DNA of 64,000 nt from the NCBI RefSeq assembly GCF_000801955.1, contig NZ_JSZO01000001.1:124001-188000 (forward strand), in the 5' to 3' direction. Shown here one piece after another: positions 1 through 64,000 of the stretch. The translations under genes and the position numbers were made by a program. The notes beneath the pieces were generated by a model. It did no database searches. It was not told where the DNA came from and saw only the letters and a list, made by a program, of their open reading frames with translations. This DNA is from Ralstonia sp. A12. Lineage in GTDB: Bacteria; Pseudomonadota; Gammaproteobacteria; Burkholderiales; Burkholderiaceae. Each line of letters opens with the position of its first letter. Within the stretch, counting starts at the first letter, position 1.

Positions 1-1084
1 CGAACAACGGTGCGAACAGGCTGGCCCCGATACTCCACGCGCCTGCCTGAGCGCCAAACAGGTCGGCGCTGCGGTTGCCCATGCGCGCGTAGTCTGCGCT
101 GAGGGTAAGGCTTGGCAGCATCGCGGCCGTTGCGACGCCGACATCCGCGGTGGCTTGATGCAAACGCGCTTGGGCGGCCAGGACATCCGGCCGCTGCCGC
201 ACTAGCTCGGAAGGGACAAGGCTGGGCAAATCGGCCGGCAGCCCAAGGCTGCTGAGGCCAACATTCTTCGTCTCGGCCTGCGCCGGAAAGCGCCCCATCA
301 GCACGGCCTCCAGGTGCGCTGCCTGGTCGCGCTTCTGCTCCAGCGGTGGTAGCGAAGCTTCCAGCGCGGCCAACTGAGTGATCAGGCTGAGTTCGCTGGA
401 ATGCGCCATCACCCCGGCGTCAACCTGGGCGTGCGCGATGTCGACCTGTTCGTGCACCACCGCAATCAAGCTGCGGGTCGTGTCGATCTGCGCGGTATAG
501 GCCGCGCGCGCGATCACGGCGTTGACGAGGTTGCCGGTCAAGGTGAGGTACGCAGCGGCAACCGCATAGCGCTGGCCTTCTGCCTGGGCGGCCAAGGATT
601 CAACCGTGCGCCGGCTGCCACCAAAAATGTCGAGCGCGTAGCTGATCGAGGGCCCGAGCGTCCACAACGTGAAAAGACTCGGCGCCCCCATCTGGCCAAG
701 CCTTGCAGGCACGACAGCCTGGCGCGACACATCGGCCGAGGCCGTCACCTGTGGGTAGAACACGCCGGCGCCAGCCCGCAGCAGGTCTTGCGCCGCGCGC
801 AAATTGGCCTCGGCCTGTTGCAGCGTGGGGTTGGCCGTGATGGCCGACTCCATGACGTTGTCCAGCGTCGGGCTGCCAAACGCATGCCACCAATTGGAGG
901 ATACGGGTGCAGCAGTAAATTTCTGGGCAACGCCGTCCACCAGGATGGACCCGGCAGGATCACCGTCATGGAGATAGCGGTCAACGTTTGGCGCGGCGGG
1001 TTCCCGGAAGTCCGGCCCCACGGCACAGCCCCCGGCGGCCAGCACGATCGCAGCCAAACACGCTGCCCGGCACACGGCCTTCAT
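1..1084 (-). CDS. NodT-family outer-membrane efflux lipoprotein (partial, C-terminus off window)
   Basis: About 361 N-terminal codons are present and the frame runs off the left edge. The ATG at 1084 opens a lipoprotein signal peptide ending in an AAGGC lipobox (Cys20), followed by AVGPDF, the usual start of NodT-type outer-membrane factors. The rest is rich in the alternating helical repeats of the TolC/OEP fold (for example LRAAQDLLRAGAGVFYP and YLTLTGNLVNAVIARAAY). It should form the outer-membrane channel of a tripartite pump. Its start codon overlaps the stop of the upstream HlyD gene (ATGA), so it is the last visible gene of the permease-ATPase-adaptor-channel operon. The substrate cannot be read from the sequence. 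Confidence 0.9.
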   Translation of the reverse strand, partial: MKAVCRAACLAAIVLAAGGCAVGPDFREPAAPNVDRYLHDGDPAGSILVDGVAQKFTAAPVSSNWWHAFGSPTLDNVMESAITANPTLQQAEANLRAAQDLLRAGAGVFYPQVTASADVSRQAVVPARLGQMGAPSLFTLWTLGPSISYALDIFGGSRRTVESLAAQAEGQRYAVAAAYLTLTGNLVNAVIARAAYTAQIDTTRSLIAVVHEQVDIAHAQVDAGVMAHSSELSLITQLAALEASLPPLEQKRDQAAHLEAVLMGRFPAQAETKNVGLSSLGLPADLPSLVPSELVRQRPDVLAAQARLHQATADVGVATAAMLPSLTLSADYARMGNRSADLFGAQAGAWSIGASLFAPLF

Positions 1085-2169
1085 CACGAGGCTCCCTGCA
1101 GGTAGACGTCGACCAGTTGCCCCGGATAGACCGTGAGCTTGTCCGGCTGTTTGAACCGGAAGAGCAAGGGCAGCACGCGCACATCCACCCGCTCCGAGCG
1201 CTGATCGGAAAGCTCCACCTTGGGCGAGACATAGGGTTGTACCCGCACGAACTCCAGTGGCACGCTCACATTGGTACCCCGGAAGAACATGCGCGCCTGC
1301 ACCGTGCTGGACGGCAGGCGGTGCACCAGGATTTCGTCCACGTACACGCGCACCGCCAACTTGCTCTGGCCTGAGCTCATCATGACCAGCGGGACATAGC
1401 CCCGCGTATAGGCGTCATACGTGCCTTGCGGCGACACATAGGCCCCGGGCGAGGTATTGATCGACATCACGATGCCATCCGTCGGCGCACGCACGGTGTA
1501 TTTGTTGAGCAAAGCGCTGGCCGCGGCCGCGCCTTTCAGCAACGCGTCGCGCTGCTTCTGCAGGGTGCGGATGTCGTAGCTCCATGCGCCCGCTCGCGTG
1601 AGTTCATACTGGCGCTGTGCGACGGTCAGATTGCCATGGGCCACGCGTACGGCATTGGCGGCATTGTCCATCGCATCACGGCTGACGGCCTTTGGGTTGA
1701 GGCGAGCGGCCGCCTCGAGCTTGTCCAGTTGGTCCTGCACCGTGCGCAGGCTTGCATCCGCCGCTGTCACCTGCGCGCGCGTGACTTCCAGCGTCTCTTT
1801 GCGCGGCTGCGCCAGCAGCGCGTTCAACTGCGCGTCAACGGAGTCCGCCTGCGACTGCTGTTGCGCCGTCAGGGCACGCTGCACAGAATCTTCGATCTGG
1901 ATCAGTGCATCGCCCTGCTTCACCGCCTGCCCCTCCTGGACAAGAATGCGCGCGACGGTGCCTGAGACCTCGGAATACAAGTTCAGATTGGCGCCACTGG
2001 ATTGATCGCTTTCGATGATCCCGTTGGCGTAGATGCCCGTTGCATACGGATTCGCGGCCGCCTGAAAAACGGGCGGCAGCGGCGGGCTCTGCCGCGCGTA
2101 GTAGATGGCAGCTCCGAGCCCGGCCAGCAGGCCGATTACCGAGAGCATCAATAGCCAGCGGATCTTCAT
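1084..2169 (-). CDS. HlyD-family periplasmic adaptor (DevB-like membrane fusion protein)
   Basis: A 361-residue protein with one N-terminal membrane anchor (about residues 5-25). A biotinyl-lipoyl-like half follows (EVSGTVARILVQEGQAVKQGD, about 67-87), then a long alpha-helical hairpin (about 90-210), the second lipoyl half (YTVRAPTDGIVMSINTSPG) and a beta-barrel C-terminus. This is the standard layout of adaptors that bridge an inner-membrane transporter and an outer-membrane channel. It overlaps the ATPase gene upstream (2166-2169) and the NodT gene downstream by ATGA junctions, which indicates translational coupling. The combination of a separate ATPase, a separate FtsX-like permease and an HlyD adaptor resembles DevBCA exporters more than fused MacB pumps. 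Confidence 0.9.
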   Translation of the reverse strand: MKIRWLLMLSVIGLLAGLGAAIYYARQSPPLPPVFQAAANPYATGIYANGIIESDQSSGANLNLYSEVSGTVARILVQEGQAVKQGDALIQIEDSVQRALTAQQQSQADSVDAQLNALLAQPRKETLEVTRAQVTAADASLRTVQDQLDKLEAAARLNPKAVSRDAMDNAANAVRVAHGNLTVAQRQYELTRAGAWSYDIRTLQKQRDALLKGAAAASALLNKYTVRAPTDGIVMSINTSPGAYVSPQGTYDAYTRGYVPLVMMSSGQSKLAVRVYVDEILVHRLPSSTVQARMFFRGTNVSVPLEFVRVQPYVSPKVELSDQRSERVDVRVLPLLFRFKQPDKLTVYPGQLVDVYLQGAS

Positions 2170-2879
2170 CGCGCGTCTCCCGATTCCGCATCTCCGCGTT
2201 CGATACGGCTCAGGTGGCCGTCCTCCATGTCCAGGATGCGGCTGGCCATATCCAGAATGCGTGCATCGTGCGTCACGATCACGATGCAGCGGTGCTCGTT
2301 CAGAATCTCCGTCTTGACGAACTGCATGATCGAACGGCCGGTATCGCCATCGAGCGATGCCGTCGGCTCATCCAGGATCAGGATGTCTGGCTGGGTGACG
2401 ATGGCCCGTGCAATGGCCACCCGCTGCTGCTCCCCGCCGCTTAACTTGACCGGCGGCAATTGAGCACGGTTCTTCAGGCCAACCACCTCCAGGTAGTGCA
2501 TGGCACGCTCCAGTGCCTCATCCCAGTCGACGCGTCTAAGAATGAGCGGAATGGCAACGTTCTCCAGCGTGGTCAAGCGCGGAAACAGGTGGTAGTCCTG
2601 GAACACGAAGCCGATCTTGGCGAGGCGGAAATCCGCCAGGGCATCGGCCCCGAGGCTCCAGATATCGACACCGTCGACCACGGCATGGCCGCCGTCCGGG
2701 CGCAGGATGCCGGAGATCACGCTCAGCAGCGTGGTCTTGCCGCTGCCCGACGGCCCGACGATGAACAGCACTTCGTTGAAGTAGGCCTCGAAGCTGACCT
2801 GCTGCAGCGCACGCGTGCGCGCCTCACCTTCGCCAAACCATTTGTCGAGCGCCTGTGCGGCAATGGCGACGTTGGCCAC
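2166..2879 (-). CDS. ABC transporter ATP-binding protein (LolD/DevA/MacB-like)
   Basis: A 237-residue nucleotide-binding subunit. It has Walker A GPSGSGKTT at residues 42-50, a Q-loop (VFQDYHLFPRL), the signature LSGGEQQRVAIARA near 145-158, Walker B ILILDEPTASLDG and the switch histidine in VIVTHD. The sequence belongs to the family that powers FtsX-like permeases and pulls substrates from the periplasm rather than across the inner membrane. It begins 2 nt after the permease stop and overlaps the adaptor gene. The substrate is unknown; lipid, peptide or xenobiotic export are all possible. Confidence 0.95.
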   Translation of the reverse strand: MANVAIAAQALDKWFGEGEARTRALQQVSFEAYFNEVLFIVGPSGSGKTTLLSVISGILRPDGGHAVVDGVDIWSLGADALADFRLAKIGFVFQDYHLFPRLTTLENVAIPLILRRVDWDEALERAMHYLEVVGLKNRAQLPPVKLSGGEQQRVAIARAIVTQPDILILDEPTASLDGDTGRSIMQFVKTEILNEHRCIVIVTHDARILDMASRILDMEDGHLSRIERGDAESGDAR

Positions 2880-2881
2880 GA

Positions 2882-4018
2882 TTACCCCCGGAAGATGTCA
2901 AAGGGCTCGATGCGCAGCACTTTGCGTACACCGATATAGCCCGAGATGGCGGCGATGACGATCACCATGGCCAGGGCGAGCACGAGGTTCGCGAAGGTGA
3001 TCATGGCCGCGTAGTCCGGAATGCGAAGCCGCGCCAGCGCAATGGATGCCGCGCATAAGCCGATCCCGAGCCCATAGCCCACCAGTGCTACGAAGGTGGC
3101 CTGAAACACGATCATCATGACCAGTTCATGCCCCTTGGCCCCAATGGCCTTGAGCGCACCAAACCGTTCGAGGTTTTCCAGGATGAAGGTGTAGAAGGTC
3201 TGCCCCGAGATCGACAGCCCCACGATGAAGCTGATCACCGTCATCAACAGGATATTGGTGCCCAACCCCGTCTGGTACGTGTAGAAGTGCGAGATGCGGC
3301 CGATGAACTCTTCCTTGGTCAGGGCGCGATACCCGAGCCGGTCAACCGCATGTTCAATGGCGGCAACATCGGCTTCGCTCTTGGGTTCGATCAGGATGTA
3401 CGACATCGTGTAGCGCGTACTCGGCAGGTACTGCAAGGCGCGGCTGTACGTGGTGTACAGCGTGGGGACGCCAAACAGTCCACTGCTGACAACCTCCCCT
3501 ACCCCCACGATCACGCCGCGGTGGTCATTGATCTCGAACTCCGAGCCGATATGCGGGTTCTCAAGTTTGCCGAACTCGGCATCCTGAATGACGATGAAAC
3601 CGTTCTCGCCGTAGATATCCTCGATGCGACCGTTGAGCATGCGCGGTCGCCCAAACAGAGTGGTGTCGTCGATGCCGACCACGGTCACGGGTTGATACGT
3701 TCCGCTGGTCAGGCGCACGAGCGCCCCACCCGAATACAGCGGCACGGCAAACTTCACGCCATCAATGCTGCGCACCGCATCCAGCACGTAGTCCGGCATG
3801 CCGATGGTGTTGGCCACCGTATTGACAGCCGGGTCCATGACCCACATGCGCGCGCCGATGTTGTACACAGCGGACGACGACCGGTTGAGGACCCCAGCAA
3901 ATAGCGAGGTCATCTCGATCATCAGAAACACGGCAAAGGTGATGCCCACCAACAAGCCGCTCAGCTTGGCCTTGTCATTGACCAAGAGCTTGTAGGCGAG
4001 TTTGAGAATGGCTGGCAC
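2882..4018 (-). CDS. ABC transporter permease, FtsX/DevC-like
   Basis: An inner-membrane permease with one N-terminal membrane helix (LSGLLVGITFAVFLMIEM), a periplasmic domain of roughly 220 residues, and three C-terminal helices typical of the FtsX fold, ending LRIEPFDIFRG. I prefer the GTG at 4018 (protein VPAILKLAYKLLVND) because a G-rich stretch (GGGGGGG) lies just upstream on the coding strand; an in-frame TTG at 4048 would add ten poorly conserved residues. It is the first gene of a four-gene efflux operon. A weak FNR-like site lies about 140 bp upstream. Confidence 0.85.
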   Translation of the reverse strand: MPAILKLAYKLLVNDKAKLSGLLVGITFAVFLMIEMTSLFAGVLNRSSSAVYNIGARMWVMDPAVNTVANTIGMPDYVLDAVRSIDGVKFAVPLYSGGALVRLTSGTYQPVTVVGIDDTTLFGRPRMLNGRIEDIYGENGFIVIQDAEFGKLENPHIGSEFEINDHRGVIVGVGEVVSSGLFGVPTLYTTYSRALQYLPSTRYTMSYILIEPKSEADVAAIEHAVDRLGYRALTKEEFIGRISHFYTYQTGLGTNILLMTVISFIVGLSISGQTFYTFILENLERFGALKAIGAKGHELVMMIVFQATFVALVGYGLGIGLCAASIALARLRIPDYAAMITFANLVLALAMVIVIAAISGYIGVRKVLRIEPFDIFRG

Positions 4019-4155
4019 GTGCCCCCCCGAGGCGATGCACGGCGGCAAGTGTCAGGTCTCGGGGTAACGTTCGAACAGCCCAAAATGGGCCGCATGCCGA
4101 GCCATCAGAAGCCGGTGCTTGTGCCTCAACGATAGCGAGTCATGCGCCCAGGCAT

Positions 4156-4169
4156 TTGATATGCCGCAA
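4156..4169 (-). promoter_or_regulatory. Weak FNR-like half-palindrome ahead of the efflux operon
   Basis: The + strand reads TTGAT-ATGC-CGCAA. One half-site is perfect and the other differs at two positions from the ATCAA consensus. It lies about 140 bp before the permease start and about 30 bp to the left of the response-regulator stop. The stronger dyads in the neighbouring genes make it worth noting, but one matching half-site is thin evidence. Confidence 0.25.
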
Positions 4170-4197
4170 AGCGGGAGCGTGTCGTGCGGCGGCTGCG

Positions 4198-4845
4198 CTA
4201 CAGCGTGTCGTCGTCAGAAAACAGGCGATGACGTATCGCATAGCGCACGAGCGCGGCTTCGCTGGACACCTGCAGCTTGTCCATGAGCCGCATCTTGTAC
4301 GTGCTGATGGTCTTGGCGCTGACGCACAGGCTGGTGGCGATCTCGGTCAGCGGCTCTCCGCGCACGAGCCTGCGGTAGACCTCCATTTCTCGGTCAGATA
4401 AGCGCGTGTGTGCGGCCTCTTCGCTGGCCTCACCCAGGCTGTGTGCAAGCTTCTCGGCCATCGGCGGGCTGACATACGTGCCGCCGCGCGCCACCTTCTG
4501 CAGCGCCGTCACCAGTTCAGTCGCGGCGCTTTCCTTGGTCAGGTAAGCTGCCGCGCCGGCGCGGAAAGCGCGGGCCACATATTGCTCTTCCGCATGCATG
4601 GTCAACACCAGCACACGCACCGTCGGATGATCGTCGTGCAACTGGCGCAGCAATTCCAGGCCGCTGCGCCCCGGCATTGACAGGTCAAGCACAATCACCT
4701 GCGGCTGGTGCTCACGCACGAGCTGCAGTACCTGTGTGCCGTCGGACGCTTCGCACGCGACCTCGAAATCGCCGGCACGCTCCAGGATATGGCGCACACC
4801 GTCGCGCATCACGGCGTGATCGTCGGCAATCATCACGCGGATCAT
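4198..4845 (-). CDS. NarL/FixJ-type response regulator
   Basis: A 215-residue two-domain regulator. The receiver domain has the acidic pair D8-D9, the phosphoacceptor D54 in VIVLDLSMPG, T82 and K104. The C-terminal LuxR-type helix-turn-helix (LSDREMEVYRRLVRGEPLTEIATSL, then SAKTISTYKMRLMDKL) occupies about residues 148-205. It overlaps the histidine kinase gene by 4 nt (start ATG at 4845), so the two form a cognate pair made from one message. The signal and the target genes are not evident from sequence; the adjacent efflux operon, the FNR gene and its own promoter are candidates. Confidence 0.95.
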   Translation of the reverse strand: MIRVMIADDHAVMRDGVRHILERAGDFEVACEASDGTQVLQLVREHQPQVIVLDLSMPGRSGLELLRQLHDDHPTVRVLVLTMHAEEQYVARAFRAGAAAYLTKESAATELVTALQKVARGGTYVSPPMAEKLAHSLGEASEEAAHTRLSDREMEVYRRLVRGEPLTEIATSLCVSAKTISTYKMRLMDKLQVSSEAALVRYAIRHRLFSDDDTL

Positions 4846-6224
4846 GATCCGGCCTCCTCGCGCGCATCGTGGGTGATGGGAAAACGCACACTCAAGCGAA
4901 AACCGCTGTCGGGCGCATGCACAATCGTGGCTTGACCACCCAGCAGACGCGCACGTTCACGAATGCCCAGCAGCCCCAGCGGCTTGCGCTCACCGGGGGC
5001 GGGTGGCGCACCGCTCCAGCCACGGCCATTATCTTGAATCGACAACTCAAGCATGTCGCCAGCCTGGCCGAACGCAATCTCAACACGGGTGGCATCGGCG
5101 TGGCGCACCACGTTGTTGAGCGCCTCCTGCACGATCCGGAAAACAGAAATCGCCGCGCGCTCCTGCATCGGTATCTCCTGAGCGTGCACATTGACGATCA
5201 GCCCAAAGCGCTGGCGGAAGGTCTTGGCAATCCAGTCGATGGCGGGTACCAGCCCGAGCTCATCGAGCAGCGGTGGCCGAAGATCCGCTGAAATCTGTCG
5301 CACTGCCGCAATGGTCTCGTCAATCACGCGTTGCATGGCCTCCGTTTGGGCAACCAATGCCTGGGCACCCTCCGCTGCCTGCAGATCTGCCGCCAGCAGC
5401 GAGATATCCATCTTGAGCGCGCTCAGGCGCTGACCCAGATCGTCATGCAGCTCACGGGCGATCCGATGCCGCTCTTCCTCGCGCGTCGCCAGAATGCTAT
5501 CCGACAGATGCTGCAACTCTTCCTGCGAGCGCCGCAATGCTGCTTCCGCCCGCACCCGCTCGGTGGTGTCACGCAGCATCACGGTGAAGAGCTTGCCGCC
5601 GTTGACCTCGATCTGCGAGATGGACGCTTCAATCGGAAATTCGCGGCCATCCGCATGCAGCGCGAACAACGGGCGCTGCTTGCCCATCTGGCGCTCCGAT
5701 ACACCGGTCACCCCAAAGCGCCGTACATGTGCCTCGTGTGCACCGCGAAACCGCTCGGGCATGAAGTCAGACAGCGGGCGGCCGATGGCGTGTTTGGCCG
5801 GGCATCCAAACAAGGTTTCCGCCATGGGATTGAATAGAACAACGCGCTGGGCATCGTCCACGGAAATAATCGCCTCCATGGAGGAGCGGATGATGCCCGC
5901 CAACCGAGCCTCGCTCTTCTCCAGGTCGGTCAGATCCTTCGCCACCGCCGCACGCAGCATGCGAAGCCGCAGCCAGTAAAAGACCAGCGCCAGGACCGCT
6001 CCCATGCTCGCCAGGGCAAGCAGCACGAACGGTGCATCCCGAGCCTGAAGCGCCACGGCAAGCCACGTGACCGACGCAGCCAGCAACAGAATGGCCAACC
6101 CGCCCGCCGCCAACTCGGCCGGTGTGGAACGCGATAACAGCAGGCGCCTGCGCGACGCCTTCGAGGAATGCCTGTCTTGTTCCGCCACGAACGCCACCAG
6201 GAGGGCTGAGATGGACACAAACAT
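4842..6224 (-). CDS. PAS-containing sensor histidine kinase (HisKA_3 type)
   Basis: A 460-residue membrane kinase. Two N-terminal membrane helices (about residues 40-60 and 65-90) are followed by a PAS domain (about 105-225), an H-box with the phosphorylated histidine in ARELHDDLGQ (H260), and a C-terminal HATPase domain with the N-box EALNNVVRHAD and G-box motifs DNGRGW and GLLGIRER. HisKA_3 kinases pair with NarL-type regulators, which matches the downstream gene. No haem- or flavin-binding residue in the PAS domain can be asserted from sequence alone. The gene is divergent from the FNR gene, and two palindromes lie in the shared 256-bp intergenic region. Confidence 0.93.
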   Translation of the reverse strand: MFVSISALLVAFVAEQDRHSSKASRRRLLLSRSTPAELAAGGLAILLLAASVTWLAVALQARDAPFVLLALASMGAVLALVFYWLRLRMLRAAVAKDLTDLEKSEARLAGIIRSSMEAIISVDDAQRVVLFNPMAETLFGCPAKHAIGRPLSDFMPERFRGAHEAHVRRFGVTGVSERQMGKQRPLFALHADGREFPIEASISQIEVNGGKLFTVMLRDTTERVRAEAALRRSQEELQHLSDSILATREEERHRIARELHDDLGQRLSALKMDISLLAADLQAAEGAQALVAQTEAMQRVIDETIAAVRQISADLRPPLLDELGLVPAIDWIAKTFRQRFGLIVNVHAQEIPMQERAAISVFRIVQEALNNVVRHADATRVEIAFGQAGDMLELSIQDNGRGWSGAPPAPGERKPLGLLGIRERARLLGGQATIVHAPDSGFRLSVRFPITHDAREEAGS

Positions 6225-6260
6225 AGCCCATTCCGGCGGCTGGAGATACTAGCCGTGTGA

Positions 6261-6274
6261 TTGAGGCGCCTCAG
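6261..6274. promoter_or_regulatory. 14-bp palindrome TTGAGGCGCCTCAG
   Basis: This near-perfect dyad has the spacing of an FNR box (TTGAN-N4-NTCAA), but the inner bases are G and C instead of T and A and the last base is G. It lies 37 bp upstream of the sensor kinase start and about 205 bp upstream of the FNR start. It could be a divergent FNR-family site or an unrelated operator. Confidence 0.35.
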
Positions 6275-6290
6275 GAAAAACCGTCGTGGC

Positions 6291-6308
6291 TGTCAGGGAT
6301 TCCTGACA
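6291..6308. promoter_or_regulatory. 18-bp inverted repeat TGTCAGG-N4-CCTGACA
   Basis: The seven-base arms are perfectly complementary with a four-base spacer (GATT). It lies 67 bp upstream of the sensor kinase and 172 bp upstream of the FNR gene, between the two divergent starts. The arm length and dyad symmetry suit a dimeric regulator, and the NarL-type regulator next door is an obvious candidate. No family consensus that I know matches it exactly. Confidence 0.45.
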
Positions 6309-6480
6309 GTGCTACGGCATAACCGGACGCACATCTCAGCGCCGCCTGATTTCGCGCAAACGCGCCACCTCCGATACTGAGCATACGGACACCGAACCAC
6401 GGCTGCATGCGGTGACCGATCCCGCCGCCCCAGATCCAGTGCGGGAGCCACAGACAACGCATGCTCTTTCGGAGACCTTC

Positions 6481-7281
6481 ATGATTCAGAGCACACTCAA
6501 AGCCCCAACATCTGCCGACGTGGTCCACCCCATGCCCGTGCGTCAACTCACGCTGGTCCGCGATGCAACCCAGGGCTGCCAAACAGCGAGCCCGGCGCTG
6601 AGCACCCAGTGCGGCAACTGCATGATGCATTGGGCCTGTATTACGGGGGCTGTGCCATCTACGCAACAGGAACGGCTGGATCGGATGGTGCATACCTGGC
6701 GCAAGGTCGGCAAGGGCGAATCGCTCTTCCGTGCCGGGGATACCTTTCATGCGCTGTATGCAATCCGTTCGGGCTCCTTCAAGACGGTGGTGTCGCACCC
6801 CAACGGCTCGAACCATGTCACGGGCTTCCAGTTGGCAGGGGAAACCCTTGGCCTTGACGGTATTGCGGCAGATCGCCACACGTGTGACGCGATCGCCCTG
6901 GAAGACAGCACCGTCTGCTCGATGCCCTTCCATTGCGTCGAAGACCTGTGCCAGGACATTCGCCCGCTGCAGCGCCGGCTTCACCAGTTGATGGCAGAAG
7001 AAATCGTGCGCGAGTCCGGGCTCATGCTGTTGCTGGCAGACCTGACTGCCGAGGCACGCGTGGCGACCTTCTTGCTGAACCTGTCCTCACGGATGCAAGA
7101 CCGGGGCTATTCGGGTTCCAGCTTTACGCTGCGCATGACACGTGAAGAGATCGGCAGCTATCTGGGTATGCAACTGGAAACAGTGAGCCGTGCACTGTCG
7201 AAGTTCCAGCGAGAAGGCTGGATCGCCGTGAACGGCAAGCAGATCGAGATTGCCAACAAGACTGCCCTCAGCGAGCTATAG
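6481..7281 (+). CDS. fnr: FNR/ANR-type oxygen-sensing transcriptional regulator
   Basis: A 267-residue Crp/Fnr protein. The N-terminal cysteines C44-x2-C47-x5-C53 and the internal C146 (TVCSMPF) match the four ligands of the oxygen-labile [4Fe-4S] cluster of FNR (C20, C23, C29 and C122 in E. coli). A cyclic-nucleotide-like beta barrel, a dimer helix and a helix-turn-helix follow; the recognition helix contains ETVSR, as in FNR, which predicts binding to TTGAT-N4-ATCAA. I use the ATG at 6481 because GGAG lies 7 nt before it; an upstream in-frame start at 6412 lacks support. Several matching dyads lie in the next 8 kb, so it probably controls this island under low oxygen. Confidence 0.95.
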   Translation: MIQSTLKAPTSADVVHPMPVRQLTLVRDATQGCQTASPALSTQCGNCMMHWACITGAVPSTQQERLDRMVHTWRKVGKGESLFRAGDTFHALYAIRSGSFKTVVSHPNGSNHVTGFQLAGETLGLDGIAADRHTCDAIALEDSTVCSMPFHCVEDLCQDIRPLQRRLHQLMAEEIVRESGLMLLLADLTAEARVATFLLNLSSRMQDRGYSGSSFTLRMTREEIGSYLGMQLETVSRALSKFQREGWIAVNGKQIEIANKTALSEL

Positions 7282-7321
7282 CACTTGAGTCATGCATACC
7301 CGTCGGAGCAAGAAAAGCGAA

Positions 7322-7345
7322 AACGCCGCCCAAATGGGCGGCGTT
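7322..7345. terminator. Bidirectional intrinsic terminator between the FNR and BON genes
   Basis: A perfect 10-bp stem AACGCCGCCC / GGGCGGCGTT with an AAAT loop, flanked by short A and T runs. It lies 40 nt after the FNR stop and 20 nt beyond the end of the convergent BON gene, so it can serve both. Confidence 0.8.
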
Positions 7346-7364
7346 CCTTATTCGTGCTTGGTGG

Positions 7365-8012
7365 TCATGGCGCCAGTTGCAGTTGGTCAATGACTTCCGT
7401 CACCCCAGGCGCCGACCATGCAGCCCCCTTGGCGGCATTACGCTCCGATGCAGAGTCGACGCGCCCGCTCAGCGTCACCGTCCCGCCGTGAACGGAGATC
7501 TGGATATGGTTGGCTTCACGCTCGGCATGCCGCTTGAGTGCAGCTCCGATCTGGTGGGCAATGTCAGCCGGCACCGCGCGTGCCTTGATCGTCAAGCGGT
7601 TGATCAATCCGGCCACGCCGCGCAGCGAGCCGACCGCATGTGCCGCCAGCTCACTCTGGTACGGCCAGTCCACCTCGCCCGAGAGGGTTACCCAGCCGTT
7701 CTCCACCAGAACCGCGATACGGCTGGAAGGCAGACTGGCGTGCCATTCCAGTGCCGATCGTGCCGCTTCAGCAACATCCGCATCCGTATGGGCGCCGGGC
7801 AAGCGCACCTCGACCTTCTGGACCACCCCGCGCACACCCGCAACCCGCTCGGCGGCGCGCTCGGCGGCGACTTTCTCCAGGTAGCTGTGCACGTGCCCGG
7901 TGAGTGTCACCACCCCGTGGTCGACCTCCACACCAATGCCCGCGGCATCCACCGCGGGCTCCCAAAGCAGCTCATCGTTGACGTCCTGCTTGATACCCAG
8001 ATCGCTTTTCAT
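7365..8012 (-). CDS. BON-domain protein (OsmY-like, three repeats)
   Basis: A 215-residue protein made of three BON repeats of about 65-70 residues, each with the pattern GVVTLTGHV / GWVTLSGEV / GTVTLSGRV. It starts MKSDLGIKQDVNDELLW with no signal peptide, so it is probably cytoplasmic, unlike periplasmic OsmY. BON domains are thought to bind phospholipids or hydrophobic ligands, and such proteins accompany universal stress proteins in stress-induced loci. AGAGGTGA precedes the ATG. It appears to be the last gene of the run of co-directional genes that starts at the stress protein at 11089. Confidence 0.88.
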   Translation of the reverse strand: MKSDLGIKQDVNDELLWEPAVDAAGIGVEVDHGVVTLTGHVHSYLEKVAAERAAERVAGVRGVVQKVEVRLPGAHTDADVAEAARSALEWHASLPSSRIAVLVENGWVTLSGEVDWPYQSELAAHAVGSLRGVAGLINRLTIKARAVPADIAHQIGAALKRHAEREANHIQISVHGGTVTLSGRVDSASERNAAKGAAWSAPGVTEVIDQLQLAP

Positions 8013-8044
8013 ACGTCACCTCTACTGTGCTCACACCGCCCTTG

Positions 8045-8407
8045 CTAGCCCCACCGGCGCTCGCGTGCTGCCTGACAGGTCAGGCAGCACTGCGCGGTCG
8101 GCTGGGCTTGCAGGCGCAAGAACGGAATCGCCTCGCCGCAATCCACGCAGATGCCATACCGATCATCCTGCATCCGTTCGCGTGCAGCCTCGATCTGCAC
8201 CAGTTCATTTCTGTAGTGCGCGAGCATGACGTCATTGGCCTGATCGCCCGCTTTCTGGTCCGCCAACTCTGCATACTCCGTCAGTTCCCCACGCGGCACC
8301 GGCTTGATTGCCGCATCGAGCGCAGCCAGCTGGCGCCGTGCACGCGTCTCCTGCTCATCCAACAACGCAACGAGCCGCTGCCATTGCGCCTCGGTAAAAC
8401 GGGTCAT
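8045..8407 (-). CDS. TraR/DksA-family zinc-finger protein
   Basis: A 120-residue protein with a coiled-coil N-terminal half (MTRFTEAQWQRLVALLDEQ) and a C-terminal C4 zinc finger CVDC-x17-CLTC. The family binds RNA polymerase in the secondary channel and changes promoter responses, often together with ppGpp. It is shorter than canonical DksA (about 150 residues) and closer to the short TraR/YbiI class. The acidic tip residues cannot be assigned with certainty. It lies inside the stress operon, 32 nt ahead of the BON gene, which would fit a transcriptional tuning role in hypoxic or stationary cells. Confidence 0.9.
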   Translation of the reverse strand: MTRFTEAQWQRLVALLDEQETRARRQLAALDAAIKPVPRGELTEYAELADQKAGDQANDVMLAHYRNELVQIEAARERMQDDRYGICVDCGEAIPFLRLQAQPTAQCCLTCQAARERRWG

Positions 8408-8453
8408 ACCCAGGCTCCTGCGATTGATCGGGTGTGAAGTGGGTGCGCGAGGT

Positions 8454-8984
8454 TCAAGCCTCGGTAGGGGAAAGCCACGCCGGCCGCCGTTTGGATTGCG
8501 CCCACTTGCCAGCCGTTTTCACCTGGTCGATAAAGCCCGCGATCTCACTGTGCGAAAGGCCATTGAGCACATCTCGCTGGCACAGCGCCAGCACCGGCGC
8601 CGGGACCGCGGAGGTCACGCGCATGACCTCTTCAATGGCATTGAATGCCCCACGCGAAGCCATGACGCAGATCACCGACAGATTCGCCGAGAACGGCGAC
8701 TGGTCAATCAGGAAGTCCCGCATGGGCGAGGCCAGGTGCCCCATCCAGATCGGCGCCAGCACGACAACCTGCTCGACCTCATCAAGTGGCGGCCCTGCAT
8801 AGTGGTACTTGGTGCGCTTGCGGAATAGTGTCTCGATCACGCAGCGCAGATCGCCGAGCAAGCCGGCGCGCGGATACTCATCCGAGACTTCGGCAAGCTG
8901 CCAGCCACTCTGCGCTGCCATTTGCTCTGCCACCAGACGCGCCGTACCGGTGCGCGAGTAATACACGATCAAGTTCTTTTCCAT
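8454..8984 (-). CDS. Flavodoxin-family protein
   Basis: A 176-residue protein opening MEKNLIVYYSRTGTARLVAE, where the SRTGTAR loop is the FMN phosphate-binding signature. It continues with the alternating beta-alpha pattern of flavodoxins and an APIWMGHLASPMRDFL segment that would contact the flavin. I use the ATG at 8984 because GGGA lies 8-11 nt upstream; an ATG at 8993 adds three residues. It likely moves electrons or acts as a quinone or protoporphyrinogen-type flavodoxin under low oxygen. The redox partner is unknown. Confidence 0.85.
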   Translation of the reverse strand: MEKNLIVYYSRTGTARLVAEQMAAQSGWQLAEVSDEYPRAGLLGDLRCVIETLFRKRTKYHYAGPPLDEVEQVVVLAPIWMGHLASPMRDFLIDQSPFSANLSVICVMASRGAFNAIEEVMRVTSAVPAPVLALCQRDVLNGLSHSEIAGFIDQVKTAGKWAQSKRRPAWLSPTEA

Positions 8985-9031
8985 GACAGACATCCCGTGA
9001 TGTGCAAGAGAGAGCGGTATGCTGGTCCTGG

Positions 9032-9685
9032 TTAGGACCCCACCCACAAATGGTCGATGACGGCGCGCACGCCGGGCGCATCCCAGGCAGCGTCTCGTGC
9101 GGCACGGCATTCATTCAGGTTGCGCAATGGCCCATAGAGCGTGACCGTGCCATCTGCCACCAAGACATTGACCCGTTTGACATCCAATGCGGCTTGGCGT
9201 TGAAGTGCCTTAGTGATGCGCTCGGACAAGTCGGCCGGCCCAACGGCGTCGCGTAGCGTCAAAGCGTTGGCCACCGACGTCACGCCGCGTACCCTGCGCA
9301 CGGCATCCAATGCGGCGCGGCGTTGGAAATCCTGATCGACCTCGCCCCGCAGGGTCACGGCACCGTCCTCGACGGTTACGCGAATAGCTTCTGCGGGCAC
9401 GGAGGTATTCCAATGCAGGGCATCAGCGATGGCCTGGGCGATTTCCTCATCCGGGCGCCGCATATCAGGCGGCACGCGCACCTGCACATGCACAACGAGT
9501 GCGGTCACGCCAGACACGCGGCGAATGGCCTCCTCCGCGGCATGCTTGTCCGCAAAGGTATCGACGCTGCCCGAGATCGTGACCACGCCGTTCTTGACGC
9601 GGACGGCAAACCGGTCGGCGTCCACCGCCGGATCCCATTGCAGCTCGTCCTCCACATCGCGCTTGAGCTGGATATCGTTCTTCAT
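9032..9685 (-). CDS. BON-domain protein (three repeats)
   Basis: A 217-residue paralogue of the BON protein at 7365-8012, starting MKNDIQLKRDVEDELQWDPAV with no signal peptide. The three repeats carry GVVTISGSV, GAVTLRGEV and GTVTLYGPL. The ATG at 9685 follows AGGAGAA at ideal spacing; the longer frame from 9706 is discarded. It begins 27 nt after the stop of the tandem stress protein. The two BON genes in one unit suggest local duplication, though their low identity makes it an old one. Confidence 0.88.
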   Translation of the reverse strand: MKNDIQLKRDVEDELQWDPAVDADRFAVRVKNGVVTISGSVDTFADKHAAEEAIRRVSGVTALVVHVQVRVPPDMRRPDEEIAQAIADALHWNTSVPAEAIRVTVEDGAVTLRGEVDQDFQRRAALDAVRRVRGVTSVANALTLRDAVGPADLSERITKALQRQAALDVKRVNVLVADGTVTLYGPLRNLNECRAARDAAWDAPGVRAVIDHLWVGS

Positions 9686-9712
9686 GGTGTTCTCCTGGAA
9701 CAGCACGCACTC

Positions 9713-10552
9713 TCAGTGAGACATCAGGACCGGAACGGTCATCGTCTTCAGCAAGGTGCGCGTGACCCCGCCCAACACCAATTCGCGCAGGCGGCTGTGC
9801 CCGTAGGCACCCATCACGATCAGGTCGGCACCGAAATCGGAGGCGCGCGACAGCAGCATCTCGCCAATCGCCACGTCGGAATCGACGCAACGCGCTTCTT
9901 CAACTGTCGAGTCAATGCCGTGCGCCTTCAGGACACGAGCGACCTGGCCAACCGTTGTGTCTTCCGCCCAGTGTTGGGGGCGATCTCCTGTCATTTGCAG
10001 CACCTGCACGGTCGCCCCCGGCATCAATGGCATGGCGTCGTGAAGCGCGCGCGCAGATTCGCGCCCACCGCCCCATGCCACCAGGAACCTCCGCGCCACG
10101 CTCGTAAAGTTCCCTGCATATGGCACGACCAGCACCGGCCGGCCCGACTCAAGGATCAGCGTTTCGACAAAGTCGGGCGCAACGAAGCCCTCCATGTCGC
10201 TTGAATCCTCTTGGCCGACGACCAGCAGATCCGCCTCGCGCGCCTCGCGCAGAACCAGCGCCAGCGGATCGCCTTCGACCGCTCGCCATTCCGTCTCGAT
10301 GGCAAGCGACTGCGTCGCCTCACGAAACCGCATCTGCACGACATCTCGCACACGGGCTTGACGATTGCGGTCTTCCTCCAGATAACGCGCTGCGCTTTCC
10401 ATCCTGTAGAACCAGGTCGGCGGCGGAACAAAGCTGGCGTAGACGGCGATAAGCTTGGCGTGATGCGCTTGCGCATAGCACGCGGCAAGCTTGAGGCGGT
10501 GCACTGCGCGCTCGCTGGCATCCAGATGCACCATCACACTGGCGTAGGTCAT
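9713..10552 (-). CDS. Tandem universal stress protein (two Usp domains)
   Basis: A 279-residue protein with two Usp domains. The C-terminal domain keeps the ATP-binding loop G-x2-G-x9-G-G/S (GAYGHSRLRELVLGG). The N-terminal domain (about residues 1-145) has lost it (VVGQEDSSDMEGF), so probably only one half binds nucleotide. UspE-like tandem proteins promote survival in stationary or anoxic cells. It is the second gene of the stress operon, 36 nt after the single-domain stress protein. Confidence 0.9.
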   Translation of the reverse strand: MTYASVMVHLDASERAVHRLKLAACYAQAHHAKLIAVYASFVPPPTWFYRMESAARYLEEDRNRQARVRDVVQMRFREATQSLAIETEWRAVEGDPLALVLREAREADLLVVGQEDSSDMEGFVAPDFVETLILESGRPVLVVPYAGNFTSVARRFLVAWGGGRESARALHDAMPLMPGATVQVLQMTGDRPQHWAEDTTVGQVARVLKAHGIDSTVEEARCVDSDVAIGEMLLSRASDFGADLIVMGAYGHSRLRELVLGGVTRTLLKTMTVPVLMSH

Positions 10553-10588
10553 GATCGGATTCCGTTCGTTGTCAGAAAAGGAGGCGGA

Positions 10589-11089
10589 CTACGCGATGGC
10601 AAGATTCGAGAGTGGTTCCGTGATGGTGTGCTCAGATTCGGGCGGAACGGCCCGCACCAGCAGCACCGGCAGCTTGCTCTGCCGTGTGACGCTTTCCGCC
10701 ACGCTGCCGAGCAGCAAGCGCCGGAACCCGCGTCGGCCATGCGTGCCGAGCACCACCAGCTTGGCATCGGCGTCGCTGGCGGCCTGTTCAATCGCCAAGC
10801 CAACATCGAAGCTGCCGAACGGGTCATCCACGACTTGCGCCTTGACGCGCACGCCGGCTTTTTCGGCCTTGGCTTTCGCGGTGGCGACGATTTGCTTGCC
10901 GGACTCGATCAGAATCTCGGTGAATCTAGAGACGTCGATATAACCAACGTCGTACTTGAGGTAGCTGTTGTCGATCACGTGGGCGATGACGAGCTCGGCG
11001 TCGAGCTTGCGTGCAAGCTGAATCGCCTCGTCCAGCGCGCGATCTGCCGTAGGGCTGCCATCCACGGCTACCAGAATCCTGTCGTACAT
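10589..11089 (-). CDS. Universal stress protein, ATP-binding type
   Basis: A 166-residue single-domain Usp. It starts MYDRILVAVDGSPTADRALDEA and carries the full ATP loop GTHGRRGFRRLLLGS near the C-terminus. GGAGG lies 6 nt before the ATG at 11089. It is the first gene of a six-gene minus-strand run (Usp, tandem Usp, BON, flavodoxin, TraR/DksA, BON) whose gaps are all under 60 nt. The FNR-type dyad at 11172-11185 lies 83 bp upstream, which is compatible with FNR activation from about -41 of a promoter with a 40-50 nt leader. Confidence 0.92.
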   Translation of the reverse strand: MYDRILVAVDGSPTADRALDEAIQLARKLDAELVIAHVIDNSYLKYDVGYIDVSRFTEILIESGKQIVATAKAKAEKAGVRVKAQVVDDPFGSFDVGLAIEQAASDADAKLVVLGTHGRRGFRRLLLGSVAESVTRQSKLPVLLVRAVPPESEHTITEPLSNLAIA

Positions 11090-11171
11090 GATGTGCCTCC
11101 GCACAGAATCAGTCAGGCGCCCAACCACGGGCTTTCGTGATTCCATGTTGGCTCACCGGATAAATCGCCCC

Positions 11172-11185
11172 TTGATTTACATCAG
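11172..11185 (-). promoter_or_regulatory. FNR box TTGAT-TTAC-ATCAG ahead of the Usp-BON operon
   Basis: It matches the FNR consensus TTGAT-N4-ATCAA at nine of ten positions. It lies 83 bp upstream of the stress-protein ATG at 11089, and the FNR regulator with the matching recognition helix is encoded 4 kb away. Confidence 0.72.
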
Positions 11186-11365
11186 CGTTTTCCCATCGGT
11201 GAAGATGCCGACCACCACTTGATCTACCTCAAAGAGGTGGGGCCGCCACTCGCTAGACTCCTCCGCTATCCACCGCGACCAGCGACCAAAACGGAGGGTT
11301 ACAACATCTTGTGCGGGATCAACCTCCGAAACTTGTCCGTTCATATAGTGAAAACGTACGCGCAT
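11177..11365 (-). CDS. Possible 62-residue protein of unknown function
   Basis: The frame MRVRFHYMNGQVSEVDPAQD... is open for 62 codons with plausible composition (three tryptophans, many acidic residues). It fills the gap between the divergent stress-protein and CBS genes. Against it: no ribosome-binding site ahead of the ATG, lower GC at third positions than its neighbours, and overlap with two FNR-like dyads that mark this stretch as promoter DNA. I do not recognise a family. More likely a chance frame than a gene. Confidence 0.25.
   Translation of the reverse strand: MRVRFHYMNGQVSEVDPAQDVVTLRFGRWSRWIAEESSEWRPHLFEVDQVVVGIFTDGKTLM
11219..11232. promoter_or_regulatory. Second FNR-like dyad TTGAT-CTAC-CTCAA
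   Basis: Nine of ten consensus positions match. Its centre is 47 bp from the centre of the dyad at 11172-11185, and it lies 145 bp upstream of the CBS gene on the + strand. It could be an extra upstream site for the stress operon or serve the divergent CBS gene. Confidence 0.5.
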
Positions 11366-11376
11366 CGGAGTTCAGC

Positions 11377-11874
11377 ATGAGGATCAACGAGATTTGCTCG
11401 CGCCGCATCGTCCACGTTCCGGCATCGGCCACATTGCAGGCGGCGGCGCGCCTGATGCGAGATCAGTCCCTACGCGCACTGTTCGTAACGGAGCACGGTG
11501 TGACCGGCATGCGGGTCGTGGGCATCGTCACCGACCGCGACATGGTGGTGCACGGCATTGCCAGCCGCACCGACTGCGCGCAGACCAACGTAGCCGACGT
11601 CATGACCCGCGGCGTACTGACCATTCATGGTCACGCGGTCATCAGCGAGGCGCTGCGCACCATGCTCGGCCACGGTTTGCACCGCCTGGCGGTGATCGAC
11701 GATCAGCAGCAACTCATCGGCATGCTGACGCTGGACGACACCATTCGCGCAATGGGCGGTGAATGGACGTTGCTGGCCGGCATCCTTGGCCGTGATCAAT
11801 GCGCGGATCGCGGCTCAGACACACCATTGCCTCTGACCGTCTCAGACGTTCACCCCATTCCATTTCATTCGTAG
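11377..11874 (+). CDS. CBS-domain pair protein
   Basis: A 165-residue protein made almost entirely of two CBS repeats (residues about 8-68 and 78-135), with the typical VGIVTDRDMVVHGIA and LIGMLTLDDTIRAMGG ends. CBS pairs bind adenine nucleotides or NAD and sense energy state. There is no attached enzyme or channel domain, so it is a stand-alone sensor module of the kind often found beside universal stress proteins. The ATG at 11377 has GGAG 6 nt upstream. A small membrane protein gene follows after 10 nt and is probably co-transcribed. Confidence 0.92.
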   Translation: MRINEICSRRIVHVPASATLQAAARLMRDQSLRALFVTEHGVTGMRVVGIVTDRDMVVHGIASRTDCAQTNVADVMTRGVLTIHGHAVISEALRTMLGHGLHRLAVIDDQQQLIGMLTLDDTIRAMGGEWTLLAGILGRDQCADRGSDTPLPLTVSDVHPIPFHS

Positions 11875-11884
11875 GAGTGCCGCC

Positions 11885-12067
11885 ATGTTTCCCAATGTTG
11901 GAACCGCCGATCGTGCCGTCCGTATCTTGGTTGGCGTCGTGATGATTCTGCTCGCCTTCTTCGGTAAGGTACCGGCGTGGGTCGGCTGGCTTGGTCTGGT
12001 GCCGCTGGTTACCGGCTTGATCCGCATGTGCCCGGTCTACTGGATGCTCGGGATCGGCCGCGATTGA
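11885..12067 (+). CDS. DUF2892 / YgaP-like small membrane protein
   Basis: A 60-residue protein, MFPNVGTADRAVRILVGVVM..., with two hydrophobic helices (about residues 12-30 and 34-50). It matches the transmembrane module found at the C-terminus of the YgaP rhodanese and in stand-alone DUF2892 proteins. AGGAGTGCCGCC precedes the ATG. It follows the CBS gene by 10 nt and ends one base before the convergent MgtC-like gene. Function unknown. Confidence 0.85.
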   Translation: MFPNVGTADRAVRILVGVVMILLAFFGKVPAWVGWLGLVPLVTGLIRMCPVYWMLGIGRD

Positions 12068-13294
12068 CTAGACCGTGATCCAAAACACAGCCCAGATTGC
12101 GGCCAGCGCCGTCAGCAAACCAGCGGCGACTTGAACGGCGAACGCCTTACCTCCGCTGCTGGCCACGATCAATTTGGTCAAGGTGTTGGCGGACAAAGCC
12201 AGCATGACGAGCACGGCAGCCACCGCGTGCTCTAGCGCTCCGCCTGCCGCCTGGGTTGCGATTGCCGCAGTGGCGGCATGGACATCCGCCAATGCGCCAA
12301 ACAGCGTAACGGCGGTGACGGCCGCAGCTCCGAACCATTGCCGCGCCACGGCAGCAATCAGCAGTAGCGCCGCCGTCCATAGCCCAAAGCCGATCGCGGC
12401 ACGCCAATCTATCGACGAGGACGCGCTTTCCCCCACCCTTTGAGCCGGGGCCCTGTCACGCAGGTCCCAAAGCACTGCCCACGCCACCGTCACCAGCACG
12501 CCCGCCGCAATTGGCACAGCCAAAGGCCGGAGCAGCGCACGATCGATGGCAGCAACCAGCAACGCCATCTGCAGCAACGTCGCGACATTGGACAGCAATG
12601 CGGCAGCAACGGCCCCGCCCACTGGTGAATCTTTCGTGCGCACCCGCGCCGCCATGGTCAGGATCGTCGCGACACTCGACGCAAAGCCACTGAGCAGCCC
12701 CGTCAACGGCAGGCCGATACGCTCGCCCAGCCACCGCGCTGCCAGGTGACCTGCATTCCCCGTCACCATGACGAGCAGCACCACCAACCAGAGTGTGTGC
12801 GGATTCCACGCCTGCAGCGGGCCCATTGGGCGATCAGGGATCGCTGGCCAGATGAGCAGTGCCGCGACAGCGAGCGTAAGCAAGTCGGCAAGCTCGCGCT
12901 GCGTGATGACCGTACGGGCGAACCGATGCAAAGCCGCTTTGGTGTACAGCAGCACCAGCAATACCGTCCCAAGCGCAGCCGCCATTTCCGGCTCGCTGAC
13001 GGCATAGGCACCCAATAGTGTGGTCGCAACGAGCGCGAGTTCTGTGGTCACGCCCGGATCGGCGTCGGCCGAGTGGTGATAGCCAACGGCAGCGAGCATC
13101 GCCACGGCAAGCAATACCGTTGGCACGGCAAGCGGTATCGGAAGGCTCGCCGCAATGGCGCCGGCCAACCCCGCAATGGCAAACGTCCGCATCCCGGCAG
13201 GCTGCTCGGCGGTGTCCGGATGGCTTCGTTCTCGCTCAAGACCGATCGCCAACGCCAGACCCAAAGCAACAGAGAACGACAGTAACGAAGACAT
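12068..13294 (-). CDS. MgtC/SapB plus DUF4010 membrane protein
   Basis: A 408-residue polytopic protein. The first 140 residues carry the MgtC/SapB pattern (LALAIGLERERSH, then GMRTFAIAGLAGAIAA); the remainder, with about eight more helices, is the DUF4010 region. Members are implicated in envelope homeostasis under magnesium limitation or intracellular stress, but no transport activity is proven for this architecture. It is divergent from the alcohol dehydrogenase gene, with an FNR-like dyad in the 150-bp gap. Confidence 0.88.
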   Translation of the reverse strand: MSSLLSFSVALGLALAIGLERERSHPDTAEQPAGMRTFAIAGLAGAIAASLPIPLAVPTVLLAVAMLAAVGYHHSADADPGVTTELALVATTLLGAYAVSEPEMAAALGTVLLVLLYTKAALHRFARTVITQRELADLLTLAVAALLIWPAIPDRPMGPLQAWNPHTLWLVVLLVMVTGNAGHLAARWLGERIGLPLTGLLSGFASSVATILTMAARVRTKDSPVGGAVAAALLSNVATLLQMALLVAAIDRALLRPLAVPIAAGVLVTVAWAVLWDLRDRAPAQRVGESASSSIDWRAAIGFGLWTAALLLIAAVARQWFGAAAVTAVTLFGALADVHAATAAIATQAAGGALEHAVAAVLVMLALSANTLTKLIVASSGGKAFAVQVAAGLLTALAAIWAVFWITV

Positions 13295-13353
13295 TCCGGC
13301 TCATGGAAGCGACATGTCGATGATTCAGTATGGCCAGCCGTGGCGCGTTTCCA

Positions 13354-13367
13354 TTGATCTGGCGCAG
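13354..13367. promoter_or_regulatory. FNR-like site TTGAT-CTGG-CGCAG upstream of the alcohol dehydrogenase
   Basis: One half-site is perfect; the other differs at three of five positions from ATCAA. The distance to the dehydrogenase ATG is 78 bp, close to the 72-83 bp seen at the two stronger boxes. Position therefore supports it more than sequence does. It is also 60 bp from the divergent MgtC-like start. Confidence 0.4.
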
Positions 13368-13444
13368 TGTTGCCGCCGCTGCCCACGAGATGGCTGCGCG
13401 TCGCTCGTCCATACTGAAACCACACTTCGCACGCGGAGGCCGAA

Positions 13445-14455
13445 ATGACCGATTGCATGCGGGCGATGGTTCTCGAAGCTGCGCGAGCGCCGCTGCACCT
13501 GCAACACGTACCCACGCCTGCCCCCGGGCCGGGCGAAGTGCGGATCGCTGTGTCTGTGTGCGGGGTCTGCCGTACCGACCTGCACATCGTCGACGGCGAG
13601 CTTCCGCACCCCAAAGCGTCACTCATTCCCGGCCATGAGGTCGTGGGCATCGTCGAGTCATGCGGCGAAGGTGTCTCTTCGCCCGCACTTGGCGAACGTG
13701 TTGGCGTGCCCTGGCTCGGCTGGACATGTGGGGCCTGTCCGTTCTGCCTGCGCGGGCATGAAAACCTGTGCGATCACCCTGCCTTCACGGGCTATACGCG
13801 CGACGGCGGCTACGCCGAATACATCGTCTGCGACGCCCGGTACTGCCTGCCCATTCCCGAGCGCTATGACGATGCGCATGCCGCCCCGCTCCTGTGCGCC
13901 GGCCTGATCGGCTATCGGACGCTACGCATGGCGGGAGATGCACGTCGGCTGGGTATCTACGGCTTCGGCGCCGCAGCGCACCTGGTCACCCAGATTGCGG
14001 TGGCTGAGCAGCGCGAAGTCTTTGCCTTCACCCGCCCGGGAGATACCGCCGCGCAGCGGCTTGCGTTGGAGACAGGGGCATGTTGGGCCGGGCCAAGCGA
14101 CCAGCCTGCGCCGGAGTTGCTGGACGCGGCGCTGATCTTTGCTCCCGTCGGTGCGCTGGTGCCTCAAGCGCTGCAGGCGGTCACCAAAGGCGGCACCGTG
14201 GTCTGCGGCGGTATCCACATGAGCGATATCCCCGCATTTCCATATCGGCTGCTATGGGAGGAACGCAGGCTCGTGTCGGTGGCCAATCTGACGCGGGCGG
14301 ATGGCCTTGCACTGATGCGCGTGGCGGCGACTGTCCCACTGGAAGTTCACGTGACACCGTATCGGTTGCAAGACGCCAATACCGCACTGGATGACCTGCG
14401 TGCCGGGCGTGTCGTCGGTGCCGCTGTGCTGAGGGTCATGCCGGAAGAGCGTTGA
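13445..14455 (+). CDS. Zinc-dependent alcohol dehydrogenase (MDR family)
   Basis: A 336-residue medium-chain dehydrogenase. The catalytic zinc site is seen in CGVCRTDLH and GHEVVG, and the structural zinc site in the four cysteines of CGACPFCLRGHENLC. The NAD-binding loop is GIYGFGAAAH, an AdhA-like variant of the GxGxxG motif. It likely interconverts an alcohol and aldehyde with NAD(H), which would serve fermentative redox balance in oxygen-limited cells. GGAGGCCGAA precedes the ATG. Its stop codon overlaps the FNR box of the following stress protein gene. Confidence 0.9.
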   Translation: MTDCMRAMVLEAARAPLHLQHVPTPAPGPGEVRIAVSVCGVCRTDLHIVDGELPHPKASLIPGHEVVGIVESCGEGVSSPALGERVGVPWLGWTCGACPFCLRGHENLCDHPAFTGYTRDGGYAEYIVCDARYCLPIPERYDDAHAAPLLCAGLIGYRTLRMAGDARRLGIYGFGAAAHLVTQIAVAEQREVFAFTRPGDTAAQRLALETGACWAGPSDQPAPELLDAALIFAPVGALVPQALQAVTKGGTVVCGGIHMSDIPAFPYRLLWEERRLVSVANLTRADGLALMRVAATVPLEVHVTPYRLQDANTALDDLRAGRVVGAAVLRVMPEER

Positions 14456-14465
14456 TGTGGGTCAA
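14452..14465 (+). promoter_or_regulatory. FNR box TTGAT-GTGG-GTCAA ahead of a universal stress protein
   Basis: Nine of ten consensus positions match. The dyad overlaps the stop codon of the alcohol dehydrogenase and lies 72 bp upstream of the stress protein ATG at 14537. That spacing fits an FNR-activated promoter inside the preceding gene's end. Confidence 0.7.
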
Positions 14466-14536
14466 TGGGTTGCGCACGACGCAGCCTACGCTGGTGATAT
14501 GCGGCACCGTCCCGCACGCACTTTTTGGAGACCGTC

Positions 14537-14992
14537 ATGTACCAACGCATCCTGCTCGCTATCGATGGAAGCCACGCATCGCTCCTTGCACTGCATCACG
14601 CCATCGTCGTTGGCAAGGCTACCGGCGCGGAAGTTGAAGCCCTGTTCGTGGCGGACAGCACCGACGTCACGTTCGACATGGTCGGGACGGATACGATTGC
14701 CTATGCAAAGCAGGTGGTCGAATACGGCCGCGACACCTTGGCAAACGCCGCGACCAAGCTGGAAACCGCAGGCATCAAGCATTCGACCAAACTGCTGGAG
14801 AAGTCCATTGCACCAGGCCAGATCTCGTCCACGATCGTGGCCGAAGCCAATGAAACTGGGGCGGACCTGATTGTGCTCGGCACCCATGGTCGCCGTGGGC
14901 TCAGCCACCTAGTGCTGGGTAGCGTGGCCGAAGATGTGGTCCGCAAGACAAACAAGCCGGTGCTCATGGTTCGGAGTGAAGCGGCGGACTAA
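14537..14992 (+). CDS. Universal stress protein, ATP-binding type
   Basis: A 151-residue Usp domain starting MYQRILLAIDGSHASLLALH, with the ATP-binding loop GTHGRRGLSHLVLGS. It is more similar in its loop to the stress protein at 10589-11089 than to the tandem one, so the pair may be paralogues. The ATG at 14537 has GGAG 8 nt upstream. It appears monocistronic, with its own FNR box, and marks the right edge of the low-oxygen island. Confidence 0.92.
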   Translation: MYQRILLAIDGSHASLLALHHAIVVGKATGAEVEALFVADSTDVTFDMVGTDTIAYAKQVVEYGRDTLANAATKLETAGIKHSTKLLEKSIAPGQISSTIVAEANETGADLIVLGTHGRRGLSHLVLGSVAEDVVRKTNKPVLMVRSEAAD

Positions 14993-15396
14993 GGGGCAGC
15001 ACAGCTTCCAAACGCCTTGTTGTTGCGCAAGATTCGGATATGTTGGACGTCAAGACAGATGACGAACCTAGTCAGACGTCAGGCGTCGTTCGATGAAGCA
15101 TCAATCATGGCGACAAGCTCCCCGGGCCGCTGTTCTCCAGCCAATCAGTCGGTCACGATGGCGTGATCAGCGGTTGCCACAGAGCGCATCGCTTGATAGC
15201 GACCTCGATCGAACAGGCCACGTGGACTGGACTGGCGATGAGCCCGACCGCCCCAAGCACCGCCGCCACGCGCAGCATTAACTCGATGGCCAGCGGCGTT
15301 GGCTCGATCTCGCGGGGGATACGAATAAAAAGCTGACCAGAAAAGGCAATACGCGGTGGCCCATTTTTTCCAAACCGCTCCGCCGCTCGCCAAGCC
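14993..15396. other. 404-bp intergenic stretch with a possible gene remnant
   Basis: No convincing gene. On the minus strand, a frame without a usable start runs from about 15311 to a TGA at 15153. It has GC-rich third positions and a hydrophobic core (LMLRVAAVLGAVGLIA), as if it were the 3' end of a lost membrane protein gene. The ATG-initiated frames in the region look like chance. No terminator hairpin is obvious. Confidence 0.4.
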
Positions 15397-17031
15397 TCAA
15401 ACGTCGATGGCCGACGTCGAGTTCACCTTGCGGCGCAACTCGTATTTCTGGATCTTGCCTGTCGACGTCTTGGGCAGCGGGCCGAAGAACACCGCCTTCG
15501 GCACCTTGAAGCTCGCCAGTAACGTCTTGCAGTGTGCGATCAGCTCTTCGGCGGTGGCGTTGGCGCCGTCCTTCAGTTCAACGAAGGCGCAGGGCGTCTC
15601 GCCCCACTTGGCATCGGGCTGAGCGACCACGGCGGCAGCGAGCACCGCTGGGTGGCGATACAGCGCGTCCTCCACCTCTACGCTGGAGATGTTCTCGCCG
15701 CCCGAGATGATGATGTCTTTGCTACGGTCTTTGATCTTGACGTAGCCGTCTGGCATGCAAACGCCCAGGTCACCGGTGTGGAACCAGCCGCCAGCAAAGG
15801 CCTCGCGCGTGGCCTTCTCGTTCTTCAGGTAACCCTTCATGCAAATGTTGCCGCGGAACATGATCTCGCCAATGGTTTCACCATCGGCAGGCACGGGCTG
15901 CATGGTGTCCGGATCGAGCACCGCCACCTGCGACTGCAGGTGATAGCGCACGCCCTGACGCGCCTTCATGGTCGCGCGGTCGTGCTCGGGCAGCGCGCGC
16001 CAGGCATCTTGCTCTGCGCAGACAGCTGCGGGACCGTAGACCTCTGTGAGGCCATAGACATGGGTGAGTTCAAAGCCCATCGCTTCCATCTGCGCCAGCA
16101 CGGCAGCGGGCGGCGGCGCACCGGCCACCATGCCACGCACCGGCCCGCGTAGCCCTTCACGCCAGGATGGCGGCGCGTTGACCAGCGCGGTGTGCACGAT
16201 CGGCGCGGCACAGTAGTGCGTCACGCCTTCGTCGCGCATCAAATCGAATACCACCTTGGGCTCGAACTTGCGCAGGCAAACATTGACCCCCGCGCGCGCC
16301 GCAATCGTCCAGGGGAAGCACCAGCCGTTGCAGTGAAACATCGGCAGCGTCCACAGATAAACGGGGTGCTTGGGCAGATCCCACTCCAGAATGTTGGACA
16401 CCGCGTTGATGGTGGCGCCGCGATGGTGATAAACCACCCCCTTCGGGTCGCCCGTGGTGCCGGAGGTGTAGTTGAGCGCAATGGCGTCCCACTCGTCGGC
16501 CGGCAGTTGCCACGCGTAGTGCGGGTCGCCCGAGGCAAGGAACGACTCGTAATCCGTTTCGCCGAACGGCTCGGCCTGTGGGCCTAGCGCGTCGTGCACG
16601 GCAATCACCGTGAGGCCTGGGATTTCCAGCGCCATCTGGCGCGCCAAGTCGGCAAACTCAGAATCGGCCAGCAATACGCGCGCCTCACCATGGCGCAGCA
16701 TGAAGAGCAGGTTGGCGGCATCCAGGCGGATATTGAGTGCGTTGAGCACTGCGCCCGCCATGGGCACGCCAAAATGGGCCTCAACCATGGCCGGGGTGTT
16801 GGGCAACAGCGCGGCCACTGTGTCGCCCCGGCCAACGCCGGCAAGTGTCAGCGCGCTGGCCATGCGGCGGGCACGCGTGTAGGTGTCGCGCCAGTTCTGG
16901 CGCACCGGGCCGTGCACGATGGCCAGGCGGTCGCCATACACCTCCGCTGCGCGTGCGAGAAACTCGATCGGAGTGAGCGGTACAAAGTTGGCTGCGTTGC
17001 GGGCCAGACCGCTATCAAAATCTGTGGGCAT
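15397..17031 (-). CDS. Acyl-CoA synthetase (AMP-binding, medium/long-chain type)
   Basis: A 544-residue ANL-family ligase. The P-loop YTSGTTGDPKGVVYHHRG, the A5 region (VYGLTEVYGPA), the A7/A8 motifs HTGDLGVCMPDGYVKIKDRSKDIIISGGENISSVEVE (cited by position near residues 415-450) and the C-terminal lysine in KTSTGKIQKYELR are all present. It activates a carboxylic acid to its CoA thioester through an acyl-adenylate. The N-terminal pattern resembles the DmdB/FadD-like group that acts on short to medium acyl chains. The ATG at 17031 follows GGAGACACCG. It is divergent from a Crp/Fnr regulator across a perfect palindrome. Confidence 0.93.
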   Translation of the reverse strand: MPTDFDSGLARNAANFVPLTPIEFLARAAEVYGDRLAIVHGPVRQNWRDTYTRARRMASALTLAGVGRGDTVAALLPNTPAMVEAHFGVPMAGAVLNALNIRLDAANLLFMLRHGEARVLLADSEFADLARQMALEIPGLTVIAVHDALGPQAEPFGETDYESFLASGDPHYAWQLPADEWDAIALNYTSGTTGDPKGVVYHHRGATINAVSNILEWDLPKHPVYLWTLPMFHCNGWCFPWTIAARAGVNVCLRKFEPKVVFDLMRDEGVTHYCAAPIVHTALVNAPPSWREGLRGPVRGMVAGAPPPAAVLAQMEAMGFELTHVYGLTEVYGPAAVCAEQDAWRALPEHDRATMKARQGVRYHLQSQVAVLDPDTMQPVPADGETIGEIMFRGNICMKGYLKNEKATREAFAGGWFHTGDLGVCMPDGYVKIKDRSKDIIISGGENISSVEVEDALYRHPAVLAAAVVAQPDAKWGETPCAFVELKDGANATAEELIAHCKTLLASFKVPKAVFFGPLPKTSTGKIQKYELRRKVNSTSAIDV

Positions 17032-17106
17032 TACGGTGTCTCCATTGCGTGGCGGGCGCTGTTGCTTTTTGTTGGGCAACGCTATCATCGGGCAGCTTCC
17101 GCACTC

Positions 17107-17122
17107 TGTCATCCGGATGACA
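17107..17122. promoter_or_regulatory. Perfect 16-bp palindrome TGTCATCCGGATGACA
   Basis: It is completely self-complementary. It lies 76 bp upstream of the acyl-CoA synthetase ATG and 107 bp upstream of the Crp/Fnr regulator ATG. Crp/Fnr dimers bind such dyads, and the regulator gene is adjacent, so this is its probable operator, controlling itself and the ligase. Confidence 0.6.
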
Positions 17123-17228
17123 AATGGCCCGGAAACCGGCGCCACTCCAAGGCTGACAGGATTCTTACAAAACGAACGCGGGACCCATGCACCTGCCTCC
17201 ACTCCCCTGAGTCACGCACGCCTTCACC

Positions 17229-17927
17229 ATGACCGCACCTCGCGTCCTGTCGCCCGCATCCCAGTTGGAGGGCCACGCGTGGTTTACCGCGCTGGCCCCC
17301 GAACACCAAGCGCTTGCCGCACGCGAAACCCTGCTGCAGGCGTTCGAGCCCGGCGCTTTTATCGCGCGGCGCGGCGAACCCTCGCGTTACTGGATCGGGG
17401 TGGACAGCGGCCTCATCAAGTTGGCGGTATACACGTCGGATGGGCGTGGCTGCACGTTCTCGGGTGTGCCTGCAGGTGGCTGGTGCGGTGAGGGCAGCGT
17501 CATCAAACGCGAAGATCGTCGCTACGACGTGATTGCGATCCGTACCTCGCACGTGCTGCTGGTGCCCGAACACGTGTTCAACACGCTGCTGGCACAGAGC
17601 CTGCCGTTTGCCAGCTTTGTGGTGCGTCAACTCAACGAGCGCATGGGCCAATTCATTGCCACCGTGCAGAACGACCGCCTGCTGAGCGCTGATGCGCGGG
17701 TGGCGCAAGCGATTGCCCAGTTGTTCCATCCTGCCCTGTACCCCCGCACAAGCACGGTGCTGGAACTGTCACAGGAAGAGATCGGGTTGCTGACGGGGTT
17801 GTCGCGCCAACGTGTGAACTTGGCGCTACGGCGGCTAGCCGATGGCGGCATGATCACACTGTCGTACCAGACCATCCGCGTAACCGATCTGGAGCAGTTG
17901 CGCCTGTTCGGGCTCTCGGAGCTATAG
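17229..17927 (+). CDS. Crp/Fnr-family regulator lacking the FNR cysteines
   Basis: A 232-residue regulator with an N-terminal cyclic-nucleotide-like barrel (about 20-135), a dimer helix and a C-terminal winged helix (LSQEEIGLLTGLSRQRVNLALRRL). There is no FNR-type cysteine cluster and the recognition helix reads RQRVN rather than ETVSR, so its DNA site should differ from FNR or Crp. The palindrome in its promoter fits that. The effector is unknown; an acyl-CoA or related metabolite would make sense given the neighbour. Confidence 0.9.
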   Translation: MTAPRVLSPASQLEGHAWFTALAPEHQALAARETLLQAFEPGAFIARRGEPSRYWIGVDSGLIKLAVYTSDGRGCTFSGVPAGGWCGEGSVIKREDRRYDVIAIRTSHVLLVPEHVFNTLLAQSLPFASFVVRQLNERMGQFIATVQNDRLLSADARVAQAIAQLFHPALYPRTSTVLELSQEEIGLLTGLSRQRVNLALRRLADGGMITLSYQTIRVTDLEQLRLFGLSEL

Positions 17928-18021
17928 GCCGCGCCAACACTGTCGTTGCAATGACATTGCCCCGCTTGCGGGCAGGCATAGAATCCTGCGACAGTTGCCG
18001 CCTGCCCTTGCCTCGTCACCC

Positions 18022-18711
18022 ATGCCACTCACTAGCAGCACCTACGTTCGACTGTCGCGCCTGCGCTTTCCCTTTGCGGTACGCGTTCAGGCTGAGCAAG
18101 GTGACGCCTGCCTGCGTGATGCGAACGGCCGACGCGAGGTACGCCCCGGGGACCCATTTATCGTGCCCGCTTTCGCCCATTTCGGCTGCGACTTGCTGGG
18201 CACGCCTTGGCAGCCGATCACCATTACGCTCGCGGCAGTGCCCGATGCCAGTTGTCCACGCATGGCAGCCATCCATCACGACAAACCATGGTCACGCACC
18301 TTGGCCAACCTGGTGTTCGAGCACCCGGCGCAGGTATGGAGTGCAGCGACGCTGAGCGAGCGTTGGCAGACGGGCACGCGACAGATGCGCGCACGCCTGT
18401 TTGCAGAAGGTGAAGCGTTCAATGCACTGGTGCGCGAACAACGCGCCGCGCAGGCGCTCTATGCGCTGGCCTCGCTGGAAGGCAGTACCGTTCCGTCAGC
18501 AGACAAGCTGGGAATGACTGAGACGTTGAAGACGCTTGCTCGGCAAAGCGGTTTGCAATCTATCAACGCATTGAACGCAACCTGCGCCAACCTGTTTGGT
18601 ATCGAACTCGAACGGTTGATGCCTGCATACGCAGCGACCTCGGACACCACCGAGCATGCTGGCTCTGCGACCTGGACCGGCTGGGACCAGCCACTGGCGT
18701 TGAGGGCCTAG
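18022..18711 (+). CDS. AraC-like regulator with shortened DNA-binding domain
   Basis: A 229-residue protein starting MPLTSSTYVRLSRLRFPFAV. The N-terminal half looks like a small cupin (RREVRPGDPFIVPAFAHFGCD). Residues about 105-150 (AATLSERWQTGTRQMRARLFAEGEAFNALVREQRAAQAL, cited by ends) resemble the first helix-turn-helix of AraC proteins. The second helix-turn-helix is weak or divergent. It may be a degenerate AraC regulator or a related family. It lies 94 nt after the Crp/Fnr gene on the same strand. No target is evident. Confidence 0.55.
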   Translation: MPLTSSTYVRLSRLRFPFAVRVQAEQGDACLRDANGRREVRPGDPFIVPAFAHFGCDLLGTPWQPITITLAAVPDASCPRMAAIHHDKPWSRTLANLVFEHPAQVWSAATLSERWQTGTRQMRARLFAEGEAFNALVREQRAAQALYALASLEGSTVPSADKLGMTETLKTLARQSGLQSINALNATCANLFGIELERLMPAYAATSDTTEHAGSATWTGWDQPLALRA

Positions 18712-18989
18712 GCACCGTCCATCACTACTTCGAGATGGGACGCCCCCTAAACTGAGCAACTCCGTGGTAAAACCAGCGCGAGCGCCTCATCCATCCGATT
18801 TGCGCTGATCTTTGCTTGCGCACCCCACCCTCATTCCTTTTGCTCACAGTTTTACTTATTCTGCCGGCCCCAATCAGGGGAAGAAGCCAATTTTCCGGAC
18901 TGGTAAAAGTGCATGCAATTTCTTACGAATGGCGCAGTACAGCCATTTTTTGACTGAAACATTGCATCCAGATTTACATCGCCGCACTC

Positions 18990-19328
18990 TTACGCCTTCT
19001 TCAAAAACTCCGGCTTCAGCAGATAGCTCACGCCATCGATCTTGCAATCAATCGGATGGTCGCCCGAGACGAATCGAATGTTCTTGATCTTGGTGCCGGC
19101 CTTGAGCGTGCCCGACCCGCCCTTGAGCTTCAGGTCCTTGACCAGGATGGCCGAATCGCCAACGCTCAAGGTATTGCCGTTGCTGTCCTTGATCACGAGT
19201 TCGGCTTCCGCTTCGTCTTGCTCTGCCGCCGGATTCCATTCGTGTGCGCAATCCGGGCAGATGAAGAGCTCGCCGTCCTGGTAGGTGTTCTCAGAAGCGC
19301 ATTGCGGGCAGGCGGGAATCGTAGACAT
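18990..19328 (-). CDS. yjdM: YjdM/PhnA-family zinc-ribbon protein
   Basis: A 112-residue protein. The N-terminal zinc ribbon CPQC-x16-CPDC is followed by the conserved domain of the PhnA/YjdM family (VKDSNGNTLSVGDSAILVKDLKLKG-like, ending LKPEFLKKA). Despite the older alkylphosphonate name, the biochemical role is not established; some homologues hydrolyse phosphonoacetate. The ATG at 19328 is chosen because the family begins with a short MSTIPACPQC-like head; eleven further upstream codons are ignored. It has no phn genes around it. Confidence 0.9.
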   Translation of the reverse strand: MSTIPACPQCASENTYQDGELFICPDCAHEWNPAAEQDEAEAELVIKDSNGNTLSVGDSAILVKDLKLKGGSGTLKAGTKIKNIRFVSGDHPIDCKIDGVSYLLKPEFLKKA

Positions 19329-19464
19329 GTCGAAGTGCGTGAAAATAGCTAAGGCGCGCACTATATCAGCCGCGGCACCGCAGGTTGGTTGACAACCGTC
19401 ACGGTGACATCGCGCTTCGGTATCATCCCGTCTTCAACGTTTTTACCCGATCTGGGAGGTCATC

Positions 19465-19812
19465 ATGGGCGAAGCCAAACGACGCGGCACGCAAGCCGAA
19501 CGCGTTACCCAAGCGAAATCCCGCCTGGACGCGCTGCGTCCTGAAAAACTGGTCTGCGGCGCCTGCCAGACCGCCTTTACCGAATTCGAAGGAATGGAGC
19601 CGCGCGACATGCCCGGCATCCACGCCATCTTCGGCGGCGAATGCCCGAACTGCGGCGAAAGTGTGATCTCCTTCAACGGCGAGCCCGAGGCCGTGGCCGC
19701 CGCCATGCTGGCCTACCAAGACGCCATGGAGAACGCCAAGCTCGGCGCGCAGACGCAAGAAGGCAAGCACGTGCCGTACGTGGACGAAGAAGACAAGCCC
19801 ACGCAGCACTGA
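19465..19812 (+). CDS. Conserved hypothetical zinc-ribbon protein
   Basis: A 115-residue protein beginning MGEAKRRGTQAERV. Two CxxC pairs (CGAC and CPNC, about 42 residues apart) suggest one zinc site. GGGAGGTC precedes the ATG. No catalytic motif is visible and I do not recognise a characterised family. The following DUF1653 gene starts 8 nt later, so the two and the DUF817 gene are likely one operon. Confidence 0.8.
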   Translation: MGEAKRRGTQAERVTQAKSRLDALRPEKLVCGACQTAFTEFEGMEPRDMPGIHAIFGGECPNCGESVISFNGEPEAVAAAMLAYQDAMENAKLGAQTQEGKHVPYVDEEDKPTQH

Positions 19813-19819
19813 GCCGACC

Positions 19820-20029
19820 ATGCAAGACACCCCGGTGCAACGCTACCGCCACTACAAAGGCGGCGAATACGAATGGCTGTGCGAGGCCACGTACGAGCCC
19901 GATCCCACCATCAAGATGACGGTCTATCGCGCCGCCAACGGCACGATCTGGACGCGCCCGGCAACGATGTTCCACGAGATGGTCGAAGTCGATGGCCGTC
20001 AGGTGCCGCGCTTCGCGCGCATTGACTGA
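19820..20029 (+). CDS. DUF1653-domain protein
   Basis: A 69-residue protein with the full DUF1653 pattern: YRHYKGGEYEWLCEAT, VYRAANGTIWTRPATMF, and a closing FARID. This compact domain is widespread in bacteria, sometimes alone and sometimes fused to other enzymes, and has no assigned activity. It sits between the zinc-ribbon gene and DUF817; its TGA is directly followed by the ATG of DUF817. Confidence 0.85.
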   Translation: MQDTPVQRYRHYKGGEYEWLCEATYEPDPTIKMTVYRAANGTIWTRPATMFHEMVEVDGRQVPRFARID

Positions 20030-20899
20030 ATGACGAGCGACAGCGTTTCAGTACGAGCGGGCCTGCGGGCCCGTTTCACATATTGGCGCGACCTGACCGG
20101 TGCCTGGGCCGCGCGCCACGGCCGGTTGGCGGCGGGGCTGCACGAGTTTGTCGTCTTCGGCATCAAGCAGGCGTGGGCGTGCCTGTTCGGCGGGCTGATG
20201 GTCGCCCTGCTGATCGGCACGCATTTCTGGTATCCGGCCGATGCGCCGCTTGCCCGGTACGACGCGCTAACGATTGCTGCGGTCAGCATCCAGATCGCCC
20301 TGCTCTGGTTGAAGCTGGAGACGTGGGACGAAGCCAAGGTGATCCTGATGTTCCATGTGGCCGGCACGGGCATGGAAGTCTTCAAGACGGCCGTCGGCTC
20401 GTGGATCTACCCGGAAGCATCGGTGCTGCGCATTGGTGGTGTGCCGCTGTTTACCGGCTTCATGTATGCGTCGGTAGGTAGCTACATCGCGCGGGCGTGG
20501 CGCGAGTTCGATCTGCGTTTCTCGCATCATCCGCCGCTGGCAGTGACGGCCCTGCTCTCGCTGGGTATCTACGTCAACTTTTTCCTGCACCACTACTGGT
20601 GGGACTTGCGCTACGTGCTGATGGCGCTGATTGCGGTGGCGTTCCGCCGCTGCTGGATCCACTTCCGCATTGATCGCGTGCACCGCCGCATGCCGTTCCT
20701 GCTCGGTTTCACGCTGGTGGCACTGTTCATCTGGCTGGCAGAAAACATCGGCACGTTCACGCGCACGTGGCTTTATCCAAACCAGCTGCAAAGCTGGGAA
20801 ATGGTGTCGATCAGCAAATTGGGGGCGTGGTTCCTGCTGACCATCATGAGCTACGTGATGGTGACGCTGGTCAACCCGCCGCGGCCCGTTGACGCTTGA
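20030..20899 (+). CDS. DUF817 integral membrane protein
   Basis: A 289-residue protein with about seven hydrophobic helices and conserved polar motifs in the membrane (LKLETWDEAKVILMFH, GSWIYPE, FTGFMYASVGSYIARAWR). This pattern matches the DUF817 family, whose function is unknown. Its ATG directly follows the DUF1653 stop (TGAATG). The 3' end overlaps the convergent membrane protein gene by 29 nt. Confidence 0.85.
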   Translation: MTSDSVSVRAGLRARFTYWRDLTGAWAARHGRLAAGLHEFVVFGIKQAWACLFGGLMVALLIGTHFWYPADAPLARYDALTIAAVSIQIALLWLKLETWDEAKVILMFHVAGTGMEVFKTAVGSWIYPEASVLRIGGVPLFTGFMYASVGSYIARAWREFDLRFSHHPPLAVTALLSLGIYVNFFLHHYWWDLRYVLMALIAVAFRRCWIHFRIDRVHRRMPFLLGFTLVALFIWLAENIGTFTRTWLYPNQLQSWEMVSISKLGAWFLLTIMSYVMVTLVNPPRPVDA

Positions 20900-21392
20900 G
20901 CCCGGCATGTTCGTCCGGTGCCCGGTCGCGCAGCTCAAAGGTCACGCGCACGCGGCGTGAGAGCTGCAGGTACACACCGCAAGTCAGCAACATCGCCACG
21001 GCCACCACCACGCCGTCAATCACGGTGGCGCGTGCACCTGCAACGCCGCCCGCCATCAGCATCAGCCCAATCATCGGGGGCAGCAGCGCCATGTGCACGA
21101 TCATCGCCAGCCGAAATGCGCTGTCGTGCGTGGTGGCCAGCACCAGCACCGTCACGCAGGAAATCAGATAGAGCAGTGTGGTCAGATTGACCGCCCCGCT
21201 GCCCGGCGTGTTGGCATCGAAGAGATCCGAGCCGGCCAACTGCAGCGCATCGACCGACAAGCCCTGCCAGAAGACCCACGTTGGCCCCGCGATGGCAACG
21301 GCAAGCACCCACGGCAGCCAGCCGGCAATGCCATACAGCGGATGGTGTTCTGCTTCGATCGGGTCAATGTCGACCCAGCGATGCGTCAGCAT
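20871..21392 (-). CDS. Hypothetical four-helix membrane protein
   Basis: A 173-residue protein with four predicted membrane helices (about residues 22-45, 65-90, 93-115 and 122-145) and a basic C-terminal tail. No family recognised. It is transcribed convergently with the DUF817 gene and overlaps its end, so both messages may interfere. Coding bias is normal for the region. Confidence 0.7.
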   Translation of the reverse strand: MLTHRWVDIDPIEAEHHPLYGIAGWLPWVLAVAIAGPTWVFWQGLSVDALQLAGSDLFDANTPGSGAVNLTTLLYLISCVTVLVLATTHDSAFRLAMIVHMALLPPMIGLMLMAGGVAGARATVIDGVVVAVAMLLTCGVYLQLSRRVRVTFELRDRAPDEHAGLKRQRAAAG

Positions 21393-21555
21393 GATGCACC
21401 CCCAATAATGCGCGCCCGTTCTGATGGCGGGTTGCCCCGGCAGGTAGCCAGCGACACCCGCCTCTCCTAGCTCTTAGCTTAGGTCGCCGCGCAAAGCGCG
21501 CAATGCCGGAGGAACCCTGAGCGCACAAACAGGTTGTGCCAGATCAAGGTGCGGC

Positions 21556-22083
21556 TTATCGACGAAAAAAGCGCGGTCGGTCGGGGTCGTACAGCGGGTC
21601 GGGCGTGATCTGCGTGAGTTGCAGTACGCCAGCCGGGTCAAAGTAGAAATGCATCAGCGACGGCCAGACGTCGTCCGACTTGAAGCGGTATGACCAGACC
21701 AGCCGGTCCATGCGCGAGAAATACGCGGTTTCGACCGGCTTGCCGAAATGCCGCAGCACGTCGTCCTTGGTCCAGACACCGATCTTGGCTTGGGCAAACT
21801 CAAGGCTGCGCAGCACCTGCTTGAAGTCGATGAGCTTGCCGCTGGCATCGAAGTCCGCCGCGTAGGTGACCTGGCCGTAAGGCTGCGTCGGATACAGCCA
21901 GCGCACCCCTCCATTCAGGCCATCCAGCGGATAGATCTCGCGCGGCGGGCCAAACTGCGCCTGTACCGCGGACTGGTCATTGCCGACCAGCCGCTGCCCC
22001 TTCGTCACTGGGGATTCCAACGCGGCACACCCTGCCAGCGCGGTTATCACCGTCATCGCTGCCAGCCAACGCATTGCGCGCAT
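21556..22083 (-). CDS. Hypothetical outer-membrane-type lipoprotein
   Basis: A 175-residue protein with a lipoprotein signal MRAMRWLAAMTVITALAGC (Cys19 modified). Two repeated segments resemble the SmpA/BamE-like pattern: GQRLVGNDQSAVQAQFGPPREIY and TKDDVLRHFGKPVETAYF, each a short helix followed by a G-P turn. I choose the ATG at 22083 because GGAG lies 9 nt upstream. It follows the bioD gene by 56 nt on the same strand and may be read through from the biotin operon. Confidence 0.8.
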   Translation of the reverse strand: MRAMRWLAAMTVITALAGCAALESPVTKGQRLVGNDQSAVQAQFGPPREIYPLDGLNGGVRWLYPTQPYGQVTYAADFDASGKLIDFKQVLRSLEFAQAKIGVWTKDDVLRHFGKPVETAYFSRMDRLVWSYRFKSDDVWPSLMHFYFDPAGVLQLTQITPDPLYDPDRPRFFRR

Positions 22084-22139
22084 GACAACCGTCTCCATCC
22101 GATATTTCGAGGGTGGACAGTGTAGCGCCGGCCAGCGTT

Positions 22140-22829
22140 TCAGCGCGCGAGCAGCGGCGCAATGTCCAGGTGTGCGGCAGCAAGGCGCGCGTCTGCACGC
22201 GGCAGGCGCGGAATGGTGCCCAGATGCGGTGCGCCAATCCAGCGGCGCAGGGTGGAAACGTTGTCGTCCAGCCCGGCCATGGCCGGATCCACCACGTTGC
22301 CAACCCAACCGGCCAGATGCAGCCCGCGTGCGGCGATCGCCTCGACAGTGAGCGCGGCATGGTTCAGGCAGCCCAAGCGCAGCCCGACCACCAGCACCAC
22401 CGGCAGGCCCAACGCTACTGCCATCTCTGCCGTATCAAAGCTGTCCGACAGCGGCACACGAAACCCGCCCACGCCCTCCACCACCACCGCATCGGCCAGC
22501 GACTTGGTCTGCACGAATGCGTCGAGGATTGGCGGCAGCGTGATCGTCACGCCCTCGCGCGCGGCCGCCAGGTGCGGAGACATCGGCGCATCCAACAGCC
22601 ACGGGCAGATCGTTGCGAGCGGCAAATTGACCGAGGCGGCAGCGCGCAGTTGCTCGATGTCTTCATTGGTACGCTCTGGCGCGTTTGGCACGGTACCGGC
22701 GGCAATCGGCTTGAGGCCGGCGCTGCGGTAGCCGGCATCGGCCAACTTGGTCAGCAGCGCGGCGCTGACCAGCGTTTTGCCGATCTCGGTGTCGGTGCCG
22801 GTAACGAAGCAATCGAAGCGCGGTGGCAT
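22140..22829 (-). CDS. bioD: Dethiobiotin synthetase
   Basis: A 229-residue P-loop enzyme starting [19 protein letters not shown], where GTDTEIGKT is the diagnostic nucleotide loop. KPIAAG carries the catalytic lysine and [11 protein letters not shown] the second conserved loop. It makes dethiobiotin from DAPA, CO2 and ATP in the cytoplasm, the penultimate step of biotin synthesis. The ATG at 22829 overlaps the region of the bioF stop, so translation is probably coupled. No bioB follows within this window. Confidence 0.95.
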
Positions 22830-22830
22830 A

Positions 22831-24081
22831 TCAGGCAGCCTTGGCAGGCGAGTGCAGCGATTGGCCGGCCACTTCCAGCGCCTGCGCCAAACGCTCAATG
22901 TCTTCTTCAGTATGCGCCGCGGATAGCGTGATGCGCAGCCGGGCCGTGCCTATCGGTACCGTTGGCGGGCGGATGGCAGCGATGCGGATGCCCTCGCGTT
23001 CCAGCGCGGCAGCCAGCTCCAATGCGGGTGCGTTCTCGCCGATCACGATCGGCTGAATGGCCGTGGGCGATGACATCCACTGCCAGCCGAAGCGGGCAGC
23101 CAGACGCTGCGCGTGTGCGCTCCACACGGCGATATGGCGGTTGAGGCGCGCACGGCGTTCGGCGCCCTCCTCGCTCGCAATCACGTCCAGTGAGGCTTCC
23201 ACTGCGCAGGCAATCGCTGGCGGCGTGGCTGTCGTGAAGATATAGGTGCGCGCGCGCTGGACCAGCCAGTCGATCACCATGCAATGCGCCACGATGGCTG
23301 CGCCCGCGCCGCCCGCTGCCTTGCCGAACGTGCCAACGTAAACGAGGCGCTCCGAATGCAGCCCGAAGTGCGACAGCACGCCCGCGCCGCTCTCGCCGAT
23401 CACGCCCAGGCCGTGCGCATCGTCCACGATGAGCCAGGCGTCGTAACGCTCAGCCAGCGCAAGCAGTTCAGGCAGCGGCGCAATGTCGCCGTCCATGCTG
23501 AACACGCCGTCGGTCACGATCAGCTTGTTGCGGCTCGTGCTGGCGGCAAGGAGCGCCTCCAGCGCAGCCACATCGGCATGGGGATAGACCTTGACTGGCG
23601 CCCGCGAAAGCCGCGCGCCGTCGATGAGCGACGCGTGGTTCAGTGCGTCGGAGAAGATCGTGCAGTCTTGGGCCGGCTGGATACCGCCAGACTGCGCCAA
23701 GGCACTCACCACGGCCAGGTTGGCCATATAGCCGGTACAGAACTCCAGCGCATCCGCCTCGGGAATGTGCGGCGCCTGCAGCGCCGCCATGCGGGCCTCC
23801 AGGCGCGCGTGCGCAATCGAATGGCCGCTGACCAGAGACGATGCACCGCTGCCGAACCCATACTGCCGCGCCCCCTCCGCCATCGCCTCAATCAAGGCGG
23901 GATGCGCCGCGAGGCCCAGATAATCGTTCCCGCAGAAACCAAGAATGTCGCGCGGCTCACCGCCGGGCACGCTGATGCGCTGGCTGCGGTCGGTCGGGCT
24001 GTATGCGGTGCGTCGCACACGGCGCAGGTGCGCGGCGTCGATGGCGTCCAGGCCCGCCTGCAGGTCGTCAAGCAATCGCAT
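22831..24081 (-). CDS. bioF: 8-amino-7-oxononanoate synthase
   Basis: A 416-residue PLP enzyme of the alpha-oxoamine synthase family. Visible landmarks are [13 protein letters not shown], the glycine-rich [29 protein letters not shown], and the PLP lysine in [13 protein letters not shown]. It condenses pimeloyl-ACP (or CoA) with alanine to give KAPA. I use the ATG at 24081, 7 nt after AAGGAG; this start lies inside the end of bioA (14-nt overlap). Confidence 0.95.
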
Positions 24082-25483
24082 AGGTGTCTCCTTCTTGTCC
24101 ATCGGGTGAATGGATCGCTTGGGCGAGCGTATCTTCCAGGGTTTGCAGCGTGCGGTCGATCAGGGTGTCGGTTTCTTCGTCGGTCAGCACATACGGCGGC
24201 AGCAGATAGACGGTGTTGCCGATGGGGCGCAGCAGCAACCCATGCGTGCGTGCTGTCAGTGCAAAGCGTTCAGCAAAGCGCGCGCCGGCCACTTCAGCGT
24301 GCACATCAAACGCGGTGATCATCCCTGTCTGCCGCAGATGTGCGAAACGCGCGTCGTGCGACAGCGATGCCAGCCCCTGCGCGATGCGTGCGGCGGTCAC
24401 GCGGTTGCGGGCGAAGACATCCTCCTCCGCAAACAAATCCAGCGTGGCGAGCGCCGCCCGGCAAGCCAGCGGATTGCCCGTGTACGAGTGCGAATGCAGG
24501 AAGCTGCGTACCGGTGCGTCGTCATTGAAAGCGTGATAGATCGCATCGCGCGACAGCACGATCGACAGCGGCAGATACCCCCCGCTGATGCCCTTGGACA
24601 GGCAAAGCAGATCCGGCCACACGCCCGCCTGTTCGCATGCGAAGAAGGTGCCGGTGCGGCCGCAGCCGACCGCAATTTCATCGGCAATCCAATGCACGCC
24701 AAATTCATCGCACAGGGCGCGCACGCCACGCAGGTAGCTCACGTCATGCATGGCCATACCGGCGGCGCATTGCACCAGCGGTTCGATGATGACGGCAGCG
24801 ATGGTGCCGGCGTTTGTGCTCAGGCAATCGCGCAAAGCGGCCAGCGCGCGGTCGGCCACGTCGGCGGCGGTTTCACCGGGCGCAGCCAGGCGGGCGTCCG
24901 GCGACGGCACACGGTGCGATTGCAGGATCAGCGGGTCATAGGCATCGCGAAAGATCGCCACATCGGTCACGCCCAGCGCGCCGAGCGTTTCACCGTGGTA
25001 GCCGTGTTCCAGGCAGATGAAGCGGCTGCGCGCGCCCTGCCCTGCATTGCGGTGGGCGTGGAAGCTCATCTTGAGCGCGATTTCCACAGCGGAGGCGCCA
25101 TCCGAGCCAAAGAAGCTGTGGCCGAGCACGCCGCCGGTCAGGTCGATCAGGCGCTCGGCCAACTCCACCGCTGGGCGATGCGTGGCGCCGGCCAGCATGA
25201 CGTGCTCCAGCGAATCGAGCTGCGTCTTGAGCGCGGCATTGATATGCGGATTGGCGTGACCGAACAGGTTGACCCACCACGAGCTGGTGCCGTCCAGGTA
25301 GCGCTTGCCGTCAAAGTCGATCAGCCACGGCCCCTGGCCGCGTGCGATCGGCAGCGGCGGCATGGCATCGAGCCGTGCGTTTTGCGTGCACGGATGCCAG
25401 ACGGCCGCACGACTGCGTGCCTGCCACGCCGTGTTGGCGCTGGGCGCGCCATCGGCTGGCACGGGGATGGGGGGATACGCCAT
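24068..25483 (-). CDS. bioA: Adenosylmethionine-8-amino-7-oxononanoate aminotransferase
   Basis: A 471-residue class III aminotransferase. WHPCTQ near the N-terminus, [15 protein letters not shown], the [18 protein letters not shown] phosphate loop, [11 protein letters not shown] and the PLP lysine in [14 protein letters not shown] mark it as BioA. It converts KAPA to DAPA with S-adenosylmethionine as amino donor. It is the first gene of bioA-bioF-bioD. A stretch of unusually low GC lies upstream; I see no clear BirA- or BioR-type operator there. Confidence 0.95.
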
Positions 25484-25710
25484 ACGAGGCCTCCTCGAAA
25501 CAGAACCGGGGGATTCGGCGGCGTATGGTAGGGGGCATGTTGATCAAAGAACAAGCCCGCACGTTGGATGAAATTGGCGTCACATAAAAAGCAAAAGCAA
25601 GAAGAAGCGCACTTCTTCGTCGGACGCTCAAGCTCCTGCGTGGAAAACGTGGTTAAAAAATCTTTTGATTTAATTGAAAAAGATATTTTTGAATCACATC
25701 CAATGGCTGC

Positions 25711-26616
25711 TCAATCCGTTTCTGTACCGGTGACGGCCCCCTGCTCCGCCAGCCAATCAAAGAACTGCGCGACATAGGGGGACCGCGGCTCGCCCGCCAC
25801 GCGCGATATCCACCACGTCATGCCCTGCGAACGCTCGTAGCCCGGCAGTTCAACAAGGGTGCCCGCACGCAGCCCGCCGTCGGCGAGGGTCTGCGATAGG
25901 CAGGCGATGCCCACTCCGCGCTCAACGGCGTCCAGCACGAGCCGGGTGTCATCAAAGATGGCGCGCCGTGCGAAGTCGGCCAACGGCCCGCGAAACACGG
26001 CGGCAGTCTGTTCGCCAGTCATGTCCTGCTCTGAACAAACCAGCCCTGCATGCTCGGGATGGCGCTCAAACGGCACCTCCAACAGCCGCGCGGCAACGTT
26101 CCGGCTGGCTACGGTCACCCACGTGTCGGTCAGCAAGGGCTGTTGCTGCAGATCGGTCTGCGGCAGTGGCCGGTCGCTGATGACGATGTCCACCTCAATC
26201 TCATCAACGAAGCGCGCGGATTCATCGCAGGACAGCAATGGGCACAAGCCAGGTACGGCCTCGCACAACGCGCCGATGCGCGGCATGAGCCAGCCGTGCA
26301 ACAGCGGTGCCGGCGCGACCAGCGTCACCAGCCCGGGATCGAGGTACGTGGCAATGCGGCCCAGGCCGCTGCGCAAGGTATCTACCGAGCGCTGCACGGA
26401 GCGCTGGAGCACCTCCCCTGCCACCGTCAGCTCCACCCCGCGGCCAAGGCGCCGGAATAGCGGCTGCCCCAATTGCTCTTCCAGTTGCTGGACTTGATGG
26501 CTGACAGCCGATTGCGACAGGCATAGCTCGTCGGCGGCGCGCGAAAAATTGCCGTGCCGTGCGGCCGCCTCGAAGCCCATCAGCAGCCGGAGCGAGGGGA
26601 TTTTGGGGTTAGCCAT
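25711..26616 (-). CDS. LysR-family regulator, GcvA-like
   Basis: A 301-residue LysR protein. The N-terminal helix-turn-helix (LRLLMGFEAAARHGNFSRAADELCLSQSAVSHQVQQLE, residues about 8-45) is followed by a periplasmic-binding-like effector domain. The start MANPKIPSLR fits GcvA-type members; 21 upstream codons are excluded. It is divergent from the agmatine deiminase-family gene, which it probably controls. The gap holds TTGATAA (near 26629) and TTATCAA (near 26691) in inverted orientation. Confidence 0.9.
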   Translation of the reverse strand: MANPKIPSLRLLMGFEAAARHGNFSRAADELCLSQSAVSHQVQQLEEQLGQPLFRRLGRGVELTVAGEVLQRSVQRSVDTLRSGLGRIATYLDPGLVTLVAPAPLLHGWLMPRIGALCEAVPGLCPLLSCDESARFVDEIEVDIVISDRPLPQTDLQQQPLLTDTWVTVASRNVAARLLEVPFERHPEHAGLVCSEQDMTGEQTAAVFRGPLADFARRAIFDDTRLVLDAVERGVGIACLSQTLADGGLRAGTLVELPGYERSQGMTWWISRVAGEPRSPYVAQFFDWLAEQGAVTGTETD

Positions 26617-26723
26617 GAGATAACTTGATAAATAACGGCAATAAAGCTCAATTTTCTTCCAGGCTCGTGGTGGGCACAATGCGCCAACTTATCAACACGT
26701 GACAACGCCTCGTCGTTTTTCCC

Positions 26724-27863
26724 ATGTCCCGCACCCGCCGCCAGTTTCTCCGTACCTCCGTATCCACCGCCTATTCCGTGATGGCCGCCTCCATGCTCGG
26801 CGCCTGCGGTGAGAGCATCGGGCAGGAAGACGGCCCCACCACCGCGCCGCAGCAGTCCTCGACGGTTTGGACCATGCCGGACGAAGCCGCGCCGCACGTC
26901 GGCACGTGGATGGCGTTTGCCGCGTCGGATGCCATCTGGGGCAATCGGCTCAAAGGTCCGGTGCAGGACGCGCTCGCCCGCATTGCCAACGCGATCGTCC
27001 AGTTCGAGCCGGTTCACATGTTGGTTGGCGAGCGCGACTTGGCCGCGGCACGCCAGAAATGTGATCCGCGCGTCAACTTGATCGTGCAGGCCGTTGATGA
27101 TTTGTGGATGCGCGACTCCGGCCCCGTTTTCGTCAAAAGCCCGGGTGGTGAGTTGGGGGCGGTCAACTTCAATTTCAGCGGCTGGGGCGGCAAGCAGGTG
27201 CATGCGCTCGACAGTCAGGTGGCAGCCGGTGTGGCGAGTCGTGCACGCGCCCGCCTGATCGGCACCAAGCTCGTGCTGGAAGGTGGCGCCATCGAGGTAG
27301 ACGGCAACGGGACGGCCATCCTGGCGGAAAGCTGCGTGCTCAACCGCAACCGCAATCCGGGCCTGACCAAGCCTGACTGCGAACAAGCGCTCAAAAACCT
27401 GCTGGGCCTGCGCAAGATCATCTGGCTGCCGGGCATTGCTGGCCGCGATATCACCGACGGTCATGTCGATTTCTATGCACGCTTTGCACGCCCGGGCACG
27501 GTCTTCGCTGCCAGCGATACCGATCCCACGTCGTACGACCACGCGGTGACCCGCCAGCACCTGCAGATCCTGCGTCAGGCTACGGATGCGGACAACAAAC
27601 CACTGACGGTGATTGAGTTGCCCGCACCGGAGAAAGTCCGTCCTGCCTTCGACAACCGCGACTTTGCGGCCGGCTACGTCAACTTTTACGTGTGCAACGG
27701 CGGCGTGGTGATCCCTGAGTTTGGTGACGGCCAGGCCGATGCCGTGGCCAAGCAGCGCATTGCGGCCGCGTTCCCAGGGCGCACCGTAGTGCAGGTCAAC
27801 ATCGACCCGATTGCGGCCGGCGGCGGTGGAATCCACTGCACATCGCAGCAATGGCCGGCCTGA
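26724..27863 (+). CDS. Agmatine deiminase-family protein exported by Tat, probable lipoprotein
   Basis: A 379-residue protein of the agmatine deiminase / bacterial peptidyl-arginine deiminase family. Conserved active-site segments are DDLWMRDSGPVFV, LEGGAIEVDGNGT, DITDGHVDFYARF and the catalytic cysteine C372 in GGGGIHCTSQQ. The N-terminus MSRTRRQFLRTS has the twin-arginine motif RRQFL, and LGAC (Cys28) is a lipobox, so the enzyme should be exported folded and lipid-anchored. It would deiminate agmatine or a guanidino compound outside the cytoplasm. It is divergent from a LysR gene. Confidence 0.88.
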   Translation: MSRTRRQFLRTSVSTAYSVMAASMLGACGESIGQEDGPTTAPQQSSTVWTMPDEAAPHVGTWMAFAASDAIWGNRLKGPVQDALARIANAIVQFEPVHMLVGERDLAAARQKCDPRVNLIVQAVDDLWMRDSGPVFVKSPGGELGAVNFNFSGWGGKQVHALDSQVAAGVASRARARLIGTKLVLEGGAIEVDGNGTAILAESCVLNRNRNPGLTKPDCEQALKNLLGLRKIIWLPGIAGRDITDGHVDFYARFARPGTVFAASDTDPTSYDHAVTRQHLQILRQATDADNKPLTVIELPAPEKVRPAFDNRDFAAGYVNFYVCNGGVVIPEFGDGQADAVAKQRIAAAFPGRTVVQVNIDPIAAGGGGIHCTSQQWPA

Positions 27864-27918
27864 CGGATTATTTACTTCTGGTGATGTTCAGAATGGACTG
27901 AATGTTTGCGCTGCATCA

Positions 27919-27960
27919 TTGCTCAACCCTAGGGATAACCCTATACTCGGGAAAACCCTA
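27919..27960 (+). promoter_or_regulatory. Promoter with tandem GGG-N4-CCC dyads for a small gene
   Basis: A -35-like TTGCTC (27919-27924) and -10-like TATACT (27942-27947) are 17 bp apart. One dyad, GGG-ATAA-CCC (27932-27941), fills the spacer, and a second, GGG-AAAA-CCC (27949-27958), covers the likely start point. AACCCTA occurs three times (27925, 27937 and 27954). This placement is what a repressor would use. A related arrangement precedes the small gene at 44746. Confidence 0.6.
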
Positions 27961-27984
27961 GATAACGCACTGAGAGAGAACATC

Positions 27985-28152
27985 ATGATCCAGCAAGCCT
28001 ATTACACCCCGAAGTTCGCCGGCGAAGCCCAAGTTCAAGCCGCTCGTCGTCCGTCGCTGCTGCGTGCAGTCATCAACTACTTCCGCAAGGGTTGGGATGA
28101 CAACCTGGCGTACGCTGAAGTGGTTGGCAAGTCGGGCTCGTACCTCGGCTAA
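27985..28152 (+). CDS. Small orphan protein, 55 residues
   Basis: The frame reads MIQQAYYTPKFAGEAQVQAA and ends KSGSYLG. Residues about 22-36 (RPSLLRAVINYFRKGW) form a basic amphipathic helix. Coding bias fits the region, GAGAGAGAA lies upstream of the ATG, a strong promoter precedes it and a perfect terminator follows, so I regard it as real although it is short. I do not recognise a family. The matching promoter design at 44655-44735 suggests it belongs to a common regulon of small proteins. Confidence 0.75.
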   Translation: MIQQAYYTPKFAGEAQVQAARRPSLLRAVINYFRKGWDDNLAYAEVVGKSGSYLG

Positions 28153-28198
28153 ACGTCACGGCTGAATCTTCAGCCATGCCGCAACGGCACATCGCGAA

Positions 28199-28226
28199 AC
28201 AAAACGGCGCATTGGCGCCGTTTTGT
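28199..28226. terminator. Bidirectional intrinsic terminator
   Basis: A perfect 12-bp stem ACAAAACGGCGC / GCGCCGTTTTGT with an ATTG loop. The + strand continues into TTTT and the minus strand has A-rich flanks. It ends the small gene at 28152 on the + strand and the benE end of the benzoate operon on the minus strand. Confidence 0.88.
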
Positions 28227-28237
28227 TTTGGGGCGAA

Positions 28238-29434
28238 TCATCGACGCGCCGGCTTGAGTATCAGCGCCGCCACCGAGCCAATCACGATGCCCCAGAACGC
28301 CGAGCCCAGCCCGAACAGCGTCAACCCCGACGCCGTGGCCAGAAAGGTGATGATCGACGCCTCCCGATGCTCACCGTCCTCGATTGCGCCCATCACGTTC
28401 GATGCGATAGCGCCAATCAGCGCCAACCCGGCCAGGATCGCGACGAACGGTTTGGGCAGCGCCGCAAACAGCATCACGATGGCACCCGCAAACGTGCCGC
28501 CAATCAGATAGAACACCCCGTTGGCGATGCCGGCCACGTAGCGTTTGGCCGGGTCGTCGTGCGCATCTTTGCCGGTGCACAGCGCTGCGGTAATCGCTGC
28601 AATCACGATGGTGATTCCGCCGAAGAACGCCACGGCAATCGACGCCACGCTGGTGGCTGTCATGATCGGGCGGGCTGGCGTGTCGTAGCCCGAGCCACGC
28701 AGCACCGCCATGCCCGGCAGGAACTGCCCTGTCAGGCTGACGACGACCAACGGAATGGCCAAGCTCAGCGTCGAACTCACGGTCCAATGCGGCGCGATGA
28801 AAACCGGGCGAGCCAGCGCGAACGACACCCCATCGAAATGCGTCAGGCCCAGTGCCATCGCCAGCGCAGTCCCCGCCAGCAACACCACCACGATGCAGTA
28901 GCGCGGCCACCAGCGCCGGCCCAGCACATAGACCGTAATCATGGAGAACGCCAGCACCGGCATGGCAGAAGCGGCAGCAAAAGCGTGCGTGCCGAACTGG
29001 AACAGGATGCCCGCCATCATGCCGGCGGCAATGCCCTTGGGAATCAGCCGCATCAGCCGATCGAACGTGCCCGACACGCCGATCAGCAAAAGGATGATCG
29101 CCGCCGTGATGTACGCCCCCACCGCTTCGTTGAGCGACAGCGCTGGGAACAACGACACCAGCAACGCCGTCCCCGGCGCCGACCACGCGGTCACCACCGG
29201 CGCCTTCCACCGCCAGCTTGCGTAGATGCCGGACACGGCTGCACCGATGGAAATCGCCCAGACCCATGACGTGACCATCGCATCCGGCATGTGCGCGGCC
29301 TGCGCCGCCTGAAAGAAGATGACCAGCGGCCCGGCGTACGAAATCAGCACTGCCAGAAAGCCTGCCGCAACGGCAGAGATCGACCAATCAGAGAGAACGC
29401 CGCGCGGCGTGGCTTGGGTGCTCAGAGGTTGCAT
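28238..29434 (-). CDS. benE: Benzoate/H+ symporter, BenE family
   Basis: A 398-residue membrane protein with about 11-12 helices and the BenE motifs WRWKAPVVTAWSAPGTALLV, PKGIAAGMMAGILFQFG and ITAALCTGKDAHDDP. It imports benzoate with protons. I use the ATG at 29434; a GTG at 29443 is also in frame. It lies 15 nt after the benK-like gene at the end of the nine-gene benzoate unit, immediately before a strong terminator. The operon therefore has two unrelated benzoate permeases. Confidence 0.92.
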   Translation of the reverse strand: MQPLSTQATPRGVLSDWSISAVAAGFLAVLISYAGPLVIFFQAAQAAHMPDAMVTSWVWAISIGAAVSGIYASWRWKAPVVTAWSAPGTALLVSLFPALSLNEAVGAYITAAIILLLIGVSGTFDRLMRLIPKGIAAGMMAGILFQFGTHAFAAASAMPVLAFSMITVYVLGRRWWPRYCIVVVLLAGTALAMALGLTHFDGVSFALARPVFIAPHWTVSSTLSLAIPLVVVSLTGQFLPGMAVLRGSGYDTPARPIMTATSVASIAVAFFGGITIVIAAITAALCTGKDAHDDPAKRYVAGIANGVFYLIGGTFAGAIVMLFAALPKPFVAILAGLALIGAIASNVMGAIEDGEHREASIITFLATASGLTLFGLGSAFWGIVIGSVAALILKPARR

Positions 29435-29449
29435 CGTGGGCACCCCGCG

Positions 29450-30769
29450 TCAGCGCGCAATGACCGAAGCCGACCGCTGGTGATTGATGAACGCCACCGC
29501 AATCGTGGCAATCACTGCCGGCACGGCCATGGCGAAGAAGTTGTGGTGCAGCGGCAGCGCCATCCCCACCAGCATGCCGATGACGATGGGCGCGAGAATC
29601 GCCCCGCTGCGCCCAACGCCCGATGCCCAGCCGATGCCGGTGGAGCGGATGCTCATCGGATAGAACTGCCCAGCGTAGGCGTACGTGACGATCTGCGTGC
29701 CAATGGTGCAGCCGCCGGCCACGGCCACCAGCAGGTACAGCGCTTCGGTCGAGGTCTTGACACCAAGCAGCGCGATCGACACGGCCGCCAGCGCATACAT
29801 GGCCATCAGCACGTACTTGATGTTGAAGCGATCCGCCAACCATCCGCCGCCGATGGCACCCAGCATGGCGCCAAAGTTCAGCACCAGCACAAAAGTGAGC
29901 GCCGAACCCAGGCTATAGCCCGCTGATGCCATCAGCTTGGTCAGCCACGAACTGAGCGCGTAGACCATGAACAGGCACATGAAGAAAGCGATCCAGAACA
30001 TGGCTGTGCTGAAGCCGCGTCCATCCTGGAACAGCTTGCCCAGTGGGGCCTCGTTGCCGCGATCGGCTTCGGGCAGGACCAAGGTATCGTCCGGCTGTAG
30101 TGCGGTGCCTGGGCTGAGCTTGCGCACGATCTCTCGCACGGCATCGAGCTTGCCTATGCGCAGCAGGAACGGCATCGACTCCGGCAGCCACCGCAGGATG
30201 GCCGGCACCAGCAGCACCGGCAACCCCGCCGCGATGAACACCGATTGCCAGCCATAGCGCTCCAGCAACCCCTTGCCCAGCAGCGCCGCCAGCATGCCGC
30301 CGACCGAATAGCCACTGAACATCAGTGTGACGAGCGTGCTGCGCACCTTGCGCGGCGAATACTCCGTCATCTGCGCCACGACATTCGGCATCACGCCGCC
30401 AATGCCCAGACCAGCCAGAAATCGCGCCACGCTGAAGGTGAGCGGATCGGTGGCAAAGCCAGCTGCTGCCGTAAACACACTGAACAGCACGATGCACACC
30501 GCAATCGCCCAGCGCCGGCCGATGCGGTCGGCAATCGTGCCGAGAAAGATCGCGCCGAACATCATCCCGAACAGCGCCGCGCTGACCATGAAGCCAGCGC
30601 TGGTGGGCGTCACGCCCATGTCTTTCATGATGGACGGCAGCGCAATGCCCGCGATGGCGAGGTCATAGCCGTCAAAGATGATGATGAGCGCGCACCAGAA
30701 CAGCGTGATGGCGTGGAAGCGGCCGAACCGGGCGTGGTCGGCCACTGCGTGCAGGTCGATCTGACGCAT
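29450..30769 (-). CDS. benK: Aromatic acid:H+ symporter, MFS (BenK-like)
   Basis: A 439-residue major-facilitator protein with 12 helices. The AAHS subfamily landmarks are DGYDLAIAGIALP in helix 1, the loop GTIADRIGRRWAI between helices 2 and 3, and MPNVVAQMTEYSPRKVRSTLVTLMF in the fourth helix region. These match BenK and PcaK rather than sugar or drug carriers; the benzoate context favours BenK. AAAGGAGA lies before the ATG at 30769; the longer frame from 30895 overlaps benD and is not used. Confidence 0.9.
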   Translation of the reverse strand: MRQIDLHAVADHARFGRFHAITLFWCALIIIFDGYDLAIAGIALPSIMKDMGVTPTSAGFMVSAALFGMMFGAIFLGTIADRIGRRWAIAVCIVLFSVFTAAAGFATDPLTFSVARFLAGLGIGGVMPNVVAQMTEYSPRKVRSTLVTLMFSGYSVGGMLAALLGKGLLERYGWQSVFIAAGLPVLLVPAILRWLPESMPFLLRIGKLDAVREIVRKLSPGTALQPDDTLVLPEADRGNEAPLGKLFQDGRGFSTAMFWIAFFMCLFMVYALSSWLTKLMASAGYSLGSALTFVLVLNFGAMLGAIGGGWLADRFNIKYVLMAMYALAAVSIALLGVKTSTEALYLLVAVAGGCTIGTQIVTYAYAGQFYPMSIRSTGIGWASGVGRSGAILAPIVIGMLVGMALPLHHNFFAMAVPAVIATIAVAFINHQRSASVIAR

Positions 30770-30872
30770 GGGTGGTCTCCTTTGGTGTTGTTCTTCTGAA
30801 GGCGTGGTCGCCTTTCTCGTGCTGGGTTGGTTTCTTCGACTGATGGCGCGCTCTGCCGGCGCGCTGCAAGCT

Positions 30873-31655
30873 TCAACCCAGGTCTCCGCCCCCAACCGGC
30901 AACACCGTCCCGGTGATGTACGAGGCCTCGTCCGAAGCCAGAAACAGGATCGCCCGCACTTGCTCGTCGATCGTGCCGTAGCGGTGCATCAGGCTGCTGG
31001 CAAGGGTCTGGTCGACAATGCCTTGGTACCAGACGGTTTCCTGTTCCGACATGGGTGCCGCGTTGCGCGGAATCTTGCGCGGCGGCGCCTCCGTGCCACC
31101 CGTGGCGACGGCGTTGACGCGGATGTTGTCTTCCGCATGCTCCAACGCCAGGCTGGCTGTGAGTGCGTTGACACCGCCCTTGGCCGCCGAATACGGAATC
31201 CGATAGATGCCACGCGTGGCGATCGACGACACGTTCACGATCGCACCCTGTTTGCGCTCCACCATGTGCGGCAGCACCGCGCGGCAGCACCACAGTGTCG
31301 GAAACAGCGAGCGGCGGATTTCCGCCTCGATCTGCGCCTCTTCATAGTGCTGATACGGCTTGGCCCAGATCGTTCCGCCGACGTTGTTGATGAGCACATC
31401 AATGCGGCCAAAGGCGTCGATCGCTGCCTGCACGGCGTGCTGCGCACCAGCGTAGGTTTCGAGATCCGCCGTGGTGGCGTGGGCGTGGCCGCCCGCTGCC
31501 GCAATCTCGGCCTGCACTTCGTGGACGAGTTCGGCGCGATCCACCAGCAGCACCTGGGCGCCCTCTTTTGCGGCCGCCATTGCCACGCCGCGCCCGATGC
31601 CCTGTGCCGCGCCAGTCACGACGACGGCCTTGCCTGAGAATCGTTGCATGCTCAT
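30873..31655 (-). CDS. benD: Benzoate cis-diol dehydrogenase
   Basis: A 260-residue short-chain dehydrogenase. It has the cofactor loop TGAAQGIGRG, NNVGG, the catalytic serine in NVSSIA and YSAAKGG for the Tyr-x3-Lys pair. In this operon it must oxidise 1,2-dihydroxycyclohexa-3,5-diene-1-carboxylate to catechol and CO2 with NAD+. The ATG at 31655 overlaps the benC stop by ATGA. The 103-nt gap before benK is the largest between two ben genes but holds no terminator. Confidence 0.94.
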   Translation of the reverse strand: MSMQRFSGKAVVVTGAAQGIGRGVAMAAAKEGAQVLLVDRAELVHEVQAEIAAAGGHAHATTADLETYAGAQHAVQAAIDAFGRIDVLINNVGGTIWAKPYQHYEEAQIEAEIRRSLFPTLWCCRAVLPHMVERKQGAIVNVSSIATRGIYRIPYSAAKGGVNALTASLALEHAEDNIRVNAVATGGTEAPPRKIPRNAAPMSEQETVWYQGIVDQTLASSLMHRYGTIDEQVRAILFLASDEASYITGTVLPVGGGDLG

Positions 31656-32683
31656 GCCGCCTTGGAAGTCATGTTGGCTGCGTTGGGGGTGAACTTTTCG
31701 TAGTGGAAGCTATTGGGCTTCACACCTGCGTCGTCAAAGTACTTGCGCACGGCATCGACCATTGGCGGCGGCCCGCACAGATAGACATCCACGTCACCAT
31801 CGTTCAGGGCATCGGCCGGGATGTGCTGCGTCACCCAGCCCTTGCGCGGGTGGCTCGATGCGACATCGGCCACGACGGTGGCGTAGGTGAAATTCGGCAA
31901 CCTCGCCGCGTAGGCGTCGATCGCGTCGACCTGCACCAGATCGAGATCACGGGTCACGCCATAGATCAGATGCACCTGCTGCTGCGAGTTGCTGCGCGTC
32001 AGCACTTCGAGCATCGACAGGAACGGCGCGAGGCCCGTGCCGCCGGCCAAGAACAACAGCGGCCGCTGCACGTCGCGCAGATAGAAGCTGCCAAGCGGCC
32101 CCTGCAGATCGAGCTTGTCGCCCGGCCGCGCGGCTTCGAGCCAGTTGCTCATCACGCCGCCGGGAATCTTCTTGATCAGGAAGCTGACCTTCGCTTCCCC
32201 CGGCGCCGATGAGAACGAATACGAGCGGTGCTGGCCGCTGCCGGGCACGCCGATGTTGACGTACTGGCCGGGCAGGAACACCGGCGCCGTGGCATCCACG
32301 TCCAGTTCGAGCACGACAGCGGCATCGTTGTGCAACTCGACTTTCGACAGTGTTGCCCCGAAGCTGCTCTGCCCAGTCTTGCAGGTGGTCGACGTGGTCG
32401 GTACCGCGATCACGCAATCGCTCTGCGGCACCATCTGGCACGTCAGGACGAGGCCGGTGTTCTTCTCGTCTTCGGTCAGCGCGTCTTCGATGTAGTCGTC
32501 ACCGAGGTCGTAGCTGCCGCTCTCGGCACGGCACTTGCAGGTTCCGCAAACGCCATCGGAGCAGTCCATCGGCAGGTTGATCTTGGCGCGGAAGGCGGCA
32601 TCGAGCACCTTCTCCCCCGCTTTGCAGTCGATGAAACGGGTGACGCCGTCCTCGAAATTCAATGCAACTTTGAAACTGGACAT
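31652..32683 (-). CDS. benC: Benzoate 1,2-dioxygenase reductase
   Basis: A 343-residue electron-transfer protein. The N-terminal plant-type ferredoxin has the [2Fe-2S] cysteines C41, C46, C49 and C82. The FAD domain has RSYSFSS and the NAD domain GGTGLAPFLSML and YLCGPPPMVDA. It passes electrons from NADH to the Rieske centre of BenAB. Length and domain order are normal for the class IB reductase of benzoate and anthranilate dioxygenases. It lies 39 nt after benB and overlaps benD. Confidence 0.95.
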   Translation of the reverse strand: MSSFKVALNFEDGVTRFIDCKAGEKVLDAAFRAKINLPMDCSDGVCGTCKCRAESGSYDLGDDYIEDALTEDEKNTGLVLTCQMVPQSDCVIAVPTTSTTCKTGQSSFGATLSKVELHNDAAVVLELDVDATAPVFLPGQYVNIGVPGSGQHRSYSFSSAPGEAKVSFLIKKIPGGVMSNWLEAARPGDKLDLQGPLGSFYLRDVQRPLLFLAGGTGLAPFLSMLEVLTRSNSQQQVHLIYGVTRDLDLVQVDAIDAYAARLPNFTYATVVADVASSHPRKGWVTQHIPADALNDGDVDVYLCGPPPMVDAVRKYFDDAGVKPNSFHYEKFTPNAANMTSKAA

Positions 32684-32722
32684 GGGATACCTCTGCTGCC
32701 GTTGGTGCGTATGAACCCGACG

Positions 32723-33211
32723 TCAAACGTGATAGACGTCGAGCACCTGCCGGATGTAGTCGTTCTTCAGGACGATCTTCTTGGATGCGATCAGGAAGCC
32801 ATCACCGGCGCGGCGCAGGGTGACGAACATCGTGCCGAAGAAGTGGTCGGTGGCCTTGTACCGGTGGCTGAGCGTGTGGAAGTTGTAGCGCACGTCGACA
32901 GCATCGTCGCGGTCGGCCAGGACTTCCACGTTGGTGATGCTGTGGTTGGTTCTCGGCTCCGGCGTTGAGGCACCGCTGCGCTCGGTCTTGATGCGGAAGA
33001 CGCGATCCTCAAGCCCGCAGCGATTCCCGTAGTACATCAACGAGATCTGGCTTTGAGGGTCGTCGGTCAACTGGTCGTCGTCATCCCAGGCGGGCATCCA
33101 GTACGTGACGTCTTCGGCGTAGCACTCCAGCCATGCGTCCCACTGGCGGTCGTCGAGCAGTCGCGCCTCGCGGTACAAGGCCGCGCAGATGTTCTGGTAA
33201 TCGGCGCTCAT
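32723..33211 (-). CDS. benB: Benzoate 1,2-dioxygenase small (beta) subunit
   Basis: A 162-residue NTF2-fold subunit with the typical segments [28 protein letters not shown] and [10 protein letters not shown]. It has no metal site and holds the alpha3-beta3 hexamer together. Its start overlaps the benA stop by 4 nt (ATGA), so the two subunits are made in matched amounts. Confidence 0.95.
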
Positions 33212-34566
33212 GCCCGCACCTCTTCGCGTTCCGTCTTCAGCGCATCGCGCATGACCCGCACCCAGTATTCGTGCTGGCAGACGAACAAGCCTTCGTCTTC
33301 ACTGCGCTCGCCCGAGATGAGCGGTTTCAAGCCCATCTTCGTGGCGTTCTCGTCGGGGCCGTGCACCCACAGCGGCGCGCCGCGCGACAGGTCATTCCAC
33401 AGGGCCGTGGTGCCGGCATAGCCGTTCTGGCAGGCGCGGAATTCCTCCAGGTCGTCTGCGGTACCCATGCCGGTGACGTTGAAGAAATCCTCATACTGGC
33501 GGATGCGCGTCGCACGGTCAGTTGCGCTCTCGCCTTTCGGCGCGAAGCAGAAGATCGAGACCTCGGTCTTGTCGACGCTGATCGGCCGGACCACGCGAAT
33601 CTGGGTGCTGAACTGGTCCATCAGAAACACGTTCGGATACAGGCACAGGTTGCGGGTCTGGTTAATGATGAAATCCGTCTGTGTCTCGCCCACGCGTGCC
33701 TTGATCTCGTCGCGGTGCGCATAGACCGGCCGCACTTCCGGGTTCATCGTCTGGGTCCACAGCAGGATATGGCCGTGCTCGAAGCCATAGACGCCCGCCA
33801 CCGACTTGCTCCAACTGTTCGCATCCACCGCCTGCGTGCCGCCCTCCTTGCGCCGGCCCATCGTCGCGGCGTAGTTCCAGTGCACGGTGCTGACGTGGTA
33901 GCCGTCGCAGCCGTTCTCCATCTGCATCTTCCAGTTGCCGTCGTAGACGTACGAGGAATTGCCGCGCAGCACTTCCAGGCCGTCCGGCGCCTGATCGACG
34001 ATCTGGTCGATGATCACCCGCGCCTCGCCAAGGTACGTTTCGAGCGGCTGCACATCGGCATTGAGACTGCCGAACAGGAAGCCACGGTAGTTCTGGAACC
34101 GCGCAACCTTGCGCAGATCATGCGAGCCATGCGTGTTGAACTGCACCGGGTACTCGGTGGTCTTTTCGTCCTTCACCTTGAGCAGCTTGCCGGTGTTGGA
34201 GAAGGTCCAGCCGTGGAACGGGCACGTGAAGCTGCCCTTGTTGCCGTGCTTGCGGCGGCACAGCATCGCCCCCTTGTGTGCGCAGGCGTTGATGACCGCG
34301 TTCAACTCCCCGGTCTTGTCGCGGGTGATGACGATCGGCTGGCGGCCGATCCACGTGGTGTAGTAGTCGTTGTTGCTCGGAATCTGGCTTTCGTGCGCCA
34401 GATACACCCAGTTGTTCTCGAAGATGTGCTTCATCTCCAGTTCGAACAGCTCGGGATTGGTAAAGATGTCTCGGCGGCAGCGGAAAACGCCGGCCTCTTC
34501 GTCATCCACCACCGCGGTCGATAGCAGGTGGTCCAGTTCGTTGGCTTTGTCGATCAGGGCGGACAT
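33208..34566 (-). CDS. benA: Benzoate 1,2-dioxygenase large (alpha) subunit
   Basis: A 452-residue oxygenase subunit. The Rieske ligands are C95, H97, C115 and H118 (CAHKG and CPFHGW), and the mononuclear iron ligands are likely H224 and H229, with D221 as the bridging aspartate (DGYHVSTVH). The segments [15 protein letters not shown] and [13 protein letters not shown] resemble BenA rather than the anthranilate enzyme AntA, which supports benzoate as substrate. The ATG at 34566 follows GTGGAGACG. It adds both atoms of O2 to benzoate, giving the cis-diol. It lies 28 nt after catA. Confidence 0.95.
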
Positions 34567-34594
34567 GGTCGTCTCCACGTTGAGGCGCTAGGCC

Positions 34595-35530
34595 TCAGAC
34601 CTCGGCCGAAGCGCGCAGGCGATTCACGCGCTGGTTGTCCTTGCCCTGTACCAGCGGCGTCAGAACGACATTGAATTCGATGTCCTTGTACGCATCGGCC
34701 TTCAGGTCCAACGCAGCGCCACCGGTTTTCTCGACCACGTGCGGAATCAGCTCTTCGCGGGTGGCGTAGGCGAAGTCATCCCAGATCAGCGGATCGCCTT
34801 CGATGTTGAACTGCGTCGTCAGCTTGCGGTGTCCGTCGCTGGTGACGAAGAAGTGCACATGCGCCGGGCGATTGCCGTGGCGGGCCAGCCCGTTGAGCAG
34901 TTGCTGGGTCGCGCCGTGCGGCGGGCAGCCGTAGCCCACCGGCATGAGCGTGCGGAATTCGTATTTGCCATCGGCACCCGTCCGGACTGCGCCACGCAGG
35001 TTGAACGGGCTCTGTTCGCCGGTCGGGTCGAAGTGCGAGTAGAAGCCGTTCGAATTCGCGTGCCAGCACTCGACCAGAGCGCCGGCCAGCGGCTTGCCAT
35101 CCGGGCCGGTGACCGTGCCGTGAATGATCAGCGGGCCGGCAGCGGGGTCCGGGTCGAGGTCGATCCGGGACACACCATCGCGCACCTTCGCACCCGCCAC
35201 GTACAGCGGGCCTTCGATCGTGCGCGGTGTCCCGCCGTCGAGGCCAATCGCCGCGTCCGCTGCATCCATGCGGATGTCGAGGTACTTCTCCAGGCCCACA
35301 CCGGCGGCCAGCAGTGCCGCCTCCCCATCCTGGCCGAGCTTGTTCAGGTAGTTGATGCCCGCCCAGACCTCATCCGGCGTGATGTCGAGATCGTCAATGG
35401 CCTTGAACAGATCGGCCAGCAGACGGTGGGTAATCTGCTTCAGGCGGGCGTTGCCCTGAGTGCCATCCAGGTTGGTGGCGGCCTTCAGCAGGTCCTGCAC
35501 GTCTTTCGTTTGGAATACGGTCACGCTCAT
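34595..35530 (-). CDS. catA: Catechol 1,2-dioxygenase
   Basis: A 311-residue intradiol dioxygenase. The Fe(III) ligands fall at the same numbers as in well-studied homologues: Y164 (GFYSHF), Y200 (MPVGYG), H224 and H226 (PAHVHF). The N-terminal helical linker domain (residues about 1-100) dimerises. It opens catechol between the hydroxyls to cis,cis-muconate. It lies between catC and benA in the same unit, which joins upper and lower pathways on one message. Confidence 0.96.
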   Translation of the reverse strand: MSVTVFQTKDVQDLLKAATNLDGTQGNARLKQITHRLLADLFKAIDDLDITPDEVWAGINYLNKLGQDGEAALLAAGVGLEKYLDIRMDAADAAIGLDGGTPRTIEGPLYVAGAKVRDGVSRIDLDPDPAAGPLIIHGTVTGPDGKPLAGALVECWHANSNGFYSHFDPTGEQSPFNLRGAVRTGADGKYEFRTLMPVGYGCPPHGATQQLLNGLARHGNRPAHVHFFVTSDGHRKLTTQFNIEGDPLIWDDFAYATREELIPHVVEKTGGAALDLKADAYKDIEFNVVLTPLVQGKDNQRVNRLRASAEV

Positions 35531-35590
35531 GATGGGTGTCTCCAGTGGGTTCTTTTGGGGAAATGTCCAGGCGATCTTTCAGAGTCAGCG

Positions 35591-35881
35591 TCAGGCGTCG
35601 TCGCCATGAATCGACGACGGGTGACGGCACAGCGGCGTCACGGCAATCTGCATGTACGGAAACAGCGGCAACGCGGTCAGGATGTCGTGCAGTTCAGCGT
35701 TGCTCTGTACGTCGAAGATGCTGGTGTTCGCGTACTCGCCAACCAGGCGCCAGATGTGGCGCCACTTGCCGCTGCGCTGCAGCTCCTGCGAGTAAGCCTT
35801 TTCGCGCGTCTTGATCTCGTTGGCGACATCGGCGGGCATGTCGGCCGGCAGGTGAACATCCATGCGAACTTGGAACAGCAT
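35591..35881 (-). CDS. catC: Muconolactone delta-isomerase
   Basis: A 96-residue protein starting MLFQVRMDVHLPADMPADVA, full length for the family (about 92-97). The conserved ending GLFPYMQ appears here as ALPLFPYMQIAVTPLCRHPS. It isomerises muconolactone to beta-ketoadipate enol-lactone and forms a decamer in known cases. It lies 39 nt after catB and 60 nt before catA. No catD or pca gene for the next step is in this window. Confidence 0.95.
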   Translation of the reverse strand: MLFQVRMDVHLPADMPADVANEIKTREKAYSQELQRSGKWRHIWRLVGEYANTSIFDVQSNAELHDILTALPLFPYMQIAVTPLCRHPSSIHGDDA

Positions 35882-35920
35882 CGTGGTCTCCTTGGTGGGT
35901 TGTCTTCGGTCTAGGTGTTG

Positions 35921-37030
35921 TCAGTGGCGGCGCAGACGGGTGAGCTTGTCGCGGTCGATCTGGATGCCCAGGCCGGGGCCCGTGGGCACCTGCAACATGA
36001 AGTCGCGGTACTGCAGCGGCTCGGTCAGCAGTTCTTGCGTGAGCAACAAGGGGCCGAACAGCTCGGTGCCGAATTGCAGATCGCCGAAGGTGGAGAACAC
36101 ATGGGCCGAGGCCGCCGTGCCGACCGCGCCTTCGAGCATCGTTCCGCCGTAGAGGCTGATGCCCGCAAGCTGCGCGATGGCGGCAACTTGCATGGCCGGA
36201 ACCAGCCCGCCGGACTGCGCGATCTTCACGGCGAACACGTCGGCGCTGGCGCTACAGGCCAGTTCAAACGCATCGAGCGGGCCGTGCAGCGCTTCGTCAG
36301 CCATCATCGGCACGGCGAACTGGCGAGCGAGGCGTTCCAGCGCGGCGCGGTTCTCGGCACGCACCGGTTGTTCAATCAGGTCGATGCCGCCGGCCTGCAG
36401 CGCGGCGATGCCGTTGGCGGCGTCGAGTTCGCTCCACGCCTGGTTGACGTCGACGCGCACGCTCACGGCGTCGCCCAGGGCGCGCTTGATGGCCAGCACG
36501 TGGGCCACGTCATCAGCGACCGGGCGCAGACCGATCTTCAGCTTGAAAATGCGGTGGCGGCGCTCGGCGAGCATCGCTTCTGCCTCGGCAATGTCTTTCG
36601 CCGTGTCGCCGCTGGCGAGCGTCCAAGCCACCGGCAGCGCATCGCGCAGGCGGCCGCCGAGCAGTTCCGACAACGGCACATTCAGCCGGCGCGCCTGTGC
36701 ATCGAACAGCGCCGTTTCCAGCGCGCACTTGGCGAACCGGTTGCCCTGGATGGTCTTGCGCACCTTTGCCATGGCAGCCGCCACGTTGCGCGCGTCCATG
36801 CCGATCAGCAGCGGCGCGATGTGCGTGTCGATGTTGACCTTGACACTCTCGGGGCTCTCCTCGCCGTAGTTGAGGCCACCGATGGTGGTGGCCTCGCCCC
36901 AGCCTTCGATGCCGTCTTCACAGCGCACATGCACAAGCACCAGCGTCTGCACGTGCATGGTGGCAACGGAGAGTTTGTGCGGACGAATGGTCGGCACATC
37001 CACTAGAATGGCCTCGATCGAGCGAATCAT
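35921..37030 (-). CDS. catB: Muconate cycloisomerase
   Basis: A 369-residue enolase-superfamily enzyme. The catalytic base is in KLK (K165), the first metal ligand is D194 in VRVDVNQAW, and further metal ligands follow in LIEQPV and MADEAL. It closes cis,cis-muconate to muconolactone with Mn2+. It is the first gene after the promoter shared with the LysR regulator, so catBCA and benABCDKE probably form one induced transcript. Confidence 0.95.
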   Translation of the reverse strand: MIRSIEAILVDVPTIRPHKLSVATMHVQTLVLVHVRCEDGIEGWGEATTIGGLNYGEESPESVKVNIDTHIAPLLIGMDARNVAAAMAKVRKTIQGNRFAKCALETALFDAQARRLNVPLSELLGGRLRDALPVAWTLASGDTAKDIAEAEAMLAERRHRIFKLKIGLRPVADDVAHVLAIKRALGDAVSVRVDVNQAWSELDAANGIAALQAGGIDLIEQPVRAENRAALERLARQFAVPMMADEALHGPLDAFELACSASADVFAVKIAQSGGLVPAMQVAAIAQLAGISLYGGTMLEGAVGTAASAHVFSTFGDLQFGTELFGPLLLTQELLTEPLQYRDFMLQVPTGPGLGIQIDRDKLTRLRRH

Positions 37031-37039
37031 GTTTTCCAG

Positions 37040-37126
37040 GTATCAGAGTGATGACGATCAACTTGGAAACCAGATTACGCAGCGCAATTTACTGCGTCCA
37101 ACACCGATTTAGTATCAGATTCATAC
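37040..37126. promoter_or_regulatory. Divergent catB / LysR promoter with two LysR-type sites
   Basis: A symmetrical site GTAT-CAGATTC-ATAC (37112-37126) has the T-N11-A core of LysR boxes. A second, imperfect copy GTAT-CAGAGTG-ATGA (37040-37054) lies just ahead of catB. CatM and BenM bind ATAC-N7-GTAT dyads; the arms are the same here but the order is reversed. The perfect site ends 14 nt before the regulator ATG, which suits autorepression; the imperfect one would overlap the catB promoter and serve activation. Confidence 0.6.
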
Positions 37127-37140
37127 CTATAAGGTTGGAT

Positions 37141-38052
37141 ATGGAACTGCGCCACCTGCGCTACTTCGTGGCCGTTGCTGAAGAGCTGAACTTCACGCGC
37201 GCGGCCGAGCGGCTGCATATCGCCCAGCCGCCGCTCTCGCGGCAGATTCAGCAACTGGAAGAGGAAATCGGCGTGCTGCTGCTCGAGCGCGGCAGCCGCC
37301 CGCTCAAGCTGACGGAAGCCGGGCGCTTCTTCCACGCGCACGCGCGCCAATTGTTGGCGCAGACAGCCGAACTGGCCTCGATGACACAGCGTGTCGGCCA
37401 GATCGAGCGACGCATGTCGATCGGCTTTGTCGCGTCAACGCTGTACGGGATGCTGCCAAAGGTCATCCGGCGCTTCCGGGCGGAGTACCCAATGGTCGAC
37501 CTGTCGATGCACGAGATGACCACCATGGACCAGATCCAGGCGCTCAAGGACGGCCGCATCGACGTGGGCTTCGGCCGCATCCGCTATGAAGACCCGAACG
37601 TGCGGCGCATCCTGCTGCGCGATGAACGGCTGATCGTCGCCCTACCCTCGGGGCATGCGCTGCTGGGCGCCAAACCGGCGGTGTCGCTGCGCGATCTGGT
37701 GGGCGAGACGCTGATCATCTACCCCCGTGCGCCGCGCCCGAGCTATGCCGACCAGGTCCTCGCCCTGTTCCACGACCGCGCGCTGGAACCAGCCAGGATT
37801 TACGAGGCACGGGAATTGCAAATCGCTCTGGGGCTGGTGGCGGCGGGCGAAGGCGTGTCGGTGGTGCCGCGCAGCGTGGCCGGCCTGCAGCGCGAAGATG
37901 TCAGTTATATGGAACTGGACGATCCGCAATTGGTCTCGCCCATTATCTTCAGCACGCGTCTGCTGGATGAGTCCGAAGACATCCAGGCCATGCTGAACCT
38001 GACGTATCGGCTGTACGAAGAGCAGAAGATTCCGCACTACCGGCCGTCGTAA
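37141..38052 (+). CDS. LysR-family activator of the benzoate/catechol genes (CatR/BenM-like)
   Basis: A 303-residue LysR protein beginning MELRHLRYFVAVAEELNFTRAAERLHIAQPPLSRQIQQ (residues 1-38), the pattern of the CatR, CatM, BenM and ClcR group. The effector domain (about 90-300) would bind cis,cis-muconate and possibly benzoate. An upstream in-frame start at 37048 would overlap the operator, so the ATG at 37141 is preferred. It is divergent from catB and is the only regulator next to the nine-gene unit. Confidence 0.9.
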   Translation: MELRHLRYFVAVAEELNFTRAAERLHIAQPPLSRQIQQLEEEIGVLLLERGSRPLKLTEAGRFFHAHARQLLAQTAELASMTQRVGQIERRMSIGFVASTLYGMLPKVIRRFRAEYPMVDLSMHEMTTMDQIQALKDGRIDVGFGRIRYEDPNVRRILLRDERLIVALPSGHALLGAKPAVSLRDLVGETLIIYPRAPRPSYADQVLALFHDRALEPARIYEARELQIALGLVAAGEGVSVVPRSVAGLQREDVSYMELDDPQLVSPIIFSTRLLDESEDIQAMLNLTYRLYEEQKIPHYRPS

Positions 38053-38176
38053 GCATTGCAACGCGAGGCGCAAAGTTACACGCTAGTTCGTCGGTTGGAT
38101 GGACACGATGGCTGCATGGGCTAGATTGAATCCAGACGCCCATCCACCTGCGATTGGAGCGTAGCGAGGGAAAACA

Positions 38177-41100
38177 ATGCGCCGCCCCGTCAAGTTGGCT
38201 CTGATTGCTGCGCCGCTTCTGCTGCTTGCCGTGGCTGCCTGGCTTGTCTCCGACGAGCTGAAGACCTCAGCGTGGCAGGCCAGTTACCTCGCCCAGCTCG
38301 GCAAGTCGCAAACCTTTCCCGTCAAGCCGGGGCCCAGCGCTTCCGCGCGCTACCCCAACTCTGGCCCTTACGACGAGCGCCTCGGCTACCACCAGCTCTC
38401 CGCGTTTCTTGATCGCCTGCACACACGCGGCTACATCGTCGCCCAGCAGGCCGTGCCGTCAAACGACATGCTCTCGCTCATGGATCGCGGCCTGAATGCG
38501 CCCTACCGAGAGAAAGACCAGGCCGGCCTGGAACTGCTTGATGACGATGGCCGACCGATCTACCGCGTGCGTCATCCCGAGCGCATCTATGACCGCTTCG
38601 ACGCCGTACCGCCTTTGCTTGTCAACTCGCTACTCGGGATCGAGAACCGCACCCTGCTCCAAACGGAGTACCCCAAGCGCAACCCGGCCGTTGAGTGGAC
38701 ACGCTTGGCGCGCGCCGTATGGGACCGCGCCTTGCGCATGGCGGATTCGGAGCACGAATCCCCCGGCGGCAGCACGCTCGCCACGCAAATCGAAAAGTAC
38801 CGCCACTCCCCCGAAGGCCGTACCGATTCACCCAGTGAGAAGCTGCGGCAGATGGCCTCGGCCTCCGTGCGCGCCTACCTGAACGGCGAAGATACGACCG
38901 CCACGCGCCACCAGCTTGCTGTCACGTACCTGAACACCGTGCCGCTGGGCGCGCGCGCCGGGTTCGGTGAAATCCAAGGCATTGGCGATGCACTGTGGGT
39001 CTGGTACGGACGCGACTTTGCCGAGGTCAACAAGCTGCTGGCCGCAGATTCCACCGCGCCGGTAGCCGCCCGCGCGCTGGCGTACAAGGAGGCTCTGAGC
39101 CTGCTGGTGTCGCAGCGGCGCCCGTCGTACTACCAGGAGAATCTCGACGATCTCGAATCGCTGACGAACGCCTACATCCGCATCCTGGCCGCAGCGGGCG
39201 TCGTTCCGGCGGACTTGCGAGACTCGGCACTCGCGCAATCGCTCAAGCAGCAGGCCCAGCGCGCGCGCCTACCTGCCGCACCCATCGAGCACAAAGGCAC
39301 CAATGCCGTGCGCGTCAACCTGGCAGGCATGCTGGGTGTGCCGCGTATGTATGCACTCGACAGGCTGGACCTGACGGCCAGCAGCACACTCGACGCGCCG
39401 CTGCAACACGAGATCACCACCGAGTTGCGCAAGCTGCAAGACCCCGCGCGCGCCAAGGCTGCCGGCCTCGTCGGCGACAAGATGCTCGAACACGGCGACC
39501 CACGCGGCGTCACCTACAGCTTCACGCTCTACGAACGCGCGCCCGGCGGCAACCGCGTGCTGGTGCAGGCCGATACCTTCGACCAACCATTCGACATCAA
39601 CGAAGGCGTGAAGCTGGACCTGGGTTCCACCGCCAAGCTGCGCACGCTGGTGACCTATCTGGAAATCGTGGCCGAGCTGCACAAGCGCTACGCAGACCAG
39701 CCCGCCGCCGCACTGCGCAAGCTCAATATCTCCGTGCAGAACCCGATTGAGCGCTGGGCCGTTGACTACCTCGCCCACGCACAGGATCGCTCGCTGAACG
39801 CCATGCTCGAAGCCTCAATGGAGCGCAAATACTCTGGCAACGCCGGCGAATGGTTTGCCACCGGCGGCGGCATGCAGAGTTTCGAGAATTTCGAGAAATG
39901 GGAAGGCACCCAGAATTTCACCGTACGCGAGGGGCTCAAGCACTCTGTCAACCTCGTCTTCGTACGGATCATGCGCGACATCTCGCGCTACTTTCAGCAC
40001 CAGTTGCCCAGCGCCGGTGCGGAGGCGCTGGAGGACACGGATTCCCCTCAACGGCAGGTCTATCTGCAGCGCTTTGCTGACCGCGAAGGCAAGCTCTTCA
40101 TGGGCCGCTTCTATACGAAATACCGGAGCAAAACCCCGCAGGAGCAGGAAGACACGCTCGTACAGAGCACGCACGCAACCCCCGTGCGGCTGGCCACGAT
40201 CTTCCGCAGCATCGACCCGCAGGCCGGGCCAGACAAGCTGGCCGCGTTCATCCGCGCCTACTTGCCCGGTGCCAAGCTGGATGACGCCACGCTTACCAAG
40301 CTCTACAACAACTATTCGCCACAGCGCTTCGATCTGGCGGACCGCGGCTACATCGCGCGGCTGCATCCGCTGGAGCTGTGGCTGGTGGCCTACCTGCGCG
40401 CGCATCCGCAGGCGACGCTCGCGCAGGTCAACCAGGACAGCGCCACCGAGCGGCTGGCGGTCTACAAATGGCTGCTGCAATCGCATCGCAAGGGCGCGCA
40501 GGACAAGCGCATCAAGCAGATGCTTGAGATCGAGGCGTTCCAGTCCATCCACACGATGTGGAAGCGGCTCGGCTATCCGTTCGAGTCACTGGTGCCTTCG
40601 TATGGCACCGCCATCGGCGCCTCGGCCGACCGCCCCGCCGCGCTGGCCGAGCTGATGGGCATCATCGAAAACGACGGCGTACGCCTGCCCAGCGTGCGCA
40701 TCGACCGCCTGCGCTTTGCCGCCAACACTCCCTACGAAGTGCTGCTATGCCGCGACCCAAGCGCGGGTGAACGTGTGCTGCCGCCGGAGATTCCAGCCAT
40801 CGTCAAAGCCGCACTGGCCGGCGTAGTGGAAGGCGGCACCGCCAAACGCATCGACGGCACCTTCGTCGACACAGACGGCAAAACCGTCAAGGTCGGCGGC
40901 AAGACAGGCACCGGCGACAACCGCTTCAAGACGTTCAGCCGCGGTGGCGGGCTCATCTCCGAACGCGTCGTCAGCCGCTCCGGCGCGTTCGTCTTCTACT
41001 TGGGGGATCGCTACTTCGGCACGGTCGTCGCTTACGTGGCCGGCAAGGACGCGGCCAAGTACAAGTTCACCAGCGCCCTGACGGTGCAAGTGCTCAAAGT

Positions 41101-41203
41101 ACTGGCCCCCACGCTGATGGGCTACCTGGATCTGGCCGAAGCCGCCCCCGCGTTCAACTGCAAGGTGCCGCAAGCCACCGCATCCGAGCAAAAACTCGAT
41201 TGA
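38177..41203 (+). CDS. Atypical class A penicillin-binding protein (GT51 plus transpeptidase-like)
   Basis: A 1008-residue envelope protein with one N-terminal membrane helix (residues 7-24). A GT51-like glycosyltransferase domain spans about 145-290; its first catalytic glutamate may be E156 in GIENRTLL, where normal enzymes read EDxxFxxH, and GGSTLATQ follows at 197-204. The transpeptidase triad is complete: S484-T-A-K487, S590-V-N592 and K909-T-G911. So acyl-serine chemistry looks possible while the glycosyltransferase motif is divergent. It is much longer than PBP1c and has inserted segments between motifs. It stands alone between two regulators' territories. Confidence 0.85.
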   Translation: MRRPVKLALIAAPLLLLAVAAWLVSDELKTSAWQASYLAQLGKSQTFPVKPGPSASARYPNSGPYDERLGYHQLSAFLDRLHTRGYIVAQQAVPSNDMLSLMDRGLNAPYREKDQAGLELLDDDGRPIYRVRHPERIYDRFDAVPPLLVNSLLGIENRTLLQTEYPKRNPAVEWTRLARAVWDRALRMADSEHESPGGSTLATQIEKYRHSPEGRTDSPSEKLRQMASASVRAYLNGEDTTATRHQLAVTYLNTVPLGARAGFGEIQGIGDALWVWYGRDFAEVNKLLAADSTAPVAARALAYKEALSLLVSQRRPSYYQENLDDLESLTNAYIRILAAAGVVPADLRDSALAQSLKQQAQRARLPAAPIEHKGTNAVRVNLAGMLGVPRMYALDRLDLTASSTLDAPLQHEITTELRKLQDPARAKAAGLVGDKMLEHGDPRGVTYSFTLYERAPGGNRVLVQADTFDQPFDINEGVKLDLGSTAKLRTLVTYLEIVAELHKRYADQPAAALRKLNISVQNPIERWAVDYLAHAQDRSLNAMLEASMERKYSGNAGEWFATGGGMQSFENFEKWEGTQNFTVREGLKHSVNLVFVRIMRDISRYFQHQLPSAGAEALEDTDSPQRQVYLQRFADREGKLFMGRFYTKYRSKTPQEQEDTLVQSTHATPVRLATIFRSIDPQAGPDKLAAFIRAYLPGAKLDDATLTKLYNNYSPQRFDLADRGYIARLHPLELWLVAYLRAHPQATLAQVNQDSATERLAVYKWLLQSHRKGAQDKRIKQMLEIEAFQSIHTMWKRLGYPFESLVPSYGTAIGASADRPAALAELMGIIENDGVRLPSVRIDRLRFAANTPYEVLLCRDPSAGERVLPPEIPAIVKAALAGVVEGGTAKRIDGTFVDTDGKTVKVGGKTGTGDNRFKTFSRGGGLISERVVSRSGAFVFYLGDRYFGTVVAYVAGKDAAKYKFTSALTVQVLKVLAPTLMGYLDLAEAAPAFNCKVPQATASEQKLD

Positions 41204-41269
41204 TCTCAGCCCAGATACGCTTTGGCGCCAACGCATGCGCCCAGACGGTTTGGCCGTACCCTGCCCTAG

Positions 41270-41470
41270 ATGGCGCCTTGAATTTTTGTAAGCGGGCGGA
41301 AAAAAGAAGGAGGCTTGTCTGAGCGAAGCGAGTTTGCCTCCTTCTCCGCCCGGTTACAGAAATTCAAGGAGTCTTTCGCCATCTCGGGCGCGCCTTTCTT
41401 TGCTTACCTTTCTTTGGCAAGACAAAGAAAGTAAGTCGGCCCCGTCAGGGGACGAAACAAGGGATGCACC
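41270..41470. repeat. Multi-hairpin intergenic repeat element
   Basis: Three nested dyads. A long imperfect palindrome spans 41276-41369 (CCTTGAATTTTTGTAA ... GTTACAGAAATTCAAGG, with inner arms AGAAGGAGGC / GCCTCCTTCT). A hairpin CTTACCTTTCTTTG / CAAAGAAAGTAAG lies at 41403-41435, and CCCC-GTCA-GGGG at 41440-41451. ATGGCG and CGCCAT also bracket the first palindrome. I recognise this composition as a dispersed element of Ralstonia and related genomes. It fills the gap between two convergent genes and could act as a terminator or RNA-processing site. Confidence 0.8.
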
Positions 41471-41471
41471 A

Positions 41472-43025
41472 CTAACGCAGAGATCGCTGCAACCAAATCC
41501 CCCCCGCACACACCAGCGCAACCACCGCCCCCCAAGCAAACAGATCATTCACCGCTAGCAGCGTCGCCTGCCGATCAATTTCCGCCGAGATGCGAATCAA
41601 CTCCACCCCCTGCAGCGGATGCGGCCACTGCCAAGCGGGCGTGAGTGCATTCACATGCCCCACCAGATCCGTACGATGCTGCGCCTGCCCACGCTGCAGC
41701 AGCAACGTGGCGCCCATCGTGCCAAACGCCTGCGCCCAAGCGCGCATGATCCCCTTGAACTGATAAGCGTGGCCGAAATCCTTGGCCGGCAGATCCACAT
41801 ATGTCAGCCCCGCCACCTGGATCACCACAAACATCCCCACCATGCCCTCGATCATGAAACCCGGCACCAGCATGGAGACCGACGCACCGGGCATCGCCAC
41901 ATGCGACATCCACAACAGCGCCGTCGCCATCAGCACAAAGCCGATGGAAATCAGCACCCGCTTGGGCGGCAGCACATTGGTCAGCTGAAAGTTGAGGAAC
42001 CCCAGCACGATCGTCACCAGCCCACCCAGGCTCATGAGCTGCGCAGTGGTCTCATAACGGAAGCCCAGGCCGTTCTGCACAAGGCTCGACGAGAGAAAGC
42101 CCCACGCGCTCGCAAACACGTAGTAGATGGCATAGAACACCATGCCCACCATGAAGCGGCGCTGCAGCGTGGCACGCAGGTCCACCCACGGCAGCGGGTG
42201 ACCGGTCTGGCGAATGCCGATCCAGATAAGCAACGCCACCACGGCAATGATCGGCAGCACCTGCGCAGGCGAGCCATCCGGGTGGACGAAGCGGGCCTGC
42301 TGGAAGCCATGCAGCGCAATCAGCGCCGCCAGCCCGAACGCAATGGCCGACGGCCAATCCAGCGAGGCAAAATCGCCCTTGCGCTCCTGCATCTTCGGGT
42401 GCGGATAGAACGCCGCCACCAGTGCACACACCACCACGGCCACCAGCAACTGCGCAATGAAGATCGCGCGCCAGCCGAACTGCTCGGTCAGTGCCGCTGA
42501 CAGCATGGGCGACACGCAACTTAGCCCGAAGATGCCGTAGATCATCCCCTTCATCAGCGTGCGGCGTTCGTGCGCGGGGCTGTGCTGCACGAAGATGCGC
42601 GAGGTAGACAACATCGGCCCCGCCCCAAACCCCTGCACCGCTCGCCCGACGACCAGCATCGTGCCGCCCTCGGCTGCCGCGCAGATCAGCGTGCCGGCAA
42701 TGAACACCAGCAGCGACAGCAGCGTGTGCTTGCGGTACGTCATGTGATCAGCCAGCCGCCCCATTACCAGAATCGCCAGACTGGCCGCCGCCGCATAGGC
42801 CGTCACAGCCCATAGGTAAACATCTTGTGACGCCAGCACCCCACCCTCGATATGGGGCCCGGCGATCGAGAACATCAGGTTGGTCATGTAGTCCACGCCC
42901 GTGGCCAGCCCGATCACCACGCCGACCATGCGCAATTCCAGCCGACTGCCGACCGTCGATTCGGCAGGCTGACGGCGAGGCGCAGGGGTGGGGGAAACCA
43001 TGTGGTCTGTGCTTGGCGTGTTCAT
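41472..43025 (-). CDS. MFS exporter, DHA2 (14-helix) family
   Basis: A 517-residue transporter with about 14 helices. The helix 2-3 loop GRLADHMTYRKHTL, the antiporter motif C region GAGPMLSTSRIFV and a long C-terminal half match the EmrB/QacA branch. The ATG at 43025 (MNTPSTDHMV) is used; an in-frame start at 43067 is less likely. It is divergent from a LysR gene, so it is probably induced by the compound it expels. There is no HlyD adaptor gene, so it may work alone in the inner membrane. Confidence 0.88.
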   Translation of the reverse strand: MNTPSTDHMVSPTPAPRRQPAESTVGSRLELRMVGVVIGLATGVDYMTNLMFSIAGPHIEGGVLASQDVYLWAVTAYAAAASLAILVMGRLADHMTYRKHTLLSLLVFIAGTLICAAAEGGTMLVVGRAVQGFGAGPMLSTSRIFVQHSPAHERRTLMKGMIYGIFGLSCVSPMLSAALTEQFGWRAIFIAQLLVAVVVCALVAAFYPHPKMQERKGDFASLDWPSAIAFGLAALIALHGFQQARFVHPDGSPAQVLPIIAVVALLIWIGIRQTGHPLPWVDLRATLQRRFMVGMVFYAIYYVFASAWGFLSSSLVQNGLGFRYETTAQLMSLGGLVTIVLGFLNFQLTNVLPPKRVLISIGFVLMATALLWMSHVAMPGASVSMLVPGFMIEGMVGMFVVIQVAGLTYVDLPAKDFGHAYQFKGIMRAWAQAFGTMGATLLLQRGQAQHRTDLVGHVNALTPAWQWPHPLQGVELIRISAEIDRQATLLAVNDLFAWGAVVALVCAGGIWLQRSLR

Positions 43026-43028
43026 GCA

Positions 43029-43077
43029 GGGATGGTAATTTGCCTGAAAACCGGCGGAAACCGCCATCCCACAAATT
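43029..43077. promoter_or_regulatory. Divergent promoter with two interleaved inverted repeats
   Basis: GGGATGG (43029-43035) pairs with CCATCCC (43064-43070), and AATTTG (43037-43042) pairs with CAAATT (43072-43077). A short GGCGG-AAA-CCGCC hairpin lies between. The whole gap between the MFS and LysR genes is 64 bp, so this must hold both promoters and the LysR operator. Confidence 0.45.
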
Positions 43078-43089
43078 CATTGTTCAACC

Positions 43090-44067
43090 ATGCGAACGAC
43101 GGACTGGAACGACTGGGACACTTTCTGCACCGTGGCCACCCTCGGCAGCTTCACGCGTGCAGCCGACCGGCTGGGGTTGCCCAAGTCATCGGTCAGCACC
43201 GCCGTGTCACGGCTGGAGGGCAAACTGGGCGCGCGCCTGTTCGAACGTAGCACGCGCCGCCTGCGCCTGACCGACGCTGGCGAAGCCCTGTTGCGCGACG
43301 CAGGCCCATTGTTCCAGCGGCTGCGCGAAGTGTCGGAAGACGCGGCGGCGACGTTTCAGTCGCCGGCGGGCACCTTGCGCGTTGCCATGCCCTATGAGTT
43401 TGCCGCCAGACAATTCGCCGAGGTCGTGCTGGAAGTCATGCGCGAGCACACCGGCCTGCGCATCGAGGTGGATGTGGCCCCACGCCAGATCGACCCGCTT
43501 GCCCAGGGCTACGACATCATGCTGACCGTACCGCGCGGGCCGCTGCCCGATTCCGGCCTGGTCGCTCAGCGCGTGTTCGATCTGCGGCGTGCGGTGGTGG
43601 TTGCCCCGCAATTGCTGGAGCGCCTGGGGCCGCTCACACACCCTGATCAGCTTGTCGATTGGCCCTGCCTGGGTGTCTCAAACGAATCCGAATGGCAGTT
43701 CCGCACGCCCGGCGGCGAGACCATCAACCTGCCGCTGGATTTCCGCATGCGCACCTCCAACAGCGAACTGCGCATGCAGGCGGCCATTGCCGGCTTGGGT
43801 GTCGCTCGCATCACGTCGGCGTTTGCCACCGACCTGATCGCCTCGGGCGCGCTGCAAGAAGTACTGACCGATTTCCAATCCCCGCCGATGCGCGTGTACG
43901 CCGTCTTCCCCGGCCGCCGCCTGATGCCGGCCAAGGTGAAGGTGTTCATGGACGCCCTGCACCACAGGATTGAGCAATCCCGCGAGCACACCCGCCAGCA
44001 CGCCGACATGCGGCCCACCTTCGTGGATGACACCGCACCGCCGTGGCCGCCCGAATCCCTGCTCTGA
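43090..44067 (+). CDS. LysR-family regulator
   Basis: A 325-residue LysR protein with the helix-turn-helix in residues 5-65 (WDTFCTVATLGSFTRAADRLGLPKSSVSTAVSRLE, cited by ends) and an effector domain to about 300. The C-terminal tail (about 300-325) is longer than usual and proline-rich. This N-terminus resembles the DsdC/AaeR-like group that uses short chain repressors of efflux. Its target is probably the divergent MFS gene 64 bp away. Confidence 0.9.
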   Translation: MRTTDWNDWDTFCTVATLGSFTRAADRLGLPKSSVSTAVSRLEGKLGARLFERSTRRLRLTDAGEALLRDAGPLFQRLREVSEDAAATFQSPAGTLRVAMPYEFAARQFAEVVLEVMREHTGLRIEVDVAPRQIDPLAQGYDIMLTVPRGPLPDSGLVAQRVFDLRRAVVVAPQLLERLGPLTHPDQLVDWPCLGVSNESEWQFRTPGGETINLPLDFRMRTSNSELRMQAAIAGLGVARITSAFATDLIASGALQEVLTDFQSPPMRVYAVFPGRRLMPAKVKVFMDALHHRIEQSREHTRQHADMRPTFVDDTAPPWPPESLL

Positions 44068-44102
44068 TCCCAAGACGCTCTCTTCTAGACCTCAATACGA
44101 CA

Positions 44103-44585
44103 ATGCGCCCATTTGCCCGCTCCCTCGCCCTGCTCCTCACTGTCGGCACGCTTTGCACGACGGCCTGCTCCCGCGCTGAGGACATCGGCAGCGTCAGCAC
44201 CAATTTCCGCATCACCGGCTCGGACAAGATCGTCATCGAGGCGTTTGACGATCCGCTCGTACAGGGTGTCACCTGCTACGTATCGCGTGCCCGCACGGGC
44301 GGCATCAAGGGCACGCTGGGCGTGGCGGAAGACGTGAGTGAAGCCGCCGTGGCTTGCCGCCAGGTCGGCGACATCACCTTCGTGAAGCCCGTGCCGCAGC
44401 AGGACGACATGTTTACGCAGCGCCTGTCGCTCGTCTTCAAGACGCTGCACGTGGTGCGCACGGTGGATCGCAAGCGCAATGTGCTCGTCTACCTGGTGTA
44501 TTCCGACAAGGTGATCTCGGGCAGCCCCAAGAACAGCGTAACGGCGGTACCCGTCCCGGCCAGCCAGCCGATTCCGGTCAAATAA
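44103..44585 (+). CDS. creA: CreA-family protein
   Basis: A 160-residue secreted protein with a signal peptide and TTAC (Cys22), a possible lipobox. The mature part keeps the family segments DKIVIEAFDDPLVQGVTCYVSRARTGGIKG and VFKTLHVVRTVDRKRNVLVYLVYSDKVISGSPKNS (cited from about residues 40-70 and 115-150). CreA lies beside creBC in E. coli but its function is unknown; here there is no creBCD. It starts 35 nt after the LysR stop. Confidence 0.9.
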   Translation: MRPFARSLALLLTVGTLCTTACSRAEDIGSVSTNFRITGSDKIVIEAFDDPLVQGVTCYVSRARTGGIKGTLGVAEDVSEAAVACRQVGDITFVKPVPQQDDMFTQRLSLVFKTLHVVRTVDRKRNVLVYLVYSDKVISGSPKNSVTAVPVPASQPIPVK

Positions 44586-44654
44586 GGCGTGGAAGTGGCG
44601 TCAGCACCATATTGGTGCGGCGCAACGTGAGCGTGGCGGCCGAGCAACGCGTCG

Positions 44655-44735
44655 TGGTGCATACGTAAGCCTACGTATGGTGCATTGCATCATCTGGTGT
44701 ATTATGAGGGTATTCCCTAACCGGGATTTCCCTAA
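44655..44735 (+). promoter_or_regulatory. Promoter with tandem GGG-N4-CCC dyads and upstream repeats
   Basis: GGG-TATT-CCC (44708-44717) and GGG-ATTT-CCC (44723-44732) are 15 bp apart. GCATCAT (44687-44693) lies 21 bp before the first, as at 27913. Further upstream are three TGGTG(C/T)AT repeats (44655, 44678 and 44695) and a perfect CATACGTA-AGCC-TACGTATG dyad (44660-44679). A -10-like TATTAT starts at 44700. At least two regulators could bind here. Confidence 0.55.
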
Positions 44736-44745
44736 GAGGCCAATC

Positions 44746-44922
44746 ATGCAAAACACGAACGACCTGAAGCTGACCGACCAACTCGAACGCGAACTGATCG
44801 AGCGCGAGATGTCCGAAGGTATCTACTACTATCGCCGCCCGTCGGGCCACGCGTTCTCCTTCGCCCAGTTCTTCTCGGCAATCGCGAACCTGTTCAGCAC
44901 GCAGCGCACCGCCAAGGCCTAA
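44746..44922 (+). CDS. Small orphan protein, 58 residues
   Basis: The frame begins MQNTNDLKLTDQLERELIER, an acidic helix, and ends with an aromatic amphipathic helix (AFSFAQFFSAIANLFS). AAGAGG precedes the ATG at good distance. Codon use fits the region. I recognise no family and there is no clear homology to the small protein at 27985-28152, despite the shared promoter plan. It could act at the membrane surface. Confidence 0.75.
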   Translation: MQNTNDLKLTDQLERELIEREMSEGIYYYRRPSGHAFSFAQFFSAIANLFSTQRTAKA

Positions 44923-45285
44923 CCCGCCGTTATTGTCGATGGGCATGTGCCCGAGCTAGCTGTAGCGTAGTAGTCGCAATACCAGCAGTACCGTGCGCCG
45001 GTCTGTGTCTTCACACAGCAGCCGCCACACCCGCCAGGTCATGACCGCCTGGTGCCAATCGAGGGCCGGATTCCGGCCCTTTGTCATTTCTGCGGCGCAT
45101 GTCTTGCGTGCCGCAGCATCCTCTCCTGCCTCCTCCCTCCCCCAACTGCGCCGCAGTTGTGTTCTGCACTGCCTGTGCTTAACTGATTAAAGCCGCGACC
45201 ACCGATACCCAGAATCCGCGCGCATCTTCGCTGCAAGGAAGGCGCATAGCGGGACACACGGCGACCATCCCCCAAGGAGACTCCC
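44923..45285. other. 363-bp intergenic stretch before the cox operon
   Basis: It holds a 12-bp palindrome GGGCATGTGCCC (44941-44952) and a hairpin AGGGCCGG-ATT-CCGGCCCT (45062-45080) followed by TTTGTCATTT, a fair candidate terminator for the small gene. The cox promoter should lie between about 45090 and 45270; TTAACTGATTAA (45179-45190) is a short dyad there. CAAGGAGACTCCC precedes coxS. No gene or tRNA is visible. Confidence 0.5.
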
Positions 45286-45810
45286 ATGGCGATCAGCCTC
45301 AAGCTGTCGGTCAACGGTGCGCCTGTCACCGTCAGTGTCGAACCCCATACCCTGCTGGTCCAATTGCTGCGCGAGCACCTGCGCCTGACCGGTACGCACG
45401 TTGGCTGCGATACCGCGCAGTGCGGCGCGTGCACCGTGCATATGAACGGACGCGCGGTGAAGTCGTGCAACATCCTCGCCGTGCAGGCCGATGGCACCGA
45501 GGTGACCACCATTGAGGGGTTATCCAAGGATGGTGCGCTGCACCCAATGCAGGAGGCCTTTCGTGAATGCCATGGCCTGCAATGCGGCTTCTGCACCCCC
45601 GGCATGGTGATGGCGGCGACCGCCCTGGTCGCGCAACACCCGCATCCGGATGAACACATGGTGCGCGAGCAACTCGACGGCAACCTGTGCCGCTGCACCG
45701 GTTATCACAACATCGTGCGCGCCGTGATGAAGGGGGCTGAAGCCATGGCCGAAGAAGGCGATGCCTCCTCCCTGCAAAGCCTGGCCGCCGCGCGCGCCCA
45801 CGCCGCCTGA
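45286..45810 (+). CDS. coxS: CoxS-like [2Fe-2S] subunit of a molybdenum hydroxylase
   Basis: A 174-residue protein with a plant-type [2Fe-2S] domain ([21 protein letters not shown], starting near residue 43) and a helical domain with the second cluster ([10 protein letters not shown] and CRCTGYHNI). It carries electrons between the molybdenum centre of CoxL and the flavin of CoxM. The gene order S-L-M that begins here is typical of form II enzymes. CAAGGAGACTCCC precedes the ATG. Confidence 0.93.
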
Positions 45811-45829
45811 ACCCAGCGAGGAGACCACC

Positions 45830-48208
45830 ATGAACGCTCCCGCAGAACCCAACAACCACCTGATCGGCGCGGCCGTCAAACGCAAGGAAGACTATCGCTT
45901 CCTGACCGGCGCCGGGCAGTACACGGACGATGTCGTCCAGGCCCATCAGTCGTACGCGGTGTTCCTGCGCTCGCCGTACGCGCATGCCCGCATCAAGCAC
46001 ATCAACGTGGATGCGGCACGCCACCATCCGGGCGTGCTGGCCGTGCTCACGGGCGACGACCTGGCCACCGACAAGGTCAACGGCCTGCCGTGCGGCTGGC
46101 TGATCCACAGCATTGACGGCACGCCGATGAAGGAGCCGCCCCACCCCGTGATCGCCCAGGGCAAGGTGCGCCACGTGGGTGACCAGGTAGCGCTGGTGGT
46201 GGCCGAATCGGTGAAGATCGCCAAGGATGCCGTCGAGATGATCGACGTTGAATACGACGAGCTGCCCGCCGTGGTCGACACCGCCACCGCGCCGACAGCC
46301 GGTTCCGCCGTCCACGACGAGGTGCCCGACAACACCTGCTACACCTGGGGCCACGGCGACAAGGCCGCCACCGATACCGCCTTTGCCAAGGCCGCGCATG
46401 TGACGCAGCTCCATATCGTCAACAACCGGCTGATCCCGAACGCCATCGAGCCGCGCGCCGTCAACGCGAGCTACTCGCGCCAGGACGACAGCTACACGCT
46501 CTACGTCGCCAATCAGAATCCACACGTGGAACGCCTGCTGATGTCGGCCTTCGTGCTGGGCCTGACCGAAGCCAAGGTCCGCGTGATTGCGCCGGATGTG
46601 GGTGGCGGGTTCGGCTCGAAGATCTTCCTGTACCCGGAAGATGTGGCGCTCACCTGGGCATCGAAGAAGGTGGGCCGGCCGATCAAGTGGACGGCCGAGC
46701 GGTCCGAATCTTTCCTCACCGACGCGCATGGCCGCGACCATGTCACGCATGCTGAACTGGCGCTCGATGCGCATGGCAACTTCCTCGCCATGCGTGTGCA
46801 TACGACGGCCAATATGGGCGCGTACCTGTCGACGTTTGCCAGCAGCGTGCCGACCATCCTGTATGCGACGCTGCTTGCCGGGCAGTACAAGACGCCGGCC
46901 ATCTATGCCGAGGTGAAGGCGGTGTTTACCAATACCGCACCGGTCGATGCGTATCGCGGCGCCGGGCGGCCGGAAGCAACCTATGTGGTCGAACGGCTGG
47001 TCGAAACCGCCGCGCGTGAAATGCAGATCGATCCGGCTGAACTGCGACGCCGCAACTTCATCCGCACGTTCCCGTATGCCACGCCAGTCGGCTTGACCTA
47101 CGACACCGGCGACTACGAACCCTGCCTCGACCGCGCCATCGAACTGGCTGACGTCAAAGGCTTTAAGGCTCGCCGCGATGCCTCGCGCGCCAAGGGCCGG
47201 CTGCGCGGCATGGGTTACTCCTGCTATATCGAGGCGTGCGGGCTGGCGCCATCGAATATCGCTGGGGCGCTGGGAGCGCGTGCCGGCCTGTTTGAAGCCG
47301 GCGAAATCCGCGTGCATCCGACAGGCTCCGTCACCGTCTTCACCGGCTCGCACAGCCACGGCCAGGGCCATGAGACCACCTTTGCGCAAGTGGTGGCCGA
47401 TCGCCTGGGCGTGCCGCTGGAGAACATCGAGGTCGTACACGGCGACACCGGGCGCATTCCCTTCGGCATGGGCACCTATGGTTCGCGCTCGATTGCCGTG
47501 GGTGGCTCGGCCATCATGAAGGCGCTCGACAAGATCGAAGCCAAGGCCAAGAAGATCGCCGCGCATCTGCTGGAGGCCTCGGCTGAGGACATCGAGTTCA
47601 AGGATGGCGTCTTCCGCGTGGCCGGCACCGATCGCACCAAGACCTTCGGCGAAGTCGCTCTCACGGCGTACGTGCCGCACAACTATCCGCTCGACAAGCT
47701 CGAACCCGGGCTGGATGAAAACGCCTTCTACGACCCGACCAACTTCACCTACCCGGCTGGCGCCTACATCTGCGAAGTGGAAGTCGACCCGGATACCGGT
47801 GAAGTCCACATCGACCGCTTCGTCGCCGTGGACGATTTCGGCAACATCATCAACCCGATGATCGTCGAGGGTCAGGTGCATGGTGGGCTTGGTCAGGGCA
47901 TCGGCCAGGCACTGCTGGAGCGCTGCGTGTACGACGAGACCGGGCAATTGCTGACCGGCTCCTACATGGACTACGCCATGGCTCGCGCGGGTGATCTGCC
48001 GAGCTTCACGGTGGAAACCGCCAAGGGCACGCCGTGCACGCACAACCCGCTGGGTGTGAAAGGCTGCGGCGAGGCGGGGGCGATCGGCTCACCACCGGCG
48101 CTCATCAACGCCATCGTCGACGCGCTGGCGCCGCTTGGTGTGAAAGACCTCCAGATGCCTGCCACACCGCACCGTGTCTGGCAAACCATTCAAGCGGCCA
48201 AGGCCTAG
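45830..48208 (+). CDS. coxL: CoxL-like molybdopterin-binding subunit, form II type
   Basis: A 792-residue xanthine oxidase-family large subunit. It has [10 protein letters not shown] for the cofactor, [15 protein letters not shown], and the C-terminal [12 protein letters not shown] with the active-site glutamate. The active-site loop is A374-Y-R-G-A-G-R380. Form I CO dehydrogenases have AYRCSFR with the cysteine that binds copper; AYRGAGR marks form II, whose CO oxidation is doubtful or slow. Aldehydes or purines are alternative substrates. GAGGAGACC precedes the ATG at 45830. Confidence 0.93.
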
Positions 48209-48223
48209 GTAGAGGAGCCCACC

Positions 48224-49030
48224 ATGTACGACTTCGAATACCAGAAAGCCACCGACGCCCAGACCGCAGTCACCGCGCTGAAAACGCATGCGGACGCCAA
48301 GTACCTCGGCGGCGGCCAGAGCCTGCTGGCGGCAATGAAGCTGCGGTTGGCGCAGCCCTCCACGCTGGTCGATGTCACGCGCATTCCCGGCATGTCGGGC
48401 ATCCGCTCGCAGCCGGGCGTGATCACCGTGGGTGCGGCCACGCGTCATGCGGATGTGGCGGAGAACGCAGACATCGTCCGCATGTTGCCTGCGCTGGCAG
48501 ACCTTGCGGGCGGTATCGGCGACAGGCAGGTGCGTGCCATGGGCACGCTGGGCGGCTCGCTCGCCAACAACGACCCCGCCGCGTGCTACCCGGCGGCCGT
48601 GCTGGGCCTGAACGCCACCGTCGTCACCGAGCGGCGCAACATTGCGGCGGACGATTTCTTTCTCGGCATGTACGAGACAGCACTGGCTGCGGACGAGTTG
48701 ATCACTGAGGTGCAGTTTCCCGTGCCGGACCAGGCCGCCTACGTGAAATTCCGCAACCCCGCGTCGCGCTTTGCGCTGGTGGGCGTGTTCGTCAGTCGTA
48801 AGGGCAACAACGTGCGTGTGGCGGTGACGGGCGCGGCGCCTTGTGTGTTCCGCTGTACGCCGCTGGAGCAGGCGCTGGCGGCCAATTTCACGGCAGAAGC
48901 GGCGCGCAAGGTGGTGGTGTCGCCCGATGACCTGGTGGGCGATCTGCATGCCTCGCCGGAGTATCGGGCGCACCTGATCCCAGTGCTGACAGCCCGCGCC
49001 GTGGAGCACGCCCTGGCGAAACACCATTAA
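48224..49030 (+). CDS. coxM: CoxM-like FAD-binding subunit
   Basis: A 268-residue flavin subunit. The FAD loops are KYLGGGQSLLAAMKLRLAQP (about residues 25-45) and GTLGGSLANNDPAACYPAA (about 108-126). The C-terminal domain (about 180-268) is the CO dehydrogenase flavoprotein fold. It passes electrons from the iron-sulphur clusters to a quinone or other acceptor. It starts 15 nt after coxL. Confidence 0.93.
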   Translation: MYDFEYQKATDAQTAVTALKTHADAKYLGGGQSLLAAMKLRLAQPSTLVDVTRIPGMSGIRSQPGVITVGAATRHADVAENADIVRMLPALADLAGGIGDRQVRAMGTLGGSLANNDPAACYPAAVLGLNATVVTERRNIAADDFFLGMYETALAADELITEVQFPVPDQAAYVKFRNPASRFALVGVFVSRKGNNVRVAVTGAAPCVFRCTPLEQALAANFTAEAARKVVVSPDDLVGDLHASPEYRAHLIPVLTARAVEHALAKHH

Positions 49031-49051
49031 GCGCATTGGCCAAGGAACGGC

Positions 49052-49948
49052 ATGCCGGTCGACTCCATTGACGACTGCATCGCGCAACTGCAAGGTCAGG
49101 GTTATTTCGCCAGCCGCGAGCTGGCCACCGCCCTGTTCCTCGCGCTGCGTATGCAGCGGCCGCTGTTTCTGGAAGGCGAGCCCGGTGTCGGCAAGACCGA
49201 GCTGGCGAAGGCGGCGGCCGGGCTGCTGGGCACGCCGCTGCTGCGGCTGCAATGCTATGAAGGGCTCGACACCGCCAGCGCCCTCTACGAGTGGGACTAC
49301 CCGCGCCAGATCATGGCGCTGCGCCTGGCAGAAGCCGCCGGTGAAAAGCCCCACGCCGACACGCTCTACCGCGATGAATTTCTCCTCAAGCGCCCGTTGC
49401 TGCAGGCGCTGTTGCCGGACCCCGCCCACCCCGATACCCCCCGCGTCTTGCTGATCGACGAGATCGACCGCGCCGACGAGCCGTTCGAGGCGTTCCTACT
49501 GGAGCTGCTGTCGGACTTTCAGGTATCGATTCCGGAGTTCGGCACCGTGCGCGCACACGTGATTCCGTTGGTCGTCATGACCTCCAACCGCACGCGCGAG
49601 GTACATGACGCGCTCAAGCGGCGCTGCCTGTATCAGTGGATCGGCTATCCGGACAAGGCACGCGAGCTGCAGATCGTGGCGCAGCGCGCGCCCGAGACTG
49701 CCGCCAAGTTGCAGCAACGCGCCGTGGATTTCGTGCACCGCTTGCGCGGCATCGATCTGTTCAAGGCACCGGGCATTGCCGAGGCCATCGACTGGTGCCG
49801 CGCGCTGGCCGCACTGAATGTGACTGAGCTCGACCCGCAATCGGTGCAGGACACGCTGGGCGTGCTGCTCAAGTACCAGGACGATCTGGCCCGCGTGGAT
49901 GCGCCGACCATCGAGCAATTGCTGGCCTCGCCGGCGTTGCCGGAGTAG
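49052..49948 (+). CDS. coxD: CoxD-like MoxR-family AAA+ ATPase
   Basis: A 298-residue AAA+ protein with Walker A GEPGVGKTELAK (about residues 46-57), Walker B VLLIDEIDRAD and sensor 1 VMTSNRTREV. CoxD-type ATPases help mature the molybdenum active site (copper and sulphur insertion in form I enzymes). Here a form II enzyme has kept it, which suggests a more general maturation role. It starts 21 nt after coxM and is followed by coxE after 2 nt. Confidence 0.92.
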   Translation: MPVDSIDDCIAQLQGQGYFASRELATALFLALRMQRPLFLEGEPGVGKTELAKAAAGLLGTPLLRLQCYEGLDTASALYEWDYPRQIMALRLAEAAGEKPHADTLYRDEFLLKRPLLQALLPDPAHPDTPRVLLIDEIDRADEPFEAFLLELLSDFQVSIPEFGTVRAHVIPLVVMTSNRTREVHDALKRRCLYQWIGYPDKARELQIVAQRAPETAAKLQQRAVDFVHRLRGIDLFKAPGIAEAIDWCRALAALNVTELDPQSVQDTLGVLLKYQDDLARVDAPTIEQLLASPALPE

Positions 49949-49950
49949 CC

Positions 49951-51174
49951 GTGGACACATCGGCCGCGCCGCCCATGTCGCTACCCATGCTGCCCCGCAA
50001 CGTGACGCACTTCGTGCGCTTGCTGCGCAACGCCGGCATGCCGCTGGCACCTTCGCGCGCGGTGGATGCCATCGAAGCCATGGTTCACATCGATATCGGC
50101 CGCCGTGATGACGTGAAGGCCGCCCTGTCCGCCCTGCTCGTCTCGCACCCCGACGAACGCACGCTGTTCGATGCGGCGTTCAACGTGTTCTGGCGCGATC
50201 CGGACTGGGAAGGCAAGCTGCGCGCCCTGCTGCTGCCCAAGGTGCGCGGCGGCATTCCCGTTGCGCGGAGCAACCGCCTGGCCGATGCGCTACGTGCACA
50301 GCCGTCGATCAACCTGCCACCCGGCCCCCAGCCCGACGGCGAACGCCATGACATCGTTGCGCCGCTGGCGTTTTCCGCAAACGAAGCACTGCGCACGCGT
50401 GACTTCGACACACTCAATGCGGCGGAATGGCGCACGCTGCAGCACATGATCCGCCGCCGGCGCGTGCATCTGGCACAGGAACGCACACGCCGGCTGAAAG
50501 CGGCCTCGCGCGGGCGACATCCAGATCTGCGCGCCACCGCCCGCCAGGCCGTGCGCGCCGGTGGCGAATGGACGGGCTGGAAATACCGCCAGCCGGTCGA
50601 CCGCACACCGCCGCTCGTGCTCCTGCTCGACATCTCCGGATCGATGAGCCGCTACTCGCGCGCGGTGCTGTACTACTGCCACGCGCTGGTGCAGTCGCGC
50701 GAGCGCATCCAGGCCTTCCTGTTCGGTACGCGACTGACGAACGTGTCGCTGCATCTGCGCGAGCGTGATCCGGACATCGCCGTGCAAGCCATCGCGCAGC
50801 TTGTGCCGGACTGGTCTGGCGGCACGCGCATCGGCGCGGCGCTGGCCGAGTTCAACCGCCGCTGGGCGCGCCGTACGCTGTCCGGCCGTGCCACCGTGCT
50901 GCTCGTGACCGATGGGCTCGACCACGAACACATCGACCTGCTCGACGCCGAGATGGCCCGTCTGGCCCGCTTCGCGCACCGCATCGTCTGGCTCAACCCG
51001 CTGCTGCGCTTTGCCGGCTTCGAGCCCCGGGCACGCGGCGTGCGAGCCATCCTGCCGCATGTCGACGCGATGGTGCCGGCGCACCATTTCGACAGCCTGG
51101 CTGCGCTGGAGCAGGAATTGGCGCATGCTCGGCATGGCCCCACCCCAGTCCGCCCGACCGCACCATGGAACTGA
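49951..51174 (+). CDS. coxE: CoxE-like VWA-domain protein
   Basis: A 407-residue protein. The C-terminal von Willebrand A domain (about residues 220-390) carries the metal-binding DISGSMSRYSR and LLVTDGLDHEH. The N-terminal region is helical and very basic around 160-210. MoxR ATPases and VWA proteins work as pairs, and this is the CoxD partner for enzyme maturation. It begins GTG at 49951 and overlaps coxG by 10 nt. Confidence 0.92.
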   Translation: MDTSAAPPMSLPMLPRNVTHFVRLLRNAGMPLAPSRAVDAIEAMVHIDIGRRDDVKAALSALLVSHPDERTLFDAAFNVFWRDPDWEGKLRALLLPKVRGGIPVARSNRLADALRAQPSINLPPGPQPDGERHDIVAPLAFSANEALRTRDFDTLNAAEWRTLQHMIRRRRVHLAQERTRRLKAASRGRHPDLRATARQAVRAGGEWTGWKYRQPVDRTPPLVLLLDISGSMSRYSRAVLYYCHALVQSRERIQAFLFGTRLTNVSLHLRERDPDIAVQAIAQLVPDWSGGTRIGAALAEFNRRWARRTLSGRATVLLVTDGLDHEHIDLLDAEMARLARFAHRIVWLNPLLRFAGFEPRARGVRAILPHVDAMVPAHHFDSLAALEQELAHARHGPTPVRPTAPWN

Positions 51175-51830
51175 CCCAGACCCACCTCCTGCCCGTGCCA
51201 CTGCAGACCGCCTGGGATGCGCTCAACGATCCCGCCGTGCTGCAGCGTTGTATCCCCGGCTGCGAGAGCATCACCTCCGCTGGCGAGGGCAGCAATCCCG
51301 CCTACGAGGTCGCCATGACCGCCGCAGTCGGCCCCGTCAAGGCGCGCTTCAAGGGACGCATGGAACTCACCGACATGACGCCGCCGCGCAGCTACACCCT
51401 GCATTTCGACGGCCAGGGCGGTGCCGCCGGCTTCGGCAAGGGCAGTGCGCAGGTACAACTCTCGCCCGAAGGCCCGACGGTCACGCGGCTGTCCTACACC
51501 GCCACCGCGCAGGTGGGCGGCAAGCTCGCGCAGATCGGCTCACGCTTGATTGATGGCGCTGCGCGCAAGCTGGCGGATGAGTTCTTCCAGCGTTTTGCGG
51601 CAGAATTCGGCCCCGCCGCGGATGAGGCAGCCGCGCTCGACGGCAAGCCTGCTGAACAGGCCATCCCGGATCTGGCCGCCGGCGAACTGCGGGCGCATGG
51701 AGCGCCGCCCACTGACTATGCGGCGCCGATCATCAGCCCTGCCGTGCAGCCTCGCAATCCGTGGCCGTGGATCATCGTGGCCGCTGTGGCCGTGGTGGCT
51801 GCCTACCTGTTTTTGCACCACGGGGCATAA
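51165..51830 (+). CDS. coxG: CoxG-like SRPBCC protein with C-terminal membrane anchor
   Basis: A 221-residue protein. Residues 1-150 are the SRPBCC fold of CoxG (VPLQTAWDALNDPAVLQRCIPGCESI, GSAQVQLSPEG, GGKLAQIGSRLIDGAARKLADEFF). A linker of about 45 residues leads to one C-terminal helix (PWIIVAAVAVVAAYLFL). CoxG is proposed to anchor the enzyme to the cytoplasmic membrane or carry quinone; the tail helix fits that. The start overlaps coxE by 10 nt. Confidence 0.9.
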   Translation: MELTQTHLLPVPLQTAWDALNDPAVLQRCIPGCESITSAGEGSNPAYEVAMTAAVGPVKARFKGRMELTDMTPPRSYTLHFDGQGGAAGFGKGSAQVQLSPEGPTVTRLSYTATAQVGGKLAQIGSRLIDGAARKLADEFFQRFAAEFGPAADEAAALDGKPAEQAIPDLAAGELRAHGAPPTDYAAPIISPAVQPRNPWPWIIVAAVAVVAAYLFLHHGA

Positions 51831-51879
51831 TCCGGCATCCCCGCATTGAATACTGCTTAATAAGCGCAGGAAACGCATC

Positions 51880-52911
51880 ATGGACAGCGTCGATCTTGAA
51901 GTTTTGAAAACCAGCGTGCGCTGGCTGGAACAGGGACGGCGCGTGCTGCTCGTCACCGTTGTGAAAACCTGGGGCTCATCCCCCCGGCCCGAAGGCGCCA
52001 TGCTCGCGCTGCGTGATGACGGTGTGGTGGTCGGCTCGGTCTCGGGCGGCTGCATTGAAGACGACCTCATCGACCGCGTCCGCCGCGAAGGCCTGCTGCA
52101 GGTCAAACCTGAGGCCGTCAAATACGGCATCAGCGCAGAAGAAGCCCACCGCTTCGGCCTGCCGTGCGGTGGCACGCTGCAACTCGTGCTCGAGCCGCTG
52201 AACGCCGCCAGCGGTCTTGACGCGCTACTGCATGCCGTGGGAGCCGGCCAGCTTGTCGCCCGTACGCTCGACATGGCAACGGGCGCGACGCTGCTGCAGC
52301 ACGCCACCGTGACCGATGGCCTGCAGTTTGACGAAAAACGCCTGGTGACGATTCACGGCCCGCGCTACCGGATGCTCGTCATTGGCGCGGGGCAGCTCTC
52401 ACGCTACCTATGCCAGATTGCCGTGGGCCTGGACTACCAAGTGACCGTGTGCGACCCACGTGAAGAGTACAGCGAGGAATGGGATATCCCGGGCGTTGCC
52501 ATGGTCCGCACCATGCCCGACGATACGGTGATGGCCATGAAGCTGGATGAGCGCTGCGCCGTCGTTGCCCTCACGCACGATCCCAAGCTCGACGATCTGG
52601 CGCTCATGGAAGCGCTCAAGACACCGGCCTTCTACGTGGGCGCGCTCGGCAGCCGCCGCAACAACGCCAGCCGCCGTGAACGCCTGAAGGAGTTCGACCT
52701 GACCGAGGCGGAACTGGCCCGCCTGCACGGCCCGGTGGGCATCTATATCGGCAGCCGCACGCCGCCGGAGATCGCCATCTCCATCCTGGCCGAGGTGACG
52801 GCGGCCAAGAACGGCGTCTCGTTGCCGACCATCCTGCAGGTGGAAGGCGCCAAGGCCGCGCGCGAAATTGCGGCAAATGCCACGTCCAGCTGCGCTGTGC
52901 CCCACGGGTGA
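51880..52911 (+). CDS. XdhC/CoxI-family maturation protein
   Basis: A 343-residue protein of the XdhC/CoxI family. The N-terminal domain has VKTWGSSPRPEGAML and SGGCIEDDLI; the C-terminal Rossmann domain has VIGAGQLSRYLCQIA and ALGSRRNNASRRERL. XdhC proteins bind molybdopterin, replace its oxo by a sulphido ligand and insert it into apoenzyme. It closes the cox operon, 49 nt after coxG. The C-terminus is full length. Confidence 0.92.
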   Translation: MDSVDLEVLKTSVRWLEQGRRVLLVTVVKTWGSSPRPEGAMLALRDDGVVVGSVSGGCIEDDLIDRVRREGLLQVKPEAVKYGISAEEAHRFGLPCGGTLQLVLEPLNAASGLDALLHAVGAGQLVARTLDMATGATLLQHATVTDGLQFDEKRLVTIHGPRYRMLVIGAGQLSRYLCQIAVGLDYQVTVCDPREEYSEEWDIPGVAMVRTMPDDTVMAMKLDERCAVVALTHDPKLDDLALMEALKTPAFYVGALGSRRNNASRRERLKEFDLTEAELARLHGPVGIYIGSRTPPEIAISILAEVTAAKNGVSLPTILQVEGAKAAREIAANATSSCAVPHG

Positions 52912-53193
52912 GGTCAACTTTCTAGCGTGAAAGGTCTACAAAAGGACGTGCCGAAAGGCGCCTGAAAGGTTACATTCTTATAAATCGCTGATTCTGCGTG
53001 GGTTTCTGACCGCATCGCATCACACCTGTCATGCGGCGCGGCGAGCCTCGCACCCTGCGCGCCTGGCGGATGCATCCGCTCTGGGCTTGCGCGCACCACC
53101 AGCGTTCCGCGTCCGCATCTGCGGCACCGATAACGTTGTTTGCAGGTGGGTTGGTCGCCCGCTTCGCACTTCAAAGATTTCGAGCTTTCTCGC

Positions 53194-54297
53194 ATGAGTA
53201 TTCTGCTAACCGGTGCGACCGGTTTTGTGGGCGGCGCCATTGCCGCAGATCTGGCTGCCAAAGGTTTGCTAGCCGATACGCGCTTTGCCGTGCGCGGCGA
53301 CACGCCGGCGGACGGGCTCGCGCGCCTGCGCAGTAACCTGCGCCGGTTCCAACTGCCGCAGGCCGTGCTGGACGGCATCACCGAATCGCAGATCGTCCTG
53401 TTCGACCTGCGCGAAGGCGGCGCAGCCACGCTGGGCGATCCGGAAGTCATCATCAACTGCGCGGCGCTGGCAACGTTTTCAAACCATCCGTCGCTGTGGG
53501 ATACCAACGTAGGCGGCGTGCTGGCGCTGGGCAAACTGGCGGCGCAGGGCAAACGGCTCAAGCGCTTCCTGCAGATCGGCACGGCCATGTCGTGCGGCCA
53601 ACTGGCCAATCGCCATGTGCATGAGAGCTGGGATGTGCCGCCGATCGAGCAGCACGCCGTGCCGTACACCTACTCCAAGGGGATGGCGGAGCTGAAGCTG
53701 CGCGAAGCCGTGCCCGAACTGCCGCTGGTCGTGGTGCGGCCGTCCATCGTGGTCGGCCACAGCACGCTGGGCTGCGAGCCCTCGGGCAGCATCTTCTGGA
53801 TGCTGCGCATGGTGGCCATGCTGGAGACCTTCAGCTGCCAACTGTCGGATCGCGTCGACATCCTGCCGGTCGATGACTGCGCCGAAGCCATCGTCCGTCT
53901 GGCAACCAAGCCGACGCTGGCGCACGACCTGTACCACATCAGTGCCGGCGACAAGAACTCCGAGCGCATCGAAACGCTGTATCCGCGCTTCAAGCGCTGC
54001 AAGACCCCGGAAGAAGAGGCCCAAGCGCTGGCAGGGTACGTGTATCAGGAAAAAATCGCCGAGAAAGCATTGGCACGTAAATTCCTGAGCATGACGGGGG
54101 ATGGCAATGTGCGACTGGTCGCGCGCTGCATCCACCTGTATGCCAAGTTCGCCAGCATGAGCTACGTGTTTGACAACACGCGACTGGTGCAGGAGACCGG
54201 CTTCCAGCCGCGCTCCCTGCTCGCTTACCTTGACCGCTGCCTCGAGACGTCGGACGCCGTGCCGATTCCCGAGCAGATGCAGTGGGACTATAAGTAG
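53194..54297 (+). CDS. Extended short-chain dehydrogenase / thioester-reductase-like protein
   Basis: A 367-residue NAD(P)-binding protein with the Rossmann loop TGATGFVGGAI (residues 6-16), NCAALATFS, and YTYSKGMAE holding the Tyr-x3-Lys pair. The N-terminal half resembles the reductase domain of fatty acyl-CoA reductases and NRPS termination modules. The C-terminal 130 residues are helical and unfamiliar. The ATG at 53194 has no strong ribosome site. The 280-bp gap after xdhC separates it from the cox operon; substrate unknown. Confidence 0.8.
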   Translation: MSILLTGATGFVGGAIAADLAAKGLLADTRFAVRGDTPADGLARLRSNLRRFQLPQAVLDGITESQIVLFDLREGGAATLGDPEVIINCAALATFSNHPSLWDTNVGGVLALGKLAAQGKRLKRFLQIGTAMSCGQLANRHVHESWDVPPIEQHAVPYTYSKGMAELKLREAVPELPLVVVRPSIVVGHSTLGCEPSGSIFWMLRMVAMLETFSCQLSDRVDILPVDDCAEAIVRLATKPTLAHDLYHISAGDKNSERIETLYPRFKRCKTPEEEAQALAGYVYQEKIAEKALARKFLSMTGDGNVRLVARCIHLYAKFASMSYVFDNTRLVQETGFQPRSLLAYLDRCLETSDAVPIPEQMQWDYK

Positions 54298-54406
54298 CCG
54301 TCGGATCTACCCGGTCCGCACGGCGTGTCATGGCGCCGTGCTATAACCATCGGCGCCTTATCTAGCACCTGAGCAAGACTCCGGTCTGCATAACAAGGAG
54401 CCGCCG

Positions 54407-55129
54407 ATGCAGCTGCAAGCCCTCGTCCATCTCAATGTCGCCACGCTGGTGGATTCATTCATCAGCCTTGCCGCCGCGTTTGCGCTCGGCTCGCTGATCG
54501 GCTTTGAGCGACAGGTCAGACAGCGGACGGCGGGCTTGCGCACCAACGCCCTGGTGGCAGTTGCAGCGGCCGCCTTCGTCGACATGGCTGCGCAGATCGG
54601 CACCGCATCGGACACCACCCGCGTGATCGCCTACGTGGTCTCGGGGGTAGGCTTCCTGGGTGCCGGCACCATCATGAAGGAAGGGCTGAACGTGCGCGGG
54701 CTGAACACAGCAGCCACGCTGTGGGGCTCTGCCGCAGTGGGCGCGGCGGCGGGCTCTGACCTCATCGGCCAGGCGGTGCTGATCTCGTTGTTTGTGTTGG
54801 CCTCGAACATTCTGCTGCGCCCCGTGGTAAACCGCATCAACCGCACGCCATTGGACAACCAGGCCAGCGAAGTCACGTACACGATGTGCGTCATCTCGAC
54901 CAGCGAGCGCCAGAAAGAAGCCCTGGCCGATCTGGAGCGCCTGCTGGAAGAAGCCAGCTATCCGATCAGCGATCTGTCGGTCGAACCGTTTGGTGAAGAC
55001 CACGTGGAAATCGAAGCCATGCTGATGTCCACCGCCGTCAACGCCGGCGAGTTGGATCGCATCGTCGCATCGCTTCAGGCGCAGCCGCACATTGCCCAGG
55101 CGTTCTGGAACCCGAGTACGACCGAGTAA
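54407..55129 (+). CDS. MgtC/SapB-family membrane protein
   Basis: A 240-residue MgtC protein with five N-terminal helices (FALGSLIGFERQVRQRTAGLRTNALVA, GVGFLGAGTIMKEG) and a C-terminal ACT-like cytoplasmic domain (about 160-240). MgtC proteins help bacteria at low magnesium and inside hosts, partly by modulating ATP synthase. AAGGAGCCGCCG precedes the ATG. A GGCGCCG / CGGCGCC hairpin (about 54333-54358) lies upstream and may end the SDR transcript or act in the leader. Confidence 0.9.
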   Translation: MQLQALVHLNVATLVDSFISLAAAFALGSLIGFERQVRQRTAGLRTNALVAVAAAAFVDMAAQIGTASDTTRVIAYVVSGVGFLGAGTIMKEGLNVRGLNTAATLWGSAAVGAAAGSDLIGQAVLISLFVLASNILLRPVVNRINRTPLDNQASEVTYTMCVISTSERQKEALADLERLLEEASYPISDLSVEPFGEDHVEIEAMLMSTAVNAGELDRIVASLQAQPHIAQAFWNPSTTE

Positions 55130-55133
55130 TGGC

Positions 55134-55601
55134 TCAAAGCTCCTGCGTGGCTGCCAGGGCGAAGATCTTCGCCCAGCGCTTTGCTTCCTGGCGGTTGCGC
55201 ATCGGGATCAGCCAATCCGCTTGTGCCTGATGCTTCAGCCGCAATGCCAGAGACCACGCGCCGTCGCGTTCAACCGCATCGGCGCCGGCAATATCGGCAA
55301 AGAGGAATCGTGCGTCCTGGTCATGCAGGCGCAATGACCCGCGCTTCTGTTCAGCGTCGACGGCAACCTGGCCCCAGCTCCCGCTCAGGGACACGATCCG
55401 CTGCCCCTTCACGTTGACGCCGTGTACCGCGCGGTAGCGGCGAACAAGATTGATGACGGCCGCAGCGAGGAGCGCCGCTGCAATCAATACCGCAGCACCG
55501 CCCGCCACCGCACCGTAAGCCGAAGCCACCGCTACATACAACCGGATAGCGCCATAGATGAGCAAACCTACCAGCGCAAACGCGGCAATGATGAACGGCA
55601 T
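55134..55601 (-). CDS. Hypothetical membrane protein with two helices
   Basis: A 155-residue protein beginning MPFIIAAFALVGLLIYGAIR with two membrane helices (about residues 3-28 and 33-58) and a soluble C-terminal domain with PH-like beta strands (GSLRLHDQDARFLFADIAGADAVE). AAGGAAT precedes the ATG at 55601. It is convergent with the MgtC gene, 4 nt apart. No characterised family recognised. Confidence 0.7.
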   Translation of the reverse strand: MPFIIAAFALVGLLIYGAIRLYVAVASAYGAVAGGAAVLIAAALLAAAVINLVRRYRAVHGVNVKGQRIVSLSGSWGQVAVDAEQKRGSLRLHDQDARFLFADIAGADAVERDGAWSLALRLKHQAQADWLIPMRNRQEAKRWAKIFALAATQEL

Positions 55602-55713
55602 GGTGTGATTCCTTGATCCTTGAATAAGCGTTCCGGTTATATCAACCGAAACGGCGCTCAAGGCAAGTCATTGCCACACATCCAGATCAAACCGATACAT
55701 CGTACCGATCAGA

Positions 55714-57255
55714 TCAAGCCAGTCGGAAGGCAGCAATGGCGGCGTTCAGCACCTGCGCCTGCTCTTCCAGTGATTCGGCTGCTGCGGCCGCCTGCTCGAC
55801 CAGCGCGGCGTTCTGCTGCGTGGCTTCGTCCATCAGCGTGACGGCCTTGTTGACTTGCTCGATGCCCGAGCTTTGCTCGTTGGAGGCGGCGGCAATCTCG
55901 CCCATGATGTCCGTCACGCGGCGGATGGAGGCGACGATGTCCTCCATCGTAGTGCCGGCGCGTTCGGCCAGCGCGCTGCCCGTCTCGACCTTGGACAGCG
56001 ACGCCTCAATCATCTCCTTGATCTCCTTGGCCGCTGCTGCGCTGCGCTGCGCGAGGTTGCGCACCTCGCCGGCCACCACGGCAAAGCCACGGCCCTGTTC
56101 ACCTGCGCGGGCCGCTTCCACAGCGGCGTTCAGCGCCAGGATGTTGGTCTGGAAGGCAATGCCGTCAATCACACCAATGATTTCAGACACCGTGCGCGAC
56201 GACGCGCTGATCTCGCGCATGGTTGCCACCACGTCGGTCACCACCGCGCCGCCCTGGCTGGCCACATGCGAGGCGCTGTCGGCCAGTTGGCTGGCCTGGC
56301 GGGCGTTGTCAGCGTTCTGGCGCACGATGGAGGTCATTTCTTCCATGCTGGAAGCGGTTTCCTCCAACGAGCTGGCCTGCTCTTCCGTACGTTGCGAAAG
56401 GTCGGCATTGCCGGCAGCGATCTGTTTGGTGGCTGCGCCGATCGATTCGGAGCCGGTGCGCACGCGGCGCACGGTGTCGGTCAACGCGCCCTGCATGCGG
56501 GCCAGGCCTTCGAGCAGGCGGCCCATCTCGTCTCCACGGTCGACATGCACAGGCTGCGTCAGGTCCCCTGCGGCAATGCGGTCGAACTGTGCCAGTGTGG
56601 CGTTCAGCGGCCCGACAATGGCGCGCAGCAGCGACCATGCGCACACCAGCGCCACCAGCAGTGCAAACACAATCGCGGCAATCACGATCATGCGGAAACG
56701 CGCGTAGGCTTCGCGCGATTCATCGTAGTTGGCCTTGGAGAAGGCGAGCTGCTTCTTGCTCAGCGCCAGGCTCGTGTCGTTGGAATCGCGGAAGGCCTTG
56801 GAGACGCCCTTCTCCATGATCTTGTCGGCCGTGGCGCGATCACCTGCGCGCAGTGCCTTGATGATGTCGCGCAGCGTGCCCGACGCGGCGTCACGCTTGG
56901 TGGCGACTTCCTTGGCCAGGCGCTCCTCTTCATCGTCGCGCGGCAGGGCCAGATATTTCTTCCACGCCTCGTCCGAGCGGGCGATCAGCTCTTCAGTGCG
57001 ATCGAGCAACTGCATGGCGCCCTTGTCTTCCGGATACAGCATCGCCTTGTCGAGCGCGGTGCGGGCGCGCGTCAGGCTCAGGTCGGATTCGCCCAGGGCA
57101 AGCGCGGACGGAAACTGGTTGGTGAAGGTCTGTTCGTGCGCGCGATTGGCGTCCCGCAGGCCAAGCAGCCCGGCCACGCCAATCAGCAGAGCCAACAGAA
57201 ACAAAATGGAAACCGTGAGCACCAGACGGGTGCGGATGGTCAGACGAGCAGACAT
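55714..57255 (-). CDS. Methyl-accepting chemotaxis protein
   Basis: A 513-residue chemoreceptor. It has an N-terminal membrane helix (about 8-30), a periplasmic four-helix-bundle sensor (about 33-190), a second helix (about 190-212), HAMP (about 213-265) and the signalling hairpin, with the tip sequence [23 protein letters not shown]. There is no CheR-binding pentapeptide at the C-terminus. No che gene is nearby, so it works with a distant pathway. The ATG at 57255 lacks a visible ribosome site and follows a structured leader. Confidence 0.93.
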
Positions 57256-57266
57256 GGGCGCTGGAG

Positions 57267-57340
57267 AGTGGCAAGGGTAGCGTGCGCGGCTCTTCACGCA
57301 GGCGCGACCATCGCGCCGGGCGGCCGGCTACCTTGGCACT
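57267..57340 (-). other. Structured leader upstream of the chemoreceptor gene
   Basis: On the minus strand, arms at 57327-57340 and 57267-57281 (AGTGCCAAGGTAGC with GCTACCCTTGCCACT) can pair with small interruptions. They enclose a perfect hairpin GGCGCGA-TGG-TCGCGCC (57301-57317). The leader ends 11 nt before the chemoreceptor ATG and may control its translation. It does not match the c-di-GMP or other riboswitch cores I know. Confidence 0.4.
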
Positions 57341-57414
57341 ATCGGTCACCCGGGGGCGGAACTTGAGGGCGAAGCGCTCAATGCATCACCCGATGCCACC
57401 TCGCACCCAAATTT

Positions 57415-58647
57415 TCAGTCTGTCTTGCTCTTGCGCGCCTGCCGGTAGTCCTCCGCAAACTCGGCCCACTGCTTGAGCGATACCTTGCGCCCGTGCGTCG
57501 CCAGCTTCAGCGCCGATTTGCGCCACGCCGTGCCGGCTGCGTAGTCCTGTACCTTCTCGACTAGGTCGGTGCCAAGCCGGCCGCAACTGCGCAGATGGCA
57601 CCATGCGGCCACGCGCGCCATGGTCTGCAGCGCATCGTCCAGGTTGGCCACGACGTGCTTGCCGGAGCCCAGCTCTACACGGTCCGCCGTCGGCTGCAGG
57701 CTCTTGACCACGTACGACTTCGGCTTTTCCCCCTTGGCCCCGTAGACCACGCCGCGCAACAACGCCGGCGAGATTGCCTGCGAGATGCGCTGGATGCCGA
57801 CCACGCGCCCGGCCTCGCTATGCCACGGCGCCACGCTGCACGAATCGCCCAGCACATCGGCCCAGACGCTCGGCACCGAGAGCTTGATGTCGATCAGGCG
57901 CAGGGTGTCGGGGTCGTTCTCGGGGCGGGCCAGCACCGAATAGCGCTCCAGCCCCAGGCTGCCGGTGCCGGCAATGCGACGCGCCACATCCACGGCGACA
58001 AAGCGCTGCCCGTGTCCATTGCCCTGCTCGGAATAGGCCTGGAGAATGCGACGCGCGCGGCGGGCCTCATCCTTGCTGGCACGCAAAGTGCGGCGCCCAT
58101 CGTTACGCAGGTTGATCTGGTTGCCGTTGCGTTCTGTGCGCTCGGCAATGTAGGCCGCGCGGTTGCGCCTGCGCAGGTCGCGCAGCAGGGTGCGCACGAT
58201 GCCGGTGGCAGTGGCGCGCTCGACCCAGCGCGGTTTGCCGTCGACGAGCGTGGTTGCATAGGTATCGAGAAACCGGCGGCAGAGGTTGTTTGCGTCTTCA
58301 TCGGCCAGCTTCCAGCTATATGCGGCCACCTGCAGACTCGACAGCACGCGTACGAGATCGACGGTAAACGGCGCGGTCAGGGCTTCGTCGAAGTCGTTCA
58401 TATCGAAGTAGACCAGGCCGTTGTCGCCCTTGAAGCTGCCGAAGTTCTCCAGGTGCAGATCGCCGCAGACCAGCGTGCGAGGTGCCTCGTGCATGAGCGG
58501 TGCGTCGATCATCGATGCCGCGTACAGGTTGTTGGTGCCGCGGAAGAACGAGAACGGATCGGCGGCAATGGCGGCCAGCTTGCGCGTGAGGCGCTCCGGG
58601 TCTCGCCCGGCGTTGTACTCAAGGATGACGCGGGTACTGTCGTGCAT
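57415..58647 (-). CDS. DUF2252-family protein
   Basis: A 410-residue protein with the family landmarks DPFSFFRGTNNLYA, CGDLHLENFGSF, FDMNDFDEALTAPFTVDLVRVL and VARRIAGTGSLGLERY. The arrangement HLENFG ... DMNDFD recalls the catalytic loop of aminoglycoside phosphotransferase-like kinases, so an ATP-dependent phosphotransfer role is possible but unproven. The ATG at 58647 is used; a frame from 58851 overlaps the divergent glucoamylase gene. The GH15 gene starts 35 bp away on the other strand. Confidence 0.88.
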   Translation of the reverse strand: MHDSTRVILEYNAGRDPERLTRKLAAIAADPFSFFRGTNNLYAASMIDAPLMHEAPRTLVCGDLHLENFGSFKGDNGLVYFDMNDFDEALTAPFTVDLVRVLSSLQVAAYSWKLADEDANNLCRRFLDTYATTLVDGKPRWVERATATGIVRTLLRDLRRRNRAAYIAERTERNGNQINLRNDGRRTLRASKDEARRARRILQAYSEQGNGHGQRFVAVDVARRIAGTGSLGLERYSVLARPENDPDTLRLIDIKLSVPSVWADVLGDSCSVAPWHSEAGRVVGIQRISQAISPALLRGVVYGAKGEKPKSYVVKSLQPTADRVELGSGKHVVANLDDALQTMARVAAWCHLRSCGRLGTDLVEKVQDYAAGTAWRKSALKLATHGRKVSLKQWAEFAEDYRQARKSKTD

Positions 58648-58682
58648 GGTCACGGCCCTATCGATTGTTGGAGTGGAGTGCA

Positions 58683-60566
58683 ATGCCCTCGAAAATCGAA
58701 GAGTACGCTCTGATCGGCGATTGTGAAACCGCTGCGCTGGTCTCGCGCAACGGTTCGATCGACTGGTTGTGCTGGCCCCGATTCGATTCGGGCGCCTGTT
58801 TTGCCGCCCTGCTGGGCACACCCGATCATGGGCGCTGGCAAATTGCGCCACAAGATGACGTTCGTCATGTTCACCGCCGTTACCTGCCCGGCACGCTCGT
58901 GCTGGAGAGCGTCTTCGAGACCGACACCGGCTCCGTCAGCCTGACCGACCTGATGCCCGTACGCCTGCCGGGCACGCCCAGCGTGCGCGGCGATACGTCC
59001 GACCTCGTGCGCATCGTGCGGGGCCTCTCGGGCACGGTCGCCATGCACATGGACCTGACATTGCGCTTCGACTACGGCACCTCCGTCCCGTGGGTCAGCC
59101 GCGTGGAGGAAACCACCGGCAGCCCTGCCGACGGCCCATGCGATACACCCGACTGCGTGCTGCGCGCCATTGCCGGCCCCGACATGGTGACGCTGCGCAC
59201 GCCGGCACCCATTCGTGGCGAGAATCTCTCCACCGTGGCCGAATTCACCGTTGCCGAGGGCGAGGCGATGCCTTTCGTACTGACGCATTCGCCATCGCAC
59301 TTGCCGTTGCCGGCCTCCATCGACGCACTGGAAGCCCAGTTCGACATCGAGGCGCGCTGGCGTGCGTGGTCCAGCCAATGCCATGGCGCGGGCGAATGGA
59401 CAGAGGCGGTCGAGCGCTCCCTCATCACGCTCAAGGCGCTGACGTATCACCGCACCGGTGGCGTGGTCGCCGCGCCAACGACGTCGCTACCGGAACAACT
59501 CGGCGGCGTACGCAACTGGGACTACCGCTACTGCTGGCTGCGCGACGCCACCCTCACACTGCTCGCCCTCATGAACGCCGGCTACTACGACGAGGCATCT
59601 GCCTGGCGCGCCTGGCTCGAACGCGCCATTGCCGGTAGCCCAGCGCAGGGGCAGATCATGTACGGCATTGCCGGCGAACGCCGCCTGGGCGAATGGACGG
59701 TCCCCTGGTTGCCCGGCTACGAAGGCGCACGACCAGTACGCATCGGCAATGCGGCTGCACTGCAGCTCCAGCTCGATGTCTACGGCGAGCTGATGGACGC
59801 GCTCTATCTCGCCCGCAAAGGCGGCCTGGCGGGTGACGACACGTCATGGCGCTTGCAGGTCGCGCTCATGACGCATCTGGAAGACACCTGGCAGTCCCCC
59901 GACCAAGGCATCTGGGAGGTGCGCGGCCCATCCCGGCACTTCACGCATTCCAAGGTGATGGCGTGGGTCGCGTTCGATCGCGCCGTCAAAAGCATCGAGC
60001 AGTTTGGCGTCGATGGCCCAGTTGAGCGCTGGCGCGCGGTTCGTGACCGTATTCACGCCGAGGTCTGCACGCACGGCATCCACCCGCGCCGTGGCTGTTT
60101 CGTGCAGAGGTACGGCGGTGAAGAGGTCGACGCCGCCTTGCTGATGCTACCGCTGGTTGGCTTTCTCCCCGCAACGGACTCACGCATCCAGGCCACGGTG
60201 CGGGCTATCGAACAAGACCTGCTCGTCGATGGCCTTGTCCGCCGCTATCGCACAGAAGCCATGGCCGATGGGTTGCCCAAAGGCGAAGGCGTGTTCCTCG
60301 CGTGCAGCTTCTGGTATGTCGACAACCTCGTCCTGCAGGGTCGCGATGAAGAGGCGCGCGCGCTGTTCCTGAAACTGCTGGCACTGCGCAACGACGTAGG
60401 CCTGCTCTCGGAAGAGTACGACCCGCGCGCGCGCCGGCTGGTCGGCAACTTTCCGCAGGCGTTCTCGCATATCGCACTGGTGAACTCAGCGTTGGCGCTA
60501 TCCGCCGCGGCCGATCATGTCAGCCAGCGGACAGGTGCCCAGGCCCCGAATCCGCCGTCCCGGTAA
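58683..60566 (+). CDS. Glycoside hydrolase family 15 protein (glucoamylase/trehalase-like)
   Basis: A 627-residue protein, MPSKIEEYALIGDCETAALVSRNGSIDWLCWPRFDS (residues 1-36), the usual bacterial GH15 opening. An N-terminal beta-sandwich is followed by the (alpha/alpha)6 barrel. GVRNWDYRYCWLRDATLTLLA and the C-terminal EEYDPRARRLVGNFPQAFSH hold substrate-binding and catalytic acid residues. It has no signal peptide, so it acts in the cytoplasm, possibly on trehalose or glucans. TGGAGTGGAG precedes the ATG. It is divergent from the DUF2252 gene. Confidence 0.9.
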   Translation: MPSKIEEYALIGDCETAALVSRNGSIDWLCWPRFDSGACFAALLGTPDHGRWQIAPQDDVRHVHRRYLPGTLVLESVFETDTGSVSLTDLMPVRLPGTPSVRGDTSDLVRIVRGLSGTVAMHMDLTLRFDYGTSVPWVSRVEETTGSPADGPCDTPDCVLRAIAGPDMVTLRTPAPIRGENLSTVAEFTVAEGEAMPFVLTHSPSHLPLPASIDALEAQFDIEARWRAWSSQCHGAGEWTEAVERSLITLKALTYHRTGGVVAAPTTSLPEQLGGVRNWDYRYCWLRDATLTLLALMNAGYYDEASAWRAWLERAIAGSPAQGQIMYGIAGERRLGEWTVPWLPGYEGARPVRIGNAAALQLQLDVYGELMDALYLARKGGLAGDDTSWRLQVALMTHLEDTWQSPDQGIWEVRGPSRHFTHSKVMAWVAFDRAVKSIEQFGVDGPVERWRAVRDRIHAEVCTHGIHPRRGCFVQRYGGEEVDAALLMLPLVGFLPATDSRIQATVRAIEQDLLVDGLVRRYRTEAMADGLPKGEGVFLACSFWYVDNLVLQGRDEEARALFLKLLALRNDVGLLSEEYDPRARRLVGNFPQAFSHIALVNSALALSAAADHVSQRTGAQAPNPPSR

Positions 60567-60603
60567 AATAGCGGCCCAACCGATTTTCACCGCCCTCGCC
60601 ACC

Positions 60604-60837
60604 ATGCCCGACGACATCTCCAGTGCGCCCGAAAGCACCCTGCTCGGCCGCCCCGACAGCCCGTGCGTCGGCATTTGCTCGACCCTCTTCGACGAGGTCT
60701 GCCAGGGCTGTGGGCGCACCCAGCTGGAAGTCAGCAACTGGGTGTTCATGACCGATGAGGAGCGCAACGCCGTCTGGACGCGCATCCTGGCCGAAGGCAC
60801 AGCGCAAGGCTACAACCCCGACGGCAGCCGCAAGTAA
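60604..60837 (+). CDS. DUF1289-family protein
   Basis: A 77-residue protein with the DUF1289 cysteine pattern SPCVGICSTLFDEVCQGCGRT (four cysteines) and WVFMTDEERNAVWTRI. The cysteines suggest an iron-sulphur or zinc site. Function unknown; members are common next to housekeeping genes. The ATG at 60604 follows the GH15 stop by 37 nt and a strong terminator lies 13 nt after the stop. Confidence 0.9.
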   Translation: MPDDISSAPESTLLGRPDSPCVGICSTLFDEVCQGCGRTQLEVSNWVFMTDEERNAVWTRILAEGTAQGYNPDGSRK

Positions 60838-60849
60838 GCCCCAAAAGAA

Positions 60850-60873
60850 AACCCGGCCGAAGCCGGGTTTTTT
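60850..60873. terminator. Bidirectional intrinsic terminator
   Basis: An 8-bp stem AACCCGGC / GCCGGGTT with a CGAA loop, followed on the + strand by TTTTTGTT and preceded by AAAAGAAA, so it works in both directions. It ends the GH15-DUF1289 transcript and the convergent aldehyde dehydrogenase transcript. Confidence 0.88.
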
Positions 60874-60891
60874 GTTGATGCAGAAGACCGA

Positions 60892-62328
60892 TCAGGCCGT
60901 CTGCGCGGGTTTGAGCTGCAGCGCCTTGTACTCCAGGAACTCCTCCAGCCCGTACTTGCCGTTCTCGCGTCCGTTGCCGGACTGCTTGTAGCCGCCAAAC
61001 GGCGCTTGCATGTTGAAAGGCCCGCCATTGATGTCGACCTGCCCGGTGCGGATGCGCCGCGCCACGCGAATCGCCCGCGCCTCGTCGCCCGACCACACCC
61101 CGCCGCCCAGGCCGTAGATGCTATCGTTGGCAATGCGGATGGCCTCGTCCTCGTTGTCGTAGCAGATCACGGTGAGCACGGGGCCAAAGATCTCTTCACG
61201 CGCCACGGTGTCGGTGGTCTTGACGTTGCCCAGCACGGTCGGCTTGACGAAGAAGCCGGTGGACAGGCCTTCCGGAGCATCCGCCCCGCCGGTGATGAGT
61301 TCAGCGCCCTCTTCCAGGCCCTTGCGGATATAGCCAAGCACGCGGTCGCGCTGCACGGCGGAGATCAGCGGGCCCAGGCGCGTGGTTTCCTGCGCAGGGT
61401 CACCCGGCACGTAGCCCGCCGCAAACTGCGCGGCCAGCGCCTTCACCTCTTCGTACTTGGCGCGCGGTACCAGCATGCGCGTGTGCGCCGAGCAGGTCTG
61501 CCCCGAGTTCAGGAAGCAGGCCGACAGCGTGCCCTTCACCGCCGCCGACAGGTCCGCATCATCCAGGATCACCGAGGCGGACTTACCGCCCAACTCCAGC
61601 GCCACGCGCTTGACCGATTGCGCTGCCAGCTCGGCCACGCGCTTGCCTGCGCGCGTCGAGCCCGTGAACGACACCATGTCGACATCCGGATGGCTCGCCA
61701 GCACTTCGCCCACCACCGGGCCGTAGCCGGTGACGAGGTTGAACACGCCCGGCGGCAACCCGGCCTCTTCAATGACTTCCGCCAACACAAACGCATTGAG
61801 CGGCGCCACTTCCGACGGCTTGAGCACCACCGTGCAGCCCGCGGCCAGTGCCGGCGCAACCTTCAGCGTGATCTGGTTGAGCGGGTAGTTCCACGGCGTG
61901 ATGGCGCCCACGACGCCCACCGGCTCGCGCACCACCAGCGAGTTGGCGACCTGCTCTTCAAACTCGAATTTGCCGAGCAGCTTGGCGAAATTGCCCCAGT
62001 TGAACACCGGGCCGCCCACCTGGATAGCGCGCGCCAGCTTGATCGGCATGCCGACTTCACCGGCAATCAGCTGGGCCAGTTCTTCGCTGCGGGCCTTGAG
62101 GCCGTCAGTGATCTTCTGGATGTATTCGGCGCGCTTGGCCACGGGCGTGGCGGCCCAACCGTCAAACGCGGCGCGGGCGGCTGCCACGGCCGCTTCGGCA
62201 TCGGCGGCGCTGCCTTCAGGAATCGTCCCCATCACCTCTTCGGTGGCCGAATGAATCACTTCAATGACGCCCTTGCCTTGCGGCGCCACCCACTTACCGT
62301 TGATGAAAAGCTTGTCGCGTTGCTGCAT
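60892..62328 (-). CDS. Aldehyde dehydrogenase family protein
   Basis: A 477-residue NAD(P)-dependent dehydrogenase starting [22 protein letters not shown]170 in [18 protein letters not shown], the general base E246 in LELGGKS and the nucleophile C279 in NSGQTCSAH are all in place. It oxidises an aldehyde to the acid; the substrate cannot be told from sequence. 24 upstream in-frame codons are rejected because conservation starts at the chosen ATG (62328). It is divergent from an orphan gene across 151 bp. Confidence 0.93.
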
Positions 62329-62479
62329 CGTTGCTTGTCTCGCTCTGGTGGATGCGCGGTTTGCGCGTTGTGCTATCCGGGTTGCGACGGAGATGCCCAC
62401 CGCACCCGGGCGGTTATGATCGTCCTATTGTAGAGCCAGCAGAGCGCGCACTGCAGACGCGCCGGCCGAGGGAGACAGC

Positions 62480-63007
62480 ATGACGACAACCATCTACCAG
62501 AAGACCGACAAGGGCCAGGACGAGATCCGCACGCGCGCCAACCGCCTGGATCAGAAGCACCGTGCGTTGCTGCTCATGGTCAATGGCGAGAAAACCTGCG
62601 ACGAGATCCTCATCCAGCTTGCGCCGCTGGGCATGAACCAGGCGGTGTTCGAAGAATTGGAGCAAGCCGGGTATATCCGCTCACAGATGGTGGGGACGAT
62701 ACCCGTTAAAAGTGAACCGGCCACCGCACCCGGTCTGCCCGCTGCACCTGCGCCAAACACCGCCTCCGGCGAACAGGGTGTCGAGGGCTATCAGCGCCTC
62801 TACCGCTTCTATACGGAAACCATCAGCCGCTACCTCGGCCTGCGCGGCTACCTGCTCGAGATGAAGGTGGAAAAGGCCGGCAACGTGGCCGACCTCGTCG
62901 CCCTGCGCGAAACGCTCAAGGCCGCGCTCGCCAAGGCGCGCGGCGAGGCGGAAGCCAGCAATGTCATCGCTCAGCTGGATCTGCTGATCGACGAAGCAAC
63001 CAGCTAG
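62480..63007 (+). CDS. Conserved hypothetical protein with winged-helix-like N-terminus
   Basis: A 175-residue protein. Residues 1-70 (TRANRLDQKHRALLLMVNGEKTCDEILIQLAPLGMNQAVFEELEQAGYI, cited by ends) resemble a small winged helix used by many Burkholderiales orphans. A proline/alanine linker (about 75-95) leads to a helical C-terminal domain (YQRLYRFYTETISRYLGLRGYLLEMKVEKAG). No DNA-binding specificity or enzyme motif is evident. GGGAGACAGC precedes the ATG. Confidence 0.8.
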   Translation: MTTTIYQKTDKGQDEIRTRANRLDQKHRALLLMVNGEKTCDEILIQLAPLGMNQAVFEELEQAGYIRSQMVGTIPVKSEPATAPGLPAAPAPNTASGEQGVEGYQRLYRFYTETISRYLGLRGYLLEMKVEKAGNVADLVALRETLKAALAKARGEAEASNVIAQLDLLIDEATS

Positions 63008-63030
63008 GCTTGCACCACGCGGGCAACAAA

Positions 63031-63055
63031 AAAGGCGGCTGTTGAGGCCGCCTTT
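63031..63055. terminator. Bidirectional intrinsic terminator
   Basis: A 9-bp stem AAAGGCGGC / GCCGCCTTT with a TGTTGAG loop. It is flanked by AACAAAAA on one side and TTTGTT on the other. It lies between the convergent ends of the orphan gene and the ABC-F gene. Confidence 0.88.
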
Positions 63056-63075
63056 TTGTTTAGTGCGTGTAGTAC

Positions 63076-64000
63076 TCAGACTTCCACGCCCTGGCTCTGC
63101 AGGTATTCGTCATACGTGCCTGCGTAATCGCTGAGCGTGCCGTTCGGGCGCACTTCGATGATGCGCGTGGCCAGGGCGCTGATCAGTTCGCGGTCGTGCG
63201 ATACGAAGATCAGCGTGCCTTCGAACTTGTCCAGCGCGATCTGCAGCGACTCGATTGACTCCATGTCCATGTGGTTGGTCGGCTCATCCAGCGCCAGCAC
63301 GTTGTGGCGGCCCAGCATCAGCTTGCCCCAGATCATGCGGCCCTTCTCGCCACCGGACAGCACCTTGACGTTCTTCTTGATGTCGTCGGCCGAGAACAGC
63401 AGGCGGCCCATCGTGCCGCGCAGCGATTGGTCGTCGTCACCGGCTTGCGTCCACTGGCTCATCCAGTCCATCAGGTCGCGATCTTCGGGGAATTCTTCGT
63501 ACGTGTCCTGCGGCATGTAGCCGACATTGGCGTTCTCCGCCCACTTGACGCTGCCACCGTCGATCTCGATACCGCGCTGCACACCAGTCTTGACCGAGTG
63601 GTTCAGCAGCGAGCGCAGCAGCGTGGTCTTACCCGCGCCGTTCTCGCCGATGATGGCGATCCGCTCACCTGCGCGCACAGCCATGGTCAGGTTGTCGAAA
63701 ATCTTGCGGTCGTACGTCTTGCGCGCGCTCTCGGTTTCCACTGCCAGGTTGTGCAGCTTCTTCTCCATCTCGAAGCGGACGAACGGGTTCTGACGCGACG
63801 ACGGCTTGATGTCTTCCACCTTGATCTTGTCGATCATCTTCAAGCGCGACGTGGCCTGACGCGCCTTGGACTTGTTGGCTGAGAAGCGGCGCACGAAGTC
63901 CTGCAGGTCCGAGATCCGCTCCTTGGCGCGCGCATTGGCGGCCTGCAGGCGTTCACGCGCCTGCATGGAGGCTTCCATGTAGTCGTCGTAGTTGCCCGGG
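63076..64000 (-). CDS. ABC-F ATPase, YbiT-like (partial, N-terminus off window)
   Basis: The C-terminal 308 codons of a soluble ABC-F protein; the frame is still open at 64000. The visible part has the interdomain linker helices, the second Walker A GENGAGKTTLLRSLL, the signature LSGGEKGRMIWGKLML, Walker B VLALDEPTNHMDMESIESL and SHDRELISALA. The end SDYAGTYDEYLQSQGVEV resembles YbiT. ABC-F proteins bind ribosomes and resolve stalled or antibiotic-bound states; they have no membrane domain. Confidence 0.92.
   Translation of the reverse strand, partial: PGNYDDYMEASMQARERLQAANARAKERISDLQDFVRRFSANKSKARQATSRLKMIDKIKVEDIKPSSRQNPFVRFEMEKKLHNLAVETESARKTYDRKIFDNLTMAVRAGERIAIIGENGAGKTTLLRSLLNHSVKTGVQRGIEIDGGSVKWAENANVGYMPQDTYEEFPEDRDLMDWMSQWTQAGDDDQSLRGTMGRLLFSADDIKKNVKVLSGGEKGRMIWGKLMLGRHNVLALDEPTNHMDMESIESLQIALDKFEGTLIFVSHDRELISALATRIIEVRPNGTLSDYAGTYDEYLQSQGVEV

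Follow-up and report, generated by a model that had tools for sequence, protein, structure and literature searches.

The GGGWWWWCCC dyads described here are, with a probability of roughly 0.6, the operators of one DNA-binding protein, probably a repressor, that would control a small and dispersed set of genes across the Burkholderiaceae, some of them probably with a PhaR input and a role in carbon storage. This reading is built from sequence comparison, and within the window (the whole 64-kb stretch of DNA that was analysed) the dyad-binding factor would control two unrelated orphan microproteins of 55 and 58 residues. The initial annotation had reported pairs of such dyads in front of two unrelated small genes, and both pairs were recovered at the positions it gave. 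Its gene sizes held in one case (58 aa at 44746-44922) and not in the other, as the gene at 27985-28152 encodes 55 residues and not 58. The features of the two promoters, with the basis for each in brackets, are as follows.

27906..27918, minus strand: PhaR/PhbF-type box TGATGCAGCGCAA, exact match (pattern match)
27932..27941, plus strand: first dyad of the 55-aa gene, GGGATAACCC, just upstream of the -10 hexamer (pattern match)
27942..27947, plus strand: putative -10 hexamer TATACT, flanked by the two dyads (best-scoring hexamer)
27949..27958, plus strand: second dyad, GGGAAAACCC, 1 bp past the -10 hexamer (pattern match)
27985..28152, plus strand: 55-aa orphan gene, with stop (open reading frame, congener homologues)
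44604..44618, plus strand: inverted repeat GCACC-N5-GGTGC (sequence, congener conservation)
44660..44679, plus strand: inverted repeat CATACGTA-N4-TACGTATG (sequence, congener conservation)
44678..44690, plus strand: PhaR/PhbF-type box TGGTGCATTGCAT, one mismatch to TGNTGCNNNGCAA (pattern match)
44700..44705, plus strand: putative -10 hexamer TATTAT (best-scoring hexamer)
44708..44717, plus strand: first GGGWWWWCCC dyad of the 58-aa gene, GGGTATTCCC, 2 bp past the -10 hexamer (pattern match)
44723..44732, plus strand: second GGGWWWWCCC dyad, GGGATTTCCC (pattern match)
44746..44922, plus strand: 58-aa orphan gene, with stop (open reading frame, congener homologues, third-position variation)

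Paired dyads and orphan genes in Ralstonia

A dyad was defined as GGGWWWWCCC and a double dyad as GGGWWWWCCC-N3..14-GGGWWWWCCC. What the genomes show directly is where the sites lie, how well they are conserved and which genes follow them. The window holds five single-pattern matches against 0.39 expected from shuffles, the fifth of which (52481) is a single dyad within a 343-aa open reading frame and was set aside. Across the 6.1 Mb of the own genome, the double dyad occurs at two places only, both inside the window, and the reversed control returned no match there or anywhere in the 37 genomes searched. The double dyad is present in 18 of these 37 genomes, namely the own genome, all 15 congeners and two members of other genera of the family (G017 and G019), and is missing from the other 19. 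It occupies two places in the own genome and five congeners, three places in ten congeners, two in G017 and one in G019, and the second G017 occurrence (L034) has no recognisable small gene behind it. Counts over the 16 Ralstonia genomes, together with the shuffles, thus put the window dyads far above chance and at the same time reveal that two other elements of the initial annotation, the literal GCATCAT and the TGGTG(C/T)AT triplicate, are not conserved.

The 58-aa gene lies between a gene of the CreA family and a gene for a 2Fe-2S protein. Homologues were found in 16/16 Ralstonia genomes, with weak N-terminal ones in G019 (where the protein has 64 residues) and G017, and all 18 carry the double dyad. 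The 55-aa gene is likewise present in 16/16 Ralstonia genomes, with both dyads in each, and in 0/45 others. Both open reading frames look coding, since variation is concentrated at third codon positions: variable sites at positions 1, 2 and 3 number 8, 5 and 23 for the 58-aa gene (16 sequences) and 15, 9 and 31 for the 55-aa gene (13 of the 16 sequences, all of one length). The 58-aa protein matches no Pfam, NCBIfam or PHROG family above cut-off and has no PDB relative by sequence, and an NCBIfam scan allowing E values up to 1 returned no family for either protein, phasins (TIGR01841) included. A poor structure model of the 58-aa protein (mean pLDDT 64) places helices at residues 4-24 and 39-56. 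Of the proteins tested for amphipathic helices, only the 55-aa one has a stretch clearly beyond that of its shuffles (P = 0.014, compared with 0.06-0.53 for the others).

The third double dyad of the ten congeners precedes another orphan gene, of 48 residues, which is found in 15/16 Ralstonia genomes, including the own genome, where it lies on a contig other than that of the window. Among these 15 copies the dyad is double in 10 and single in 5, the own genome being one of the latter. A protein search identified two 48-aa homologues in other genera (L082 and L083), both with dyads; three more (L186, L207 and L221) were assigned by eye after being found through their dyads and are not independent tests. 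The 48-aa protein has no match in the plasmid collection. The check for homologues without dyads showed at least one dyad kept at every Ralstonia homologue of the three genes (16/16, 16/16 and 15/15) and, outside Ralstonia, at the two 58-aa and two 48-aa homologues obtained by protein search.

Upstream of the 58-aa gene, the roughly 95 bp that end at the start codon appear by eye better kept than the DNA beyond, as judged from an alignment of 16 loci, four of which were in the wrong orientation. A dyad-symmetric repeat that had been proposed for this region could be located as the perfect inverted repeat CATACGTA-N4-TACGTATG at 44660-44679 and is kept across the genus, being exact in 13/16 Ralstonia genomes and within one mismatch in 16/16; none was seen at the other dyad genes read. 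The triplicate exists in the window, with copies at 44655, 44678 and 44695, but three or more copies of TGGTGYAT were found in just 3/16 Ralstonia genomes. About 140 bp ahead of the gene, the repeat GCACC-N5-GGTGC (44604-44618), present in 14/16 congeners, has what we take to be an NtrC-like shape, and inspection by eye found no sigma-54 promoter of the form GG-N10-GC near it.

Targets elsewhere in the family

The strict double dyad GGGWWWWCCCTANNNGGGWWWWCCC was found in 71 stretches in a scan of genomes from 84,980 species (GTDB), from which the window's own genome may have been left out. Small proteins of 48-64 aa follow 57 of the 71, comprising 32 Burkholderia proteins of DUF3563 type, 6 DUF3563-like proteins of Thiomonas type, 12 members of the 58-aa family and 7 copies of the 48-aa gene. 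The remaining targets are 2 fructose-bisphosphate aldolases, 1 esterase of PHB-depolymerase type and 11 others that we take as chance or different systems. The DUF3563 assignment rests on a Pfam run with one protein per type (one Burkholderia, one Thiomonas), both of which match the family. DUF3563 was matched in 12 of 61 relatives' genomes and in 0/16 Ralstonia.

Several individual loci from these searches are described here in their own right. The class II fructose-bisphosphate aldolase genes behind double dyads come from two metagenome genomes (L094:877-1911, minus strand, and L156:2046-3080), and in both the dyad directly follows a TATTAT box. The esterase gene, also from a metagenome genome (L102:478-2166), encodes an extracellular protein of PHB-depolymerase type with a fibronectin domain and lies about 140 bp behind its double dyad. 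Tandem overlapping dyads occur in a betaproteobacterial metagenome genome (L149:354-393). Elsewhere in the order, in families other than this one, genes of DUF3563 type (L162, L163 and L168, at about 1370-1500) lack a GGG dyad and have a PhaR-like TGC-N3-GCA element upstream of the match.

A search for the single pattern GGGWWWWCCCTA in nine genomes from the family's other genera returned 95 rows, compared with 10 for its reversed control. These rows represent 73 distinct sites, 12 of them already known, and 60 of the other 61 were read (G028:C67 was omitted). By eye, 16 of the 60 fall into recurring families and 44 into none that was recognised, some of which are probably chance. The 16 are made up of a small-protein family of 51-55 aa (4 sites), the 48-aa gene (3), a thioesterase (4) and an acetyltransferase (5). 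The 51-55-aa family (L180, L181, L187 and L217) spans four genera with dyads 25-30 bp apart, and the one member tested has no Pfam match. The 4HBT thioesterase stands behind single dyads in four genera (L193, L212, L215 and L228; Pfam run on L193) and the GNAT acetyltransferase in five (L188, L191, L205, L211 and L236; Pfam run on L188); neither was seen among the sequences read at dyad sites of the own genome.

Taken together, these findings support the suggestion made from the window alone that small proteins form a regulon under one factor. Behind every double dyad found in Ralstonia stands a small orphan gene, with three unrelated genes represented, and the strict form recurs at the DUF3563-type proteins of Burkholderia and Thiomonas in a nearly fixed place relative to the -10 hexamer. 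The description as a regulon of small proteins needs qualifying outside Ralstonia, where the targets are not small proteins only: thioesterase and acetyltransferase genes recur, and a dyad lies within 200 bp upstream of 12 of the 23 DUF3563 matches, leaving 11 without. DUF3563 (PF12086) resembles the Ralstonia proteins in size and, at those 12 matches, in carrying these dyads, likewise positioned with respect to the -10 box, whereas the 55-, 58- and 48-aa proteins themselves have no family match over cut-off.

A PhaR/PhbF-type box beside the dyads

The GCATCAT element had been placed ahead of the first dyad at both window genes and was found there (27913 and 44687), but among the Ralstonia promoters it occurs in only 11/16 at the 58-aa gene and 3/16 at the 55-aa gene. 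It is better read as part of an overlapping box of PhaR type, a reading that draws on the consensus TG[N]TGC[N]3GCAA, which the available text of one study reports for PhbF, the Herbaspirillum relative of PhaR, from a motif search and DNase footprints (PMC3206438). At the 48-aa gene the box TGNTGCNNNGCAA is exact in 15/15 Ralstonia copies although N3 varies. At the 58-aa gene it is exact in 4/16, within one mismatch in a further 11/16 and at two mismatches in 1/16, and at the 55-aa gene it is not conserved (exact in 2/16, with one mismatch in 7, two in 4 and three in 3). The box lies 24-33 bp before the first dyad at the 48-aa and 58-aa genes. As the window holds only 5 exact matches to the box and 42 with at most one mismatch, a chance match at a fixed place is unlikely.

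Outside Ralstonia, 3/5 genera have an exact box at the 48-aa gene. The 58-aa homologues of G017 and G019 carry it with a single mismatch, and in the 51-55-aa family it has one mismatch in 2/4 promoters and two in the other 2/4. Two Thiomonas-type promoters that were tested have it exact but further away, 48 and 50 bp ahead of the dyad. It is absent (at least two mismatches) from 12/12 Burkholderiaceae DUF3563, 4/4 thioesterase and 5/5 acetyltransferase promoters and from 2/6 promoters of the 48-aa family. PhaR itself is over the family cut-off in 12/12 genomes tested, and of the 12 phaR upstream regions examined, three from Ralstonia (the own genome included) and two from other genera carry a box with one mismatch. 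In G019, the phaR match is preceded at a distance of about 200 bp by a single GGGTTTTCCC (L263, ~1294-1303). We regard a PhaR input as probable at the 58-aa and 48-aa genes but not at every dyad gene.

There is a sizeable minority chance that a factor other than PhaR, recognising TGC-N3-GCA, binds the PhaR-type boxes and that the genes are unrelated to polymer storage. In favour of this alternative, many dyad promoters lack the box, as do 7/12 phaR upstream regions when up to one mismatch is allowed. Against it stand the exact fit to the footprinted consensus in all 15 copies of the 48-aa promoter, in which N3 is free, and the phasin genes of the same genome, one of which has an exact box upstream (the other has none within one mismatch). 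Compared by sequence with the PhaR/PhbF regulon of Herbaspirillum and Cupriavidus, as far as the accessible accounts describe it, the present system is alike in the footprinted box, which the 48-aa gene matches exactly and the 58-aa gene nearly so, and which one own phasin gene has as well. It is unlike in its targets: here they are orphans, 48-64 aa long, that carry an additional type of operator, where the targets published are genes of PHB metabolism.

Promoter layout, the dyad-binding protein and what the regulon may mean

The position of the dyads was examined in 37 representative promoters that had been picked for having dyads, with the best TATAAT-like hexamer near the dyads taken as the -10 element. 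A dyad starts 1-3 bp (mostly 2 bp) after the -10 hexamer in 24/37 promoters and abuts it upstream, as CCC-TATAAT, in 9 more, and 4 promoters fit neither arrangement. With transcription expected to begin some 7 bp past the -10 hexamer, a dyad that follows the hexamer by 1-3 bp should cover the start point, as an operator would. Two layouts are found on unrelated genes, with dyads either flanking the -10 box (the 55-aa gene and several DUF3563 genes) or both downstream of it (the 58-aa gene, the 48-aa gene and other DUF3563 genes). Across 55 dyads the consensus is (T)AGGGWWWWCCCTA, with A before GGG in 37, T after CCC in 50 and then A in 38. Given that the expected start is occupied by one dyad, and that the other is placed either just ahead of the -10 hexamer or further downstream from it, the binding protein is most likely a repressor: judging from this position, the factor bound at the start site would block RNA polymerase.

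An activator or an architectural protein as the binder is unlikely on the same evidence. Features known from activated promoters are present at the 58-aa gene, where a stretch well upstream is conserved and inspection by eye showed no good -35 box; repressors, however, usually sit at or beside the start site, which is where the dyads lie in the 24 and 9 of 37 promoters just described, and several of these promoters have a full TATAAT.

A GntR regulator of UTRA type (L225:973-1798) was considered as a candidate for the dyad-binding protein and rejected, because its own dyads are not kept in its closest relatives. A large inverted repeat of two dyads, 28 bp apart, lies upstream of this gene, and no GGGWWWWCCC was found in the 220 bp upstream of its relatives in two Ralstonia (58% identity), G032 (55%) and G017 (37%). 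A more distant paralogue (L249, in G035) has a single dyad.

It is improbable that the binder is a metal- or persulfide-responsive repressor of the CsoR/RcnR family. In the sections available of the study describing it (PMC3902906), the type 2 operator of CsoR consists of a pair of short G/C tracts, separated by 2-4 bases and flanked by AT-rich DNA, and may be tandem. The dyads fit this shape loosely, having two G/C tracts, four bases between, AT-rich flanks and a tandem arrangement, and a CsoR-family gene of Lachnospiraceae (L142:3685-4111), followed by a copper-type ATPase gene, was found behind the same double dyad with TATA centres. What speaks against such a repressor is that the TAC/GTA repeat required by the Streptomyces protein is absent from the dyads, whose consensus reads TAGGG...CCCTA, and that the recurring targets are not metal genes.

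Two further alternatives are very improbable. Were the dyads RNA elements in the 5' leader, the second one would indeed fall in the leader at the 58-aa gene and at many DUF3563 genes, but at some genes, the 55-aa one included, a dyad is found ahead of the -10 hexamer, and the expected start falls within the first downstream dyad, which would leave its GGG untranscribed. Nor do the window promoters look like local duplicates of each other that imply no regulon, for although they lie within 17 kb of each other and have the dyads in common, they differ in dyad spacing (17 against 15 bp) and in layout around the -10 box. Their proteins show no relationship, and such dyads are also found outside the window, at the 48-aa gene on a different contig and, in other genera, at further gene families.

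Returning to repression through the dyads, the mechanism proposed here combines two inputs. As described in the accessible text of two studies (PMC9049629, PMC3783465), PhaR is a repressor that leaves its promoters on binding nascent polymer. The 58-aa and 48-aa genes would then need two conditions for expression, the presence of polymer (with PhaR gone) and the release of the dyad-binding repressor. Their proteins would be made while storage polymer is made and a second signal is satisfied, and would serve carbon-storage physiology. We infer the binding, the repression, PhaR as the binder of the box and the function of the proteins, and for the storage role the indications are the PhaR-type box, the PHB-depolymerase-type gene of L102 and, weakly, the thioesterase and acetyltransferase targets. 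Counting against that role are the amphipathicity results, positive for the 55-aa protein alone, and the poor structure model of the 58-aa protein.

It is conceivable, if rather doubtful, that this repressor regulon extends across the Burkholderiaceae and consists largely of unrelated orphan microproteins (the 55-, 58- and 48-aa proteins, DUF3563 and the 51-55-aa family) that are new components of carbon storage, possibly coating or marking polyhydroxybutyrate granules and missed on ordinary gels by reason of their size. The granule proteome in the available part of one report was resolved on 10% gels and lists nothing under about 19 kDa (PMC3783465), so that granule proteins as small as these could have been missed.

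No account of the dyad motif was found in the openly licensed literature searched, and DUF3563 is named in none of it. The available text of a start-site map of Burkholderia cenocepacia (PMC4603805) does not mention such a motif, the strings "palindrom" and "ggg" being absent from its main text. We rate the operator and its regulon as new and as working by ordinary means, and as notable for the many unrelated orphan microproteins among the targets.

Few parts of bacterial genomes are less well understood than orphan genes of fewer than 70 codons. An operator common to unrelated orphans brings them into one group, so that each gains a testable regulator and a condition, and it offers a DNA bait for the regulator itself. 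If the link to PhaR is true, small proteins would be added to the storage system that is used in bioplastic production.
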